Made by a program: the position numbers and the translations under genes
NCBI RefSeq assembly: GCF_017565305.1
Contig: NZ_JAGEKP010000010.1
Coordinates: 1-64,000 of the forward strand
Direction: 5' to 3'
From: Leifsonia sp. TF02-11
GTDB lineage: Bacteria > Actinomycetota > Actinomycetes > Actinomycetales > Microbacteriaceae
DNA length: 64,000 nucleotides
In this document: positions 1 to 64,000 of the stretch, piece by piece
Position numbering within the stretch: the stretch's first letter is position 1
Layout of the letters: every line of letters begins with the position of its first letter
The notes under the pieces: model-generated
What the model saw: only the letters and a program-made list of their open reading frames with translations
Database searches by the model: none
Told to the model about the DNA's origin: nothing

Positions 1-502
<502 letters not shown>

Positions 503-700
503 TTCGGTTCTCCTTCGTGGGCTTCGCTACGAGTTCGACTGTATGGTCGACCGCCGACACTCCGGGCGCCGACCGTGGGATTCGTGGACAACTCGTTTTC
601 GATTGCCGCTGTGAAGGAGTTTACTCAGATCCGAACATATCTTCGAGCGATTCGAACCGGCGTGTCGCAGCGCGAGCCGGCCCGCGGGAGACGCGGAGCG
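503..700. other. recA upstream region
   Basis: This 198-bp gap between DUF3046 and recA holds the recA leader and a LexA-like box (631-646). I see no gene or hairpin in it. Read on the minus strand, the box is followed by TAAACT, a possible -10 element, and then a leader of about 110 nt to the recA start. Confidence 0.5.
631..646 (-). promoter_or_regulatory. LexA/SOS box candidate upstream of recA
   Basis: The sequence CCGAACATATCTTCGA matches the actinobacterial SOS box TCGAAC-N4-GTTCGA at 10 of its 12 defined positions. It lies about 130 bp upstream of the recA ATG, a distance similar to that in mycobacterial recA. Binding by LexA is inferred from the match and the position. Confidence 0.7.
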
Positions 701-925
701 TCAGCGCTTGGGCGCCGGCTTGCCTGCTCCGTACCAGTGCGACTGCGGCACCCCGGTCTCCCGGCACAGCGCGATCCACACCTCGCGCGGCGGAATGCCG
801 GCGCTGAGCGCCTCCTGCGCCGTGCGCCCGCCCAGCTCGGCGAGGACGAGGTCGGTCAGCAGCGCCTGCCCGTAGCCGGAGCCGAACTCGTCGAGGACGG
901 CACGCTGGAACTCGCTGAGCTTCAT
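701..925 (-). CDS. DUF3046 family protein
   Basis: A 74-residue acidic-to-neutral protein with the DUF3046 signature: a short N-terminal helix (MKLSEFQRAVLDEFG), the core LVLAELGGRTAQEAL and a later VW..LC motif. In actinobacteria this family sits directly upstream of recA, as it does here (M. tuberculosis Rv2738c). The function is unknown; the fixed position suggests a link with recA expression or DNA repair, but that is inference. AAGGTG precedes the ATG. No membrane segment is visible. Confidence 0.85.
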   Translation of the reverse strand: MKLSEFQRAVLDEFGSGYGQALLTDLVLAELGGRTAQEALSAGIPPREVWIALCRETGVPQSHWYGAGKPAPKR

Positions 926-946
926 GGATTCACCTTAAACGAGTGA

Positions 947-967
947 CGCCCCGCATCGTGCGGGGCG
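947..967 (-). terminator. Hairpin downstream of clgR
   Basis: An 8-bp perfect GC stem CGCCCCGC / GCGGGGCG with a 5-nt loop lies just past the clgR stop codon. On the minus strand it is followed by TCACTCGTTT, a weak T stretch. Its position fits termination, or attenuation before DUF3046. Confidence 0.55.
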
Positions 968-990
968 CCCTCGGGAATGTCGTTGGTCGA

Positions 991-1302
991 TCAGCGGGCG
1001 ACGAGGTTCGCGTCGAGCGCGGAAACGAAGTCGTCCGGGATGGTGTCGGGGATGACGGGCTCGAGGCCCTCGAGCACCGCGATGCGGTCCCCGACCTCGC
1101 GCATGATCACCGAGACCGGCGTCTCGAGCGCGTCGGCCACCGACGCGAGGATCTCGCTCGAAGCCTCTTTCTGGCCTCGCTCGACCTCACTGAGATAACC
1201 GAGGGCGACACTCGCCTTGCTCGCGACCTGGCGCAGTGTGCGGCCCTTCTGCAGGCGGAAGTCCCTGAGCACGTCGCCGATTTCCTGACGTACAAGAATC
1301 AT
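991..1302 (-). CDS. clgR: XRE-type regulator, ClgR-like
   Basis: A 103-residue DNA-binding protein with one helix-turn-helix of the XRE/Cro type at about residues 8-62 (GRTLRQVASKASVALGYLSE, VERGQKEASSEIL). Sequence pattern and neighbours (cinA, pgsA, ftsK upstream; recA downstream) match M. tuberculosis ClgR (Rv2745c), an activator of clp protease genes. A longer reading back to 1470 is open, but the ATG at 1302 has a strong AAGGAGGC site 8 nt upstream. The tail ends LVAR; ClgR proteins are often Clp substrates through their C-terminus, and whether this tail acts so cannot be seen. Confidence 0.8.
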   Translation of the reverse strand: MILVRQEIGDVLRDFRLQKGRTLRQVASKASVALGYLSEVERGQKEASSEILASVADALETPVSVIMREVGDRIAVLEGLEPVIPDTIPDDFVSALDANLVAR

Positions 1303-1339
1303 TTCGGAGCCTCCTTCTTCTACCCTGCCGACGAATCGA

Positions 1340-1365
1340 ATGGATGCCAACTGTACAGCATCCAT
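1340..1365 (-). promoter_or_regulatory. Inverted repeat at the clgR promoter
   Basis: A perfect 8-bp inverted repeat ATGGATGC / GCATCCAT with a 10-bp spacer lies 38 bp upstream of the clgR start. On the minus strand TACAGT, a possible -10, falls inside the spacer, so a bound dimer would cover the promoter. Autoregulation by ClgR is known in the family; that this is its operator is inference. Confidence 0.45.
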
Positions 1366-1484
1366 GTCAGTCACGATATCCGCGACGACTGGGCTTTTGT
1401 TGTGAATGCAATCACCTGTAACGAGACTGCAACACGAGCTATTCCCTGGGCTCCGCGAGGTGCGGATCACGCCTCCGGACGGGG

Positions 1485-2003
1485 TCAGCTGCCCGCGATC
1501 CCGAGTTCCACGGCGAGCTCGCGCACCGCCTGCGCGACCGTCTGGGCTCGGATGGCCTGCCGGTCGCCGGAGAGGCTCAGCTCGACGGCTCTGACCCCGT
1601 CCGCAGACGCGACGCCCACGTAGACGGTCCCGACCGCTCGGCCTCCTTGGGGGTCGGGGCCCGCGACGCCGGTCGTTGAGACGCCGATGTCCGCCGCGCG
1701 GCCGTCGACGGCCAGGCGCGTCCTGGCGCCGGCGGCGAGCTGGCAGGCGACCTCCGGGTGCACGGGGCCTTGTCGCGCGAGCAGGTCGGCGTCCACCCCG
1801 AGCAGGGTGTTCTTGAGTTCCGTCGCGTAGACGATCGCGCCGCCGACCACGACGGCCGACGCGCCGGGAACCCGCGTGAGTTCGGCCGTGAGGCCGCCCC
1901 CGGTGAGCGACTCGGCCGTGGCCAGCGTCAGGCCGCGCTCGGCCAGAGCGCGGACGACGCGGAAGGTGAGGTCCGCCGCCGCGACGTCGTCAGGCCCCGA
2001 CAC
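1485..2003 (-). CDS. CinA C-terminal domain amidohydrolase (PncC type)
   Basis: A 172-residue stand-alone CinA-C domain, the nicotinamide-nucleotide amidohydrolase that returns NMN to nicotinate mononucleotide in NAD salvage. The TAESLTGGGL stretch near residue 29 and STTGVAGPDPQGG near residue 109 are the family motifs. The N-terminal COG1058 domain of full-length CinA is absent, which is common in actinobacteria. Translation starts at a GTG that overlaps the end of pgsA by 14 bp, indicating coupled translation. The NAD biosynthesis operon lies elsewhere in this window (57-62 kb). Confidence 0.9.
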   Translation of the reverse strand: MSGPDDVAAADLTFRVVRALAERGLTLATAESLTGGGLTAELTRVPGASAVVVGGAIVYATELKNTLLGVDADLLARQGPVHPEVACQLAAGARTRLAVDGRAADIGVSTTGVAGPDPQGGRAVGTVYVGVASADGVRAVELSLSGDRQAIRAQTVAQAVRELAVELGIAGS

Positions 2004-2622
2004 GCTTCGCCCTTCTTCCTCGGTATGCCTGCCAGAGATAGTCGAACCCGGTCACCACCGTCAGGATCACGGCGGCGGTCATCAGGATGCCGTTCACCCA
2101 GAAGATCCAGTCGCCGAAGATCGTCCACAGCGGGAAGAGCGCGAACGAGATCGCCACCGACTGGACGATGGTCTTGATCTTGCCGCCGCGCGACGCGGCG
2201 ATCACGCCCTGACGGATGACCACGAAGCGGTAGACGGTGATCCCGATCTCGCGCACCAGGATCACGATGGTGACCCACCACGGCAGCTCGCCCAGGATCG
2301 ACAGCGACACCAGGGCTCCCCCGGTGAGGACCTTGTCGGCGATGGGGTCGAGCAGCTTGCCGAGATCGGTCACCAGATTGTTGCGGCGGGCGATGGCGCC
2401 GTCCACGCCGTCGGTCGCGATGGCGATCACGAACAGCACGGCGGCCGTCCAGCGCAACGGGCCGTCGGAACCGCCGTCGGCCAGCAGCATCCAGACGAAG
2501 ATCGGCGCCAGGAGGATGCGCACCACGGTGATGAGATTGGGCACGTTCCAGTTGCTCGCGCGTTTCGCGCCTCCGCCCGCCGCGGCAGGCGGGGGCGCGT
2601 CGGGTACCGACATCGCGGTCAC
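1990..2622 (-). CDS. pgsA: CDP-diacylglycerol--glycerol-3-phosphate 3-phosphatidyltransferase
   Basis: Integral membrane enzyme that makes phosphatidylglycerophosphate from CDP-diacylglycerol, the committed step to phosphatidylglycerol and cardiolipin. The 210-residue product carries the CDP-alcohol phosphotransferase motif complete: D74 G75, A78 R79, G88, D92 and D96. About four hydrophobic segments follow a short proline/glycine-rich N-terminus. The ATG overlaps the ftsK stop codon (ATGA). Position between ftsK and clgR matches M. tuberculosis pgsA3. Confidence 0.93.
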
Positions 2623-5399
2623 TCCCTGCCGGTCAGCTGCCAGGCGTCCTCGTCCGAGTCGCCGTCCACCTCAGGATAGCCCTCGGTCATCTCCGCGACA
2701 GGGTCGGCTCCGTAGCGGTCCCCTGCGTCGTCCGCGCCCGCGGCCACCCCGGGAGCAGCGGCTGGCGCGGCGGGCCGCGCCGGCGGCTCCTCCCCGCGCA
2801 GCCGCGCGAGGACCTGCGGCAGCTGCTCGGCCGTCGCGAGGACATCACGTGCCTTCGAGCCCTCGGATGGGCCGACGATCTCGCGCGACTCCAGCAGATC
2901 CATCAGTCGACCCGCCTTGGCGAAGCCCACGCGCAGCTTGCGCTGCAGCATCGACGTCGAGCCGAACTGCGACGAGACGACGAGCTCTGCGGCCGCCAGG
3001 AGGAGCTCGAGGTCGTCGCCGATGTCGGAGTCGATCTGCTTCTTCTCGGCGCTGGCGGTGACGTCCTGCCGATACTCCGGCCGTGCCTGGCGGGTCACGT
3101 GGTCGACGACCTTCTGGATCTCGTCCTCGTTGACCCAGGCGCCCTGCACACGCAGCGCCTTGGAGGCGCCCATCGGCAGGAACAGCCCGTCGCCCTGCCC
3201 GATGAGTTTGTCGGCGCCCGGCTGGTCGAGGATGACGCGGGAGTCGGTGACGCTCGTGACCGCGAATGCCAGCCGCGACGGGACGTTGGCCTTGATGAGC
3301 CCGGTGACGACATCCACCGACGGGCGCTGCGTCGCCAGCACGAGGTGGATGCCGGAGGCACGCGCCAGCTGGGTGATCCGGACGATCGAGTCCTCGACGT
3401 CGCGCGGCGCCACCATCATCAGGTCGGCCAGCTCGTCGACGACGACGAGCAGGTACGGGTACGGCTTGAGCTTGCGCTCGCTGCCCTCCGGAAGCACGAT
3501 CTCGTTGTTGACAACGGCCTTGTTGAAGTCGTCGATGTGGCGGAAGCCGAAGCTCGCGAGATCGTCATACCGCATGTCCATCTCTTTCACGACCCACTGG
3601 AGGGCCTCCGCGGCCTTCTTGGGATTCGTGATGATGGGCGTGATGAGATGCGGGACACCGCCGTAGATCGTGAGCTCGACGCGCTTCGGGTCGATCAGGA
3701 CCATGCGCACCTCGGACGGCTTGGCGCGCATCAGCAGGCTGGTGATCATCGAGTTGACGAAGCTGGACTTTCCCGAGCCGGTGGAGCCCGCCACCAGGAG
3801 GTGGGGCATCTTGGCCAGGTTGGCGACGACGAAGCCGCCGCCCACGTCTTTGCCGACGCCGATGGTCATCGGATGGGTGCTCTTGGCCGCGGCCGGGGAC
3901 CGGAGGATGTCGCCGAGCGAGACGATCTCGCGGTCGCTGTTGGGGATCTCGACGCCGATCGCGCTCTTGCCGGGGATCGGCGAGAGGATACGGACCTCGT
4001 TGCTGGCCACGGCGTACGAGAGGTTCTTGCTCAGCGCGGTGACCCGCTCCACCTTGACGCCCGGGCCGAGTTCGATCTCGTACTGGGTCACCGTCGGGCC
4101 GCGGGAGTAGCCGGTCACTTTGGCGTCCACGCCGAACTGCGTGAGCACCTCGGTGATCGCCGCGACGATCTCTTCATTGGCGCTGGAGCGGACCTTGGCC
4201 GGAGTGCCTGCGGCGAGCATCGAGGCCGACGGGAGATTGTACGGCGCGGTCGGCTGTGGGGAGTCGTCCACAGCGACTGTCTCGTCGAAGTCGTCGGCGC
4301 CGGCCTGGAAGCCGGGCAGGACCGCCGGAGCGGTCGGGACGGCCGCGGCGGTCGGCGGCGCCTCGCCCGTGAACGCCTGCAGGGCCGTCTCGGCGTTGGC
4401 GAGCTCGCCCAACACCTCGGTGTTGTAGTGGTCGCTCGCCGGGTCGGGCTCCAGCGGCGTGGCGAACTCGCCCTTGCCGCGTGCCGGCGTGCCGAAGACC
4501 TCGGTGAGGTCGGCAGGCGCCTCGTAGTCGGGGTCCTCTTCGCGCTGCGACTTGTTGCGTCGCCACCACGGCAGGTTGGTCTCGTGCGTGTCGCCCTCGT
4601 CGTCGATACCGTCGAGCTCGACCTGCTTGGTCTTCGCCTCTTTGGCGGCCTCCCTGGCCTCCTGTCGCTCCTCGTCGGTGGGCAGCTGGGCGCCGAACAG
4701 GTAGGAGTAGAGCTCGCGGATGCGCGACGGCAGCTTGTTGGGCGGAGTCTTGGTGATGATGAACAGGCTGAGGATGAGCAGCACGATGATCACGGCGCCG
4801 GCGCCGACGGGCGTGATCAACCACGACAACGGGGCCGCGATCAGCCAGCCCAGCACGCCGCCCGCCTGCGCGAGCGAGGCCATGCCGTCGCTCGGCGACG
4901 GGTGATGGCTGAACAGGTGGCAGAGCCCCGACACCATCAGGAGCAGCAGCCCGAGACCGATGCCGATGCGCGTGTTGTCGTGGACCGACGAGGGATGCCG
5001 GAACAGCCACGCCGCGAAGACCACCATCACGACGGGGAGCGCGAACGAGACGCGTCCGAAGAGCATGCCGAAGGTGTACGCATCGAGCATGCGCGCGATC
5101 TTGTCGTTGATCAGGAACCACTCGACCACGGCGCCGGCGATCGCCAGCAGGACGAGGAAGAACGGGAAGCCGTCGCGGCGCTCCTCTTTGGCGAGCTTCT
5201 CGGGCCCGAGGGCTCGGAAGAGACCGCCGGTGAGGTGCGCCAGCCCCATCCAGGCGCGCACGAGCGGGCTCTGCGGGTCGGCCGTGGCCGGGTAGGCGAC
5301 CGTCTTCTGGGCAGCGGTCTTGGAGGCCGGCTTGCGCGCGCTCGAGCCGTCGCGCCCGGAGTTCCGGGAACGCGAGGTCGACTTGGTGCTCGTAGCCAT
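2619..5399 (-). CDS. ftsK: DNA translocase FtsK
   Basis: Septum-located motor that pumps chromosome ends into daughter cells and activates dimer resolution. The protein has 926 residues. It has a basic N-terminus, about four membrane helices within residues 75-220, a Pro/Ala/acidic linker to about 400, the RecA-like motor with Walker [11 protein letters not shown] near residue 540 and Walker [12 protein letters not shown], and a C-terminal gamma winged-helix domain ([19 protein letters not shown]) that reads KOPS sites. I chose the ATG at 5399 because GGAG lies just upstream; the in-frame ATG at 5429 has no such site. Confidence 0.95.
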
Positions 5400-5493
5400 A
5401 GGCTCCACGGTACTTCCGACCCCCGGCATGGGGCCGTCGCACGCGCCTGGAATGGGGAAAATCGCGCGTGGGCGCGGTCTGTGGAGGAACGGC

Positions 5494-5985
5494 TCAGCGA
5501 ACCGCGCGCACCATCGTGTCGGCGGTCAGCCGCGACTCGACGGTCACGTAGCCCTCGCTCACATACAGGCGCTGGGCGAAGTTCCTGCGGTCGACGCTCA
5601 GGCTCAGCCGCGCGGCACCGCTGGCGGCCGCAACCCGCCCGAGCTCCTGGAGCAGTGCACGCCCGACCCCCTGCGCCCGCCACTGCGGGTTCACACCGAG
5701 AGTGAGCTCGGGAACGCCGACCGCGACGAACCCGCTCCCCGGGGCGTTGGCCGGGAACAGCCGCGCCCAGCAAGCCCCGACCGCGGCTCCGTGTGCGTCC
5801 TCGGCGATGCACCCGAAATCGCCCGGCCGTTTCCAGCCGGCGATGTAGCGCATCACGTGCGGGTCCTCGAGAACCGCGACGCGCGGCCGCACCCGCGGCG
5901 AATTGCCGTTCGCGGCCTCCACCAGCATGTCGGCGAGGATGCGCGCGTCATCGCCGTTCGCCGATCGGATGCGGAACGCGCTCAT
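5494..5985 (-). CDS. GNAT family N-acetyltransferase
   Basis: A 163-residue acetyl-CoA dependent transferase. The acetyl-CoA binding loop reads [12 protein letters not shown] near residue 105, followed by the usual strand-helix end ([20 protein letters not shown]). The ATG at 5985 begins [13 protein letters not shown]. Mycobacteria also keep an acetyltransferase gene between pgsA and ftsK (Rv2747), but this one is on the other side of ftsK and the sequence does not identify the substrate. It is co-directional with ftsK, 94 bp upstream of it. Confidence 0.85.
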
Positions 5986-6038
5986 GGCTGCACGTTACTC
6001 GTGCGCGTGTTTCCGGCGGGTTACGCCCGCACGGGGAC

Positions 6039-7250
6039 TCAATACCGAATCGCGTCGATCACCTTGACGCGCACGGCGACGAGTGCGGGGAGCAACCCGG
6101 CGAGCGCCCCGACGGCCGCGGCGGCGACCAGTCCGAGCACCGCGGCTTCGACCGGGAACGGGGGCATGTCCGCGATCATCCCGCGTCCGAGCAGCTCCTC
6201 CACCCACGGATTCTTCACGATCAGCACGGAGAGCGCGACGCCGGCGGCCCCCGCGACGACGGTCGCGACGACGCTCTCCATCATGACGGCGAAGAACACG
6301 CGAGCGCTCGTCGCGCCGAAGCTGCGCCGAACTCCGATCTCGCGGATGCGGTGCCGCACGGTCACCAGGGCGATGTTGACGAGTCCGAGCGCACCAAGCA
6401 GAAGGATCAGGACGGCGACCCCGCCGACCACCAGCTTGAAGTAGAGCAGTGGATCGACGTCTTGGTGGGCGAGATAGTCGTTGCGGTTGACGCTGACGGC
6501 GTCGGCGCCCAGCGCCCCCTCGAACTCGGCGGTGAGAGCGGTGGTCAGCGGTGCCGCGAGCTCGGGCGGCACCCAGGCCTCGCGCGTGGGGGCTCCGAAG
6601 TCGGTGCTCCTGCCTGCGGTCAGACGGTCGACGCCCGAGTTCAGGATGATCGCCGTCGCGTCCTCCGGCGCTTCGGGGGTCTTCATGACGCCGATGACCA
6701 CGGCGGTGACCTTCTTCTCACCGTTCAGGACGACAGCCGTCGGATGTGTCGTGAGCGGGGGCGACCCGAGCCGACGCCAGAACGCCTCGTTCACGATGAC
6801 CGGCGGCGCGAGCAGCTGCGCGTCGGTTTCGCTGAACCACCGCCCCTGCTGGACGACCGTGCGGTGCATGGTCGCGTACGGCGGATCGACGGTCTGCGCC
6901 ATCACCGACGTCACGCCGTCACGGAACTGCACGGGAAGCGAAACGGTGCCGACCTTCGACGAATAGCGGATGTCGTGGCGCTTCAGGACCGTGGCCCAGG
7001 CCGCGTCCACGCGCTCCTCGCTCACCCTGTCACCCATCGGCTGGACCATGAGAAGCGCAGGGCGGCCCCCGTAGCGCTCGCTGTTCTCGCGCATACCCTG
7101 CTCGGCGATGTTCGCGAGCCCGACGACCGAGCTGAGCGCACAGACGGCGACCCCGACGCCGATCAGCGAGAGCAGCACCCGGGTGCGATGGATGCGGAGT
7201 TCCTGCCAGGCCTCGACGACCGCGCCCCAGACCGCGGCGAGCGCGTTCAC
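6039..7250 (-). CDS. MacB/FtsX-type ABC transporter permease
   Basis: A 403-residue permease. One membrane helix lies near residues 20-45, then a large extracytoplasmic MacB_PCD domain (about 50-270), then three helices forming the FtsX domain, with the conserved IREIGVRRSFGAT stretch between them. Such permeases work as mechanotransmitters rather than classical channels. Translation starts at a GTG whose bases overlap the stop of the ATPase gene (GTGA). It is the last gene of a three-gene export unit; the exported substrate cannot be read from sequence. Confidence 0.9.
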   Translation of the reverse strand: MNALAAVWGAVVEAWQELRIHRTRVLLSLIGVGVAVCALSSVVGLANIAEQGMRENSERYGGRPALLMVQPMGDRVSEERVDAAWATVLKRHDIRYSSKVGTVSLPVQFRDGVTSVMAQTVDPPYATMHRTVVQQGRWFSETDAQLLAPPVIVNEAFWRRLGSPPLTTHPTAVVLNGEKKVTAVVIGVMKTPEAPEDATAIILNSGVDRLTAGRSTDFGAPTREAWVPPELAAPLTTALTAEFEGALGADAVSVNRNDYLAHQDVDPLLYFKLVVGGVAVLILLLGALGLVNIALVTVRHRIREIGVRRSFGATSARVFFAVMMESVVATVVAGAAGVALSVLIVKNPWVEELLGRGMIADMPPFPVEAAVLGLVAAAAVGALAGLLPALVAVRVKVIDAIRY

Positions 7251-7948
7251 GCGGGCACCCCTGCCGAGACGGGGCTCAGCCGGCCCGCGTCGAGCCGGTA
7301 GCCCACCACCGAGCGCGCGGCGACGGCCGGGTCGTGGGTGATGACGACCAGCGCGGCTCCGTTCTCGGCGGCGACGGACTCGAGGAGGTCGATGACGCTC
7401 GATCCGGTCTCCACGTCGAGCGCGCCGGTCGGCTCGTCGGCCAGGATCAGACGGGGCCCGCGCACGAGCGACCGGGCGATGGCGACGCGCTGCTGCTCAC
7501 CTCCCGAGAGCACCTCCGGCGCGGAGTCGAGACGGTGGCCCAGCCCGACCCTGTCCAGCATCTCTGAGGCGATCGCCTTGCGCTTCCAGAACGTGCGGCC
7601 GCTCGCGTAGAGCAACGGTGTCATGACGTTCTCGAGCGCGGTGCGACCAGGCAACAGGTTGAACTGCTGGAAGACGAAGCCGATGTCGGCGCCGCGGCGC
7701 AGGTCACGCGCGCGACCGCCGATGCGCTCGACCGGCACCCCCTCGAACTCGAACACCCCGCTGCTCGGGGCGTCGAGGAGGCCGAGGATGTTGAGCAGCG
7801 TCGACTTGCCGGAGCCCGAACGGCCGACGACGGAGACACGCTCTCCGAGATCGACCACGAGGTCGACGCCGTGCAGGATAGTGAGCGGTTCGGCGTCCGG
7901 AACCCGGACGGTCTTCGTCACCCCGCTCAGCCGGAGAAGTGTCGTCAC
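7247..7948 (-). CDS. ABC transporter ATP-binding protein (MacB/LolD type)
   Basis: A 233-residue ATPase that powers the neighbouring FtsX-like permease. Walker A GRSGSGKST, the signature LSGGEQQRVAIARSLV and Walker B LILADEPTGALD are intact, and the H-loop reads VITHD. The start is a GTG overlapping the stop of the adaptor gene (GTGA); a longer upstream reading is only frame extension into that gene. Both ends overlap neighbours by 4 bp, so the three proteins should be made in balanced amounts. Confidence 0.93.
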   Translation of the reverse strand: MTTLLRLSGVTKTVRVPDAEPLTILHGVDLVVDLGERVSVVGRSGSGKSTLLNILGLLDAPSSGVFEFEGVPVERIGGRARDLRRGADIGFVFQQFNLLPGRTALENVMTPLLYASGRTFWKRKAIASEMLDRVGLGHRLDSAPEVLSGGEQQRVAIARSLVRGPRLILADEPTGALDVETGSSVIDLLESVAAENGAALVVITHDPAVAARSVVGYRLDAGRLSPVSAGVPA

Positions 7949-9012
7949 GAGCCGGCCGGCCCGGGGTCGGAGCAGATCATCCCGCCGCCGCCGCTCGGCA
8001 CGCAACCGCCGCGCGGAGTGGCGGCGCCCGGGACGAACTGCAGGACGGAGTCGCCCTCTTTCAGACCGGACGTGACCTCCACGGAGGTGCCGTCCGTGAG
8101 GCCGAGCGTGACCGCCACCTCGGCCGGGCTCCCGCCCTTCGCGTCCGGGACGTAGACGATTCCCTTCTCGGCGGAGCCCTTGACGGCTGTGGTGGGCACC
8201 GTGAGGACGTTCTCCGCGCGGCCGGCGGAGATCGTGACATCCGCCTTCAGACCGGCGAAGACCGTGACCTCGGCGGGGACCGCGCAGCGGACGGTCGTCG
8301 TCGAGCCACCACCGCCGCCGCCTCCACCGCCACCGCCGCCCGGGGCGGAGGGCGAATTCGGGGCCGCCTCTGCGGCGGTCGCCGGGGGTGTCGTGATGCT
8401 CAGCCCCGTGCACACGAACGGCGCAGGGCCGCCCGTGACGGTCACTGTCCCCTCCGTCGGCCGGTGGATCAGCCGGTACTGCTGCTCGGCAGGCAGCGTG
8501 GCGGAGACCGAGAACGACGGGGGCGCGACCGAGCCGACAGCGTCGCCGATCGCGACGGTCTGACCGGCGAGCACCGTAAGGCCGCTCAGCACTCCCGCGA
8601 TCGGCGCCGTGACCTCCACGTAGCGGACGAGCGGTTTGCGCTCGGTGACGACCGGAGAGCCGTCCGGACCCGTCTCGGTCACGGGGTCTCGCGGCGTCTC
8701 GACCTTGATGTCGAAGAGCACGGCCCCGGCTTCGACCTGCTGACCGGCCGTCGCCTGGATCTTGTTGACAGTGCCGGCGGCAGCCGCCCGCACGGAGACG
8801 GCGTCGTCGGCGACGACCGAGCCGGTCACCGTCACATCGTTCACGATCGTCCCGGTCGCCACGGTGGTGACCGGATCGGTCAGCTCACCGGTCGGCGTGG
8901 CCGGATCCGCGGCCTGCGACTCCCCGCTCGGGAAGAACGCCAGCTTCACCAGCGCCACGGCGATCGCCGCGACCAGGACGATACGGATGACAGGGAAGAC
9001 CCACCGTCGCAT
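7945..9012 (-). CDS. Membrane-fusion/adaptor protein of the MacAB-like exporter
   Basis: A single-pass protein anchored by an N-terminal helix (VFPVIRIVLVAAIAVALVKL). It carries lipoyl-like and beta-barrel segments typical of HlyD/MacA adaptors (VSVRAAAAGTVNKI, TAPIAGVLSGLTVLAGQTV). A run of 12 glycines splits the protein, and the C-terminus has two cysteines in a Gly/Pro-rich tail. The start is uncertain: I use the ATG at 9012, while GTG at 9039 or TTG at 9069 would add 9 or 19 residues. In Gram-positive bacteria such adaptors couple peptide or drug export to a MacB-like pump. Confidence 0.82.
   Translation of the reverse strand: MRRWVFPVIRIVLVAAIAVALVKLAFFPSGESQAADPATPTGELTDPVTTVATGTIVNDVTVTGSVVADDAVSVRAAAAGTVNKIQATAGQQVEAGAVLFDIKVETPRDPVTETGPDGSPVVTERKPLVRYVEVTAPIAGVLSGLTVLAGQTVAIGDAVGSVAPPSFSVSATLPAEQQYRLIHRPTEGTVTVTGGPAPFVCTGLSITTPPATAAEAAPNSPSAPGGGGGGGGGGGGSTTTVRCAVPAEVTVFAGLKADVTISAGRAENVLTVPTTAVKGSAEKGIVYVPDAKGGSPAEVAVTLGLTDGTSVEVTSGLKEGDSVLQFVPGAATPRGGCVPSGGGGMICSDPGPAGS
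8305..8340 (-). repeat. Twelve-glycine codon run in the adaptor gene
   Basis: Thirty-six bases encode 12 consecutive glycines using mixed GGC, GGT and GGA codons. The run sits between the beta-domain and a Thr-rich segment. Mixed codons suggest selection for the peptide linker more than simple slippage. Confidence 0.85.
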
Positions 9013-9091
9013 GACCCCCACATGCTGCCTTTCGTTCACAGCGCCGACCCCCGGCGCACGCGGATTCAATCTTACATGCTACGCGCGAGGT

Positions 9092-10768
9092 TCAGGCCTC
9101 GATGACGAGCGGGACGATCATCGGGCGGCGCCGGTAGCTGGTGTTGACCCAGCGGCCGACGGTGCGGCGCACGACCTGCGACAGCGCGTGCGAGTCGCGG
9201 ACGCCGTTGTGGGCGGCATCGGCGAGCGCGGCCGCGATCTTGGGCTTGACGTCGTCGAACACCGCGTCGTCCTCCGCAAAACCGCGGGCGTGGATCTCCG
9301 GACCGGTGACGATCCTGCCGCTGGCGGCCTCCACGACCACGATGATCGAGATGAAGCCCTCCTCGCCCAGGATCCGGCGGTCCTTCAGGTCGGCGTCGGT
9401 GATCTCGCCCACGCTCGACCCGTCGACGTAGACGAAGCCCAGGTCGAGCTGGCCGACGACGCGGGCGACGCCGTCGCGGAGGTCGATCACCGAGCCGTCC
9501 TCGGCGATGATCGTGTTCTCCTCCGGCACGCCCGTGTCCATCGCCAGTCGCGCGTTGGCGACGAGGTGGCGGTACTCGCCGTGCACCGGCATCGCGTTCT
9601 TGGGCTTGAGGATGTTGTAGCAGTAGAGCAGCTCGCCCGCCGCGGCGTGGCCGGAGACGTGCACCTTGGCGTTGCCCTTGTGCACGACGTTGGCGCCGAG
9701 CTTCGTGAGCCCGTCGATCACGCGATACACCGCGTTCTCGTTGCCGGGGATCAGGCTGGAGGCCAGGATCACGGTGTCGCCGTGCCCGACCTCGATCTGG
9801 TGGTCGAGGTTGGCCATCCGCGCCAGGACAGCCATCGGCTCACCCTGCGAACCCGTCGACATGTAGACGATCTCGTCGTCCGGGAGGTCGGCGGCCTTCT
9901 TGTAGTCGATGAGCACGCCCTCCGGCACCTTGAGGTAGCCGAGCTCGGCGGCGATGGTCATGTTGCGCACCATCGAGCGGCCGAGCAGTGCGACCCGCCG
10001 ACCGTTGGCCGCCGCGGCGTCGAGGACCTGCTGCACGCGGTGGACGTGGCTGGAGAAGCTCGCGACGATGACGCGACGGGGTGCGCGCGCGATCACCGTG
10101 TCGAGCACCGGCCCGATGGACCGCTCGAGCGGGGTGAAGCCGGGGACGTCGGCGTTGGTGGAGTCGGCCATGAACAGGTCGACCCCCTTCTCGCCCAGGC
10201 GCGCGAACGCCCGGAGGTCGGTGATCCGGTCGTCGAGCGGCAGCTGGTCCATCTTGAAGTCGCCCGTGTGCAGCACGGTGCCCGCCGGCGTCGTGATGGC
10301 GACGGCGAGCGCGTCGGGAATGGAGTGGTTGACCGCGACGAACTCCAGCTCGAACGGGCCGAGCTGCTCCGTACGGCCCTCCTTCACCGTGAGCGTGTAC
10401 GGCTGGATGCGGTGCTCCTTGAGCTTGGCCTCCACCAGCGCCAGCGTCAGACCGGAGCCGATCAGCGGGATGTCCGCGCGCAGCTTGAGCAGGTAGGGAA
10501 CCGCGCCGATGTGGTCTTCGTGGCCGTGGGTCAGCACGACGCCGAGCACGTCGTCCAAGCGATCGCGGACCGGCGCGAAGTCGGGGAGGATCAAGTCGAC
10601 GCCCGGCTGGTCCTGCTCGGGGAAGAGGACGCCGCAGTCGACGATCAGGAGTTTGCCTTCGTATTCGAAGACGGTCATGTTGCGGCCGATCTCACCGAGG
10701 CCGCCGGTCGGGATGATCCGGAGCGTTCCCGGTTCGAGTGCAGGCGGATCGGAGACGAGGTTGGGCAT
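9092..10768 (-). CDS. rnj: Ribonuclease J
   Basis: A 558-residue metallo-beta-lactamase/beta-CASP ribonuclease with 5'-3' exonuclease and endonuclease activity in RNA decay and rRNA maturation. The zinc motif HGHEDH is at H81-H86; further ligands lie in LHTGDFK and in SGHAAAGEL near the end of the catalytic part. The C-terminal RNase J domain follows. ATG at 10768 has GGAGG 4 nt upstream. It follows dapA in the same direction, the order seen in mycobacteria (Rv2752c/Rv2753c). Confidence 0.95.
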   Translation of the reverse strand: MPNLVSDPPALEPGTLRIIPTGGLGEIGRNMTVFEYEGKLLIVDCGVLFPEQDQPGVDLILPDFAPVRDRLDDVLGVVLTHGHEDHIGAVPYLLKLRADIPLIGSGLTLALVEAKLKEHRIQPYTLTVKEGRTEQLGPFELEFVAVNHSIPDALAVAITTPAGTVLHTGDFKMDQLPLDDRITDLRAFARLGEKGVDLFMADSTNADVPGFTPLERSIGPVLDTVIARAPRRVIVASFSSHVHRVQQVLDAAAANGRRVALLGRSMVRNMTIAAELGYLKVPEGVLIDYKKAADLPDDEIVYMSTGSQGEPMAVLARMANLDHQIEVGHGDTVILASSLIPGNENAVYRVIDGLTKLGANVVHKGNAKVHVSGHAAAGELLYCYNILKPKNAMPVHGEYRHLVANARLAMDTGVPEENTIIAEDGSVIDLRDGVARVVGQLDLGFVYVDGSSVGEITDADLKDRRILGEEGFISIIVVVEAASGRIVTGPEIHARGFAEDDAVFDDVKPKIAAALADAAHNGVRDSHALSQVVRRTVGRWVNTSYRRRPMIVPLVIEA

Positions 10769-10799
10769 CTGCCCTCCAATTTCAGTTATTGACGTGCGT

Positions 10800-10840
10800 C
10801 CGGGCGCGTGCCCGGGGTGGATCCGGCCGCTCGTGCGGCC
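10800..10840 (-). terminator. Two short hairpins between dapA and rnj
   Basis: Immediately after the dapA stop codon, GGCCGC / GCGGCC (4-nt loop) is followed by CCGGGC / GCCCGG (4-nt loop). There is no T run. They could end or attenuate dapA transcripts, or protect the 3' end of a processed message. Confidence 0.45.
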
Positions 10841-11818
10841 CTAGCGTGTGGTCCCGGCGATCTTGGGGAGCGCTCCGCCGGCAGCGGCGTTGCGATCGGG
10901 CCGGAAGTTGGTGAAGTCGACACCGGGGATGTCGCGGACGAGGTCGAGCTCGTCTTCGATCTGAGCGGCCTCCCACTCCTCCGGTCCGACGAGCGGGAGT
11001 CGCACCCGCGGGCTCGAGATGCGGCCCAATCCGTGCAGGATGTACTTGGCCGCGACCGTGCCGGGCACGTGGGTCATCACCGCGCGGACCAGCGGCTCCA
11101 GCTTCTGGTGGGCCGCGGTCGCCGTGGCCAGGTCGCCCGCGTTCACCGCGTCGACGATCTGCCGGTACGGTGTGGCGGCGATGTTGGCGGTGACACCGAT
11201 GAGGCCCGTCGCGCCGATGGCCAGGTGCGGGAGCACGTTGGCGTCGTCGCCGGAGAAGTACATCAGGTCGGTCTGGTTGAGCACGCGGCTGACCTCGCTG
11301 AAGTCACCCTTTGCGTCTTTGATCGCCAGCACGTTGGGGTGCTTGGCGATGCGCAGGATGGTCTCGTACTTGATCGGGATGCCGGTGCGACCGGGGATGT
11401 CGTAGAGGATGACCGGGAGGTCGGTGGAGTCCGCGATCATGCGGAAGTGCGTCAGCACGCCCGCCTGTGTGGGCTTGTTGTAATACGGCGTGACGATCAT
11501 CACGCCGTCGGCGCCCGCCTTCTCGCTCTGCTTGTAGAGCTGGATGGCGTGGGCGGTCTCGTTCGAGCCGCCACCGGTGATGATCTTGGCCCGGCCGCCT
11601 GCGACCGACTTGCCGACCTCGACCAGTCGCAGCTTCTCGGGGTCGGTCAGCGTGGACGTCTCCCCTGTCGTGCCGGTGACGACGATCCCGTCGGCTCCCG
11701 CGACGATCACGTCGTCGATGTGCTTCTCCACGCCGGCCCAGTCGACCTCGCCGTCGGCGGTGAAGGGCGTGACCAGGGCGACGAGCACCTGGCCGAAGGG
11801 GTTCTGGGGAGCAGCCAT
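10841..11818 (-). CDS. dapA: 4-hydroxy-tetrahydrodipicolinate synthase
   Basis: Condenses pyruvate with aspartate semialdehyde in the lysine/diaminopimelate pathway. The 325-residue TIM barrel has the Schiff-base lysine K167 in AIKDAKGD, the catalytic Tyr Y139 in ILYDIPGRTG, and the GTTGE loop at residues 49-53. ATG at 11818 begins MAAPQNPFGQ; upstream in-frame codons lack family similarity. dapB and dapC also lie in this window, at 15 kb and 34 kb. Confidence 0.95.
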   Translation of the reverse strand: MAAPQNPFGQVLVALVTPFTADGEVDWAGVEKHIDDVIVAGADGIVVTGTTGETSTLTDPEKLRLVEVGKSVAGGRAKIITGGGSNETAHAIQLYKQSEKAGADGVMIVTPYYNKPTQAGVLTHFRMIADSTDLPVILYDIPGRTGIPIKYETILRIAKHPNVLAIKDAKGDFSEVSRVLNQTDLMYFSGDDANVLPHLAIGATGLIGVTANIAATPYRQIVDAVNAGDLATATAAHQKLEPLVRAVMTHVPGTVAAKYILHGLGRISSPRVRLPLVGPEEWEAAQIEDELDLVRDIPGVDFTNFRPDRNAAAGGALPKIAGTTR

Positions 11819-11990
11819 GCCACCAAGGCTATCGGGTCGGGCCGGGCCACCGCCTCCCCGTGCGGGCACGTCCGCCTCCACTCCCCGCCTCCTCTCCCGG
11901 CCCCTATCTCCCTCCGGGCGCAGCGGCGTCGTCATCTTCGGTCACAATGACTGCGCCGCTCGCGCGAGCGCGCGTAACCTCGCCTCTACT

Positions 11991-12416
11991 ATGACCGCTG
12001 CGGCCGCTCTCCTCACTGTGCTCGCGCTCGTCGCACTGGCGACGGGGCTGGGACTGGTGTGGAAGGCGCGCTCCGGCCGACTGCGCGCCTCCCGCGGCGA
12101 TGCACTGCTGACGGCGGACGAGCTCGGCGCCGTGCGGCTCGGCTCGCGCGCCACGCTCGTGCAGTTCTCCACCGAGTTCTGCGCGCAGTGCCCCGCGACG
12201 GCACGGGTGCTGGACGCTATCGCGGCCGACCGCGACGGAGTCGAGCACCTGGATGTCGACCTCACCGTGCGCCCCGAGCTCGCCGGGAGGTTCGCCGTCC
12301 TCCAAACCCCGACCACGCTGCTGGTCGACGGCGCAGGGCGCGTCCAGGGCCGCATCTCCGGCCCCGCGCGCCCCGCCGAGGTCCGCAGCGCCCTCGACCG
12401 CATCCTCACGGAGTGA
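11991..12416 (+). CDS. Membrane-anchored thioredoxin-fold protein
   Basis: A 141-residue protein with one N-terminal membrane helix (residues 3-24) and a thioredoxin fold. The active site is CAQC (C64-C67), with the cis-proline at P107 in QTPTTL. The CAQC centre differs from classical CGPC. It probably acts as a thiol reductase or oxidase at the membrane. The ATG has no ribosome-binding site and lies 10 nt after TAACCT, so the mRNA may be leaderless. The DUF4395 gene begins 2 bp after its stop codon. Confidence 0.88.
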   Translation: MTAAAALLTVLALVALATGLGLVWKARSGRLRASRGDALLTADELGAVRLGSRATLVQFSTEFCAQCPATARVLDAIAADRDGVEHLDVDLTVRPELAGRFAVLQTPTTLLVDGAGRVQGRISGPARPAEVRSALDRILTE

Positions 12417-12418
12417 CC

Positions 12419-12928
12419 ATGTCAGTGAACCCGGACCAGTCAGCCGCCCCCGGAGCGCCCAGCGCCGACAAGCGCGCCGGAATCGATCCGCGCTCGCCGC
12501 GATTCGGCGCCGGCATCACCGCCGTGCTGCTGCTGGCGGACCTTTTCCTCGCCCTGATCGGCGCGACGACGGCCGCGGCCGTGTTGCTCCTGGTCATCGC
12601 CCTGCTCTTCGCGTGGGGCGCGTTCGCCGGCGTGCGGCGCCACCCCTACGGCGCGCTGTACCGCGTCGCGGTGCGGCCGCGGCTGGCTCCGCCGACCGAG
12701 CTCGAAGACCCCGCACCGCCCACCTTCGCACAGGGAGTCGGGCTGGTGGTCACCGGTCTCGGTCTCGTGGTGTTCGCGTTCGGAGTGCCGGCGGCCCTGC
12801 CGGTGGCGGCCGCCCTCGCCTTCGTCGCGGCCTTCCTCAATGCGGTGTTCGGCTACTGCCTGGGCTGCCAGATCTACCTCCTGCTGGTGCGGGCCGGCGT
12901 GATCCGGAAGTCCGCGGCGCCGGCCTGA
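12419..12928 (+). CDS. DUF4395 membrane protein
   Basis: A 169-residue protein with two pairs of hydrophobic segments (about 32-72 and 105-165). It carries the DUF4395 motif FGYCLGCQIY with C147 and C150. The family is repeatedly found beside thioredoxin-like genes, as here, and the CxxC pair is a plausible redox partner for the preceding protein; that pairing is inference. ATG at 12419 follows the upstream stop by 2 bp, so the two are cotranslated. Confidence 0.85.
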   Translation: MSVNPDQSAAPGAPSADKRAGIDPRSPRFGAGITAVLLLADLFLALIGATTAAAVLLLVIALLFAWGAFAGVRRHPYGALYRVAVRPRLAPPTELEDPAPPTFAQGVGLVVTGLGLVVFAFGVPAALPVAAALAFVAAFLNAVFGYCLGCQIYLLLVRAGVIRKSAAPA

Positions 12929-12967
12929 CCCTGCGCGAAACCGGGAATCCCCCGAGCGGCCCTCGAC

Positions 12968-12990
12968 CTGTCGGAGCCCGACAGTAGTCT
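12968..12990 (+). promoter_or_regulatory. Inverted repeat and -10 element before the OsmC gene
   Basis: A perfect CTGTCGG-AGC-CCGACAG inverted repeat (12968-12984) abuts TAGTCT, a good -10 element. This places the repeat in the -35/spacer region, where a repressor or activator dimer could act. The regulator is not identifiable. Confidence 0.5.
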
Positions 12991-13054
12991 GGTCGCACCG
13001 CCGCCGCCCCACTGTGGGCCACTGCGCGCGCCGGCAGAAGGAGAATGAGGTCTC

Positions 13055-13480
13055 ATGGCAGTAACCAGCGAATCCACCACCGTCTGGACCGGTGATCTGA
13101 AGTCGGGCTCCGGCACGGTCTCGCTCGATTCGTCCGGCGCCGCGACGCTCGCGGTGAACTGGAAGGCCCGCTCGGAGGGCGGGGCGGAGACCTCCACTCC
13201 GGAGGAGCTGCTCGGCGCCGCTCACTCAGCGTGTTTCTCGATGGCGTTCTCGAACGTCCTCGCCGCCTTCGGCACCCCGCCGCAGAGCATCCGCACCACC
13301 GCCGCGGTCACGTTCGACCCTGCCCAGGGCATCACCGGCAGCCACCTCCGCGTCGAGGCGACAGTGCCGGGGCTCACCGAGGACGACTTCGAGCGCCTCG
13401 CCGACGAGGCGAAGCGCACCTGCCCGGTCTCGCGGGCGCTGGTCGGCATCCCGATCACGATCGAAGCCGTCCTGGCCTGA
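13055..13480 (+). CDS. OsmC/Ohr family peroxidase
   Basis: A 141-residue OsmC-type protein that reduces organic hydroperoxides through two cysteines. C60 sits in the AAHSACFSMAF helix and C123 in AKRTCPVSRAL, both at family positions. The N-terminal pattern (VWTGDLKSGSG) and length fit the OsmC subgroup more than Ohr. AGAAGGAGA precedes the ATG. The epimerase gene follows 3 bp after the stop codon, so they probably form a unit. Confidence 0.9.
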   Translation: MAVTSESTTVWTGDLKSGSGTVSLDSSGAATLAVNWKARSEGGAETSTPEELLGAAHSACFSMAFSNVLAAFGTPPQSIRTTAAVTFDPAQGITGSHLRVEATVPGLTEDDFERLADEAKRTCPVSRALVGIPITIEAVLA

Positions 13481-13483
13481 CCG

Positions 13484-14374
13484 ATGCGGGTGCTCGTCGC
13501 CGGTGCGTCCGGCCTGATCGGCACCGAGCTGGTGCGCCGGCTCCGGGCGGAGGGCCACGACGTCCTCCGCCTGGTGCGGCGCGAGCCGCGGAGCCAGGAT
13601 GAGCGCACGTGGGCGCCGTCGGCGCGGATAATCGACATCGGCCTGCTCGACGAAGCCGATGCGGTCGTGAACCTCGCCGGCGCGTCGCTCAACCGCCTGC
13701 CCTGGACGCCCGCCCATCGCAGACGGATCCTCGCGTCCCGGCTGGAGGCGACGGGAACGCTGGCCGACGGCATGCGACAGACGAGCTCCCCTCCTACCGT
13801 GTTCGTCAGCGGCTCTGCGGTCGGCTACTACGGCGACCGTCCGGGTCAGACCCTCACCGAGAGCTCGGCGAAGGGCACCGGCTTCCTCTCGGACGTCGTC
13901 GACGCCTGGGAGAGGGCGGCGCACCTCGCACCGCAGTCGACCCGCGTCGTCACGGTGCGCACCGGCGTCGTCATCGGTCGCGGAGGTGCGATGGCCCCGC
14001 TCCTGCCGCTCGCCAGAGCAGGGCTCGTCGGCCCGATCGCCGGAGGGCGCCAGCACTGGCCCTGGGTCAGCCTGCGCGACGAAGCGGCCGCGATCGCACA
14101 CCTGCTCACCTCGACGTTATCCGGCCCGGTCAACGTCGTCGGCCCCGAGCCGGCGACGGCAGCGGACGTGCTGCGCGCGCTGACCGCTGCGGTGCACCGG
14201 CCCTACGGCCTCCCGTTGCCGCGGGCCGCCGTCTCGCTCGGGCTCGGCGAAGCGGGTCGCGAACTGCTGCTCGCCGACCAGCGCGTGCTGCCGCAGCGCC
14301 TTCTCGACGACGGGTTCGTCTTCCGGGACGCGACCGTACAGGATGCGATGGCGCAGCTGGTCTCCGCCGCCTGA
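13484..14374 (+). CDS. TIGR01777 family NAD-dependent epimerase
   Basis: A 296-residue short-chain dehydrogenase/epimerase-fold protein. The nucleotide-binding loop VAGASGLIG starts at residue 5, and SGSAVGYYGDRPG carries the family Ser-Tyr pattern. A C-terminal DUF1731 helix region holds the conserved LLADQRVLPQRLLDDGF stretch. Members are related to the cell-division inhibitor SulA of cyanobacteria, but no biochemical role is established. Starts 3 bp after the OsmC gene. Confidence 0.9.
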   Translation: MRVLVAGASGLIGTELVRRLRAEGHDVLRLVRREPRSQDERTWAPSARIIDIGLLDEADAVVNLAGASLNRLPWTPAHRRRILASRLEATGTLADGMRQTSSPPTVFVSGSAVGYYGDRPGQTLTESSAKGTGFLSDVVDAWERAAHLAPQSTRVVTVRTGVVIGRGGAMAPLLPLARAGLVGPIAGGRQHWPWVSLRDEAAAIAHLLTSTLSGPVNVVGPEPATAADVLRALTAAVHRPYGLPLPRAAVSLGLGEAGRELLLADQRVLPQRLLDDGFVFRDATVQDAMAQLVSAA

Positions 14375-14401
14375 GCCGCGGTCTCCTCGGAGCCTGCGCG
14401 C

Positions 14402-14866
14402 CTACTGCGCAGCGCGGCCCGCCCGCTGCTCGCCCTGGTAGAGCCGGATGGCCTGACGCAAGGCTTCACGTGCGCGTCGGCGGTCACCGCTCGCGTCGTA
14501 GGCGAGCCCCAACCGGAACCAGGCGCGCCAGCTCTCGGGCGCGGCCTCCACCTCGGCCTTGTACTGGGGAAATACGGCGTCGGCCGCGTCGCGCAGCGGG
14601 CGACCACTGGCCCGATGCGGGAGGTCGTCGACGGGGAGCGTGCCCTCGGCCGCCATCAGTTTCACGAGCTTCTCGGTTCGGGCGCCGAACAGCAGCTCAC
14701 GACCGATCGCCCAGGCCGCGATGAGCGGCAGCACGAACAGCGCGATGCCCATCGCGATCCCGACGCCCGAACCCGACGCGATCAGCAGCACGGCGCGCTG
14801 AGCGACCAGCACGAGATAGACCAGGAGAAGCAGCGCCATCAGCAGCGCTGCGAGACGGTTGCGCAT
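14402..14866 (-). CDS. Small membrane protein with TPR-like tail
   Basis: A 154-residue protein with two membrane helices (residues 5-28 and 33-55) and a soluble C-terminal part. The latter contains one tetratricopeptide-like unit (WRAWFRLGLAYDASGDRRRAREALRQA). I do not recognise a named family. It lies 9 bp downstream of dapB on the same strand and is probably cotranscribed. A scaffold role is possible but unsupported. Confidence 0.7.
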   Translation of the reverse strand: MRNRLAALLMALLLLVYLVLVAQRAVLLIASGSGVGIAMGIALFVLPLIAAWAIGRELLFGARTEKLVKLMAAEGTLPVDDLPHRASGRPLRDAADAVFPQYKAEVEAAPESWRAWFRLGLAYDASGDRRRAREALRQAIRLYQGEQRAGRAAQ

Positions 14867-14875
14867 CGGTACCGC

Positions 14876-15655
14876 TCACACCTCGCGAACGGTCGGGCGC
14901 GGCGGTTCCCCGTCCGGCTCCGCGATGCCGAGGTCGATCAGCTTGTCGAGGCCGACCACCACCCCCGACGTCTGCGCCGCCGCACGCAGCGCCAGCAGGA
15001 TGCCCGCCTCGTACGCCTCAGAGCCGACCGTGTCGTGCCGGATGGTGAGGGTCTCCCCCGCACCGCCGAAGATCACCTGCTGCTCGGCGACGACGCCGCG
15101 CATCCGGAGGCTGTGGATCGGCACGCTCGCCACCTGCTGTCCGCGCGCCCGCTGGTCGGTGTGCGGCGCGTCGACCGGCCCGCGCTGCAGCCGCGCGGCC
15201 CCGATGAGCTCCGCGGTGCGGACGGCCGTACCGGAGGGCGAGTCGACTTTGCCTGCTCCGTGCGCCTCGATGATCTCGATGGAGTCGAAGAAGCGCGCAG
15301 CGACGGTCGCGAAGGCCGTGCCCAGCGCCGAACCCAGCGAGAAGTTCGGGATGACGACCGCTCCGCTGCCCTCGTGCTCCGCGACGCGGCGCTCCAGCTC
15401 GAGGATGCGGTCGGCGGACCAGCCGGAGGTGCCGATCAGCACCTTGAGACCGTTGTCGACGGCGAACGCCACGATCCCCGGGCTCACTTGCGGGAGGGTC
15501 ATGTCCACGAGCACGTCGGCCCCGAGCATCGCGTCGAGAGGCGACCGCGAGTCGAGAGCCGCCACGAGCTCCAGGTCGTCGGCCGCCTCGATGAGACGCA
15601 CCGCCACGGATCCCAGCTTGCCGGTCGCCCCGGCGACGGCCACGCGAACAGTCAC
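14876..15655 (-). CDS. dapB: 4-hydroxy-tetrahydrodipicolinate reductase
   Basis: NAD(P)H-dependent second step after DapA in lysine/diaminopimelate synthesis. The 259-residue protein has the Rossmann loop GATGKLG at residues 9-15, and the substrate motif EAHGAGKVDSPSGTA, including the KxDxPSGTA loop. The second histidine of the usual HH pair is Gly here. It starts at a GTG; the divergent GNAT gene begins 57 bp away. Confidence 0.94.
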   Translation of the reverse strand: MTVRVAVAGATGKLGSVAVRLIEAADDLELVAALDSRSPLDAMLGADVLVDMTLPQVSPGIVAFAVDNGLKVLIGTSGWSADRILELERRVAEHEGSGAVVIPNFSLGSALGTAFATVAARFFDSIEIIEAHGAGKVDSPSGTAVRTAELIGAARLQRGPVDAPHTDQRARGQQVASVPIHSLRMRGVVAEQQVIFGGAGETLTIRHDTVGSEAYEAGILLALRAAAQTSGVVVGLDKLIDLGIAEPDGEPPRPTVREV

Positions 15656-15700
15656 CCGACCACACTACCGCCGCGCACCGCCACGGGCGGACGGCGCGGT

Positions 15701-15706
15701 TACGCT
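15701..15706 (+). promoter_or_regulatory. -10 element of a probable leaderless GNAT mRNA
   Basis: TACGCT ends 6 bp before the ATG of the GNAT gene, and no ribosome-binding site lies between them. The TAnnnT-N6-ATG arrangement is typical of leaderless transcripts in actinobacteria. Confidence 0.5.
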
Positions 15707-15712
15707 GGGTCG

Positions 15713-16204
15713 ATGGTGTCCTTTGCCGATGTCTCTGTCACCGATGCGACCGCCCACCGGATGCTGGCCGACTACTTCGCCGAGCGGGCCGAGACCTTTC
15801 CCGCCTCCCAGGGCGCGTATCGCACGACGTTCCCCGACCCCGGCCAATTCGTCCCGCCGGCCGGGGTGTTCCTGCTCGCGTACGATGACGGCGAGGCCGG
15901 CTGCGGGGGTGTCCGCGAGCTGAGCGTGCCGCTCTCCGACACCGAGGACGGCGAGCAGATCGTCCGCTACGAGATCAAGCATCTCTGGGTGGCTCCCGCG
16001 CACCGCGGCCAGGGCATCGGCCGCGCGATCCTGGCCGAACTCGAGCACCGCGCCCGCGGCTTCGGCGCCACCGAGGTCGTCCTCGACACGAACGTGAGCC
16101 TGGAGGCCGCAGGCAACCTCTACCGCTCGCACGGCTACGAGAGCATCCAGCCCTACAACGAGAACCCGAACGCGACGGACTGGTTCCGCAAGCGGCTCCG
16201 CTGA
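15713..16204 (+). CDS. GNAT family N-acetyltransferase
   Basis: A 163-residue acetyltransferase. The acetyl-CoA loop reads HRGQGIGRAIL near residue 98; VVLDTNVSLEAAGNLYRSHGY is the usual motif B region. The substrate is unknown. It is divergent from dapB with only 57 bp between starts, which leaves space for overlapping promoters. Its stop codon falls inside the first unit of a 17-bp tandem repeat. Confidence 0.88.
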   Translation: MVSFADVSVTDATAHRMLADYFAERAETFPASQGAYRTTFPDPGQFVPPAGVFLLAYDDGEAGCGGVRELSVPLSDTEDGEQIVRYEIKHLWVAPAHRGQGIGRAILAELEHRARGFGATEVVLDTNVSLEAAGNLYRSHGYESIQPYNENPNATDWFRKRLR

Positions 16205-16248
16205 GTATTCGACCCCGCTGAGTATTCGGCCCCGCTGAGCAATCGGCC
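16198..16248. repeat. Three 17-bp tandem repeats at a tail-to-tail junction
   Basis: Three direct copies of CCGCTGAGTATTCGRCC; the third carries CAA for TAT. The first copy contains the last codon and stop of the GNAT gene. The facing gene ends 20 bp further on. No T-rich or palindromic element accompanies it. Confidence 0.85.
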
Positions 16249-16267
16249 CCGCGGGGGCGCCGTCCGA

Positions 16268-16870
16268 CTACACCGGCTGCAGCTCGGGCAGACCCGTGCG
16301 GAGCTCCACCGGCAGGTGGCCGAGGTCGTTGTGGACCACGAGCACCGGAGGCTTCGCCGACCGCACCCGGATGATCGTGAGGCCGCAGTTGGCCTGGTTC
16401 AGCCCGAGCCAGCGCCACGCCGGGGCGTCGAAGACGTGCCGCACGAACCAGCCGATGACGAAGTTGTGCGTGACGAGGAGGTCGTGCCTGTCGCCCATCG
16501 CGGGCGTCAGGAACTCGTGGACGGCATCCTCCATCTGGGCGCGACCCGCCTCGATCTCGGCCTCGGTCACGGAGCCGAAGAACGAGTCGAACGCCTTCGG
16601 CATGTCGGGGGTCGGCCCCGACGGGATGCAGTCGAACAGCAGGCTCGACGGCTCCGGATCGAGCGACGGCATGCGCTCGGCGATGATGGATGCCGTCTGC
16701 TCCGCGCGCACCAGCGGGGAGTGGTACATCCCCGTGAACGGAACCCCGCTCAGCCGGTCGGCGACGAGCTGGGCCTGACGCTTGCCGCGCGGCGAGAGCG
16801 GACCGTCGGGGAGACCGTGCTCGGCATCCTGTTGCTCGCCGTGACGCACGAGGTAGAGGTAATGAGGCAC
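16268..16870 (-). CDS. Histidine phosphatase family protein
   Basis: A 200-residue phosphoglycerate-mutase-like phosphatase. The catalytic LVRHGE starts at residue 7 (RHG), and the second histidine lies in LLVTHNF near residue 140. The acid/base Glu is expected in SPLVRAEQTA. Members hydrolyse varied phosphoesters; the substrate here cannot be told. It lies 38 bp downstream of the M16 peptidase gene on the same strand. Confidence 0.9.
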   Translation of the reverse strand: MPHYLYLVRHGEQQDAEHGLPDGPLSPRGKRQAQLVADRLSGVPFTGMYHSPLVRAEQTASIIAERMPSLDPEPSSLLFDCIPSGPTPDMPKAFDSFFGSVTEAEIEAGRAQMEDAVHEFLTPAMGDRHDLLVTHNFVIGWFVRHVFDAPAWRWLGLNQANCGLTIIRVRSAKPPVLVVHNDLGHLPVELRTGLPELQPV

Positions 16871-16908
16871 CGGACAGACCTTTCGATGGAACGGGAGGGA
16901 CGGCCGGG

Positions 16909-18258
16909 TCAGGAGACCAGGCCGGCGAAGACGTCGTCGTCGACGCCTCCGACCGCAGAGACGGAGACCGGGCGCTCGGCCAGGTCGCGGGCGAGCTCCT
17001 GCACGCCGTCGGCCGTGACGAGGTGCAGCCGACGAAGGCTCTCGTCGAGGTCCGCGAACTCGCCCAGGCTGATCTCCGCCCGGCCGAGACGTGACATCCG
17101 GGTGTCGGAGTCTTCGAGGGCGAGCGCAGCGCCACCCGACAGCTGACCCACCGCGCGCCGGAGCTCCTCCGGCGTGACCCCGCCGTCGGCGAGGCGGTGC
17201 AGCTCGGCGAGCATCAGCTCGGCGACCTGGCGGGCCTTCGCCGGGGCGCAGCCGGCGAACAGGCCGTACACGCCCGCGTCGGAATACGAACCCGAGAACG
17301 AGTAGACCGCATACGCCAGGCCGCGCTTCTCGCGCACCTCCTGGAACAGCCTGCTCGACATGCCGCCGCCGAGGATCGAGTTGAGCACGCTCATCGTCGT
17401 CCTGCGCTCGTCGGTCGCCACGATCCCCGGCAGGCCGATGATGATGTTGGCCTGCTCGATGGGACGCTGCACCGTGACGACGCCCGCAGAGCGTTGCACG
17501 GTGGCGGCGATCGTCGAGCGACGGTCGACGGGCGCCGCCTCCTCGTCGCGGTCCCAGCCGGCGGCATCCAGCGCACGCTGCACTCCGGCGACGAGGATGT
17601 CGTGGTCGACGGCTCCCGCGGCGGTGATGACCAGATCGCGCGGACGGTAATTGGCCCGGTAGTGACTCCAGACGGCATCGCGCGTCGCGGCGCGGATCGT
17701 CTCCGGCCGGCCCCCGATCGGGCGGCCGAGCGGATGATCACCGAGTACGGCGGTGAAGAGGCGGTCGTTGGCCACGTCGGCGGGATCGTCCTCCGCCATC
17801 GAGAGCTCTTCGAGGATGACCCCGCGCTCGTTCTCGAACTCGGTCGGGTCGAGCACCGACGACGTGAGCATGTCGCCGATGACCTCGACGGCCATCGGGA
17901 GGTCGCGATCCTGCACTTTGGCGTAGTAGCAGGTGTACTCCTTGGCCGTCATGGCGTTGTGCTCGCCGCCGACGGAGTCGAACGAGACGGCGATGTCGAG
18001 CGCGGTGCGCGTGCCCGTGCCCTTGAAGAGCAGGTGCTCGAGGAAGTGCGTGGAGCCGAGGCTGCCCGGCACGGCCTCGGTCTCGTCTCGGGAGCCGACG
18101 GCGACCCAGTAGCCCAGCGTGGCGCTGCGGGAACCGGGCACGTGTTCGCTGAGGATCCGCACGCCGTTCGGGAGAATCGTGCGGCGGACCAGCGCGTCAC
18201 CCGAGGCCGCGAATGCGAGATCGGCCAAACCGAGCGGGAGGTCGACTGCGCTGTTCAT
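16909..18258 (-). CDS. M16 family zinc peptidase (PepR-like)
   Basis: A 449-residue inverzincin-type metallopeptidase. The zinc motif HFLEH (H71, E74, H75) and the downstream NAMTAKEYTCY with the third ligand Glu are present, and the second half holds the processing-peptidase-like fold. This resembles M. tuberculosis PepR (Rv2782c), which is also near dapB. I chose the ATG at 18258 (MNSAVDLPLG) since a reading from 18315 would cross the promoter region. The polynucleotide phosphorylase gene that precedes it in mycobacteria is not present here. Confidence 0.9.
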   Translation of the reverse strand: MNSAVDLPLGLADLAFAASGDALVRRTILPNGVRILSEHVPGSRSATLGYWVAVGSRDETEAVPGSLGSTHFLEHLLFKGTGTRTALDIAVSFDSVGGEHNAMTAKEYTCYYAKVQDRDLPMAVEVIGDMLTSSVLDPTEFENERGVILEELSMAEDDPADVANDRLFTAVLGDHPLGRPIGGRPETIRAATRDAVWSHYRANYRPRDLVITAAGAVDHDILVAGVQRALDAAGWDRDEEAAPVDRRSTIAATVQRSAGVVTVQRPIEQANIIIGLPGIVATDERRTTMSVLNSILGGGMSSRLFQEVREKRGLAYAVYSFSGSYSDAGVYGLFAGCAPAKARQVAELMLAELHRLADGGVTPEELRRAVGQLSGGAALALEDSDTRMSRLGRAEISLGEFADLDESLRRLHLVTADGVQELARDLAERPVSVSAVGGVDDDVFAGLVS

Positions 18259-18315
18259 CCCCACCACCCTACGCCAGCGGCCCTCCGAAAGCGGAGATCG
18301 AGAATATGAGGACAA

Positions 18316-18342
18316 ACAGACTGGTCTGTCTACTGCTATACT
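18316..18342 (+). promoter_or_regulatory. TetR-type operator and -10 element
   Basis: The palindrome ACAGAC-TG-GTCTGT (18316-18329) is followed 7 bp later by TATACT (18337-18342), a good -10. The palindrome occupies the -35/spacer zone, 115 bp upstream of the tetR ATG. Autorepression by the adjacent TetR is the likely reading. Confidence 0.6.
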
Positions 18343-18443
18343 GATGACACCACCCTGACCGGTCGTCCCCCCTAGGACCGGTCGGGTGGGTCTCGCACCA
18401 CCAGAGTGGAGGCAATGCCTCCGTGTTGAGAGGAGACGACCGG

Positions 18444-19028
18444 ATGGTCGTAAGTGCCCGAGCGACCATCCGGCCGCCCGCGCCGTCGAAGATCAAGATC
18501 CTCGCCACAGCGGACGAGCTCTTCTATCAGGAGGGCATCCACACCGTCGGCGTCGACCGGATCATCGCAGGAGCCCGCGTCACCAAGGCGACGTTCTACA
18601 AGCATTTCCGCTCCAAGGATCTGCTCATCATCGCCTACGTCGAGGGCCGTGACCGGCAGGTGCGCGACTGGTTCGCCGACCAGGAGCGCGAGCTGGGCGA
18701 CCCGAAGGCCATCGCGCGCGCCCTGGTCGACTCCATCAACGCCGAGGCGATCCAGCCCGGTTTCCGCGGTGACCCCTTCATCAACGCCGCCGCCCAGTTC
18801 GCCGACGAGAGCCACCCCGTGCGGGTCGCGGTGACCGCGCACCGCGACTGGTACGCCAAGCACATCGAGGAGCTGTTCCGCCAGATCGGGCATCCCCGGC
18901 CGGGCGACGCGGCGGACGATCTGATCCTGGCGCGCGACGGCGCACTGGCCGGCGGCTACGTGGGCGACCCGATCGCCGCCGGCGCCGCCCTGCACCGCGC
19001 GCTCGACCGCATCCTGTCGGAGGCGTAG
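18444..19028 (+). CDS. TetR/AcrR family regulator
   Basis: A 194-residue repressor with an N-terminal helix-turn-helix (residues 14-60; VDRIIAGARVTKATFYKHF) and a variable ligand-binding C-terminal domain. The ATG at 18444 has AGGAG about 8 nt upstream; an in-frame TTG at 18423 is less likely. Its target may include itself (see the palindrome at 18316) and possibly the divergent M16 peptidase gene. The ligand is unknown. Confidence 0.9.
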   Translation: MVVSARATIRPPAPSKIKILATADELFYQEGIHTVGVDRIIAGARVTKATFYKHFRSKDLLIIAYVEGRDRQVRDWFADQERELGDPKAIARALVDSINAEAIQPGFRGDPFINAAAQFADESHPVRVAVTAHRDWYAKHIEELFRQIGHPRPGDAADDLILARDGALAGGYVGDPIAAGAALHRALDRILSEA

Positions 19029-19058
19029 GCCGAGGCAGCGAGCGGCCCTCACGTGGCT

Positions 19059-19101
19059 AACGGAGGAGATCCGGCCCATCCCGAGCCGGATCTCCTCCGT
19101 T
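19059..19101. terminator. 17-bp perfect hairpin in the tetR/AKR tail-to-tail gap
   Basis: Perfect inverted repeat AACGGAGGAGATCCGGC (19059-19075) and its complement (19085-19101) with a 9-nt loop. No T run follows. Located 30 bp after the tetR stop between convergent genes, it fits a bidirectional I-shaped terminator. Confidence 0.6.
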
Positions 19102-19240
19102 CACTGCGTTTCGGGGTGCCACGACGTCGCGACTCCTCCGTTAGCCGCGCTTGTCGCCAACGGAGGAGATCGCCCGCGACACGCCCGGGGTCGGCGGTCA
19201 ACGGAGGAGTTCCGGAGCCTTTGGGGCCGAATCTCCTCCG
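19059..19240. repeat. Cluster of six CGGAGGAG motifs in alternating orientation
   Basis: The word AACGGAGGAG, or a shortened form, occurs six times in about 180 bp. Forward copies start near 19059, 19159 and 19200; reverse copies end near 19101, 19141 and 19240. Pairs form three hairpins: a 17-bp perfect stem, a 10-bp stem (19132-19141 with 19159-19168), and a 14-bp stem with two mismatches (19202-19215 with 19227-19240). The region contains no gene. Confidence 0.85.
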
Positions 19241-19253
19241 GTGGCGACGCGGG

Positions 19254-20414
19254 CTACTCGGAGACGCGGTCCAGTTCGAGCATTTGGGCTCGGGTGAGGC
19301 GGATTCCAGCGGCGGCCATCAGGCCGTCGACCTGCTCGGGGCGGCTCGCGCTGGCGACCGGGGCGACGATGGTGCGCTTGGCGAGCAGCCAGGCGATGGA
19401 CACGCTCGCCGGCGAGACGCCATGCTCGGCGGCGATGCGGTCGAGAACGGCCAGCACGCGCAGCCCCTTGCGGTTGACGTAGGCCGAGGCCCGGACGCTG
19501 CGCGCGTCGGCGCTCAGGTCGGACTTGGAGCGGTACTTGCCGGTGAGGAAGCCGTTGGCCAGTGCATAGTACGGCATCACGGCGAGGCCCTGCGCCGCCG
19601 CCACGATGCGCAGCGCGCTCTCGAACTCGGCGCGGTGCATCAGGTTGTACTGGGTCTGGATCGCCACGAACTTGGGCAGACCGGACGACGCCATGATGCG
19701 CGCCTCGATCAGCCGGTCTGCACTGAAGTTGGAGGCCGCGAGGTAACGGACCTTGCCCGACTCGATGAGCCACTCGGCGGTCGCCAGGCTGTCTTCGAGC
19801 GGCACCTCGGGGTCGTCGTCGTGGAAGTAGAGCAGGTCGATGCGGTCGGTCTGCAGACGCTCGAGGGAGGCCTCGACGGCACGCACGATGCTGACCGATC
19901 CGAGGCCCGGGTTCTCGTGGTGGCGGCCCACCTTGGTGGCGACGACGACGTCGTCGCGGTTGCCGCGCTCGCGCAGCCACTTGCCGATCAGGACCTCGCT
20001 GCGGCCGCCGACGTAGCTGTCCGCCGTGTCGATGAAGTTGCCGCCGAGCGCCGCGAAGCGGTCGAGGATGGCGAGCGAGGTGTCGCCGTCAGCCGTCCAG
20101 CCGAAGACGCTGGCGCCGAGCGACAGCGGGTAGACCGCGAGGTCGCTTTCGCCGATGCGGCGCGGAGCGATGATCGAGAGCGGCGCGGTGCGCTCGAGGC
20201 GGGTGTCGATGTCGAGGGGGCCGCCGGTGTCTGTCGAGGGTTCGACGAAGCTGTCGCCCGGCACGGACGCGCGCGGTGCGGTCGATGCCGGGGCCGTCAC
20301 CGACGGCGTCGGCAGAGCGGGTGCGTCGTCATCGTCGGACGCGGACCGCGTGGCGCCGGCCGGCGCACGCAGCCCCACGGTTTCGAGAAGGCGCAGGGGA
20401 AGGAGCTGTGGCAT
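19254..20414 (-). CDS. Aldo/keto reductase with N-terminal extension
   Basis: A 386-residue NADPH-dependent oxidoreductase. The catalytic tetrad is visible as D129, Y134, K161 and H198, and the barrel runs to the end. The first ~80 residues are an extra, low-complexity Ser/Thr/Pro/acidic segment not found in standard members (about 300 residues). The ATG at 20414 has AAAGGGGG 6 nt upstream, so the extension is probably translated. Substrate unknown. Confidence 0.88.
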   Translation of the reverse strand: MPQLLPLRLLETVGLRAPAGATRSASDDDDAPALPTPSVTAPASTAPRASVPGDSFVEPSTDTGGPLDIDTRLERTAPLSIIAPRRIGESDLAVYPLSLGASVFGWTADGDTSLAILDRFAALGGNFIDTADSYVGGRSEVLIGKWLRERGNRDDVVVATKVGRHHENPGLGSVSIVRAVEASLERLQTDRIDLLYFHDDDPEVPLEDSLATAEWLIESGKVRYLAASNFSADRLIEARIMASSGLPKFVAIQTQYNLMHRAEFESALRIVAAAQGLAVMPYYALANGFLTGKYRSKSDLSADARSVRASAYVNRKGLRVLAVLDRIAAEHGVSPASVSIAWLLAKRTIVAPVASASRPEQVDGLMAAAGIRLTRAQMLELDRVSE

Positions 20415-20470
20415 CTCATCCCCCTTTCCACCGTTCCCGCGGCGGATCACACGCGAATCGATCCGCGCAC

Positions 20471-20484
20471 TCGAATCGATTCGA
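20471..20484. promoter_or_regulatory. 14-bp palindrome upstream of the aldo/keto reductase
   Basis: The perfect palindrome TCGAATCGATTCGA lies 57 bp upstream of the reductase ATG. A partial copy, CGAATCGAT, occurs 20 bp closer to the gene. It may be an operator; no cognate regulator is adjacent except the TetR gene beyond the reductase. Confidence 0.45.
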
Positions 20485-20584
20485 GCATGCTCTGCTCTGG
20501 AACGTTAAGGGCAGAGTACGGCATGCCGCCGACACCACACGACCAAACCGGTGAACGGCGCCATAATCGTTCATCACAGTTTCA

Positions 20585-21418
20585 TCACAGCGTCGGGGAC
20601 GCCCGGCGGAGGACCGCCCTGGCGTGTGCGACGACCGGTCCGTCGACCATCCGGCCGCGATGCCGGAACACTCCCCCGCCCGCCGCGTCGGCTGCCGCCA
20701 GCAGTTCGACGGCCTCCTGAATCTGCTCGTCGGTCGGCAGATACGCCTGCCGCACGGTCTCCACCTGCGAGGGGTGGATGCACGCCGTCGCGGCGAATCC
20801 GACGGCCGCGGCGTCCTCGGCCTCCACGGCCAGCCCGGCCAGGTCCGCGATGTCCAGATGCACGGTGTCGATCGCCGATCTGCCGGCGGCTCCGGCGGCG
20901 AGCAGCACCTCCGAGCGCGCGTGCATCGCGACGTCGCGATAGCGGCCGTCGGCGTGCCGGCTGGAGGTTCCGCCGAGGGAGGCGACCAGATCCTCCGCGC
21001 CCCACATCAGCGCAACGACGCCGTCCGCGGAGGCGAGCTCTCCCGCGGCGCGGACGCCGGCAGCCGTCTCGCACAGTGCGATCATCTCGAGTCCGCCCAA
21101 CGCCGCGAGGTCGCCGACGCCCTCGGCCTTGGGGAGCATCACCGCGCGGTACGGAGTGCGATCGATCGCGGCGAGATCCGCCGCCTGATCGTCGGTTCCC
21201 GACGAGTTGACCCGGACGATCACCCGAGCAGGGTCGAGGTCGGAGGCGACGATCGCCTCCCGGGCGACACCGCGGCGAGAGGGGTCGACCGCGTCCTCGA
21301 GGTCGAGGATGACCGCGTCGGCGCGCTCCAGCGCCTTGGCGTAGCGGTCGGGGCGATCCGCCGGGCAGAACAGCAGCGCCGGCCCCCACGGGAAGACCGC
21401 GGGCGGGGCCGCCGTCAT
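20585..21418 (-). CDS. HpcH/HpaI-CitE family beta-hydroxyacyl-CoA lyase
   Basis: A 277-residue Mg-dependent CoA-ester lyase. The metal and substrate motifs are visible: LILDLEDAVDP near residue 40, LCETAAGV near 125 and MWGAEDL near 145. The M. tuberculosis counterpart in the same gene cluster (Rv2498c) cleaves HMG-CoA-type and citramalyl-CoA-type thioesters. Here it should make acetyl-CoA plus acetoacetate or pyruvate. The ATG overlaps the MaoC stop codon (ATGA). Last gene of the operon. Confidence 0.88.
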   Translation of the reverse strand: MTAAPPAVFPWGPALLFCPADRPDRYAKALERADAVILDLEDAVDPSRRGVAREAIVASDLDPARVIVRVNSSGTDDQAADLAAIDRTPYRAVMLPKAEGVGDLAALGGLEMIALCETAAGVRAAGELASADGVVALMWGAEDLVASLGGTSSRHADGRYRDVAMHARSEVLLAAGAAGRSAIDTVHLDIADLAGLAVEAEDAAAVGFAATACIHPSQVETVRQAYLPTDEQIQEAVELLAAADAAGGGVFRHRGRMVDGPVVAHARAVLRRASPTL

Positions 21419-21903
21419 GCGTCCGCCGCCCCGAGGTGGGCGTCCCTGCACCACACCATGACCTGGCGGGTCGCCGTGGTGACGACCACGCCGTCCTGGT
21501 TGCGTCCGGTGTGCTCGAGCGTGACGATCCCCTGCCCCGGCCGGGAGGCCGACAACCGTTTGGCCGTGACCGTCGTCTCCGAGTAGAGCGTGTCGCCGTG
21601 GTAGAGCGGGTGCGGGAACGCGACCTCCGAGAACCCGAGATTCGCGACGATCGTGCCCTGCGTGAGCTGGGCGACCGACGCCCCGACGATCGTCGCGAGG
21701 GTCCACATCGAGTTCATGAGGCGCGTGCCGAACGGCTGGCGCGCCGACCAGGCCGCATCGAGGTGCAGGGCCTGCGTGTTCATCGTGAGCGTGGTGAACA
21801 AGACGTTGTCCGCCTCCGTCGCGGTGCGTCCAGGGCGGTGGAGGTAGCGGGCCTCCAGTTCGAACTCCTCGTAGTAGAGCCCTCGCTGCTCGATCTCCTT
21901 CAC
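21415..21903 (-). CDS. MaoC-like hot-dog acyl-CoA hydratase
   Basis: A 162-residue hot-dog-fold hydratase. The pattern [18 protein letters not shown] near residue 25 matches the MaoC-type (mesaconyl/itaconyl-CoA) group. In the M. tuberculosis cluster the equivalent protein (Rv2499c) precedes the lyase. It would hydrate 3-methylglutaconyl-CoA or itaconyl-CoA for the next enzyme. Start GTG at 21903 overlaps the upstream stop (GTGA), and its own stop overlaps the lyase start. Confidence 0.85.
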
Positions 21904-22550
21904 CGCGCCGCCTCCTGCAACTCCACCGCGAGCGGAGCGCCCGTCGCCGCGACGACCTCCTCGACGGTGACCCCGGGCGCGGTCTCGCGCAGGACGAGCC
22001 CGTCCGCGGTCACGTCGATGACGGCGAGGTCGGTGATGATCCGGTCGACGCAGCCGGTGCCGGTCAGCGGCAGGGTGCACTCGGTCAGGATCTTGGGCCG
22101 GCCCTCCCTGTCGACGTGCTCCATCATCACGATGAGCCGCTTAGCGCCGAAGACCAGATCCATCGCTCCGCCCATGCCCTTGACCATCTTGCCGGGGATC
22201 ATCCAGTTGGCCAGGTCGCCGGACGCCGAGACCTCCATCGCGCCGAGCACCGCGACGTCCACGTGACCGCCGCGGACCATGCCGAACGACAGCGACGAGT
22301 CGAAGAACGCGGCACCCCGCTCGACGGTGACGGTCTCCTTGCCCGCGTTGATCAGGTCGGGGTCCACGTCGGCGTCTGCCGGGTACGGCCCCACGCCGAG
22401 CACGCCGTTCTCGGAGTGCAGGATGACCTCCACGCCCGCGGGGATGTAGTTCGGGATGAGCGTCGGCATGCCGATGCCGAGGTTCACGTACTGGCCGTTC
22501 TCCAGCTCGCGCGCGACCCGCGCGGCGAGCTCGGTGCGGGTGAGGCTCAT
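21900..22550 (-). CDS. scoB: 3-oxoacid CoA-transferase subunit B
   Basis: A 216-residue beta subunit of a family I CoA-transferase. The catalytic glutamate is E47 in the SENG motif, and GIGMPT near residue 26 is conserved. With subunit A it transfers CoA between succinyl-CoA and acetoacetate, or activates itaconate in related loci. Its ATG overlaps the scoA stop by 4 bp. Confidence 0.93.
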
Positions 22551-23317
22551 CGGGTGCTCCCTTCCGGAGCGGCGGCGACGGTGCGCCGTTCGATCCGCTT
22601 CTCGACGTCGGGCGCGTGCACCACCCGCTGGACGAAGATCCCCGGCAGGTGAACCGCTCCCGGGTCGAGTTCGCCCGGCTCGACCAGCTCCTCCACCTCG
22701 GCGATCGTGATGCCGCCCGCCATCGCGGCGAGCGGGTTGAAGTTCATGGCCGCGGCGTGGAAGACGAGGTTGCCGTGCCGGTCTCCCTTCGCCGCGTGCA
22801 CGAGCGCGAAGTCGGGACGCAGCGACCGCTCCAGCACGTACGACGCCCCGTCGAACTCGCGCACCTCCTTCGGCTCACTGGCGACGGCGATCGAGCCGTC
22901 GGCGTTGTAGCGCCGCGGGAGGCCGCCGAGCGCGATCTGCGTGCCGACGCCGGCGGGGGTGTAGAACGCCGGGATGCCGGCTCCGCCCGCGCGCAGCTTC
23001 TCGGCGAGCGTCCCCTGCGGGGTCAGCTCCACTTCCAGCTCACCGGAGAGGAACTGCCTCGCGAACTCCTTGTTCTCGCCGACGTACGAGCTGATCATCT
23101 TGCGGATCCGCCGCTGGGCGAGCAGCAGCCCGAGCCCCCAGTCGTCCACACCGCAGTTGTTGCTGACCACTTCGAGGTCGGTGGTCCCGGCCTCCAGCAG
23201 CGCCTGGATGAGCGCGCTCGGGATGCCGCACAGCCCGAAGCCGCCCACGGCGAGACTGCTGCCGCTCGGAATGTCGGCCACCGCCTCCGCCGCGCTCCCC
23301 ACCGTCTTGTCGATCAC
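22547..23317 (-). CDS. scoA: 3-oxoacid CoA-transferase subunit A
   Basis: A 256-residue alpha subunit. The family motif GGFGLCGIP lies at residues 25-33, and [11 protein letters not shown] and SYVGENKEF follow. The start is a GTG at 23317. It is separated from the acyl-CoA dehydrogenase by 97 bp that can fold into alternative hairpins, so transcript levels of the two operon halves may differ. Confidence 0.93.
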
Positions 23318-23343
23318 CAGAGACTCCTCTCAGCTCGCCGGCA

Positions 23344-23396
23344 AGCACAGGAGAACTGTCGCAGATCACGCAGGAAAGGAACAGATTTCCTGTGCT
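23344..23396 (-). other. Inverted repeats in the intra-operon gap before scoA
   Basis: Two nested inverted repeats: AGCACAGGA (23344-23352) with TCCTGTGCT (23388-23396), and CAGGAAA (23371-23377) with TTTCCTG (23386-23392). The two share bases, so only one can form at a time. The gap is the only large break in an otherwise overlapping operon. Confidence 0.45.
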
Positions 23397-23414
23397 CGCG
23401 GGCTGTGGACACGG

Positions 23415-24620
23415 TCAGGCCTCGAAGCCGAGGGCGCGGGAGATGATCATGAGCTGGACTTCGGAGGTACCCTCGCCGATCTCGAGGATCTTCGAGTCGC
23501 GGTAGTGCCGGGCGACGGGGTTCTCGTTGAGGAAGCCGTAGCCGCCGAAGATCTGGGTCGCGTCGCGCGCGTTGTCCATGGCGGCCTCGCTGCCGACCAG
23601 CTTGGCGATGGAGGCCTCCAGCTTGAAGGGCGCTCCGGCCATCAGTTTGAAGGCGGCGTCGTAGTAGGCCAGCCGCGCCGCGTGCACCCGGGCCTGCATG
23701 CGCGCGATCTTGAAGGCGATGTACTGGTTGGAGCCGATCGGGCGCCCGAAGACGTTGCGGCTCTTCGCGTAGCGGAGGGCCTCCTCCAGGCAGCCCTGCG
23801 CCGCTCCGGTGCAGAGCGCGGCGAACGCCACCCGGCCCTCGTCGAGCGTCGTGAGGAAGTTCGCGTAGCCGCGGCCGCGCTCACCCAGGAGGTTCGCCTC
23901 GGGGACACGCACGTCGGTCAGCGTGAGCGGGTGGGTGTCGGAGGTGTGCCAGCCGACCTTGTCGTAGACCGGCTCCGCTGTGAAGCCGGGCGTCCCGGTC
24001 GGGACGATGATCGCCGACAGCTCCTTCTTGACCGAGCCGTCGGCACGGCGGTCCTCCCCCGTCACGGCGGTGATCGTCACCAGCCGCGTGATCTCGGAGC
24101 CGGAGTTGGTGATGAACTGCTTGGTGCCGTTGATCACCCACTCGCCGTCGCGCAGCACTGCCGTGGTCTTGGTGCCGGACGCGTCCGACCCGGCCTCGGC
24201 CTCTGTCAGACCGAACCCGGCGAGCGCCTCGCCCCTGGCCAGCATGGGCAGCCACTGCTGCTTCTGCTCCTCCGTGCCGTTGCGGAAGATCGGCATCGCG
24301 CCCAGCCCGACGCCGGCCTCCAGCGTGACGCCGATGGACTGGTCGACCCGGCCGAGCTGCTCGACCGCGAGGCACAGCGACAGGTAGTCCTTGCCCTGGC
24401 CGCCGTACTCCATGGGGAACGGGAGGCCGAAGAGACCCATCCGGCCCATCTCGGCGATGATGTCGTAGGGGAGGCTGCGCTTGGTGTCGTACTCGTAGGC
24501 TGCCGGCGCGACGACGGTGTCGGCGAACTCGCGCACGTCGTCGCGGAGGCGGCGCTGCTCGTCGGTGAGCTCGAAGCCGGCGACGTCGATGTCGGCCGGG
24601 CGGGACAGCTGCATGGTCAT
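23415..24620 (-). CDS. Acyl-CoA dehydrogenase (branched-chain type)
   Basis: A 401-residue FAD enzyme that introduces the alpha-beta double bond in an acyl-CoA. FAD/substrate motifs [15 protein letters not shown] and NGTKQFITN are present. The C-terminal IGEGTSEVQ places a glutamate (E383) at the classical catalytic-base position. Isovaleryl-CoA dehydrogenases have Ala/Gly there, so despite the methylcrotonyl-CoA carboxylase context, short- or 2-methyl-branched substrates remain possible. ATG overlaps the carboxylase stop (ATGA). Confidence 0.92.
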
Positions 24621-26815
24621 GGGAGGTTCCTGTCTGTTGTGGTGACGATCCCTGCCGCGGCGGGTTCGCCGCGGGATGAGGTGGCCGATCGTGTCGGCTC
24701 TGTGGCGCCCGCCGGGGTGGGCGGGTCGGATTCCGAGGTCGTGGCGGTCGCTGCCTGGTCCGACAACGGGGGCACGTCGACGACCGCGACGAGCTGGTCG
24801 AGTTTGACGAGGTCGCCCGGCGCGACCGACACCGTCACGGTCCCGGCGATCGGGGCGACGAGCCGGTGCTCCATCTTCATGGCCTCCACCACGGCGACCG
24901 TGTCGCCGGCCGCGACCGGCGCACCGGAGACGACGGGGACGGCGACCACGGTTCCGGGCATGGGCGACCGGACCTCGGGGTGCGCGGCGACCTCTCCGCG
25001 TTCCCGCGCGGCCAGGTCGGCCGCCACGCGCTCGGCCGGGGAGCGCAGGCGCAGCGCCCGCGAGCGGCCGGCCGACGCGAGCCAGACGGTCGCTCCCTCG
25101 CGAGCGGTGTCGAAGCGTGTGACCACTCCGTCGAGGTCGAGGACGACGCTCTCCGGTTCCCCGGCGCCACCGGCGTGCAGGGTGATCCGCGCGCGGTGCT
25201 CCGACACCGCGCCGTCGGCTCTGCGCACGGTGACCCGGTCGTCGATCAGGTCGACGGTCGTGCCGTCCAGGTCGTACCGCACCGCCCGCGGCGACCCGAT
25301 GCGCCAGCCGCTCGGGGCTCCCCACAGCGCGCCGACTCCCGGGGGCGTCGAGGCCTCCCGCTCGCGATGGGCCAGCAGAGCCGCGGTCACGAGCTCGGCT
25401 GTGGAGGCCGGGATCGAGCTCTGCTCGGAGAACCGCCGGTCGATGAGGGTGGTGTCCATCGTCCCGGCCAGCACGTCGTCGTCGGCGAGGAGCTCGCGCA
25501 GCCAGGCGATGTTGTTCACGACGCCGAGCACGGACGTGTCGGCGAGCGCTCGGTCGAGGCGGGCCAGAGCGCCTGCACGATCGGGCGCCCAGGCGATCAC
25601 CTTGGCGAGCATCGGGTCGTAGTCGGTCACGACGCGCGTGCCGGTGACCAGGCCGCTGTCGACGCGGACGCCGTCGCCCGACGGCTCGCGCAGCGCGATC
25701 ACGGTGCCGTCTCCCGGCAGGAACTCACGCTCCGGGTTCTCGGCGTAGACCCGGGCCTCGACGGCGTGGCCGACGAAGCGCACATCCTCCTGGCCGAAGC
25801 CGAGCGGTTCGCCCGCCGCCACCCGCAACTGCCACTCGACCAGGTCGACCCCGGTCACCAGCTCGGTGACGGGATGCTCCACCTGGAGCCGGGTGTTCAT
25901 CTCCATGAAGAAGAACTCGCCCGGCCGCTCCGCCGAGACGAGGAATTCCACGGTCCCTGCGCCGGTGTAGCCGACACCGGCCGCGACGCGACAGGCGGCC
26001 TCGCCGATCCGCGCGCGGGTCTCGGCGTCCAGCAGCGGCGACGGAGCCTCCTCGACCACCTTCTGGTGCCGGCGCTGGAGCGAGCACTCGCGCTCCCCCA
26101 GGTGCACGACCGCGCCGTGGCGGTCGGCGAGCACCTGCACCTCGATGTGCCGCGGCGACGAGACCAGGCGCTCCAGGAAGAGGGTGTCGTCGCCGAAGGC
26201 GGACGCGGCGACTCTGCGGGCAGCGCGCAGCGCCTCCGGAAGCGCAGCGGGATCGTGGACCGCCTGCATGCCCTTGCCTCCGCCGCCCGCCGAGGGCTTC
26301 ACCAGCACCGGGTAGCCCACGCGCTCCGCAGCGGCGATCAGCTCGTCGTCGGTCAGGCCGGGCTCCGCGATGCCGGGGATGGTCGGGACTCCGGAACGCG
26401 CGACCTCGTTCTTGGCCGAGATCTTGTCGCCCATCACCTCGAGAGCGTGCACGCCGGGACCGACGAACACGATCCCGGCCGCCTCGCACGCTTCGGCGAG
26501 CGCCGCGTTCTCGGAGAGGAAACCGTAGCCGGGGTGCACCGCCGCCGCGCCGCTGCGCCGAGCGGCGTCGACGATGGCGGCGACCGAGAGGTAACTGTCG
26601 CGCGCGGGCGCCGGCCCGATCCGCACCGCCGCGTCGGCGAGGCGGACGTGCGGGGCGTCGCGGTCGGCGTCGCTGAAGACCGCGATCGAGCGGATGCCGA
26701 GGCGGTTCAGCGTGCGGATGACGCGGCAGGCGATCTCGCCGCGGTTGGCGACAAGCACGGCGGGGAACGGCACGCCGGCTGTCGCCGAGGGTCGAGTGGT
26801 GTCGGTCATCGCCAT
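24617..26815 (-). CDS. Acyl-CoA carboxylase alpha subunit (biotin carboxylase-BCCP)
   Basis: A 732-residue subunit combining an N-terminal biotin carboxylase ([15 protein letters not shown] near residue 20, ATP-grasp loop [26 protein letters not shown]) and a C-terminal biotin carrier domain with the biotinyl lysine in EAMKMEH (about K647). It pairs with the next-described carboxyltransferase, probably as methylcrotonyl-CoA carboxylase. A Ser/Thr/Pro-rich tail of about 50 residues follows the carrier domain. Starts at an ATG sharing one base with the upstream stop (TGATG). Confidence 0.94.
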
Positions 26816-28428
26816 CACATCCGGAAGAGGCCGAAGGCCGTGTCGGGCAGGGGTGCTCTGGAGCACACGTCGAGGGCGAGGCCGAGGACGGTGCGCGTCT
26901 GCGCCGGGTCGATGACGCCGTCGTCCCAGAGTCGCGCCGTGGAGTAGTACGGGTTGCCCTGGTCTTCGTACTGCGCGGCGATCGGCGCTCGGAACGCCGC
27001 CTCGTCCTCCGCGCTCCAGTCCTCCCCGCTGGCCTCGAGCTGGTCGCGTTTGACGGTCGCGAGCACGCTCGCCGCCTGCTGGCCGCCCATCACCGAGATC
27101 CGGGAGGCCGGCCACATCCAGAGGAAGCGCGGCGAGTAGGCGCGGCCGCACATCGAGTAGTTGCCTGCGCCGAACGAGCCGCCGATCACGACCGTGAGCT
27201 TCGGCACCCGGGTGGTCGCGACCGCGGTGACCATCTTGGCGCCGTTCTTGGCGATGCCGCCGGCCTCGTAGTCGCGCCCGACCATGAACCCGGAGATGTT
27301 CTGCAGGAACAGCAGCGGGATGCCGCGCTGGTCGCACAGCTCGATGAAGTGCGCACCCTTGAGGGCGGATTCGCTGAACAGTACGCCGTTGTTGGCGACG
27401 ATCCCGATCGGGTGCCCGTGGAGGTGGGCGAAACCGGTGACAAGGGTCGTGCCGTAGTCGGGCTTGAACTCGCTGAACGCGCCGGCGTCCACCAGGCGCA
27501 CGATCACCTCGTGCGCGTCGTACGGCGCCTGCACGTCGACGGGGACGACGCTGTAGAGCTCCTCGGCGTCGCCGAGCGGCGCCCGCGTGGCGAGTACGTC
27601 CCACACGGGAGCCGCCGGCTGCGGCAGCGTGGCGACGATCTCGCGGACGATGGCGAGGGCGTGCTCGTCGTCCTCGGCCAGGTGGTCGACGACTCCGGAG
27701 GTCCGGGCGTGCAGCTCGCCGCCGCCCAGCTCCTCCGCGGTCACCACCTCGCCGATCGCCGCCTTCACCAACGGAGGTCCGCCGAGGAAGATGGTGCCCT
27801 GGTTGCGCACGATCACCGTCTCGTCGCTCATGGCGGGGACGTACGCGCCGCCCGCGGTGCACGAGCCGAGCACGGCGGCGATCTGCGGGATCTTCGCGGC
27901 GGACAGCCGGGACTGGTTGTAGAAGATCCGGCCGAAGTGGTCGCGGTCGGGGAAGACCTCGTCCTGCATCGGCAGGAACGCCCCGCCCGAGTCGACGAGG
28001 TAGATGCACGGGAGCCGGTTCTCGAAGGCGATCTCCTGCGCGCGCAGGTGCTTCTTGACCGTCATCGGATAGTAGGTGCCGCCCTTCACCGTTGCGTCGT
28101 TGCACACGATCATCACGTGCCGGCCTTCGACGACGCCGATCCCGGCGATGAGGCCGGCGGCGGGGCTCTCGTCGCCGTACATCCCCGTCGCGGCGAGCGG
28201 CGCGATCTCGAGGAACGGACTGCCCTCGTCGAGCAGTGCGTCGATGCGGTCGCGCGGCAGGAGCTTGCCGCGGGCGACGTGGCGTTCCCGCGCACGTTCC
28301 GGCCCGCCGGACGCTGCGACGCGCAGGCGCTCGTGCAGCTCGGCCACGAGGGCTCGCTGTTCGGCGTCGTTCCGTTCGGTGGCCGACGCGGCCCCCCGGG
28401 TCGCGCTCGAAACCGTGCTCAGCGTCAT
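26815..28428 (-). CDS. Acyl-CoA carboxyltransferase beta subunit (methylcrotonyl type)
   Basis: A 537-residue carboxyltransferase. [36 protein letters not shown] and GRIFYNQ follow methylcrotonyl-CoA carboxylase beta subunits closely, more so than propionyl-CoA carboxylases. It carboxylates 3-methylcrotonyl-CoA to 3-methylglutaconyl-CoA in leucine breakdown. First gene of a seven-gene operon; AGGAG precedes the ATG. Its promoter region is shared with the divergent TetR gene and holds two operator-like palindromes. Confidence 0.93.
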
Positions 28429-28455
28429 GGTGCTCCTGCGTCATCGTCGACATGA

Positions 28456-28497
28456 GTTAGTGGTCGCTAACTCGAATTTAGGTTAGTGTTCATTAAC
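28456..28497. promoter_or_regulatory. Two TetR-type operators between the liu-like operon and tetR
   Basis: Two 16-bp near-palindromes, GTTAGTGGTCGCTAAC (28456-28471) and GTTAGTGTTCATTAAC (28482-28497), each with one mismatch from GTTAGTG-N2-CACTAAC. Their centres are 26 bp apart. They lie in the 115-bp divergent intergenic region, so the TetR protein likely controls both its own gene and the catabolic operon. The inducer is probably an acyl-CoA of the pathway (inference). Confidence 0.75.
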
Positions 28498-28543
28498 CCG
28501 ATTGTCCAGCCCCGCCACGGGGAACCGTGCGAAAGCGAAAGCC

Positions 28544-29167
28544 ATGACCGAAACCGTTCCGGCAGACCCGCTGGCGCGCCCCACGCAGCGCAGCCAGGCC
28601 AAGGCCGACCGTCGCGCCGCCCTGCTCGCCGCAGCAGCCGGGATGTTCGCCGAGCGCGGCTTCAACGGGGTGTCGATCGAAGACCTGGGATCAGCGGCAG
28701 GCGTCAGCGGCCCGGCGGTGTACCGGCACTTCGCCTCCAAGCAGGCCGTGCTCGGCGCGCTCCTCGTCGGCGTCAGCGAGAACCTCCTCGACGGCGGCGC
28801 CGCCGTGGAGCGACAGGCGGCGGACCCCGCCGGCGCACTCCGCGGGTTGATCGCCTTCCACGTCGACTTCGCACTGACGGAAGCCGACACGATCCGGGTG
28901 CAGGATCGCGACCTCGACGCCCTCGCCCCCGAGGAGCGCCGTGCCGTACGCACTCTGCAGCGCCGCTACATCGAACTGTGGATGCGCGTGCTCGGCGAGC
29001 TCCACCCCTCCGTCGGCGCCGACGAACTGCGGGTGCGGGTCCAGGCGACGTTCGGGCTCATCAACTCCACGCCGCACTCCGCGCGCGCCGGCACGTCGCA
29101 CACCCCGGACGCCTCCGTGCGCCCCGTGCTCGAGCGGATGGCCTGGGCAGCACTCACGTCGCGCTGA
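28544..29167 (+). CDS. TetR family regulator of the acyl-CoA operon
   Basis: A 207-residue repressor. The helix-turn-helix spans residues 18-62 (VSIEDLGSAAGVSGPAVYRHFASK). It is divergent from the carboxyltransferase gene, as Rv2506 is in the M. tuberculosis locus. The ATG at 28544 gives the best N-terminus; in-frame TTG at 28502 would overlap the operator region. No strong ribosome-binding site is visible. Confidence 0.9.
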   Translation: MTETVPADPLARPTQRSQAKADRRAALLAAAAGMFAERGFNGVSIEDLGSAAGVSGPAVYRHFASKQAVLGALLVGVSENLLDGGAAVERQAADPAGALRGLIAFHVDFALTEADTIRVQDRDLDALAPEERRAVRTLQRRYIELWMRVLGELHPSVGADELRVRVQATFGLINSTPHSARAGTSHTPDASVRPVLERMAWAALTSR

Positions 29168-29203
29168 CCCGTTGCGCCCCTCCGTGTCGTCACCGGGGTG
29201 GGT

Positions 29204-29209
29204 TAGAGT
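29204..29209 (+). promoter_or_regulatory. -10 element of the penicillin-acylase gene
   Basis: TAGAGT lies 37 bp upstream of the GTG start, giving a short leader that contains the GAGGAG ribosome-binding site. No convincing -35 at 16-18 bp was found. Confidence 0.4.
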
Positions 29210-29246
29210 CCCAGGAAGCGCGACGGACTGGACGTGAGGAGCTTTG

Positions 29247-31865
29247 GTGGGCGACGACACTCCCCGGCTGAGGCTGCACCATCGCGTGCTCCGGACGCTG
29301 GGAGTCACGCTCGCCGTCCTGCTCGTGCTGGCCCTCCTCGCGGGAGGACTCGGCATCTGGACGGTCATGCGCTCGTTCCCGCAGACCTCGGGCAGCCTGA
29401 AGCTCCCCGGGCTCACGGCGCCGGTCACGGTCGTGCGCGACCCGTCCGGCGTCCCGCAGCTCACCGCGCAGACGTCGGACGACCTGTTCCGCGCCCAGGG
29501 CTACGTGCACGCGCAGGACCGGTTCTGGGAGATGGACTTCCGCCGTCACGTCACCGCCGGGCGACTCTCGGAACTGTTCGGTGCGAGCCAGATCCCCACG
29601 GACACCTTCATCCGCACGCTCGGCTGGCGCCGGGTCGCGGAGCAGGAGGTGAAGCTGCTCGACAAGACCTCCCTGCGCTACTACCAGGACTACGCGGACG
29701 GCGTGAACGCCTACCTCGCCACGCACTCCGGCGCGGAGCTGTCACTGGAGTACGCGATCCTCGGCATCCAGAATCCCGGCTATCGCCCGGAGAAGTGGAC
29801 GCCGGCCGACTCGATCGCCTGGCTCAAGGCGATGGCCTGGGACCTCCGCTCCAACCTGGAGGACGAGATCGACCGCGCGCTACTGGCCACGAAACTGACA
29901 CCCGCGCAGGTCGCCGAGCTCCATCCCGGGTACGACTACGCGCAGCACCCGACCATCACCGACCTGGGCGGAGGCTCGCCCGGCACGGTGAGCCCGGACG
30001 CCCAACCCGCCGGCTCGACTCCGGCGTCCGCCTCGGCGGCGGCCGACGCCGAGGCGACCGCAGCGCTCGCCGCCGTCCCGGCGAACGACTACCGCGACCG
30101 GCTCGAACAGGTCGCATCGAGCCTGGCCGCCCTCCCACAGCTCATGGGGCCGGCCGGCGACGACATCGGCTCCAACTCCTGGGTCGTCTCCGGCGCGCAC
30201 ACGGCGACCGGCAAACCGCTGCTCGCCAACGACCCGCACCTCGGGGCGGTGATGCCGTCGGTCTGGTATCAGGTCGGCCTGCACTGCGCGACGGTGGGGC
30301 CGGACTGCCCGTTCGACGTCGCCGGGTTCAGCTTCTCCGGTCTCCCGGGAGTCATCATCGGCCACAACTCCCGGATCGCCTGGGGGTTCACCAACCTCGG
30401 GCCGGACGTCGCCGACCTCTACGTCGAGAAGGTCACCGGCAACACCTACGAGTACGACGGCCAGCAGGTCCCGCTGACCATCCGGCACGAGACGATCACC
30501 GTCGCGGGCGGTCCGAACGTGCGGATCACGGTGCGGTCGACGCGCCACGGCCCGATCGTCACCGACCTCAGCGACGGCTACGCCGCCATCGCGAAAGACC
30601 AGGCAGGCAAGCTCGGCGTGCCCGCGCAGCAGTTCCAGCTGTCGCTGGAGTGGACAGCGCTCACGCCCGGACCGACGGCGAACGCGATCTTCGCGTTCGA
30701 CACGGCCCACGACTGGGCCAGCTTCCGCGCCGCGGCGGCCTCCTTCCAGGTGCCGTCGCAGAACCTGCTCTACGCCGACGTGGACGGCAACATCGGCTAC
30801 CAGGCGCCCGGGCTGATCCCGGTGCGCGCGAGCGGCGACGGCACACTGCCCGTCCCCGGCTGGACCAGCCAGTACGGCTGGGTGGGCACCGTCCCGTACG
30901 ACCAGCTGCCGAGCGTCCTCAACCCACCGAGCGGTTACATCGTGACCGCGAACAACGCGGCCGTCGGCCCGGGATTCCCCGCGATGATCACCCGGGACTG
31001 GGACTACGGCTACCGGGCCAACCAGATCGAGCTCCGACTGCAGAAGCTCCTCGCCCACGGCACGAAGCTGACCCCGAAGGAGATGTCGGCCATCCAGGCC
31101 GACACCTACGATGCGAACGCGGCCGCCCTCGTGCCGATCCTGCTCGCGGTCGGCGCGAAGGCGGACCCGGCCTCCGGGGCGGCGCGCGGGGCGGCGCTGC
31201 TGCGGGGCTGGGACTACCACGACGACGGCGACAGCGCTGAAGCGGCGTACTTCGCGGTGTTCTGGAAGAACCTCCTCGCCGATGCGTTCGGGCGCAAGCT
31301 CCCGGCATCGGCACCGCCGACGGGAGGCGACCGCTGGTTCGCCGTCGTCGACGCACTGGCCCAGCACCCGGACTCGGCATGGTGGGCCGACAGCAAGCTG
31401 GGCGCATCCGACCGCGACGAGATGTTCGCCTACGCCGCCGACCGGGCCTGGTCGGAGGCGACGAGCTCGCTCGGCGGCGACCCGAAGAACTGGCGGTGGG
31501 ACAGTCTGCACACGCTCGAGCTGACCAACGCGTCGTTCGGCTCGTCGGGCGTCGCGCCGATCGAGTGGCTGTTCAACCGCGGGCCGTATCCGGTCGGTGG
31601 CGGGTCGAGCATCGTGGACGCAACCGGCTGGGACACCTCCGTCGGCTACCAGGTCGACCGGGTGCCGTCGATGCGGATGGTCGTCGACCTCGCCGACTTC
31701 GACCGCAGCACCTGGATCAATCTGACCGGCGCGTCCGGGCACGCCTTCGACCCGCACTACGCCGATCAGGCACCGCTCTGGGCGACCGGCGCGACCCGGC
31801 CCTGGCCGTTCTCACCGCGCGCGGTGAAGACCGCCGCCACCCAATCCCTCACCCTCACCCCGTGA
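29247..31865 (+). CDS. Penicillin acylase family Ntn-hydrolase
   Basis: An 872-residue amidohydrolase made as a precursor and cut autocatalytically. A membrane helix (residues 18-37) anchors or exports it. The alpha chain ends and the beta chain begins at G308/S309 (GSNSWVVSG); S309 is the nucleophile. NDPHLG and GHNSRIAWGFTN are conserved beta-chain motifs. A Thr/Ala/Pro-rich spacer (about 243-278) precedes the cleavage site. Substrates could be acyl-homoserine lactones, acyl-peptides or beta-lactams; not decidable here. GTG start with GAGGAG 5 nt upstream; the TTG before it is too close to the site. Confidence 0.92.
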   Translation: MGDDTPRLRLHHRVLRTLGVTLAVLLVLALLAGGLGIWTVMRSFPQTSGSLKLPGLTAPVTVVRDPSGVPQLTAQTSDDLFRAQGYVHAQDRFWEMDFRRHVTAGRLSELFGASQIPTDTFIRTLGWRRVAEQEVKLLDKTSLRYYQDYADGVNAYLATHSGAELSLEYAILGIQNPGYRPEKWTPADSIAWLKAMAWDLRSNLEDEIDRALLATKLTPAQVAELHPGYDYAQHPTITDLGGGSPGTVSPDAQPAGSTPASASAAADAEATAALAAVPANDYRDRLEQVASSLAALPQLMGPAGDDIGSNSWVVSGAHTATGKPLLANDPHLGAVMPSVWYQVGLHCATVGPDCPFDVAGFSFSGLPGVIIGHNSRIAWGFTNLGPDVADLYVEKVTGNTYEYDGQQVPLTIRHETITVAGGPNVRITVRSTRHGPIVTDLSDGYAAIAKDQAGKLGVPAQQFQLSLEWTALTPGPTANAIFAFDTAHDWASFRAAAASFQVPSQNLLYADVDGNIGYQAPGLIPVRASGDGTLPVPGWTSQYGWVGTVPYDQLPSVLNPPSGYIVTANNAAVGPGFPAMITRDWDYGYRANQIELRLQKLLAHGTKLTPKEMSAIQADTYDANAAALVPILLAVGAKADPASGAARGAALLRGWDYHDDGDSAEAAYFAVFWKNLLADAFGRKLPASAPPTGGDRWFAVVDALAQHPDSAWWADSKLGASDRDEMFAYAADRAWSEATSSLGGDPKNWRWDSLHTLELTNASFGSSGVAPIEWLFNRGPYPVGGGSSIVDATGWDTSVGYQVDRVPSMRMVVDLADFDRSTWINLTGASGHAFDPHYADQAPLWATGATRPWPFSPRAVKTAATQSLTLTP

Positions 31866-31873
31866 CGCAGACG

Positions 31874-31932
31874 CCGAAGGGCACGTCGTTGTCCCTTTCG
31901 GCGCGCGAAAGGGACAACGACGTGCCCTTCGG
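31874..31932. terminator. 27-bp perfect inverted repeat between convergent genes
   Basis: The arms 31874-31900 and 31906-31932 are exact complements, separated by GCGCG. The arm contains AAGGGCACGTCGTTGTCCCT. It begins 8 bp past the penicillin-acylase stop and ends 8 bp before the gltA stop, so it serves both transcripts as an I-shaped terminator or is a mobile repeat unit. There is no T run. Confidence 0.75.
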
Positions 31933-31940
31933 GTGGAGGA

Positions 31941-33305
31941 TCAGCGGCCGGCGGGCCAGCTGCGCTCGGCGTCGCCGACGTAGAGCTGCTGTGGGCGGCC
32001 GATCTTGGTGCTCGGGTCCTGCGTCATCTCGCGCCAGTGCGCGATCCAGCCCGGGAGACGCCCGATCGCGAACAGCACGGTGAACATCCGCGTCGGGAAG
32101 CCCATCGCCTTGTAGATCACGCCGGTGTAGAAGTCGACGTTCGGGTAGAGCCGGCGGTCGACGAAGTACTGGTCGGCGAGCGCGACCTCCTCGAGCTCCT
32201 TGGCGATGTCGAGCAGCGGATCGTGCACGCCGAGCGCGGCGAGCACCTCGTCGGCGGACTGCTTGACCAGCTTGGCGCGCGGGTCGAAGTTCTTGTAGAC
32301 GCGGTGGCCGAAGCCCATCAGCTTGACGCCGGACTCCTTGTTCTTGACGCGCTCGACGAACTTCTGCACGCTCTCGCCGGAGTCGCGGATGCCCGCGAGC
32401 ATCTGCAGCACGGCCTCGTTGGCGCCGCCGTGGAGCGGTCCATAGAGGGCGTTGATGCCGGCCGAGACGGAGGCGAAGAGGTTGGCCTGCGTGGATCCGA
32501 CGAGCCGGACCGTCGACGTCGAGGCGTTCTGCTCGTGGTCCTCGTGCAGGATGAGCAGTCGCTCCAGCGCGCGCGACAGCACCGGGTCCACCTCGTACGG
32601 CTCGGCCATCGTGCCGAAGTTGAGCCGCAGGAAGTTGTCCACGAAGCTCAGCGAGTTGTCCGGGTACAGGAAGGCCTGGCCGATGCTCTTCTTGTGCGCG
32701 TAGGCCGCGATCACGGGCAGCTTGGCGAGCAGGCGGACGGTCGAAAGCTCGACCTGCTCCGGATCGTGCACGCTGAGCGAGTCCTGGTAGAAGGTCGACA
32801 GCGCCGAGACCGCGCTGGACAGCACCGACATCGGGTGCGCGTCGTGCGGCAGGGCGTCGAAGAAGCGGCGGAGGTCTTCGTGCAGCAGGGTGTGACGGCG
32901 GATGCGCTCGTCGAAGTCGGCGAGCTCGGCCGGCGTCGGCAGCTCTCCGTGGATGAGCAGCCACGCCACCTCGAGGAAGGTCGAGTGCGCGGCGACCTGC
33001 TCGATGGGATACCCGCGATAGCGCAGGATCCCGGCATCCCCGTCGATGTAGGTGATGGCCGACCGGGTCGCCGCCGTGTTGACGAAACCGTAGTCGAGGC
33101 TGGTGAGCCCGGTCTGCTTCGTCAGGCTGGAGAGGTCGATGCTCGACGCGCCCTGCGTGCTCTGCAGGATCGGGAACTCGGCGACTCCGCCCGGATAGCG
33201 CAGTTCTGCGACCGTCGCCTCGCCGGCGGCGCCGCGCTGCTGAGCCTGTGCCTGGGCAGCGCCGGCCCGATCGGTGCCAGCCTGCTCGGTGCCGAGTCCG
33301 CTCAC
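31941..33305 (-). CDS. gltA: Citrate synthase
   Basis: Condenses oxaloacetate and acetyl-CoA at the entry of the TCA cycle. The 454-residue type II enzyme has the catalytic histidines in PLHGGANEAVL and GFGHRVYKN, with the aspartate in the expected C-terminal third. A ~30-residue Ala/Gln-rich N-terminus precedes the family core (LRYPGGVAEFPILQ). GTG start with AGGAGG 5 nt upstream. The 130-bp upstream gap holds GGCTAGGCT, a possible extended -10. Confidence 0.95.
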   Translation of the reverse strand: MSGLGTEQAGTDRAGAAQAQAQQRGAAGEATVAELRYPGGVAEFPILQSTQGASSIDLSSLTKQTGLTSLDYGFVNTAATRSAITYIDGDAGILRYRGYPIEQVAAHSTFLEVAWLLIHGELPTPAELADFDERIRRHTLLHEDLRRFFDALPHDAHPMSVLSSAVSALSTFYQDSLSVHDPEQVELSTVRLLAKLPVIAAYAHKKSIGQAFLYPDNSLSFVDNFLRLNFGTMAEPYEVDPVLSRALERLLILHEDHEQNASTSTVRLVGSTQANLFASVSAGINALYGPLHGGANEAVLQMLAGIRDSGESVQKFVERVKNKESGVKLMGFGHRVYKNFDPRAKLVKQSADEVLAALGVHDPLLDIAKELEEVALADQYFVDRRLYPNVDFYTGVIYKAMGFPTRMFTVLFAIGRLPGWIAHWREMTQDPSTKIGRPQQLYVGDAERSWPAGR

Positions 33306-33435
33306 AACGCCTCCTGGTGGGGTTTTCGGGATGCTTCGCGCGCCGTTCGTGTCAGCGCCGCTGAGAAGCCGTGCTGGTACAGCCTAGCCAACCCGTGCGG
33401 CAACTGTCGCATCGCGCAAAGGAGCCGGCCGATGG

Positions 33436-34569
33436 TTAGAGAGTCTCTCCAAACGCTCGCAACCGGGAGGCCGCGGCCGCGATGCGCTCGTCCGTCGCCG
33501 TGAGCGAGAGCCGCACGTGCTGCGGGAAGTGCTCCCCGTAGAAGACGCCGGGGCCGGCGACGATACCGAGGTCGGCGAGTCGGCCGATGCTCTCCCAGGC
33601 GTCGCGCCCTTCAGTCGCCCACAGGTAGAGGCCCGCCTCGCTGCGGTCGATGCGGAAGCCGGCGGCCTCCAGCGCGGGAACGAGGAGGTCGCGCCGCGCG
33701 CGGTAGCGCTCGCGCTGCGCCGCGACGTGCGCGTCATCGCCGAGCGCGGCGACCATCGCAGCCTGCAGAGGCGACGGCAGCATCAGCCCGGCGTGCTTGC
33801 GCACCGTGGTGAGTCGCGCGATGAGCGCCGGGTCGCCCGCGATGAACGCGGCGCGGTAGCCGGCGAGATTGGACTGCTTGCTCAGCGAGTAGACGGCGAG
33901 GACGCCCGTGCGGTCGTCGCCGGTGACGCGCGGGTCGAGCACACTCGGGATCGGCTCGTCGCGCCACGGGCCCTCCCAGCCGAGCTCGGCGTAGCACTCG
34001 TCACTCGCGACCACGGCGCCCAGCTCGCGGGCGCGGGAGACGGCGGCCGCGAGCTCGACGGCAGACAGCACCCGGCCGTCGGGGTTTCCCGGGCTGTTGA
34101 GCCACACCAGGCGCGTGTTCGCCGGCCAGTCGGCAGGGTGGTCGGCAGCGACGGACTGCGCGCCGGCCAGCGCCGCGCCGATCGCGTAGGTGGGGTAGGC
34201 CGCTCGCGGGTGGACGACGGCGTCGCCCTCCCCCAGCCCGAGGAAGAACGGGAGGAAGGCGACCAGCTCCTTGGAGCCGATCGTGGGCAGCACGTTCTGC
34301 GTCGCGAGGCCGGGGACGCCGCGGCGCCGCTCGAACCAGGCGACGATCGCCTCCCGGAGCGCGGGGGTGCCGACGGTCTGCGGGTACGCGTGCGCGTCCG
34401 TCGCGTCGGCGAGCGCCCGACGGATCAGCTCAGGCGTCGGGTCGACGGGCGATCCGATCGAGAGGTCGACGACTCCGGTGGTGTCGCCGAAGGGCTCCGC
34501 CCTCCCTGCGCGCGCCACGTACGGCGCCATCAAATCCCAGGGGTAGTCGGGAAGCTCGCCGAGGGCCAC
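33436..34569 (-). CDS. dapC: Succinyldiaminopimelate transaminase
   Basis: PLP aminotransferase of the succinylase branch of lysine/diaminopimelate synthesis. The 377-residue class I/II fold has the Schiff-base lysine K231 in YSLSKQSNLAGYR, NSPGNPDG near residue 158, and the C-terminal VRLSLT with the carboxylate-binding Arg. The starting GTG lies 1 bp after the ferredoxin stop; actinobacterial dapC genes typically follow fdxA/fdxC in this way, which supports the assignment. Confidence 0.92.
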   Translation of the reverse strand: MALGELPDYPWDLMAPYVARAGRAEPFGDTTGVVDLSIGSPVDPTPELIRRALADATDAHAYPQTVGTPALREAIVAWFERRRGVPGLATQNVLPTIGSKELVAFLPFFLGLGEGDAVVHPRAAYPTYAIGAALAGAQSVAADHPADWPANTRLVWLNSPGNPDGRVLSAVELAAAVSRARELGAVVASDECYAELGWEGPWRDEPIPSVLDPRVTGDDRTGVLAVYSLSKQSNLAGYRAAFIAGDPALIARLTTVRKHAGLMLPSPLQAAMVAALGDDAHVAAQRERYRARRDLLVPALEAAGFRIDRSEAGLYLWATEGRDAWESIGRLADLGIVAGPGVFYGEHFPQHVRLSLTATDERIAAAASRLRAFGETL

Positions 34570-34570
34570 G

Positions 34571-34891
34571 TCAGTGCGCCTGCGGGGGCAGTGCTGCGAT
34601 GATCGGGTGGTCCTTGGCGATGACGCCGACCTTGGCCGCGCCGCCGGGCGACCCGATGTCGTCGAAGAACTCCACGTTGGCCTTGTAGTAGTCGGCCCAC
34701 TCCTCGGGGAGGTCGTCTTCGTAGTAGATGGCCTCCACCGGGCACACCGGCTCGCACGCTCCGCAGTCGACGCATTCGTCGGGGTGGATGTACAGCGACC
34801 GTTCGCCTTCGTAGATGCAGTCGACGGGGCATTCGTCGATGCAGGCCCGGTCTTTCACATCGACACACGGGAGGGCGATGACGTAGGTCAC
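34571..34891 (-). CDS. fdxA: 7Fe ferredoxin
   Basis: A 106-residue electron carrier with one [3Fe-4S] and one [4Fe-4S] cluster. Ligand pattern: C9, C17 and C50 for the first cluster; C21, C40, C43 and C46 for the second ([17 protein letters not shown]). The C-terminal 45 residues are the extension typical of actinobacterial FdxA/FdxC. GTG start. Cotranscribed with dapC; the partner enzyme is unknown. Confidence 0.94.
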
Positions 34892-34936
34892 TGTTGTTCG
34901 GATTCCCTTCGCGAAACGGGACGCTTCCCCTCTAGC

Positions 34937-35326
34937 TTAGGACGTCCGCGCTGCCGCGGCGGCCCTGCCGCGGCGACCGCGCACGTCGGGCCACGCCACG
35001 ACGAGCGCGGCGATGAGGATGGGCGCGACGAGCCAGATCTGCCCCAGCAGATTGTTCGGGATCAGGACGGAGCCCCCCGGGCTCTGCTGCGTGAACAACA
35101 GGATGGCGGCGATCGAACCGAGCGCCGCGCAGAGCGCCGGCCACCGCGAGTCGCCGAGGAGGCGCAACCCGACGAGCAGGGCCGTGTAGCAGAGGAGGGA
35201 GCCGATCAGTCCGAGCGGGACCGTCACCCCCCAGGTCACGGTGAGCTGGTGGGCGACCGTGCCGATGCACCCGACGATGGCACCGACGACCACCATGAGC
35301 ACGCCGTTGACGATCCTGCTGAGCAT
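34937..35326 (-). CDS. Small four-helix membrane protein (DUF6113-like)
   Basis: A 129-residue protein with four predicted membrane helices (about 5-25, 33-56, 62-80, 92-112) and a basic Arg/Ala tail. It resembles the DUF6113 proteins found upstream of fdxA-dapC in Microbacteriaceae; the family name is from memory of this context and less sure than the topology. The function is unknown. It probably leads the fdxA-dapC transcript, 45 bp upstream. Confidence 0.65.
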   Translation of the reverse strand: MLSRIVNGVLMVVVGAIVGCIGTVAHQLTVTWGVTVPLGLIGSLLCYTALLVGLRLLGDSRWPALCAALGSIAAILLFTQQSPGGSVLIPNNLLGQIWLVAPILIAALVVAWPDVRGRRGRAAAAARTS

Positions 35327-35361
35327 CCTCGAATCCTAGCGGGACGCACCCGCACCCCGGC

Positions 35362-35418
35362 TGGACAGGGTCGCCGAAGGTGATCTAGAGTCGAGCGGGT
35401 AAGGTTAGCCTTACCAAC
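35362..35418 (+). promoter_or_regulatory. efeU promoter with DtxR/IdeR-like iron box
   Basis: -35 TGGACA (35362-35367), 18-bp spacer, -10 TAGAGT (35386-35391). TAAGGTTAGCCTTACCAAC (35400-35418) matches the 19-bp DtxR/IdeR consensus TTAGGTTAGCCTAACCTAA at 15 positions. It starts within a few bases of the expected transcription start, a position suited to iron-dependent repression. Confidence 0.82.
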
Positions 35419-35446
35419 ATCCCCCGCTTCTATTCGAAGGTCCCCT

Positions 35447-36307
35447 GTGCTCGCGAACTACCTGATCGGCCTCCGCGAAGGCCTCGAAATGGCGCTCATC
35501 GTCACCATCCTGGTCGCCTACGTGGTGAAGGTCGGGCGGCGCGACGTCCTCTCGAAACTCTGGATCGGCGTGGGCATCGCCCTGGTCGTCCCGCTCGGGA
35601 TCGGCGCACTGCTGACGTGGGGCCCCTACGGGCTGAGCTTCGAGGCGCAGGAGATCGTCGGCGGCACGCTGTCGCTCATCGCGGTCGGCTTCGTCACCTG
35701 GATGATCTTCTGGATGGGCAAGACCGCCCGCAGCATGAAGTCCACGCTCCAGCACCGGCTCGACTCGGTGCTCGTCGGCGCCGGCTGGGGCGTCGTCATC
35801 CTGGCGATGCTGAGCGTCGGGCGCGAGGGCATCGAGACGGCGCTGTTCGTCTGGGCGACGGTCGCCAGCATCGGCGGCGGCTGGGAGCCCGTCATCGGCG
35901 CGGTGCTCGGCCTCGTCACCGCAGCGGTGCTGGGCTTCCTGCTCTACCGCGGGATGGTGCGCATCAACCTCGGGTCGTTCTTCACCTGGACCGGCGCCTT
36001 CCTGATCCTCGTCGCCGGCGGCGTGTTCGCATACGGCATCGGCGACCTGCAGGAGGCCGGCGTCCTCCCCGGCGCGAACATCCACGCGTACGACATCAGC
36101 GCCGTCATCCCGTCGTCGAGTTGGTACGGGACCGCGCTCGCCGGCATCCTCAATTTCAACCCGTCGCCCACCTGGTTCCAGGTGATCGCCTGGGTCGGCT
36201 ACATCGCCGTCGTCACGTTCTTCTACGTGCGGCAGCACCGGTCCGCCGGCCGGGTGGCCGCGAAACCCGCGGGCGCGCCCGTGCCGCACGCGCCTGTCGC
36301 CTCCTGA
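35447..36307 (+). CDS. efeU: Iron permease EfeU (FTR1 family)
   Basis: A 286-residue membrane permease that moves iron across the cytoplasmic membrane. It has about seven helices and two REXXE iron-binding motifs: REGLE at residues 10-14, and REGIE in the central part. GTG start with GAAGG 7 nt upstream. First gene of efeUOB; the DtxR-like box over its promoter suggests expression under iron shortage. Confidence 0.94.
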   Translation: MLANYLIGLREGLEMALIVTILVAYVVKVGRRDVLSKLWIGVGIALVVPLGIGALLTWGPYGLSFEAQEIVGGTLSLIAVGFVTWMIFWMGKTARSMKSTLQHRLDSVLVGAGWGVVILAMLSVGREGIETALFVWATVASIGGGWEPVIGAVLGLVTAAVLGFLLYRGMVRINLGSFFTWTGAFLILVAGGVFAYGIGDLQEAGVLPGANIHAYDISAVIPSSSWYGTALAGILNFNPSPTWFQVIAWVGYIAVVTFFYVRQHRSAGRVAAKPAGAPVPHAPVAS

Positions 36308-36362
36308 CTGTCCCGCCCCGCACTCTTCCCTCCCCCACCAGAGCAGAAAGCACAGCATCCCC

Positions 36363-37544
36363 ATGCCTCGACCCCGCCACCTCGGCACGACCGCCGGCCT
36401 CCTCGCCGGCACCGCAGCCCTGGCGCTCGCCCTCACCGGCTGCGTGCCCAACACGGCCTCCGCCGAGGCCGAGGCGATCCAGGTCACGCTCACCGACAGC
36501 TCCTGCACGGTGAAGACCGACACCGCGCCTGCCGGCCCGATCACGTTCCAGGTGACCAACTCCGGCTCCGACGTCAACGAGTTCGAGGTGCTCGCTCAGG
36601 ACAAGCTGCGCATCGCGGCCGAGAAGGAGAACATCGGGCCGGGCACCACCGTCAACTACGTGGTGCAGCTGGCCGAGGGCAGCTACTTCACCGCCTGCAA
36701 GAAGGGGATGGTCGGCAGCCCGACGTCGCTCGCGAAGTTCACGGTGACCAAGGGCGCCGCCGACACCAAGACCGCCAGCGAGAGCAAGCAGGTCGCCCAG
36801 GCCGTGACCAACTACGTCAGCTACGTGAAGGACCAGGCCGGTCAGCTGCTGGCCGCTACGAAGACCTTCGCGGCCGCCTACGAGGCCGGCGACGACGCCG
36901 CGGCACGCGCCCAGTATCCGGCGACCCGAGCGTTCTACGAGCGCATCGAGCCGACGGCCGAGCAGTTCGGCGACATCGACCCCGCGCTCGACCTGCGCGA
37001 GGCCGACCTCGAACAGGGCCAGGCCTGGACGGGCTGGCACCGCATCGAGAAGGACCTCTGGGCGCCCGCCGGGTTCACCCCGTCGGACGCGGCCGGCCGC
37101 GCCGCCCTCGGCGAGCAGCTCGTGGCCGACACGCAGAGGCTCTACGACCTCGTCTACGCCAAGGACTTCACGCTGACCCTCGACCAGATCTCCAACGGCG
37201 CGAGCGGGCTGATGGAGGAGGTCTCGCGCAGCAAGATCACCGGCGAGGAGGAGATCTTCTCGCACACCGACCTCTGGGACTTCAAGGCGAACGTAGAGGG
37301 TGCAGAAGTCGCGTACGGCAACGTCCGGGCGATCCTGCTGCAGAAGGGCAGCGCCGGCACCAGCGCCGCGAAGAAGCTCGACAGCGAGTTCGCGACGATC
37401 GACAAGCTGCTCGCGCAGTACGCGTCCGGCGACGGCTACGTGAACTACACCGAGCTCACCACGGCGCAGGTCAAGGAGCTCTCCGACTCCGTCAACGCCC
37501 TGAGCGAGCCGCTCAGCCAGCTCACCTCGATCCTGGTCAAGTAG
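36363..37544 (+). CDS. efeO: Iron uptake lipoprotein EfeO
   Basis: A 393-residue extracytoplasmic iron-binding protein. A lipobox ALTGC ends the signal peptide at C27. An N-terminal cupredoxin-like domain (about 35-140) is followed by the M75/imelysin domain with the HxxE motif in GWHRIEKDLW near residue 225. It captures iron for EfeU, with EfeB. Lies 55 bp after efeU and 7 bp before efeB. Confidence 0.94.
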   Translation: MPRPRHLGTTAGLLAGTAALALALTGCVPNTASAEAEAIQVTLTDSSCTVKTDTAPAGPITFQVTNSGSDVNEFEVLAQDKLRIAAEKENIGPGTTVNYVVQLAEGSYFTACKKGMVGSPTSLAKFTVTKGAADTKTASESKQVAQAVTNYVSYVKDQAGQLLAATKTFAAAYEAGDDAAARAQYPATRAFYERIEPTAEQFGDIDPALDLREADLEQGQAWTGWHRIEKDLWAPAGFTPSDAAGRAALGEQLVADTQRLYDLVYAKDFTLTLDQISNGASGLMEEVSRSKITGEEEIFSHTDLWDFKANVEGAEVAYGNVRAILLQKGSAGTSAAKKLDSEFATIDKLLAQYASGDGYVNYTELTTAQVKELSDSVNALSEPLSQLTSILVK

Positions 37545-37551
37545 GAGAGGG

Positions 37552-38880
37552 ATGACCGAGCAGAGCACGGACGCCGGCCACCCGGATCCCGCCGTCCAGC
37601 CCGAGAGCGCTGCGCGCGCCGGGCGGTCCGGGCTGTCCCGGCGTGGAATGCTCGGGCTCGCCGGAGCCGCGGTCGGCGCGGGGGTGGTCGGGTTCGGAGC
37701 GGGAGCAGCCGTGGGCCACGCGGTCGCGAGCTCGCCCACCGACACGACCTACCCGTTCTACGGTGCCAACCAAGCCGGGATCACCACTCCGGCGCAGGAC
37801 CGCCTCCACTTCGCGGCCTTCGACGTCGCAGCCGGTCTCGACCGCGAGGGTCTCATCGAGCTGCTGCGCGATTGGACCGTCGCCGCCGCGCGGATGACGC
37901 AGGGTCGCCCGGCCGGGAAGTACGGGCCGGCATCCGGTCCGTCCGACGCGCCGCCCGACGACACCGGCGAGGCTCTCGACCTCCCGCCCGGCGGTCTCAC
38001 CCTGACGTTCGGCTTCGGCCCGTCGCTGTTCACCGCGGCCGACGGCACCGACCGGTTCGGGATCGCGGACCGGCGACCGGCCGCGCTGGTCGACCTTCCG
38101 CGCTTCCGAGGCGACGCCCTGATCGATTCGCTCACCGGCGGCGACCTGTGCGTCCAAGCGTGCAGCGAGGATCCTCAGGTCGCCGTGCACGCCATCCGCA
38201 ACCTGTCACGCATCGCCTTCGGGCGCGCCGCCATCCGCTGGTCGCAGCTGGGCTTCGGTCGCACGTCCTCCACCTCGCGCAGCCAGACGACCCCGCGCAA
38301 CCTGTTCGGCTTCAAGGACGGGACGGCGAACATCAAGGCGGAGGACTCCACGGTGGTCGACGACCAGGTGTGGGCGGCCGCGTCGGACGGGTCGGCGTGG
38401 ATGCACGGCGGCTCGTATCTGGTGGCGCGCAAGATCCGCATGATCATCGAGACCTGGGACCGGCAGCAGCTGGGCGAGCAGGAACGCATCATCGGTCGCG
38501 ACAAGGGCGAGGGTGCACCGCTTTCGGGAGGCTCCGAGTTCACCGACCCGAACTTCCTCGCACTCTCCGCGGGCGGCGGCACGAAGATCGACCCCGACTC
38601 GCACGTGCGACTCGCGCACCCGACGATGAACGACGGAGCACAGCTGCTGCGCCGCGGCTACAACTTCGTCGACGGCAACGACGACCTGGGGCGCCTGAAT
38701 GCCGGCCTGTTCTTCATCGCGTTCCAGCGGGATCCGCGTAAGCAGTTCATTCCGATCCAGACCCGCCTGGCCAAGAACGACGCACTCAACGAGTACCTCA
38801 AGCACGTCGGCTCTGCGGTCTTCGCCGTTCCGCCGGGCGCGCGCGAAGGGTCGTACGTGGGGGCGGGGCTGTTCGCCTGA
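37552..38880 (+). CDS. efeB: Dyp-type peroxidase EfeB
   Basis: A 442-residue heme peroxidase exported by the Tat system. The twin-arginine signal SRRGMLGLAG lies at residues 29-38. The GXXDG motif is GFKDG; the proximal heme His is in LAHPTMNDGAQLLRRGYN. The protein works with EfeU and EfeO in ferrous/heme iron acquisition. AGGAGAGGG directly precedes the ATG. It ends 3 bp before a convergent lipoprotein gene. Confidence 0.95.
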   Translation: MTEQSTDAGHPDPAVQPESAARAGRSGLSRRGMLGLAGAAVGAGVVGFGAGAAVGHAVASSPTDTTYPFYGANQAGITTPAQDRLHFAAFDVAAGLDREGLIELLRDWTVAAARMTQGRPAGKYGPASGPSDAPPDDTGEALDLPPGGLTLTFGFGPSLFTAADGTDRFGIADRRPAALVDLPRFRGDALIDSLTGGDLCVQACSEDPQVAVHAIRNLSRIAFGRAAIRWSQLGFGRTSSTSRSQTTPRNLFGFKDGTANIKAEDSTVVDDQVWAAASDGSAWMHGGSYLVARKIRMIIETWDRQQLGEQERIIGRDKGEGAPLSGGSEFTDPNFLALSAGGGTKIDPDSHVRLAHPTMNDGAQLLRRGYNFVDGNDDLGRLNAGLFFIAFQRDPRKQFIPIQTRLAKNDALNEYLKHVGSAVFAVPPGAREGSYVGAGLFA

Positions 38881-38883
38881 GCG

Positions 38884-39354
38884 CTACGGTGTCGCCGACG
38901 GGGTCGGCGTCTCCACCGCCGCGCGCGACACCGAGTAGTTGGCGACCCAGCCGTTGCTGCCGGCACCGGTGACCACCACGAGCACGCCGTACTGGTCGTT
39001 CGCGAAGGTGCCGGTGCCTCCGCCGTCGGGAGCCTGCGCGCCGAACTGGCCGCTGAATCCCGCGTCGGTGAGCTGCTTCTCGATGTCTTTGTAGGCGTCG
39101 GCGCCGGAGACCTTGACCGTCACGTTCCAGACCTTGCCGTGGCCGCTGCCGACACCCGCGCCGAACACGATGGCGCCCTTGTACAGCGGGACCGACGTCG
39201 GGAAGTCGGCGGGGACCTTGTCGCCGCCGAGGTCGACGTTGCCTCCGGTGACGTCTTTCACGGCCGTCTGGAAGCTGCAGCCCGCGAGCGCCGGCGCGAC
39301 CCCCAGCACGAGGAGGGCCGCGACCGGGATCGCGAGAAGGCGCGAACGTCTCAT
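38884..39354 (-). CDS. Lipoprotein of unknown function
   Basis: A 156-residue lipoprotein: basic start, hydrophobic stretch, lipobox LAGC at C26, then a ~120-residue soluble domain. I do not recognise the domain; it has a repeated pattern of short beta strands (KVWNVTVKVSG, YGVLVVVTGAGSNGWVANYSV) and a Thr/Pro tail. It sits 33 bp downstream of typA on the same strand and tail-to-tail with efeB. No link to iron uptake is implied by its direction. Confidence 0.75.
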   Translation of the reverse strand: MRRSRLLAIPVAALLVLGVAPALAGCSFQTAVKDVTGGNVDLGGDKVPADFPTSVPLYKGAIVFGAGVGSGHGKVWNVTVKVSGADAYKDIEKQLTDAGFSGQFGAQAPDGGGTGTFANDQYGVLVVVTGAGSNGWVANYSVSRAAVETPTPSATP

Positions 39355-39387
39355 GTGTCGATTATGCGCCGAAGCGGAGTGGCGCGC

Positions 39388-41304
<1,917 letters not shown>

Positions 41305-41387
41305 GCGTGAGGGCTCGACTCTCGTCAGAAAGAAATGGGGAACGGTCCATTCTATCCCAGTGGGAGCGCGTGCCTGTCGCCACGCGA

Positions 41388-41429
41388 AACGCCCTCCGTT
41401 CCGCAGCTGTTCACGGAACGGAGGGCGTT
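41388..41429 (-). terminator. Terminator hairpin of the oligopeptide transporter operon
   Basis: A perfect 16-bp stem, AACGCCCTCCGTTCCG with its complement, and a 10-nt loop. It begins 14 bp past the stop of the fused ATPase gene. On the minus strand the stem ends in a short TTT. Confidence 0.75.
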
Positions 41430-41443
41430 CGTCGGTGGTCGGC

Positions 41444-43300
41444 CTACAGCCCCTGGGCCACCGGCGGCTCCGGCTCCTGCGGCAGGCCCTCGTTGACCGG
41501 AACGACCTCGTCGGAGCCGGCGGCCAGCAGTTCGAGGCGCAGAGCCCGGCGGGCGCGCTGCTGCTCCGGGTCGGGCAGCGGCACTGCGGCGAGCAGGCGC
41601 TGGGTGTACGCCTCCTTCGGGTAGCGCAGGATCTCGTCGCGCGTCCCGACCTCGACGAGGTTGCCGTGGTGCATGACGGCGATCCGGTCGGCCAGCACGT
41701 CGATGACCGCGAGGTCGTGCGTGATGAAGAGGCACGCGAAGTTCATCTCCTTCTGGAGCTGCTGCATCAGCTCCAGAACGCGCGCCTGCACCGAGACGTC
41801 GAGCGCGCTCGTCGGCTCATCGGCGATCAGCACCTGCGGCTTCAGCGACAGCGCGCGGGCGATGCCGACGCGCTGCTTCTGGCCTCCGGAGAGCTCGTGC
41901 GGGAACCGGCTGCGGTATGCGCGGGGCAGCTCGACGCTGTCGAGCAGGCGGTCGACCTCGTTCGCGAGTTGCTGCCCCTTGAGGCCCTTCGCCAGCCGCA
42001 GCGGCTCGCCGATGGAGTCGGCGATCTGCAGGCGCGGGTTCAGCGACGACGACGGGTCCTGGAACACGATGCCGACGTTGCGGTGCAGCTTGCGGATCTC
42101 GTCGCGGCCCGCGTTGCTGATGTCCTGGCCGGCGACGACCAGCTTGCCCGAGTGGATGGGCAGCAGGCCGATCGCGGCGCGGCCGAGCGTGGTCTTGCCG
42201 GAACCCGACTCGCCCACCAGGCCGACGACCTCGCCCTCGTGGATCGTGAGGTCGATGTCGGTCGCAGCCCGGAAGGCCGGCACGCGGCCGTGCTTCGGGT
42301 ACTCGATGGCGACCTTCTCGAAGTCGACCACGACCTTCCGCTTGTCCATCTCCGCCTTCTCGTGCTCGGCGGCGGCGATGCGCTCGTTCACGCGAATGCG
42401 CTCGGCGTACTCCTCGTCGGGGTTCTCCGTGCCGGCTGCGAGGGCGGCGGTCGTGTCGATCTCCTCGTCCTCGCGCTGACCCAGGTGCGGCACAGCCTCG
42501 AGGAGGGCGATCGTGTACGGGTGCTGCGGAGCGTCGAAGACATCCTTGACCGTGCCGGCCTCGACGATGTCGCCCTTGCGCATCACCACGATGTTGTCTG
42601 CCAGGTCGGCGACGACGCCCATGTCGTGGGTGATGAGCAGGATCGCGCTGTCGAGGCGGTCGCGGAGGCTGCGGATGAGCTCCAGGATCTCGGCCTGAAC
42701 GGTCACGTCGAGTGCGGTCGTCGGCTCGTCGGCGATGAGAAGCTTCGGGTCGCACGAGATCGACTGCGCGATCATGGCACGCTGGCGCTGGCCGCCCGAG
42801 AGCTGGTGCGGATACGAGTTGAACGCCTTGACGGGATCGGGCAGCTCGACCATGTCGAGCAGCTCGAGCGCACGCTCCTTCGCCTCGTGCGGCGACATCC
42901 CGAAGTGGATGCGCAGCGTCTCGACGATCTGGAAGCCGACCGTGTAGACCGGGTTCAGCGCCGTCATCGGCTCCTGGAAGATGACTGCGACCTGGCGTCC
43001 GCGCACGCGGCGCATCTGCTGCGGGCTGAGCCCGGTGAGCTCCCGCCCCTCGAGCTTGATCGACCCCTGGACGCGGGAGTTCTGCGGCAGGAGGTCGAGG
43101 ATCGCCATCGAGCTCGCGCTCTTGCCCGAGCCGGACTCGCCGACGATGGCGAGCACCTCGCCCGCCTTGATCGAGTAGTTCAGCTTCTTGGCCGCGGGCA
43201 CCCAGACGTTGTCGACGCCGAAGTCGACGGACAGGTCGGTGACCTCCAGCACGGGGGCGCCGACGACGACCCCGGCCCCACCGGTGGTGTTCTCGGTCAT
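41444..43300 (-). CDS. Fused oligopeptide ABC transporter ATPase (DppD-DppF type)
   Basis: A 618-residue protein with two complete ABC ATPase domains in one chain. Domain 1 has Walker A GESGSGKSAS near residue 55 and signature LSGGQRQRAMIA. Domain 2 has GESGSGKTTL near residue 355 and LSGGQKQRVGIA. An acidic linker of about 50 residues joins them. It powers uptake by the DppB/DppC permeases. It is separated from them by an opposite-strand gene, so it likely has its own promoter or depends on long read-through. Confidence 0.95.
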   Translation of the reverse strand: MTENTTGGAGVVVGAPVLEVTDLSVDFGVDNVWVPAAKKLNYSIKAGEVLAIVGESGSGKSASSMAILDLLPQNSRVQGSIKLEGRELTGLSPQQMRRVRGRQVAVIFQEPMTALNPVYTVGFQIVETLRIHFGMSPHEAKERALELLDMVELPDPVKAFNSYPHQLSGGQRQRAMIAQSISCDPKLLIADEPTTALDVTVQAEILELIRSLRDRLDSAILLITHDMGVVADLADNIVVMRKGDIVEAGTVKDVFDAPQHPYTIALLEAVPHLGQREDEEIDTTAALAAGTENPDEEYAERIRVNERIAAAEHEKAEMDKRKVVVDFEKVAIEYPKHGRVPAFRAATDIDLTIHEGEVVGLVGESGSGKTTLGRAAIGLLPIHSGKLVVAGQDISNAGRDEIRKLHRNVGIVFQDPSSSLNPRLQIADSIGEPLRLAKGLKGQQLANEVDRLLDSVELPRAYRSRFPHELSGGQKQRVGIARALSLKPQVLIADEPTSALDVSVQARVLELMQQLQKEMNFACLFITHDLAVIDVLADRIAVMHHGNLVEVGTRDEILRYPKEAYTQRLLAAVPLPDPEQQRARRALRLELLAAGSDEVVPVNEGLPQEPEPPVAQGL

Positions 43301-43368
43301 GATTCGTGGTTCCTTTCGGGGGCGCGCTCGGGCGAGGCGGAGACGGTGCGGGATGAGAGCATGGAGCC

Positions 43369-43995
43369 ATGCCCTACGTCTCCCCCGCCGAGCGCGAGGT
43401 TTTCGTGTCCCGGTTCAACCGGGTTCTTGCCGTGCTGATCTGGGCGGCCGCTGCGGCCCTGATCGTCGGCCTTCTGGTGAGCGTGCACGATGCGCGCCTG
43501 CTCTACGTCGTGCCGTGCGCGCTGTTCGCCTTCGTGGGCTGGGCGCTGCTCTGGCGCCCGAGCCTCACGGTGGCCGACGACGGCATCGAGGTGGTCAACG
43601 TCACGCGCACCGTCCGAATCCCGTGGCAGGCGCTCATCCACGTGGACACCAAGTACGCGCTCACGCTGTACACGCCCGGCCGCAAGTTCCCGGTCTGGTC
43701 CGCTCCCGCTCCCGGCACGGCGCGCACGCTGCGCGCCACTCGCCAGGAGACCGCGGGACGCGTCGGCAAGCCCGCCGTCGCGGACAGCGTGCGCCGCCCG
43801 GGCGACCTGCTGTCCACCGAATCGGGCGCCGCTGCCGAGGTCGTGCGCCGCCGCTGGGCTCAGCTCCAGCAGAGCGGGGCCGTCGACAGCGGGCTGGCGG
43901 ACGAGACGCCCGTGACGGTCCGCTGGCACTTCGCGTCGCTGGCGGTGCTCGTCGTACTCGCCGCCGGCGCGCTCGCCGCGCTGCTGGCGGCCTGA
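43369..43995 (+). CDS. Membrane protein with bacterial PH-like domain
   Basis: A 208-residue protein with two N-terminal membrane helices (about 18-38 and 42-60), a PH-like beta domain (LTVADDGIEVVNVTRTVRIPWQALIHVD) and a third helix at the C-terminus. PH domains of this kind are common in actinobacterial membrane proteins of unknown role. It lies on the plus strand inside an operon read from the minus strand. ATG at 43369; the stop codon is part of a terminator hairpin. Confidence 0.82.
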   Translation: MPYVSPAEREVFVSRFNRVLAVLIWAAAAALIVGLLVSVHDARLLYVVPCALFAFVGWALLWRPSLTVADDGIEVVNVTRTVRIPWQALIHVDTKYALTLYTPGRKFPVWSAPAPGTARTLRATRQETAGRVGKPAVADSVRRPGDLLSTESGAAAEVVRRRWAQLQQSGAVDSGLADETPVTVRWHFASLAVLVVLAAGALAALLAA

Positions 43996-44025
43996 CTCCG
44001 CAGAGCCGGAGGCCGCCAGCAGCGC
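43978..44025. terminator. 16-bp hairpin spanning the PH-like gene stop codon
   Basis: GCGCTGCTGGCGGCCT (43978-43993) pairs perfectly with 44010-44025 over a 16-nt loop. The 5' arm contains the last codons of the plus-strand gene. The facing dppC gene ends 15 bp further. It can act on both transcripts, which would separate dppC from the ATPase gene. Confidence 0.7.
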
Positions 44026-44039
44026 AGCGCGGGCGGATG

Positions 44040-45053
44040 TCACAGCACGTCCTCCGCGAGGGCCGCGCCCGTACGGGGTCCCGACTGGCCGTCCTCACCG
44101 GGCTCCGGCTCCTCCTCGCGCATCTTGCGGAGGTTGAACCGGCGGTGGCGCGGGTCGAACGCGTCGCGCAGGCCGTCGCCGACGAAGTTGACCAGCAGCG
44201 CGAGCGTCACGATGAACGCACCCGGCCACCAGAACAGCCACGGACGGGTCTGGAACGCCGACTCGTTCGAGCTGATCAGCAGGCCGAGCGAGACGTCCGG
44301 CGGACGGATCCCGTAGCCGAGGAACGACAGCGCGGTCTCGAGCAGGATGGCAGAGGCCATGATCAGCGTCGAGGACACGATGACGACGCCGATGGCGTTC
44401 GGCAGGATGTGCTTGAAGATGATGCGCGTGTCGGACGCGCCCGCCACGCGGGCCGCCTCCACGAACTCCCGCTCGCGCAGCGACAGGAACTCGCCGCGCA
44501 CCAGGCGCGCGATACCCATCCACGAGAAGAAGCCCAGCATCAGGGCGAGGAAGAACGCTCCCAGGCCGCCGAACATGTGACCGACGACGGAGCCGATCAC
44601 CAGTGCAGGGATCACGATGAAGACGTCGGTGATGCGCATCAGGATCGCGTCGACCACGCCGCGGAAATACCCCGCGATGGCTCCGACGACGACGCCGACG
44701 ACGCTCGCGATCAGCCCGAGCACGACCATCACCAGAATCGAGTTCTGGATGCCGCGCATCGTGAGGGCGAAGTAGTCCTTGCCGATGCGGTCCTGCCCGA
44801 ACGGGTGCTCCGGGCTCGGCGAGCCCTGGGCGACCTGGTCGTTCAGCTCGACGTAGTTGTACTTCCACCAGCCGTGGATCGGGCCGATGCCGATCGCGGA
44901 GATCGAGAACAGCAGGATCAGGATGAACAGGATCGCACTGCCGACGGCGACCTTGTTGGAGAGGAAACGCTTCCAGATGAGCTTTCCCTGGCTGACGGGC
45001 GGGGAACTCGGCTCCCGGAGCTCGTCGGCGATCATCGGTTCGGTCGTGGACAT
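44040..45053 (-). CDS. Oligopeptide ABC transporter permease (DppC type)
   Basis: A 337-residue permease with six membrane helices and the binding-protein-dependent (EAA) loop EFVEAARVAGASDTRIIFKHILPN. An N-terminal OppC_N-like segment and a hydrophilic C-terminal tail are present. It pairs with the DppB-like permease, whose stop codon shares one base with this start (TGATG). Confidence 0.94.
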   Translation of the reverse strand: MSTTEPMIADELREPSSPPVSQGKLIWKRFLSNKVAVGSAILFILILLFSISAIGIGPIHGWWKYNYVELNDQVAQGSPSPEHPFGQDRIGKDYFALTMRGIQNSILVMVVLGLIASVVGVVVGAIAGYFRGVVDAILMRITDVFIVIPALVIGSVVGHMFGGLGAFFLALMLGFFSWMGIARLVRGEFLSLREREFVEAARVAGASDTRIIFKHILPNAIGVVIVSSTLIMASAILLETALSFLGYGIRPPDVSLGLLISSNESAFQTRPWLFWWPGAFIVTLALLVNFVGDGLRDAFDPRHRRFNLRKMREEEPEPGEDGQSGPRTGAALAEDVL

Positions 45054-46585
45054 CAGCGGACCCTCACTCTCGGGTCGAGTGCGGCGTAGGACAAGTCGGC
45101 GAGGAAGTTGAACAGGATCGCCATGACTGCGATGACGAGGAAGTACGCCATCACGGGGTTCAGGTCACCGCGCTGAAGCCCCGCATTGAACAGGGACCCC
45201 ATGCCCGGGATCGCGAACACCTTCTCGGTGATGATCGCACCACCGAGCAGCGCGCCGACATCGAAGGCGACGAGGGTGGTGATCGGGATGAGCATGTTGC
45301 GGAACGCGTGACGGACGACGACCGTCCGCTCCGGGAGGCCCTTGGCGCGCGCGGTGCGGATGAAGTCCTGGCCGAGCACCTCCAGCATGCCGGCGCGCGA
45401 GTAGCGCGTGTACGACGCGAACGAGATCAGCAGCAGGGCCACCGTCGGCAGCGCCAAGTGCGTGAAGGTGTCGAGCCCGGTCACCCACATGTCGCCGGTC
45501 AGACCGGGCGTGGACGACCCGACGGTGGCGATCGGACGGCCGTTGGTCTCCTGGAAGTACGTCGGCCAGGCCTGCATGAAGCGGTCGACGAGGATCAGGA
45601 AGCCCGACACGATGGTCACGAGCACCGCGACGCGCATGTTCTGGCCGCGGTCGTACCCTCCCACGAACCAGCCGATCGCGAGGCTGACGAGGACCGCGAT
45701 GATCGCGAGGATCGCGATCGTCGCAGGGGTCGAGATGTTGAACAGCCACTGCAACCCGAAGTAGCACACCAGCGAGATCGCTCCGGCGATGCCAGCGGAG
45801 ATGAGCGCGCGTCGGTTCTGCAGTCCCGCGGTCAGCGCGGTCGCGCCGATCACGGTGCCGGCGACCAGGACGATCATCACCACCGGGCCGAGGCCGGGGT
45901 GCAGGAACCAGTTGGTCGCGCTCATCAGCAGCAGCACGCCCGCCGTCGCCACGCCGGACACACCGAAGGTGATGCCTCGGCGACGCATGTCGCCGCCGAT
46001 GAGCGACTGCCAGATGAGCCCGGCGACAACTCCGATCAGGATGGCGACCCACCAGGGGATCGCCGGAGTCGCCAGGAAGTTGTTGAAGCCGATGGCGACG
46101 AACTCCTTGAGGAGGACCGCCACGAGGAACGCCGGGAGCGAGTACAGGAAGAAGCTGAGGAACGTGACGACGTTGTCGAGTCCGCTGTACTGCCGCAGGG
46201 CGGTCACGATGCCGATGGTGACACCGAGGAGGATCGCGAGGATGAGCGCGACGGTGACCAGCTGAACGGTGGAGGTGAGCGCCTGCGGGAGGATGTCCAC
46301 CACCTTCGCGTTCGAGATGGTCGATCCCAGGTCGCACGAGTTGGCGAACGGGATGAGGCACTTGGCCGCGCCTCCCAGCCAGAGGAGCCACCGCAGCGGC
46401 GGGGCGATGTCGAGCTGGAGGAGCTGGATGCGCGCATTGATGAGCTGCGTCTTATTCGGGCTGTTGCTGCTTCGCAGATCCGCCAGCGGGTCGGCGCTGT
46501 ACGCGACCAGCATGTACATCAGGAACGAAGCGGCGACGATGATGAGCACTGAGACAAGAAGGCGTCTCAGGATGAAACTCGCCAT
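45053..46585 (-). CDS. Oligopeptide ABC transporter permease (DppB type), enlarged
   Basis: A 510-residue permease, against about 310-340 for standard DppB. The N-terminal helix and FLSFFLYSLPAFLVAVLLKEF are typical, and the EAA loop EVLGQDFIRTARAKGLPERTVV lies near residue 410. Between them lies an insertion of roughly 200 residues with several more hydrophobic helices. It starts at ATG 46585. Two terminator-like hairpins separate it from the upstream binding-protein gene. Confidence 0.92.
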   Translation of the reverse strand: MASFILRRLLVSVLIIVAASFLMYMLVAYSADPLADLRSSNSPNKTQLINARIQLLQLDIAPPLRWLLWLGGAAKCLIPFANSCDLGSTISNAKVVDILPQALTSTVQLVTVALILAILLGVTIGIVTALRQYSGLDNVVTFLSFFLYSLPAFLVAVLLKEFVAIGFNNFLATPAIPWWVAILIGVVAGLIWQSLIGGDMRRRGITFGVSGVATAGVLLLMSATNWFLHPGLGPVVMIVLVAGTVIGATALTAGLQNRRALISAGIAGAISLVCYFGLQWLFNISTPATIAILAIIAVLVSLAIGWFVGGYDRGQNMRVAVLVTIVSGFLILVDRFMQAWPTYFQETNGRPIATVGSSTPGLTGDMWVTGLDTFTHLALPTVALLLISFASYTRYSRAGMLEVLGQDFIRTARAKGLPERTVVVRHAFRNMLIPITTLVAFDVGALLGGAIITEKVFAIPGMGSLFNAGLQRGDLNPVMAYFLVIAVMAILFNFLADLSYAALDPRVRVR

Positions 46586-46701
46586 AGGTTCAAAACCTTT
46601 ACTGACAGGGCGCGCCGTGAAACGGGTTGGGCGGCGGAGCGGGGGCTCGCCTGGCGCGAATTCGAGGTAACGATCGGGTTACGACCGCCGACTACATGAT
46701 A

Positions 46702-46732
46702 ACGGGGCGTCGACTCGAAGCCGACGCCCCGT
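46702..46732 (-). terminator. Hairpin 2 downstream of the peptide-binding protein gene
   Basis: ACGGGGCGTCG / CGACGCCCCGT, 11 bp with a 9-nt loop, followed on the minus strand by TTAT. It is the second of two hairpins between the binding-protein gene and dppB. Confidence 0.65.
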
Positions 46733-46737
46733 CGCAG

Positions 46738-46768
46738 GAGAGTGCCCGGGGGTCCCCCGGGCACTCTC
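46738..46768 (-). terminator. Hairpin 1 downstream of the peptide-binding protein gene
   Basis: GAGAGTGCCCGGG / CCCGGGCACTCTC, a perfect 13-bp stem with a 5-nt loop, 11 bp past the stop codon. Partial termination here would make the binding protein more abundant than the permeases. Confidence 0.7.
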
Positions 46769-46779
46769 ACTGTCGAGCG

Positions 46780-48573
46780 TTACTTCGCGGTCGAGGACTT
46801 GACGGTCCACTCCCAGAAGTTCCAGAACGGGCCGTTCTGGTTGCCCATGTACTTCACGCCGTCGACGCGGGCGTTGACACCGAACACGCCGGGCAGCTGG
46901 AACAGCGGCAGGCCGTAGAACTGCGAGAACGCGGTCTTGTCGATGTTCTTCTCGAGCGAGACGAGCTTGCTGGTGTCGAGCGTCGTCTGGGTGGCCAGAG
47001 CATCGTCGTTCGCCGCGGAGAAGCGGTTGTAGTTACCGCCGCCGTTGGTGGTGAACAGCTGCGGGATCTGCGAGGTGCCGGCACCCGGGCTGATCCAGCC
47101 GAAGAGCGACGCGTCGTAGTTGCCACCCGGGAGGAGCTTGCTCCAGTCGGGCGAACCGGCGTCGACGACCTTGAAGCCGGCCTTGGCGGCGGACGTCGAG
47201 ATCGCCTGGAACTCGTCGACACGGTTCGGGTTGTTCGTGTTGTACAGGATTCGAACGGTCGGGGTCGCACCGGCGAGGAGCGCCTTGGCGCCCTCGATGT
47301 CGACCTTGTCGAAGTTGCTCGAACCGTTGTTCTTCACGGAGTCGCCGTACTCGGGCTGCTGGTTCGGCAGCCAGATCTGCGAGTTGAGGACCTTGGCCTT
47401 CGGGTTCACCGGGGTGACGATCGAGTCGAGGATCTGCTGACGCGGGATCGTCTTGAGGAACGCCTCGCGGACCTTCGGGTCGGCGAAGACCTGCGAACCG
47501 AAGTTCAGGTCGAGGTGGTCGTACGACGCCTGGTCGCCGGTCAGGACCTTCGCGGTCGTCTGCTTGAGAGCATTGAGCGTGTCAGCCGAGGCCTGCGGGT
47601 TGATGATGTCGACCTCACCGTTCTGGAGAGCGGTGACCTGGGCGTTGGCGTCCGGGATGATGCGGAACACGATCTTGTCCACGCTCGGCTTGAGCCCGCC
47701 GTCGTAGTACTTGTTCTGCGTCATCGTGAGCGACTGGCCGGGGGTCCACGACGAGACGACGAACGGGCCGGAGGAGACCAGCAGGTCCTTGTCGGTCGGG
47801 AACGCGGTCACGTCGTAGCCGGTGTTGACGAAGTCGGCGGCCTTCTTCAGGGTCGCGTTGGGGGCGACAGGCGCGTCCGGGTTGCCCTTCGGCAGCGTCT
47901 TCAGCAGCTTGGTCAGGTCGGCGGCCGACGAGAGGCCCGCCTTCTTGGCCACGATGTGCGCGGGCTGCGCGATCGGGTTGACGAGCTCCCAGTCCACGTA
48001 CGGCGTGGAGTACTTCAAGGTGATCGACGTGTTGTTGTCGCCCACGGTCGGGAAGGCGGTCGAGTCGATGCCCGCCGTCGAACCCGCAATGGAGAAGTAC
48101 TGGGTGCCGCTGGTCACGTTGCCCTGGTCGTCGAACTTCGCCGAGTCGTAGTAACCGGAGGCGATGGCCCAGCCGAGGATCATGTCGTCAGCGGTGACAG
48201 GCTGTCCATCGGACCACTTGTCGTTCTTGTTCAGGGTGTACTTGACGGTCAGCGGGCTGTCCGAGATCTTCTCGAACTTGCCGAACTTGTCGTCGTGAAC
48301 GATCTTGTAGTTGTTGTCGATGTACTGGAAGCCAGTACCGTACGACCCGTCGAGGTAGCCGACCTGGCCGTTGGTGTCCAGGTTGCCCTGCGGGGTCTGC
48401 GAGTTGAACGAGGTGAAGTCGTTCACGACAGCGACCGTCACGGTGCCGCCCTTGGCTGCGGACGAGGTGCCCGTGCTGCCGGACGTGGTGCAGGCCGACA
48501 GCGCGAGCGCGGCAACGCCGGCGACGGCGACGGCGCTGACCGCGTACCTGACCTTTCTTCCCTTGATGTGCAA
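46780..48573 (-). CDS. Oligopeptide-binding lipoprotein (SBP family 5)
   Basis: A 597-residue extracytoplasmic solute-binding protein that delivers peptides to the permease pair. The signal peptide ends in the lipobox LSAC at C28, followed by a Ser/Thr/Gly linker. The SBP_bac_5 fold fills the rest (VKYTLNKNDKWSDGQPVTADD). The start codon is TTG, supported by AGGAGG about 4 nt upstream. First gene of the transporter operon. Confidence 0.93.
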   Translation of the reverse strand: MHIKGRKVRYAVSAVAVAGVAALALSACTTSGSTGTSSAAKGGTVTVAVVNDFTSFNSQTPQGNLDTNGQVGYLDGSYGTGFQYIDNNYKIVHDDKFGKFEKISDSPLTVKYTLNKNDKWSDGQPVTADDMILGWAIASGYYDSAKFDDQGNVTSGTQYFSIAGSTAGIDSTAFPTVGDNNTSITLKYSTPYVDWELVNPIAQPAHIVAKKAGLSSAADLTKLLKTLPKGNPDAPVAPNATLKKAADFVNTGYDVTAFPTDKDLLVSSGPFVVSSWTPGQSLTMTQNKYYDGGLKPSVDKIVFRIIPDANAQVTALQNGEVDIINPQASADTLNALKQTTAKVLTGDQASYDHLDLNFGSQVFADPKVREAFLKTIPRQQILDSIVTPVNPKAKVLNSQIWLPNQQPEYGDSVKNNGSSNFDKVDIEGAKALLAGATPTVRILYNTNNPNRVDEFQAISTSAAKAGFKVVDAGSPDWSKLLPGGNYDASLFGWISPGAGTSQIPQLFTTNGGGNYNRFSAANDDALATQTTLDTSKLVSLEKNIDKTAFSQFYGLPLFQLPGVFGVNARVDGVKYMGNQNGPFWNFWEWTVKSSTAK

Positions 48574-48642
48574 TGTTCCTCCTGTGCGAAGTGTGCGACG
48601 GCACGGGCATGCGAGAGCACCCGAACCCCGCGGGATAAGAAC

Positions 48643-48671
48643 AACCTAGGTACCGTTGAGTGGGAATGCAA
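48643..48671 (-). promoter_or_regulatory. Promoter of the oligopeptide transporter operon
   Basis: On the minus strand TTGCAT, a 17-bp spacer and TAGGTT form a well-spaced sigma-70-type promoter, giving a leader of about 60 nt. An inverted repeat GTTAC-N6-GTAAC (48688-48703) lies directly upstream of the -35 element and may bind a regulator. Confidence 0.6.
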
Positions 48672-48853
48672 AATGAGGCTCGAAAACGTTACACAGTGGT
48701 AACTCAGTCGGCGGATCGTTGCGCGACACCCCTGAAAACGGTGATCCGCGAGCGTGAAACGCAAGAAATCGCGCGCATCGCGCATTCACGGGGTGGAATT
48801 CACGAATGTACAACGTGTCGCCGCGCGCGCTCGGGGCCTGGCAGGATGCACAT

Positions 48854-49681
48854 ATGAGCAGTGAGCCCGCCGCAGCCGCCCCAGCGGGTGGCGCCACCGC
48901 CACCTGGAGCGGCGAAGTCCCCGTCGAGCGCAGCGGTCGCCCCCGCCTCTGGTGGGAGGTCGCGATCGTCCTCGGCCTCTCGCTCGGCCAGTCCGCGGTG
49001 TATTCGATCGTCTCGATCATCGATCGTTCCACGCAGAGCACTCCGCTGGCCGACCAGACGGCGCAGGTGAACCCGTCCCAGTCGAGCCGGCAGGTCTTCG
49101 ACTTCGTCTACCAGTTCCTCGGCAACGCGTTCCCGCTGTTCGCGGTCGCGCTGGTGATCTTCCTCCTCTGGCAGCCCGGGCGCAGTGGGTTCCGCCGGAT
49201 CGGCTTCGACCTGAGCAGGCCGGGACGGGACCTCGGCGGCGGAGTGCTGCTCTTCCTGGCCATCGGCATCCCCGGCATCCTCTTCTACGCGCTCGGCCGG
49301 GTGCTCGGGCTGACCGTGCAGGTGCAGGCCTCACCGCTCGACACGTACTGGTGGACGGTGCCGATCCTCGTCTTCGCCGCGCTCCGCGCCGGCCTGCAGG
49401 AGGAGGTGATCGTCGTCGGCTACCTCTTCACCCGTCTGCGCCAGCTGGGTTGGTCGAAGTGGACGATCATCCTCTCGGCGGCCGTGCTGCGCGGCAGCTA
49501 CCACCTCTACCAGGGCTTCGGCCCGTTCGTCGGCAACGCGATCATGGGGGTGGTCTTCGGCTGGTGCTACACCCGCTGGGGGCGGGTGATGCCGCTCGTA
49601 GTCGCACACGTCGTCATCGACATCGTCTCGTTCGTCGGCTACCCCCTCGCCGTCGCGCTCTGGCCCCACATCTTCGCGTGA
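48854..49681 (+). CDS. CPBP family intramembrane glutamic protease
   Basis: A 275-residue membrane protein with about seven helices and the Abi/CPBP catalytic motifs: E183-E184 in LQEEVIVVGYLFTRL, H217 in LRGSYHLYQG, and H252 in VVAHVVID. Related proteins process prenylated or signal-type peptides or confer bacteriocin self-immunity. The substrate is unknown, and no bacteriocin gene is adjacent. ATG at 48854 (MSSEP) is preferred to the in-frame codon at 48806. Confidence 0.9.
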   Translation: MSSEPAAAAPAGGATATWSGEVPVERSGRPRLWWEVAIVLGLSLGQSAVYSIVSIIDRSTQSTPLADQTAQVNPSQSSRQVFDFVYQFLGNAFPLFAVALVIFLLWQPGRSGFRRIGFDLSRPGRDLGGGVLLFLAIGIPGILFYALGRVLGLTVQVQASPLDTYWWTVPILVFAALRAGLQEEVIVVGYLFTRLRQLGWSKWTIILSAAVLRGSYHLYQGFGPFVGNAIMGVVFGWCYTRWGRVMPLVVAHVVIDIVSFVGYPLAVALWPHIFA

Positions 49682-49687
49682 ACGGCA

Positions 49688-49718
49688 CGGCCCCGCCCGC
49701 GCGAGGCGAGTGGGGCCG
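49688..49718. terminator. Hairpin between CPBP and RCC1-like genes
   Basis: CGGCCCC / GGGGCCG, 7 bp with a 17-nt loop that has further G-C pairing potential. It lies between two convergent stop codons (49681 and 49736). Confidence 0.5.
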
Positions 49719-49735
49719 GTACGACGTGTCGCGGG

Positions 49736-51370
49736 TCAGTCTTCGACGATCACCGCATAGCTGTCCATGTACGTTCCCGCGATGTCGACCGCGGGGCCGG
49801 GGAGCGGGACCTGGGTCATGGTCACGGTGTTGCCCGCGGTCACGCCCGTGCCGGGGCCACCGGTGTCGTTCTGTCCGGCGAAGTACACCGTACCGTCGGT
49901 CATCAGATAGAGGCCGCCTTCGCCGCCGAACTCGATGTGCTTGATCGTCTTGCCGTCCGGAACGATGACCCGGGTCCACACGTTCACACTCGGCTTGTTC
50001 GTTCCGATGCTCCCGTAGCCGGTCGTGTTGTTGCCGGCCATGTAGATCACGCCGTCCTCCGTCTTGGCGAACACCGACTCCAGGTCGGAGGCGTTGACCC
50101 AGATCTTCACCACGCGCTTGCCCTCGGGCCGCGTCAGCGGCACGGCCACCCCGGCGACTGCACCCTTCGCGCCGAGGCCGGGGAGCTGACCGTAGGTGTT
50201 CTTCCCCGCGCCCCACAGGTTGCCCTCGCCGTCCAGGTAGACCGAGGAGTCCTGGGTGGCGTGGGCCTCGACGATGTTCGTCAGGGGCGCACCGCTCGCC
50301 GTGATCGTCTGCGCCGCGAGGTACTGCTGGTTCTCCGAACCGTTGTTCCCCATTGCACGCCGCTGGTTCGATCCCGCGTTCCAGACGGTTCCGTCGCTCA
50401 GGAGGTAGAGCGCGCGCCACCAGCCGGCATCGCTGACCGAGACGATGGTCTTGCCCGGGTTGCGGGCGAGGATCTCCGTTCCCACCGGAATGTAGCCGTT
50501 GTAGCCCTTCTGCGTCCCTGCGGTGCTTCCGTCGTTGATCGAGAAGTTGCCGCCGGGGTTGTTGCCGACGCCGTGGAGGCGGCCATCGGCGTCGAAAGTA
50601 AAGATCGTCGAGTCGAGACAGGAGTTCGCCTGGCCGAAGCGGCTAGCGAGGAACGTGCGCCCGTCGATGGTCTTGGCGGGGCCCTGCGGACCCTTGGTGC
50701 CCGAATTCGCCGTGCCGTTGTCGGCGAGGACGCCGTAGGCGTTGTACCCGGTTGCGAAGATCGTTCCGCTCGTGGTGATGGCGTGGAACGTGCCGTGGGC
50801 GCCGGTGATCGCGGTGTACTTCTCGTTCCCCAGCCAACGGCTCGGCACGGTACGGGTGCCCAGTCGACCATCGCCGACCTCACCCGAGTAGTTGTAACCC
50901 CACGCGTAGACTCCACCAGCCCTGACCTCGTCGACGTTCAGGAACGCGTGTGCGATGGTGGTCGAGTATCGGGCGACCACCGGCACCGCTATGCCTCCGG
51001 CCACGCCGGCGCTGCTGATGCCGGAGATACTGACGCTCTCGAGGGTGCCGGACGCAGCAAACTCCTGGTACTCCGATCCGTCCGAGAACTTCAGAGGGCT
51101 GACACTGACCGAGATGAGGGTCCCGGCCGGTACCGGGGTTGCACCGTTCGACGTCACGGAGATCACGACATCGCTGAAGGTTTCGCCGGAGCGGACCGCG
51201 GGGGGCGTCGAGAGGAACTCGATGGTCGGCGTCACCGGGTTCCCCGGAGTCGAAACGGCGTGAGCGGGCGAGGCGACCGACAGGATGATCGCAGGGGTGG
51301 TCCAGGCGGCCGCGCCGACGATGGTTCGCCGGGAGATCGAGCGGGTCTGGGTTTCGGGCTGCGGGTTCAT
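49736..51370 (-). CDS. Tat-exported RCC1-like beta-propeller protein
   Basis: A 544-residue secreted protein. A twin-arginine signal (ISRRTIVGAAAWTTPAIIL) ends at AHA near residue 38. Next is an Ig/cohesin-like domain of ~100 residues (TPTIEFLSTPPAVRSGETFSDVVISVTS). Residues from about 160 hold six or seven RCC1-type repeats, each with a G-x-x-x-A-x-G core (YAWGYNYSGEVGDG, FATGYNAYGVL, YMAGNNTTGYGSIG, YFAGQNDTGG). No catalytic site or sorting signal is visible. GAGGAG precedes the ATG. Probably a surface adhesin or binding protein (inference). Confidence 0.82.
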   Translation of the reverse strand: MNPQPETQTRSISRRTIVGAAAWTTPAIILSVASPAHAVSTPGNPVTPTIEFLSTPPAVRSGETFSDVVISVTSNGATPVPAGTLISVSVSPLKFSDGSEYQEFAASGTLESVSISGISSAGVAGGIAVPVVARYSTTIAHAFLNVDEVRAGGVYAWGYNYSGEVGDGRLGTRTVPSRWLGNEKYTAITGAHGTFHAITTSGTIFATGYNAYGVLADNGTANSGTKGPQGPAKTIDGRTFLASRFGQANSCLDSTIFTFDADGRLHGVGNNPGGNFSINDGSTAGTQKGYNGYIPVGTEILARNPGKTIVSVSDAGWWRALYLLSDGTVWNAGSNQRRAMGNNGSENQQYLAAQTITASGAPLTNIVEAHATQDSSVYLDGEGNLWGAGKNTYGQLPGLGAKGAVAGVAVPLTRPEGKRVVKIWVNASDLESVFAKTEDGVIYMAGNNTTGYGSIGTNKPSVNVWTRVIVPDGKTIKHIEFGGEGGLYLMTDGTVYFAGQNDTGGPGTGVTAGNTVTMTQVPLPGPAVDIAGTYMDSYAVIVED

Positions 51371-51529
51371 GACGCTCCTCAGAGGCAGGTGGGAAAGGGG
51401 GATGCATTCCCGACCGGGTCAGGCTCTGGAATGTCCCACCTAGCATTGACCCCTAACTGGCAACTGAGTGGCAGCGGGGTCCACTTTGAGTGGCCAACCC
51501 CGAGAGCTGAGGGACGCCTCCCGAAACAG

Positions 51530-51564
51530 GAACCGCCTCCGATCGGAATGACCGGAGGCGGTTC
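51530..51564 (-). terminator. Terminator of the gcvT-gcvH-gcvP operon
   Basis: GAACCGCCTCCG / CGGAGGCGGTTC, a perfect 12-bp stem with an 11-nt loop, followed on the minus strand by CTGTTTC. It lies 25 bp past the gcvP stop. Confidence 0.75.
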
Positions 51565-51589
51565 AGAGGCCCTGGGGGCCGCGGGAGAC

Positions 51590-54490
<2,901 letters not shown>

Positions 54491-54504
54491 GTGTCGCGGA
54501 AGCC

Positions 54505-54879
54505 TTACTCGCCCGTGAGGGCCTTGTACTCGTCGTAGGAGAGGAGACCGTCGGGGAGGGCGTTGAAGGTCACCTTGATGAGCCAGCCCTCGCCGAACGG
54601 GTCGCTGTTGACCAGCTCCGGCGCGTCGACGACGGCCTGGTTGGCCTCGGCGACGGTGCCGTCGACCGGGGCGAAGAGCTCGCCGACCGACTTGGTCGAC
54701 TCGATCTCGCCGACCACGCGGCCGACCGCGACGTCGCTGCCCTCCGCGGGCAGCTCGACGAAGACCACGTCGCCCAGCTTCTCGGCGGCGTAGCTCGTGA
54801 TGCCGACGGTCGCGGTGTCGCCGTCGACCAGGAGCCACTCGTGCTCTGCGGTGTACTTGAGGTCCTGCTCTGCGGCCAT
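54505..54879 (-). CDS. gcvH: Glycine cleavage system H protein
   Basis: A 124-residue lipoyl carrier that shuttles the aminomethyl group between P, T and L proteins. The lipoylated lysine is K63 in [17 protein letters not shown]. Normal length and fold. It starts 2 bp after the gcvT stop, so gcvT, gcvH and gcvP form one transcript behind the glycine riboswitch. Confidence 0.96.
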
Positions 54880-54881
54880 GG

Positions 54882-56048
54882 TCAGTGCTTCTTTCTGCTG
54901 TAGAAGGGGAGGGCGGTGACGGTGAACGGAAGCGTGGTGCCGCGCACGTCGACGTGAAGCTCGGTGCCGGGGCGCGCGAATCGCGGGGAGACATACGCCA
55001 TGGCGATCGGGACGCCGATCGTGGGCGAGAGGGCGCCGGAGGTCACGACACCGACCGCCTCGGCCGCGCCGTCCGCGGCGGGGGCGAGCACCGGGTAGCC
55101 GGCCCGCGCGGCGCGCTTGCCCTGGCCCATCAGCCCGACGAGCACGCGGGCCTCGGCGTCGGGACCCTCTTCGCTGGCGGCGCGGCCGACGAAGTCGCTG
55201 TCTTTGGCGAGGTTGACCACGCGACCGAGGCCGGCCTGGGCGGGCATCGTGTCGCGGCCGAGCTCGTGGCCGTAGAGCGGCATCCCCGCCTCGAGCCGGA
55301 GCGTGTCGCGGCTGGCGAGCCCGGCGGGCACCAGCCCCTGCGCGGCGCCGGCCTCCATCAGGGCGTCCCAGAGCGCGCGGGCGTTGTCGGGCGCCGTGTA
55401 GAGCTCGAAGCCGTCCTCGCCGGTGTACCCGGTGCGGGCGACCAGCACCGGATGCGTCTCGAACTCGGCGGGGACGCTCCAGTAGTACTTCAGCTCCGTG
55501 ACGCGCTGCGCGAAGTCGTCGCCCTCGAGGTGGAAGCCGGGGGTGGCCAGCAGGATGCTCAGCGAGGCGGGGCCTTGCACGGCGATCAGCGCGATGTCGT
55601 CGCTCTCGTCGTAGACCTCCACGTCGAACGGGGCCGTGCGGTCGCGCAGCTCCTCGGCCACGGCCTCCCGGTTGGACGCGTTCGCGACGACCATGTAGCG
55701 GTCGTCGCCGGTGCGGTAGACGACGAGATCGTCGAGGATGCCGCCCGAGCGCGACAGCAGCATGCTGTACTTCGCCTGGTCGAGCGCGAGCGACGACAGC
55801 TTGCCGGCGAGGGCGTAGTCGAGCGCCTGCCCGGCCTCCAGGCCGATGAGCACGATCTCGCCCATGTGCGACAGGTCGAACAGGCCCGCCGCTGTGCGGA
55901 CGGCGTGGTGCTCCGCGAGATCGCTGGAGTAGCGCACCGGCATCTGCCAGCCTGCGAAGTCGGTGAAGGACGCGCCCGCCGCCGTGTGGGCGTCATGGAG
56001 GGGCGAGGTGCGCTCCGTTGCGTTGGTCTGACTGTCCTGCGAGCTCAT
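54882..56048 (-). CDS. gcvT: Aminomethyltransferase, T-protein
   Basis: Transfers the methylene group from GcvH to tetrahydrofolate and releases ammonia. The 388-residue protein has the folate-fold motifs [12 protein letters not shown] and [15 protein letters not shown] and the terminal barrel ([12 protein letters not shown]). I chose the ATG at 56048 (MSSQDSQTN) with GGAGA 5 nt upstream; readings from 56147 would start inside the riboswitch. Confidence 0.94.
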
Positions 56049-56112
56049 GAGTTCTCCGTTCGCCGGCCGTGCCGGAGGGATGACGGGAAGCGCAGCGCGC
56101 TCCCGTGTGAAG

Positions 56113-56310
56113 AACTCCCCCTCTGTCATCCGGCCTGAGAGTTTCACCGCGCCCGCGCGAGCGTGCGGCGGCTTTCACCGTGGGCGAGGGGCGCCTGCCG
56201 GCGACCCTGCTTTTCAGAGTGGCCAGTCCGATGCGGTACACGTACCTGAGAGATTGTCGGGGAGGATTGCTCCTTCGGTGCCGCGCACGGGGCGCGGCTC
56301 TCCCGCATCG
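56113..56310 (-). ncRNA. Tandem glycine riboswitch (gcvT RNA)
   Basis: Read on the minus strand, the leader of gcvT shows two glycine aptamers. The first has GGGAGAG, CCGAAGGAGCAA, ATCTCTCAGGTA, ACCGCAT and ACTCTGAAAAGC. The second has GCCCACGGTGAAA, GGTGAAACTCTCAGG and ATGACAGAGGGGGAG. These are the conserved glycine-binding cores and the linker arrangement of the tandem class. The RNA ends about 65 nt before the gcvT start; glycine binding is expected to raise gcv expression. Confidence 0.93.
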
Positions 56311-56414
56311 ACCTGATTGGCCCGGTATTCAGTTGACCCGGCCAGCATATCCGCATCCTCGCCCTCTCCGCGCGCGCCCGCGTGCGACGCGGCCGGTTTG
56401 GTGTTCGGGTCAGA

Positions 56415-56454
56415 GTGACACTAAGATGGCCGACAACTTATGGTCACGATGACC
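56415..56454 (+). promoter_or_regulatory. NrtR operator candidate and promoter of the NAD operon
   Basis: -35 TTGGTG (56398-56403), 18-bp spacer and -10 TAAGAT (56422-56427). An inverted repeat GTGACACTAAG (56415-56425) / CTTATGGTCAC (56437-56447), matching at 9 of 11 positions, covers the -10. A second palindrome GGTCA-N3-TGACC (56442-56454) overlaps it. NrtR proteins bind palindromes at such promoters; the exact site here is inference. Confidence 0.55.
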
Positions 56455-56477
56455 TTTAGTCGGACGGGAGGCCGGAG

Positions 56478-57305
56478 ATGGCCGCACACGAACACGCGAG
56501 CGCGATGCTCGCCGTGTCGACGGTCATCTTCGCGCTGCGCTCGGACGAGCAGACCGGCGGCGAGCCCCAGGTCTGGCTGCCGCTCGTGCGCCGCATCCGC
56601 GACCCGTACGAAGGATGCTGGGCGCTCCCGGGCGGTCCGCTCCGAGTCGGCGAAGACCTGGCCTACGCGGCCGCCCGGACGCTGGGCGACACGACCGGGC
56701 TGACTCCGAGGTACCTGGAGCAGCTGTACACGTTCGGCGACGCCGTGCGCTCCCCCGACGCCGCCGACAGCGTCGAGCGAGTCGTGTCGATCGTCTACTG
56801 GGCACTGGTCGGCAGCGCGGAAGCCGAGCAGGCGACCGCGGGCGAGAACGTCGGCTGGTTCGCCGCCGACGACCTCCCCCGGCTGGCCTTCGACCACAAC
56901 GTCATCGTCGAGTACGCGCTCTGGCGGCTGCGCACGAAGATGGAGTACTCCCGCATCGCCCACGCCTTCCTCGGCGAGCGCTTCACGCTGGCGCAGCTGC
57001 GCGAAGTGCACGAGGCCGTGCTCGGCCGGCCGCTCGACCCGGCGAACTTCCGGCGGACCATCGAGGCCTCCGGCGCCGTCGTCCCGACCGGCGACTACCT
57101 GACGGGGACGCGCCACCGGCCTCCCCGGCTCTACCGCTACAACGACTCGATCGACCTCGCCGACGCGGGGCCGCTCCCCCGCCAGCAGCCTCCCTACGGA
57201 TCGCGCCAGGCACCCGGACCTGCCCAGACCCCCCGACCGGCCCAGACCCCCCGACCTGCCCAGACCCCCGAACCACGTCCCACCCCGGAAAGCGAGCAGT
57301 CATGA
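56478..57305 (+). CDS. nrtR: Nudix-related transcriptional regulator of NAD synthesis (NrtR)
   Basis: A 275-residue regulator: Nudix domain (residues 8-145) followed by a winged-helix (about 155-230). The Nudix box keeps its glycines and first Glu (GGPLRVGED) but the RExxEE catalytic core reads RTLGDT, so hydrolysis is probably lost, as in NrtR regulators that only sense ADP-ribose. The C-terminus has an extra Pro/Gln/Thr tail with three 6-residue repeats. GGGAGG precedes the ATG. The stop overlaps the nadA start (ATGA), so it probably regulates its own operon. Confidence 0.85.
   Translation: MAAHEHASAMLAVSTVIFALRSDEQTGGEPQVWLPLVRRIRDPYEGCWALPGGPLRVGEDLAYAAARTLGDTTGLTPRYLEQLYTFGDAVRSPDAADSVERVVSIVYWALVGSAEAEQATAGENVGWFAADDLPRLAFDHNVIVEYALWRLRTKMEYSRIAHAFLGERFTLAQLREVHEAVLGRPLDPANFRRTIEASGAVVPTGDYLTGTRHRPPRLYRYNDSIDLADAGPLPRQQPPYGSRQAPGPAQTPRPAQTPRPAQTPEPRPTPESEQS
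57216..57269 (+). repeat. Three 18-bp tandem repeats in the nrtR C-terminus
   Basis: Three copies of an 18-bp unit close to CGACCTGCCCAGACCCCC encode repeated PAQTPR peptides after the regulator's winged-helix domain. Copy number may vary among strains without breaking the frame. Confidence 0.85.
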
Positions 57306-58597
57306 CCATCGCATCGGTCGACACCACCATCCAGCTCATCGCGAGCGGCAGCCTCGACGGCGCCACCTGCGCACCGGAGCTCGCCGAGGGGCCATGGCTG
57401 TTCGACTCGGCGCCACCGTCGTACGGTCCTGGCGCATCCCAGGACGACCCCATCCCGGCGCACGCCCCGCGTCAGGGCGAGCTGCCGGACGAGTACCGCA
57501 CCGCGTCGAAGGAGGAGCTCGCCGAGCGCATCCGCGCGGCGAAGGCGACGCTCGGCGACCGCGTCGCGGTGATGGGCCACTTCTACCAGCGCGACGAGGT
57601 CGTGCAGTACGCGGATTTCGTGGGCGACTCCTTCCAGCTCGCCAACGCGGCCAAGGCGCGGCCGGAGGCCGAGACGATCGTCTTCTGCGGCGTGCACTTC
57701 ATGGCGGAGACGGCCGACATCGTCTCGCGCCCGGAGCAGCGGGTGATCCTGCCGAACCTGGCCGCCGGGTGCTCGATGGCCGACATGGCCGACCTCGACT
57801 CCGTGCAGGACTGCTGGGAGGCGCTGGAGGAGCTGTACGGCACCGAGCCGGACGCGGACGGCCGGGTGCCGGTCATCCCGGTCACGTACATGAACTCGTC
57901 GGCGGCACTCAAGGCGTTCTGCGGCGAGCACGGCGGCATCGTGTGCACGTCGTCCAACGCGGCCACCGTGCTCGAGTGGGCCTTCCAGCGCGGGCAGCGC
58001 GTGCTGTTCTTCCCCGACCAGCACCTCGGCCGCAACACGGCCAAGGCGATGGGCGTGCCCCTGGAGCGCATGCCGCTCTGGAACCCGCGCAAGCCCCTCG
58101 GCGGAAACGACGAGGCGACGCTCGGCGACGCGCAGGTCATCCTGTGGCACGGCTTCTGCTCGGTGCACAAGCGCTTCACGGTCGGCCAGATCGAGCACGC
58201 GCGTGCGGAGTTCCCCGGCGTGCGGGTGATCGTGCACCCCGAGTGTCCGATGGACGTGGTCGACGCCGCAGACGAGTACGGCTCGACCGACTACATCGTC
58301 AAGGCGATCCAGGCGGCGCCGGCCGGCTCGACCTTCGCCATCGGCACCGAGATCAACCTGGTGCAGCGCCTGGCCGCCGAGTACCCGCAGCACACGATCT
58401 TCTGCCTCGACTCGGTGGTCTGCCCGTGCTCCACGATGTACCGCATTCACCCGGGCTACCTGGCCTGGGTGTTGGAGGGGCTCGTGCGCGGCGAGGTGCT
58501 CAACCAGGTGCGCGTCCCCGACGACGTGGCCGAGCCCGCCAGGGTCGCCCTCGAGCGCATGCTGGCGGCGCGCCCGGACACCACGATGGCGGCCTGA
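57302..58597 (+). CDS. nadA: Quinolinate synthase NadA
   Basis: Condenses iminoaspartate with dihydroxyacetone phosphate to quinolinate, using a [4Fe-4S] cluster. The 431-residue protein has the cluster cysteines in AAGCSMAD (C157), VHPECPMD and the C-terminal CLDSVVCPCSTM. GHFYQRDEV near residue 92 is the substrate motif. A ~60-residue N-terminal extension precedes the core, as in other actinobacteria. Starts with ATGA overlap on nrtR and ends 1 bp before nadB. Confidence 0.96.
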   Translation: MTIASVDTTIQLIASGSLDGATCAPELAEGPWLFDSAPPSYGPGASQDDPIPAHAPRQGELPDEYRTASKEELAERIRAAKATLGDRVAVMGHFYQRDEVVQYADFVGDSFQLANAAKARPEAETIVFCGVHFMAETADIVSRPEQRVILPNLAAGCSMADMADLDSVQDCWEALEELYGTEPDADGRVPVIPVTYMNSSAALKAFCGEHGGIVCTSSNAATVLEWAFQRGQRVLFFPDQHLGRNTAKAMGVPLERMPLWNPRKPLGGNDEATLGDAQVILWHGFCSVHKRFTVGQIEHARAEFPGVRVIVHPECPMDVVDAADEYGSTDYIVKAIQAAPAGSTFAIGTEINLVQRLAAEYPQHTIFCLDSVVCPCSTMYRIHPGYLAWVLEGLVRGEVLNQVRVPDDVAEPARVALERMLAARPDTTMAA

Positions 58598-58598
58598 C

Positions 58599-60149
58599 AT
58601 GGCCCGCGTGGTCGTCGTCGGGAGCGGCATCGCCGGCCTCGTCGCCGCACTGCGGGCGGCCGAACGCCACGAGGTGACCGTCGTCACCAAGGGCACGATC
58701 GCCGACGGCAGCACCCGGTACGCGCAGGGCGGGATCGCCGCTGCCGTGTTCTCCGACGACAGCGTCGCAGCGCACGTCGCGGACACGCTGCGCGCGGGAG
58801 CCGGGCTGAACGTGCCGGCCGCCGTCGAAGCGCTCTGCGGGGACGGCCCGCGACGCGTGCGCGAGCTGATCGCACTCGGCGTCGCCTTCGATCGCGACGG
58901 GCAGGGTCTCGCCAGGGGTCTGGAGGCCGCGCACTCGAGCGCGCGCGTGCTGCACGCGGGCGGCGACGCCACGGGTGCCGAGATCGAGCGGGCACTCGAC
59001 GCCGCTGTGCGCCGTGCGGGCATCCGCGTGCTGACGGGAGCGTATCTCCGCGACGTCGTGGTGACGGACGGCGCCGCCTCCGGCGTCGCGCTGCGCCTCG
59101 CCGACGGCACGGAGACGCAGCTCGACGCGGACGCGGTCATCCTCGCCACGGGCGGGTGGGGACAGCTGTACGCGCACACGACCAACCCGGCCATCGCGAC
59201 CGGCGACGGCGTCGCAGCGGCGTGGCGCGCCGGCGCACTGCTCGCCGACCTCGAGTTCACGCAGTTCCATCCGACGGCGCTCCGGCTCCCGTCGGGCGAC
59301 GGCGGATCGCGCGTCTTCCTGGTGTCGGAGGCGGTCCGCGGCGAGGGCGCCGTGCTGCGCAATGCGCGCGGCGAGCGGTTCATGCTCGACGCGCACCCCG
59401 ACGCCGAGCTCGCGCCGCGCGACGTCGTCGCCCGCGCGATCGCGGTCGAGATGGCAGCCCAGGACGGCCTGCCGGTCGTGCTCGACGCGACGGCGCTCGG
59501 CGCGGACTTCCTCGCCCGACGCTTCCCGACCATCGACGCGGCCTGTCGGGCGGCCGGGATCGACTGGTCACGTGAGCCGGTGCCGGTCACGCCGGCCGCG
59601 CACTACGCGATGGGCGGTGTCGTCACAGACATCCAGGGGCGCACGAGCGTCCCCGGCCTGTTCGCGGTCGGCGAGGTGGCCTGTACGGGGGCGCAGGGCG
59701 CCAACCGGCTGGCGTCGAACTCCCTGCTGGAAGGTCTGGTGTTCGCCCACCGCGCGGCGGAAGCGATCAGCGAGCCGTGGACCGAGGTTCCCGCCTGGGC
59801 CGCCGCGCCGGGCTCCGCCGGCTCCGCTGAGCGGGAGGTCCCGGACGGCGACGAGCCGTTCGACCGCGCGCGACTCCAGTCCCTCCTCTGGACCGGCGCG
59901 GGCCTGCACCGCGACCGCGCCGGCCTCCAGCGCGCCGCCCGCGCGCTCGCCTCCCTCCGGATGCCCGCACCCGGCGAGGACGCGAATCTCCTGCAGCTCG
60001 GCCGCCTCGTCGTGGCCGCCGCGCTGTCGCGCGAAGAGTCGCGCGGCGCCCACTTCCGCTCCGACTTCCCGCTGCCGGCGGCCGGCACGCCGCGCCACAC
60101 GGTGCTCGCGCCGCTGTCCGTTCCTACCGAGGTGACCGTTCCATGCTGA
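58599..60149 (+). CDS. nadB: L-aspartate oxidase NadB
   Basis: FAD enzyme that oxidises aspartate to iminoaspartate for NadA. The 516-residue protein has the dinucleotide loop GSGIAGLVAALRA at residues 7-19, SRYAQGGIAA-like DGSTRYAQGGIAAAV, HFHPTAL-like QFHPTAL, and PAAHYAMGG near residue 330. The C-terminal helical domain is complete. It ends 7 bp inside nadC. Confidence 0.96.
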   Translation: MARVVVVGSGIAGLVAALRAAERHEVTVVTKGTIADGSTRYAQGGIAAAVFSDDSVAAHVADTLRAGAGLNVPAAVEALCGDGPRRVRELIALGVAFDRDGQGLARGLEAAHSSARVLHAGGDATGAEIERALDAAVRRAGIRVLTGAYLRDVVVTDGAASGVALRLADGTETQLDADAVILATGGWGQLYAHTTNPAIATGDGVAAAWRAGALLADLEFTQFHPTALRLPSGDGGSRVFLVSEAVRGEGAVLRNARGERFMLDAHPDAELAPRDVVARAIAVEMAAQDGLPVVLDATALGADFLARRFPTIDAACRAAGIDWSREPVPVTPAAHYAMGGVVTDIQGRTSVPGLFAVGEVACTGAQGANRLASNSLLEGLVFAHRAAEAISEPWTEVPAWAAAPGSAGSAEREVPDGDEPFDRARLQSLLWTGAGLHRDRAGLQRAARALASLRMPAPGEDANLLQLGRLVVAAALSREESRGAHFRSDFPLPAAGTPRHTVLAPLSVPTEVTVPC

Positions 60150-61003
60150 CCCGCCAGACCATCCATGACGTCGTCCGAGCCGCTCTTGCCGAGGACGCGC
60201 CGTGGGGAGACCTGACCAGCGAGCTGCTCATTCCCGAAAGGGCATATGCCACCGCGCGGCTCTCCGCTCGCGAGCCCGGGACGTTCTCCGGAGGCGCGGT
60301 CTTCGCCGCCGCGATGACGCTCACGGACCCGGCGATCGAAGTCGAGCTGGCTGTCGCGGACGGCAACGCCTTCGAGGCGGGCGACACTCTTGCGACGGTG
60401 AGCGGGCCGGCGCGCTCGGTGCTCCAGGGCGAGCGGGTGGCGCTCAACTTCGTGCAGAGGATGTCCGGGATCGCGACGCTCACGGCGTCGTTCGTCGCCG
60501 AAGTCGCGCACACGTCGGCGCGGATCGTGGACACCAGGAAGACCACGCCCGGCCTGCGTGCCTTCGAGCGTCATGCCGTGCGCAGCGGCGGCGGCCATAA
60601 CCACCGCTACTCCCTCTCCGACGCGGTGATGGCCAAGGACAACCACCTCGCGATCCTCACCGCCCAGTCCGGGCTGTCGGTGACCGATGCGCTCCGACGG
60701 GTGCGCTCCGAGCTGTCGCACACCACGCACCTGGAGGTGGAGGTGGACCGCATCGACCAGATCGAGCCGGTGCTCGCCGCCGGAGTCGACACGATCATGC
60801 TCGACAACTTCACGCTGGACGAGCTGCGCAAGGGCGTCGCGATCGTCGGCGGCCGAGCGATCGTGGAGGCCAGCGGCAACGTGAGCCTGGCCACCGTGCG
60901 CGAGATCGCCGAGACCGGGGTCGATGTGATCTCCGCAGGGGCGCTCACGCACAGCGTCCGCTCGCTCGACCTCGGACTGGACGTGGTGCTGGAGAACGTA
61001 TGA
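60143..61003 (+). CDS. nadC: Nicotinate-nucleotide pyrophosphorylase NadC
   Basis: Converts quinolinate and PRPP to nicotinate mononucleotide. The 286-residue protein has the family motifs DTRKTTPGLR near residue 130, KDNHL near 170, and LEVEVDRIDQ and EASGNVSL in the barrel. It overlaps nadB by 7 bp and the cysteine desulfurase by 4 bp. Confidence 0.96.
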   Translation: MLTRQTIHDVVRAALAEDAPWGDLTSELLIPERAYATARLSAREPGTFSGGAVFAAAMTLTDPAIEVELAVADGNAFEAGDTLATVSGPARSVLQGERVALNFVQRMSGIATLTASFVAEVAHTSARIVDTRKTTPGLRAFERHAVRSGGGHNHRYSLSDAVMAKDNHLAILTAQSGLSVTDALRRVRSELSHTTHLEVEVDRIDQIEPVLAAGVDTIMLDNFTLDELRKGVAIVGGRAIVEASGNVSLATVREIAETGVDVISAGALTHSVRSLDLGLDVVLENV

Positions 61004-62151
61004 CCAGCAGCCTCTACCTCGACGCGGCCGCGACCTCCGCGGTGCGCCGTGACGTGCTGGAAGCGATGTGGCCGTACCTGACCGGCGACTTCGGCAACCC
61101 CTCCAGCCATCACGCCGTCGGCGAGTCCGCGGCGCGGGCGCTGGCGGACGCCCGGGCGACGGTCGCCGAGTGGCTCGGCTGCCGGGCCTCCGAGATCGTC
61201 TTCACCTCGGGAGGCACCGAGGCCGACAACCTCGCGATCAAGGGGATCGCCCTCGGCGCACCGCGCGGCAAGCACATCGTCACGACGCCCATCGAACACG
61301 AGGCGGTGCTCGCGTCCGTCGACCACCTGGTGCGCCTGCACGGCTTCGAGGTCTCCCTGGTGCCGGTCGGGCGCGATGGCATGGTCTCCCCCGCCGACTT
61401 CGCCGCGGCTCTGCGCCCGGACACCACGCTGGCGAGCGTGATGCTCGCCAACAACGAAGTCGGCACCGTGCAACCCGTGGCGGAGCTTGCGGCTCTCGCC
61501 CACGAGCACGGTGTCCCGTTCCACACCGATGCCGTGCAGGCCGCCGGTTGGCTCCCGCTCGACGTGCGCGAACTCGGCGTCGATGCACTGAGCGTGTCCG
61601 GTCACAAGATCGGGGCTCCCAAGGGCATCGGCGCGCTCTTCGCGCGTGGCCGGCTCGCCCTCGAGCCGGTGGTGCACGGGGGCGGTCAGGAGCGCGGGCG
61701 CCGCTCCGGAACCGAGAACGTGGCAGGGGCCGTCGCCCTGGCTGCGGCGGCGCGCCTGTCGATGCGCGACCGGGAGGCCAACGCGGCCCGCGCCTCCGCG
61801 GCACGGGACGCATTCGTCGCCGCGGTCGTCGCCGCGACCCCGGGCGCGCAGTTGACCGGGCACCCGTCCGAACGCCTGCCCGGCAGCGCGTCGTTCGTCT
61901 TCCCCGGCACCAACGGCGAAACAGTGCTGCTGGAGTTGGAGCGACGCGGGATCGTCTCCTCCAGCGGATCCGCCTGCGCTGCCGGCAGTGAGGACGCCTC
62001 GCACGTGCTCCTCGCCCTCGGCTACGACGAGGACATCGCGCGAACCGCCGTCCGGTTCTCGTGGGGCGCCGACGTCACGGAGGCCGACCTCCTCACCGTC
62101 GCCCCGGCCGTCGCCGACGCCGTGCGCGAGGTCTCCGGCCTCGCCTCCTGA
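61000..62151 (+). CDS. Cysteine desulfurase (NifS/IscS type) of the nad operon
   Basis: A 383-residue PLP enzyme that moves sulfur from cysteine to iron-sulfur clusters. The PLP lysine is in VSGHKIGAPKG, and the catalytic cysteine is C326 in SSSGSACAAGS. Its start overlaps nadC (ATGA), which points to assembly or repair of the NadA cluster, as known for NifS-like proteins encoded with nad genes. Its stop codon supplies the first base of the repeat array that follows. Confidence 0.93.
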   Translation: MTSSLYLDAAATSAVRRDVLEAMWPYLTGDFGNPSSHHAVGESAARALADARATVAEWLGCRASEIVFTSGGTEADNLAIKGIALGAPRGKHIVTTPIEHEAVLASVDHLVRLHGFEVSLVPVGRDGMVSPADFAAALRPDTTLASVMLANNEVGTVQPVAELAALAHEHGVPFHTDAVQAAGWLPLDVRELGVDALSVSGHKIGAPKGIGALFARGRLALEPVVHGGGQERGRRSGTENVAGAVALAAAARLSMRDREANAARASAARDAFVAAVVAATPGAQLTGHPSERLPGSASFVFPGTNGETVLLELERRGIVSSSGSACAAGSEDASHVLLALGYDEDIARTAVRFSWGADVTEADLLTVAPAVADAVREVSGLAS

Positions 62152-62500
62152 GATTCGTGACGAATCTCACGATTCGTGGCACGAATGTCGCGATTCGTCA
62201 CGAATGTCTGCGGGCGAGCCGGCGCCATCGCGTTGGCGCATGCCGAAGATTCGTGACGAATCTCACGATTCGTGGCACGAATGTCGCGATTCGTCACGAA
62301 TCTCGACGCCCGAACCTCGCGCTCGTCGCGGCGGCGGGCCGGAGATTCGTCACGAATGTCGTGATTCGTGGCACGAATGTCGCGATTCGTCACGAAGCTC
62401 GACGCCCGAACCTCGCGCTCGTCGCGGCGGCGGGCCGGAGATTCGTCACGAATGTCGAGATTCGTGGCACGAATGTCGCGATTCGTCACGAATGTCTGCG
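62151..62500. repeat. 96-bp tandem array of ATTCGT palindromes
   Basis: Four 58-bp cores start at 62151, 62247, 62343 and 62439, an exact 96-bp period. Each core holds three palindromes: ATTCGT-S-ACGAAT, ATTCGTG-G-CACGAAT and ATTCGT-C-ACGAAT, with centres exactly 20 bp apart (first trio 62159, 62179, 62199). Eleven of the twelve are perfect apart from the centre base; one has a terminal G. The 38-bp spacers after cores 2 and 3 are identical; the one after core 1 is different. The rest of the gap to 62591 (about 90 bp) shows only a GATAGTGTG stretch that could hold the MFS promoter. Confidence 0.93.
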
Positions 62501-62591
62501 CGTTTATTCCGGGTTACGCGGAGAGTGAACGCGGGGGCGAGTTCACCTGTGCGCAACCCGCGATGTCGGCGGTCATGGATAGTGTGAACCG

Positions 62592-64000
62592 GTGACTGAG
62601 AAGACCTCACCTGCGCCCACCGACGCCTCCGACGCCGCCGCGCTCGATCAGTCCCGGGGGGACACGAACACCGGCACCACCGACACCACCGAGCGGGTGA
62701 CGGAACGCCCGCGCATCGCGCCGCGCGACCAACGCGTGATCTGGCTGCTGCTCGCCGCGACGTTCGTCGTGATCCTCAACGAGACGATCATGAGCGTCGC
62801 CCTGCCGAAGCTCATGGACGACCTCCACATCGACGCGCTCGCCGCGCAGTGGCTCTCGACCGCGTTCATGCTCACGATGGCGGTCGTCATCCCGATGACC
62901 GGCTTCCTGCTCCAGCGTTTCACCACCAGGCAGGTGTTCATCACCGCCATGTCGCTGTTCTCGCTCGGCACGCTCGTCGCCGCCCTCGCGCCCGGATTCG
63001 GGCTGCTCGTCGGGGCGCGCGTCATCCAGGCGTGCGGAACGGCGATCATGCTCCCGCTGCTGATGACCACGCTGATGACGCTCGTGCCGCCCGCGCTGCG
63101 CGGTCGCACCATGGGCAACGTCTCGATCGTGATCTCGGTCGCGCCGGCCATCGGCCCGACCATTTCCGGCGTCATCCTCAACTTCCTCGCCTGGCGCTGG
63201 ATCTTCTTGATCGTGCTCCCGATCGCCCTGGTGATGCTGCTCATCGGCATCCGCTTCGTCGAGAACGTGACAGAGACCGAGAAGAGCCGCATCGACGTGC
63301 TCTCGGTCATCCTCGCGGCGTTCGGCTTCGGCGGCCTGGTCTACGGGCTGACGCTGAGCGGCGAGACCGGCGCGGCAGCGGCCGGCAGCGAGGTCATGCT
63401 CTGGGGATCGCTCGCCGTGGGCGTCGTCTCGCTCGCCGCGTTCATCACGCGTCAGCTCCTCCTGCAGCGCACCGACAGGGCTCTGCTCGACCTGCGCACC
63501 TTCCGCAGCCCGATCTTCACCGTCGCCATCGTGCTGATGGCGACCACCACGGCCTCCCTGTTCGGGGTGATCATCGTCCTGCCGCTCTACCTGCAGCACG
63601 TGCTGCACCTGGATGTGCTCGGCACCGGCCTCCTGCTGCTGCCGGGCGGTCTCGTGATGGGTCTCGCCGCTCCGTTCGTCGGCCGGCTCTACGACCGGTT
63701 CGGTCCGCGCGTGCTCGTGGTGCCCGGCGCCATCCTGGTCAGCCTGGTGATGTGGTCGCTCACGATGGTGACCGAGACCACTCCGGTCTACTTGGTCCTC
63801 ATCGCCCACATCACGATGAGCCTCGGCCTCGCGCTCATGTTCACACCGCTGTTCACCGCGGGGCTCGGCGCGGTGCCCCCGCATCTGTACTCGCACGGCA
63901 GTGCGATCGTCGGCACCATCCAGCAGGTCGGCGGCGCCGCCGGCACCGCGCTGCTCGTTGCGGTGCTCTCTGCGCAGACGGCGGCGCTCGCGGCGGGCGG
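62592..64000 (+). CDS. MFS drug exporter, DHA2 (EmrB/QacA) family (cut by window edge)
   Basis: The first 469 codons of a 14-helix major facilitator. A ~45-residue Thr/Asp-rich N-terminus precedes helix 1 (VIWLLLAATFVVILNETIMS), whose LNETI resembles the DHA2 motif D1. Motif A-like FLLQRFTTRQVF and motif C-like APAIGPTISG are present. It starts at a GTG at 62592. Substrate unknown. The upstream palindrome array may or may not control it. Confidence 0.9.
   Translation, partial: MTEKTSPAPTDASDAAALDQSRGDTNTGTTDTTERVTERPRIAPRDQRVIWLLLAATFVVILNETIMSVALPKLMDDLHIDALAAQWLSTAFMLTMAVVIPMTGFLLQRFTTRQVFITAMSLFSLGTLVAALAPGFGLLVGARVIQACGTAIMLPLLMTTLMTLVPPALRGRTMGNVSIVISVAPAIGPTISGVILNFLAWRWIFLIVLPIALVMLLIGIRFVENVTETEKSRIDVLSVILAAFGFGGLVYGLTLSGETGAAAAGSEVMLWGSLAVGVVSLAAFITRQLLLQRTDRALLDLRTFRSPIFTVAIVLMATTTASLFGVIIVLPLYLQHVLHLDVLGTGLLLLPGGLVMGLAAPFVGRLYDRFGPRVLVVPGAILVSLVMWSLTMVTETTPVYLVLIAHITMSLGLALMFTPLFTAGLGAVPPHLYSHGSAIVGTIQQVGGAAGTALLVAVLSAQTAALAAG

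Follow-up and report, generated by a model that had tools for sequence, protein, structure and literature searches.

Phased palindromes at gene ends in Leifsonia: a candidate REP-like element, conserved as DNA and probably bound by protein

The sequence analysed here (the window) is a 64,000-nucleotide stretch of DNA from Leifsonia sp. TF02-11, near the end of which a class-V aminotransferase gene (61000-62151, forward strand; cysteine desulfurase-like, Pfam Aminotran_5) is followed by a codirectional MFS transporter gene that begins at 62592 on the forward strand and runs off the window at 64000. nadC lies upstream of the intergenic region, preceded by two genes that we take to be nadA and nadB. 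One base pair past the TGA stop codon of the aminotransferase gene (62149-62151) begins a tandem array of four palindrome trios, and the MFS gene starts 98 bp past its end. The trios occupy 62153-62205, 62249-62301, 62345-62397 and 62441-62493 with a period of exactly 96 bp, and the palindrome centres are 20 bp apart within every trio (62159, 62179 and 62199 in the first, and so on), which confirms by coordinates the spacing of the four cores and of their three palindromes given in the original prediction.

Pattern matching resolves each trio into two outer palindromes, both versions of the 13-mer ATTCGTSACGAAT (A), around a distinct 15-mer palindrome, ATTCGTGGCACGAAT (B), that is unlike A. 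In the first trio the A, B and A palindromes lie at 62153-62165, 62172-62186 and 62193-62205; in the second at 62249-62261, 62268-62282 and 62289-62301; in the third at 62345-62357, 62364-62378 and 62385-62397; and in the fourth at 62441-62453, 62460-62474 and 62481-62493. Seven of the eight A copies are exact, the last palindrome of the third trio being an imperfect copy that ends in G (ATTCGTCACGAAG). The array had been described as twelve ATTCGT palindromes; the four trios stand, but the A pattern matches eight sites, the trio middles being a different 15-mer. With up to 2 mismatches allowed, these are eight window sites against 0.88 expected by chance, and none of 100 shuffles of the window reached that number (maximum 4). 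The trios are separated by 43-bp spacers (62206-62248, 62302-62344 and 62398-62440), of which the second and third are identical and the first differs, as had also been noted. The best Rfam match in 61900-62700 reached 21.1 bits, far below its gathering score of 50, no T-run intrinsic terminator was found in 61900-62800 (0.6 expected in shuffles), and a sigma-70 promoter scan found none. Elsewhere in the window, short tandem arrays of CGGCCCCGCTGAGTATT (3.5 copies) and CCCCGACCTGCCCAGACC (3.2 copies) at 16193-16252 and 57213-57286 are shorter or absent in the related genome G026.

The array belongs to a family of repeats dispersed through its own genome (G000), where a 53-bp unit pattern has 108 matches, the B word with one mismatch allowed has 106 forward matches, and pairs of A within 31 bp number 119, against 0 for a reversed control pattern. 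The trio query matched 15 of 60 genomes, its own included, all of one genus, and the three named genomes that carry exact A-B-A units are likewise Leifsonia (L. shinshuensis DP-L11, a Leifsonia MAG and Leifsonia sp. Leaf336). A-A pairs were found in 20 of 28 Leifsonia genomes, and searching 14 of these 28 with the 53-bp pattern added G006, G012 and G018, giving 23 genomes with palindrome pairs or units. The five others (G004, G007, G011, G017 and G022) had no unit in the A-A pair and 53-bp pattern searches, so Leifsonia can do without the system. Of 398 evenly sampled Microbacteriaceae, matches came from 9 of the 10 Leifsonia and from 2 of the 388 others, with one stray match each. Units per genome range from 0 to 333; the highest number belongs to G014, with 0-90 units in the other 13 genomes searched with the 53-bp pattern, and some of its units form arrays with a palindrome every 40 bp. 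The ATTCGTSACGAAT pair had no match in viral contigs and the window array none in phage or plasmid records. A literature search found no description of a Leifsonia repeat of this kind, and a text search for ATTCGTGACGAAT returned a single match, in a Methylococcus paper.

Compared across genomes, the 53-bp unit is a dyad. Its two outer palindromes, each 13 bp long and conforming to ATT-YG-NNN-CR-AAT, are centred exactly 40 bp apart; between them lies a third palindrome of 15 bp or, in many cases, just a pair of A/T-rich triplets in the matching positions. A/T triplets thus recur about every 10 bp, with centres at unit positions 2, 12, 21, 33, 42 and 52. In other species the middle palindrome is missing and the outer pair is still 40 bp apart; in these two-palindrome units the ATT and AAT of the trio are replaced by mostly A/T triplets at positions 20-22 and 32-34. 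The palindromic words themselves differ among species (ATTCG with a TSA, TGC or GCA core; ATTTG with GAC, GCG, CGC and others), and two unit classes coexist in G012, G018 and G025; units of two subfamilies also stand side by side. Among 448 distinct neighbouring palindrome pairs no more than 130 bp apart in the fetched loci, 195 are at exactly 20 bp and 138 at exactly 40 bp (333 of 448), and this fixed geometry is retained across species with different words, the reversed control pattern giving 0 matches. Search of the genome and its relatives did not find the word scattered without phasing, and the 20- or 40-bp register is kept in related species despite a changed middle, changed spacers and a changed word; the outcome that the original prediction named as refuting a binding site was thus not observed.

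At individual orthologous sites, the units vary in number and in word. G026, which is about 89-93% identical to G000 across the window, has at the window site just one unit, with a different word (ATTTGCGGCAAAT ... ATTCGCCGCAAAT), in place of the four trios, and its counterpart of the four trios at C2:142206 in G000 is one trio with an imperfect middle. In G023 the stop codon of the orthologous gene is immediately followed by a two-palindrome unit, and no unit is present at the orthologous window site in G027 and G021. Of the terminal inverted repeats and target-site duplication expected of a MITE of a DDE transposon, the dyad ends could supply the former, and comparison by eye at this one site revealed no clear duplication. 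Another lineage-specific set of palindromic words differs in a similar fashion at one intergenic site of the window: AACGGAGGAGAT and ATCTCCTCCGTT repeats lie in 19033-19246, and the orthologous place in G026 (about C1:960638-960857) holds CTCCGGAG words. Given these different word sets, Leifsonia may quite generally exchange the word while keeping the site. A long inverted repeat starting GCCGAAGGGCACGTAAACGCCCCCAA is present at about C1:1012383-1012443 in G026, the orthologous place in G000 holding other sequence.

In the loci examined, the units lie at the ends of genes. Among 61 classified unit clusters, drawn from stretches of G000 and G023 and from named loci, 34 are between convergent genes, 27 between codirectional genes and none between divergent genes, as compared with 95 convergent, 271 codirectional and 158 divergent among 524 background gaps of at least 60 bp in the loci, a background that includes the unit-bearing gaps and comes mostly from loci chosen for holding units. 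Genes were called with a simple finder based on codon composition, which was looked over on the window; three clusters overlapping a predicted gene and four at edges were left out. In 24 of the 27 codirectional clusters the unit is closer to the preceding stop codon than to the following start (2 are not so, and 1 is a tie). In four cases a predicted gene ends 8 bp inside a unit, the ATTCGTGA of which would then supply the TGA stop.

Constraint within units was assessed between two related species, G012 and G018, where 29 of 31 G012 loci have a counterpart, 2 have none, and 40 units could be aligned, 11 others being lost to array change or to an edge. Changed sites in the 40 aligned orthologous units amount to 7/800 in the arms, 17/240 in the arm core, 31/480 in the spacer, 27/239 in the triplets and 46/358 in the centre, as compared with 409/4104 in the flanks and 1685/29776 in the remainder of the aligned loci, which is mostly coding. 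The arms differ from the flanks with a Fisher p of 3.5e-24 in a sample that favours pattern-matching units, because the G012 loci and most of the G018 loci were picked by pattern match. The 7/800 includes L279, a misaligned multi-unit array that supplies 4 of the 7 arm changes; leaving it out reduces them to 3. A smaller count over 14 pairs of loci, in which 16 units could be aligned and 1 could not, gave 3/320 for arms and 126/1718 for flanks, and all 10 units listed for G012 contig C3 have a counterpart, with one arm substitution and one 1-bp arm insertion among them. Part of what looks like conservation of the arms could come from gene conversion among copies.

The triplets change about as often as the flanks (27/239 against 409/4104), and only the kind of change differs: with L279 left out, A-T swaps account for 11 of 23 triplet changes and 13 of 361 flank changes (p 4e-9), the number of independent swaps being below 11 since some came in blocks (three in L275). 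In three orthologous arms (L274, L276 and L289) the core is the exact reverse complement of its counterpart, as expected if a symmetrical dimer reads the core either way, and these whole-core reversals suggest template switching at small palindromes as their source.

Among known elements, a clear resemblance is to the REP, BIME and REPIN sequences, which PMC3733652 and PMC3116915 describe as short, high-copy palindromes forming inverted dyads at preferred spacing and, together with flanks, tandem arrays, placed between convergent or unidirectional genes near stop codons, with several types per genome, lineage-specific distribution, and GTAG and CGTC superfamilies. Leifsonia units are likewise short, high-copy and intergenic, form inverted dyads at a preferred spacing and also tandem arrays, lie between convergent or unidirectional genes near 3' ends, and come in several lineage-specific types per genome. 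The statement that no named element has this form thus needs qualification: in placement and copy number the units match the REP-type extragenic palindromes set out in PMC3733652, but two defining REP features are absent. A fixed GTAG or CGTC tag is missing, the unit-internal bases beside the palindrome being GTCG, GTGC, CKCG and others (the outer flank was inspected by eye), and none of the 28 Leifsonia genomes has a match for the RAYT transposase (Y1 tyrosine transposase, PF01797) that goes with the GTAG class, a control being found in 5 of 14. Since tag and RAYT were looked for and not found, we do not file the Leifsonia family as a REP member. The difference extends to arms exactly 40 bp apart, to A/T triplets on a 10-bp register, to little sign of selection for hairpin pairing within subfamilies, and to confinement, in the searches made, to one actinobacterial genus. 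According to PMC3733652, CGTC repeats are likewise without a dedicated transposase, and the roles proposed for REP-type palindromes are in supercoiling, termination and message stabilisation; the string 'actinobacter' has no occurrence in the main text of that paper.

One alternative is that the units are a selfish, REPIN- or MITE-like mobile element, spread by a putative transposase and found at gene ends because insertion there does least harm. Such an element would account for the swings in copy number from 0 to 333 per genome, for two subfamilies coexisting side by side, for the identical unit at two distant G012 loci (C1:1579820 and C1:2070314), and for a window site whose units differ among G000, G026 and G023 and are lacking from G027 and G021; REPs of other phyla also have the same gene-end placement, according to PMC3733652. 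Resident arms, however, are kept (7/800 changed, against 409/4104 in the flanks), unlike those of a dead insertion, and the traces that mobility might leave were not seen: the Y1/RAYT family, which alone was searched for, is present in 0 of 28 genomes, the window site that was inspected has no clear target duplication, and viral contigs lacked the ATTCGTSACGAAT pair just as phage and plasmid records lacked the window array. We regard a purely selfish origin as unlikely, if far from negligible.

A second alternative places the function in RNA, where the hairpin of a transcribed unit would protect or terminate messages at gene ends. The location fits, and the four trios can form RNA structures (folding energies between -20.7 and -29.2 kcal/mol, z between -1.4 and -5.0, with stems of up to 24 pairs), but the palindromes themselves are what makes them foldable. 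REP-type inverted doublets fold as hairpins; the Leifsonia units have doublets at 40 bp and can fold, but selection on pairing within subfamilies was not supported. In the two subfamilies present in G012 and G018 (31 and 37 distinct units) the halves of the dyad vary almost independently, with z near 0 for most dyad pairs and extremes of -2.0 and +2.9, the latter belonging to one pair only (19-35, subfamily beta); these are 68 distinct units among 75 listed, from two genomes that hold 58 and 61, after removal of one exact G012 duplicate, five G018 repeats or near-repeats of G012 units, and one identical unit. Among 86 units of the trio type, matching fell short of expectation at five of the six variable spacer pairs (z -2.8, -1.2, -1.2, 0.7, -3.5 and -2.9). 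Several dyad pairs did covary in a mixed set of 185 non-trio units (z 12.1 at 4-50 and 5.9 at 22-32), which took in 75 units listed for G021 and G002 (56 and 37 in all), and this signal is attributed to the mixing of subfamilies and species. A long hairpin, as RNA or as cruciform, had been the leading idea on the strength of the mixed set and was abandoned when the covariation fell to about zero within subfamilies. With no T-run terminator in 61900-62800, and with an inter-unit spacing that follows the DNA helix, which an RNA would not need, a role in RNA is quite improbable.

The spacing between units bears on a third alternative. Over 114 distinct spacers, a period of about 10.2 bp was the best of ten tried (R 0.45, nominal p 1e-10), a phasing that is strong per distinct spacer sequence and marginal when each distinct distance is counted once (p 0.04-0.07). 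The distances cluster near 25, 35, 43-46, 55, 66 and 76 bp, roughly half a turn off the 20/40 register, and the 43-45 bp class is strong only once the G012 and G018 loci are included. Helical phasing of neighbouring units, the A/T phasing of about 10 bp inside the unit and the convergent gene ends would all suit a topological site, at which DNA gyrase or a general nucleoid protein wraps DNA where converging transcription piles up positive supercoils. Gyrase has a preference for certain wrapping sites, and BIMEs are bound by gyrase, IHF or DNA polymerase I. A general enzyme, on the other hand, should have no use for 13-bp words that change from one species to the next, and five species are without units; this reading, too, we hold to be improbable.

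Scattered 13-bp palindromes would also be compatible with a chromosome-organising site read by a ParB/Noc- or MatP-like protein. Noc/NBS, SlmA/SBS and MatP/matS share with the Leifsonia family dispersed palindromic sites of similar length, whereas the Leifsonia units consist of two or three phased palindromes restricted to gene ends, a restriction that such a role does not require, and the words of the three systems differ from those of Leifsonia. In the four genomes evaluated (G025, G018, G023 and G019), out of ten with a located dnaA, this gene lies in the largest unit-free gap, which measures 0.6-1.15 Mb and extends mainly to one side; the per-genome P values of 0.0009-0.017 are not independent. 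For G023 and G019 the count used a single arm word, and the G023 gap contains two units with a different word; in G016, single palindromes occur within 0.2 Mb on both sides of dnaA. A gap near the origin is moreover the opposite of the distribution of Noc sites, and this role is very doubtful.

As to a local operator of the nad genes or the MFS exporter, between which the array lies, the original proposal is hardly credible, for the array is one among 108 pattern-matched units in the genome, those in the loci examined being at gene ends, and its site varies freely among relatives, a close one bearing a unit with a different word.

We therefore lean, on balance, towards reading the window array as a REP-like element specific to Leifsonia, found at gene ends and here repeated four times in tandem, that appears to be conserved as DNA and is probably bound by protein, each unit probably receiving several protein dimers. 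A protein-bound DNA complex is favoured by the constraint on resident arms, the A-T swaps in the triplets, the little sign of selection on pairing and the helical phasing taken together. That phased palindromes would form a multi-dimer binding site rather than an ordinary terminator, as the original prediction had it, is supported at the level of sequence by the spacing, the near absence of covariation within subfamilies, the constraint and the terminator scan. Oligomeric regulators such as the Lrp-type octamers have regularly spaced operator boxes, and the Leifsonia units resemble these in having several palindromes of 13-15 bp whole helical turns apart, but differ in lying at gene ends, not promoters, and in tens to hundreds of copies.

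For such an element the following mechanism can be proposed. A putative sequence-specific protein would place one dimer on each palindrome, the dimers would touch the A/T triplets through the minor groove along one face of a bent helix, and a symmetrical complex would thereby form at gene ends. The position at gene ends suggests a boundary or topological role, most likely that of a two-sided boundary that would block read-through from converging genes or hold supercoils, and extra tandem units, as in the window, would strengthen the site.

As a more tentative proposal, Leifsonia may mark many of its gene ends with a protein-bound boundary, a bent and symmetrical complex of several dimers seated on the 53-bp dyad, in a bacterial insulator or roadblock system of which we found no described counterpart. 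Since the geometry has been retained where the recognised word has changed from species to species, proteins and sites would then have co-evolved as a series of pairs across the genus. The family provides sequence evidence for resident palindromes that are conserved as DNA sites and helically phased without the usual transposase, and the question of what REP-type palindromes do becomes testable. If confirmed, this would be a bacterium that marks the ends of its genes by a dedicated nucleoprotein complex.
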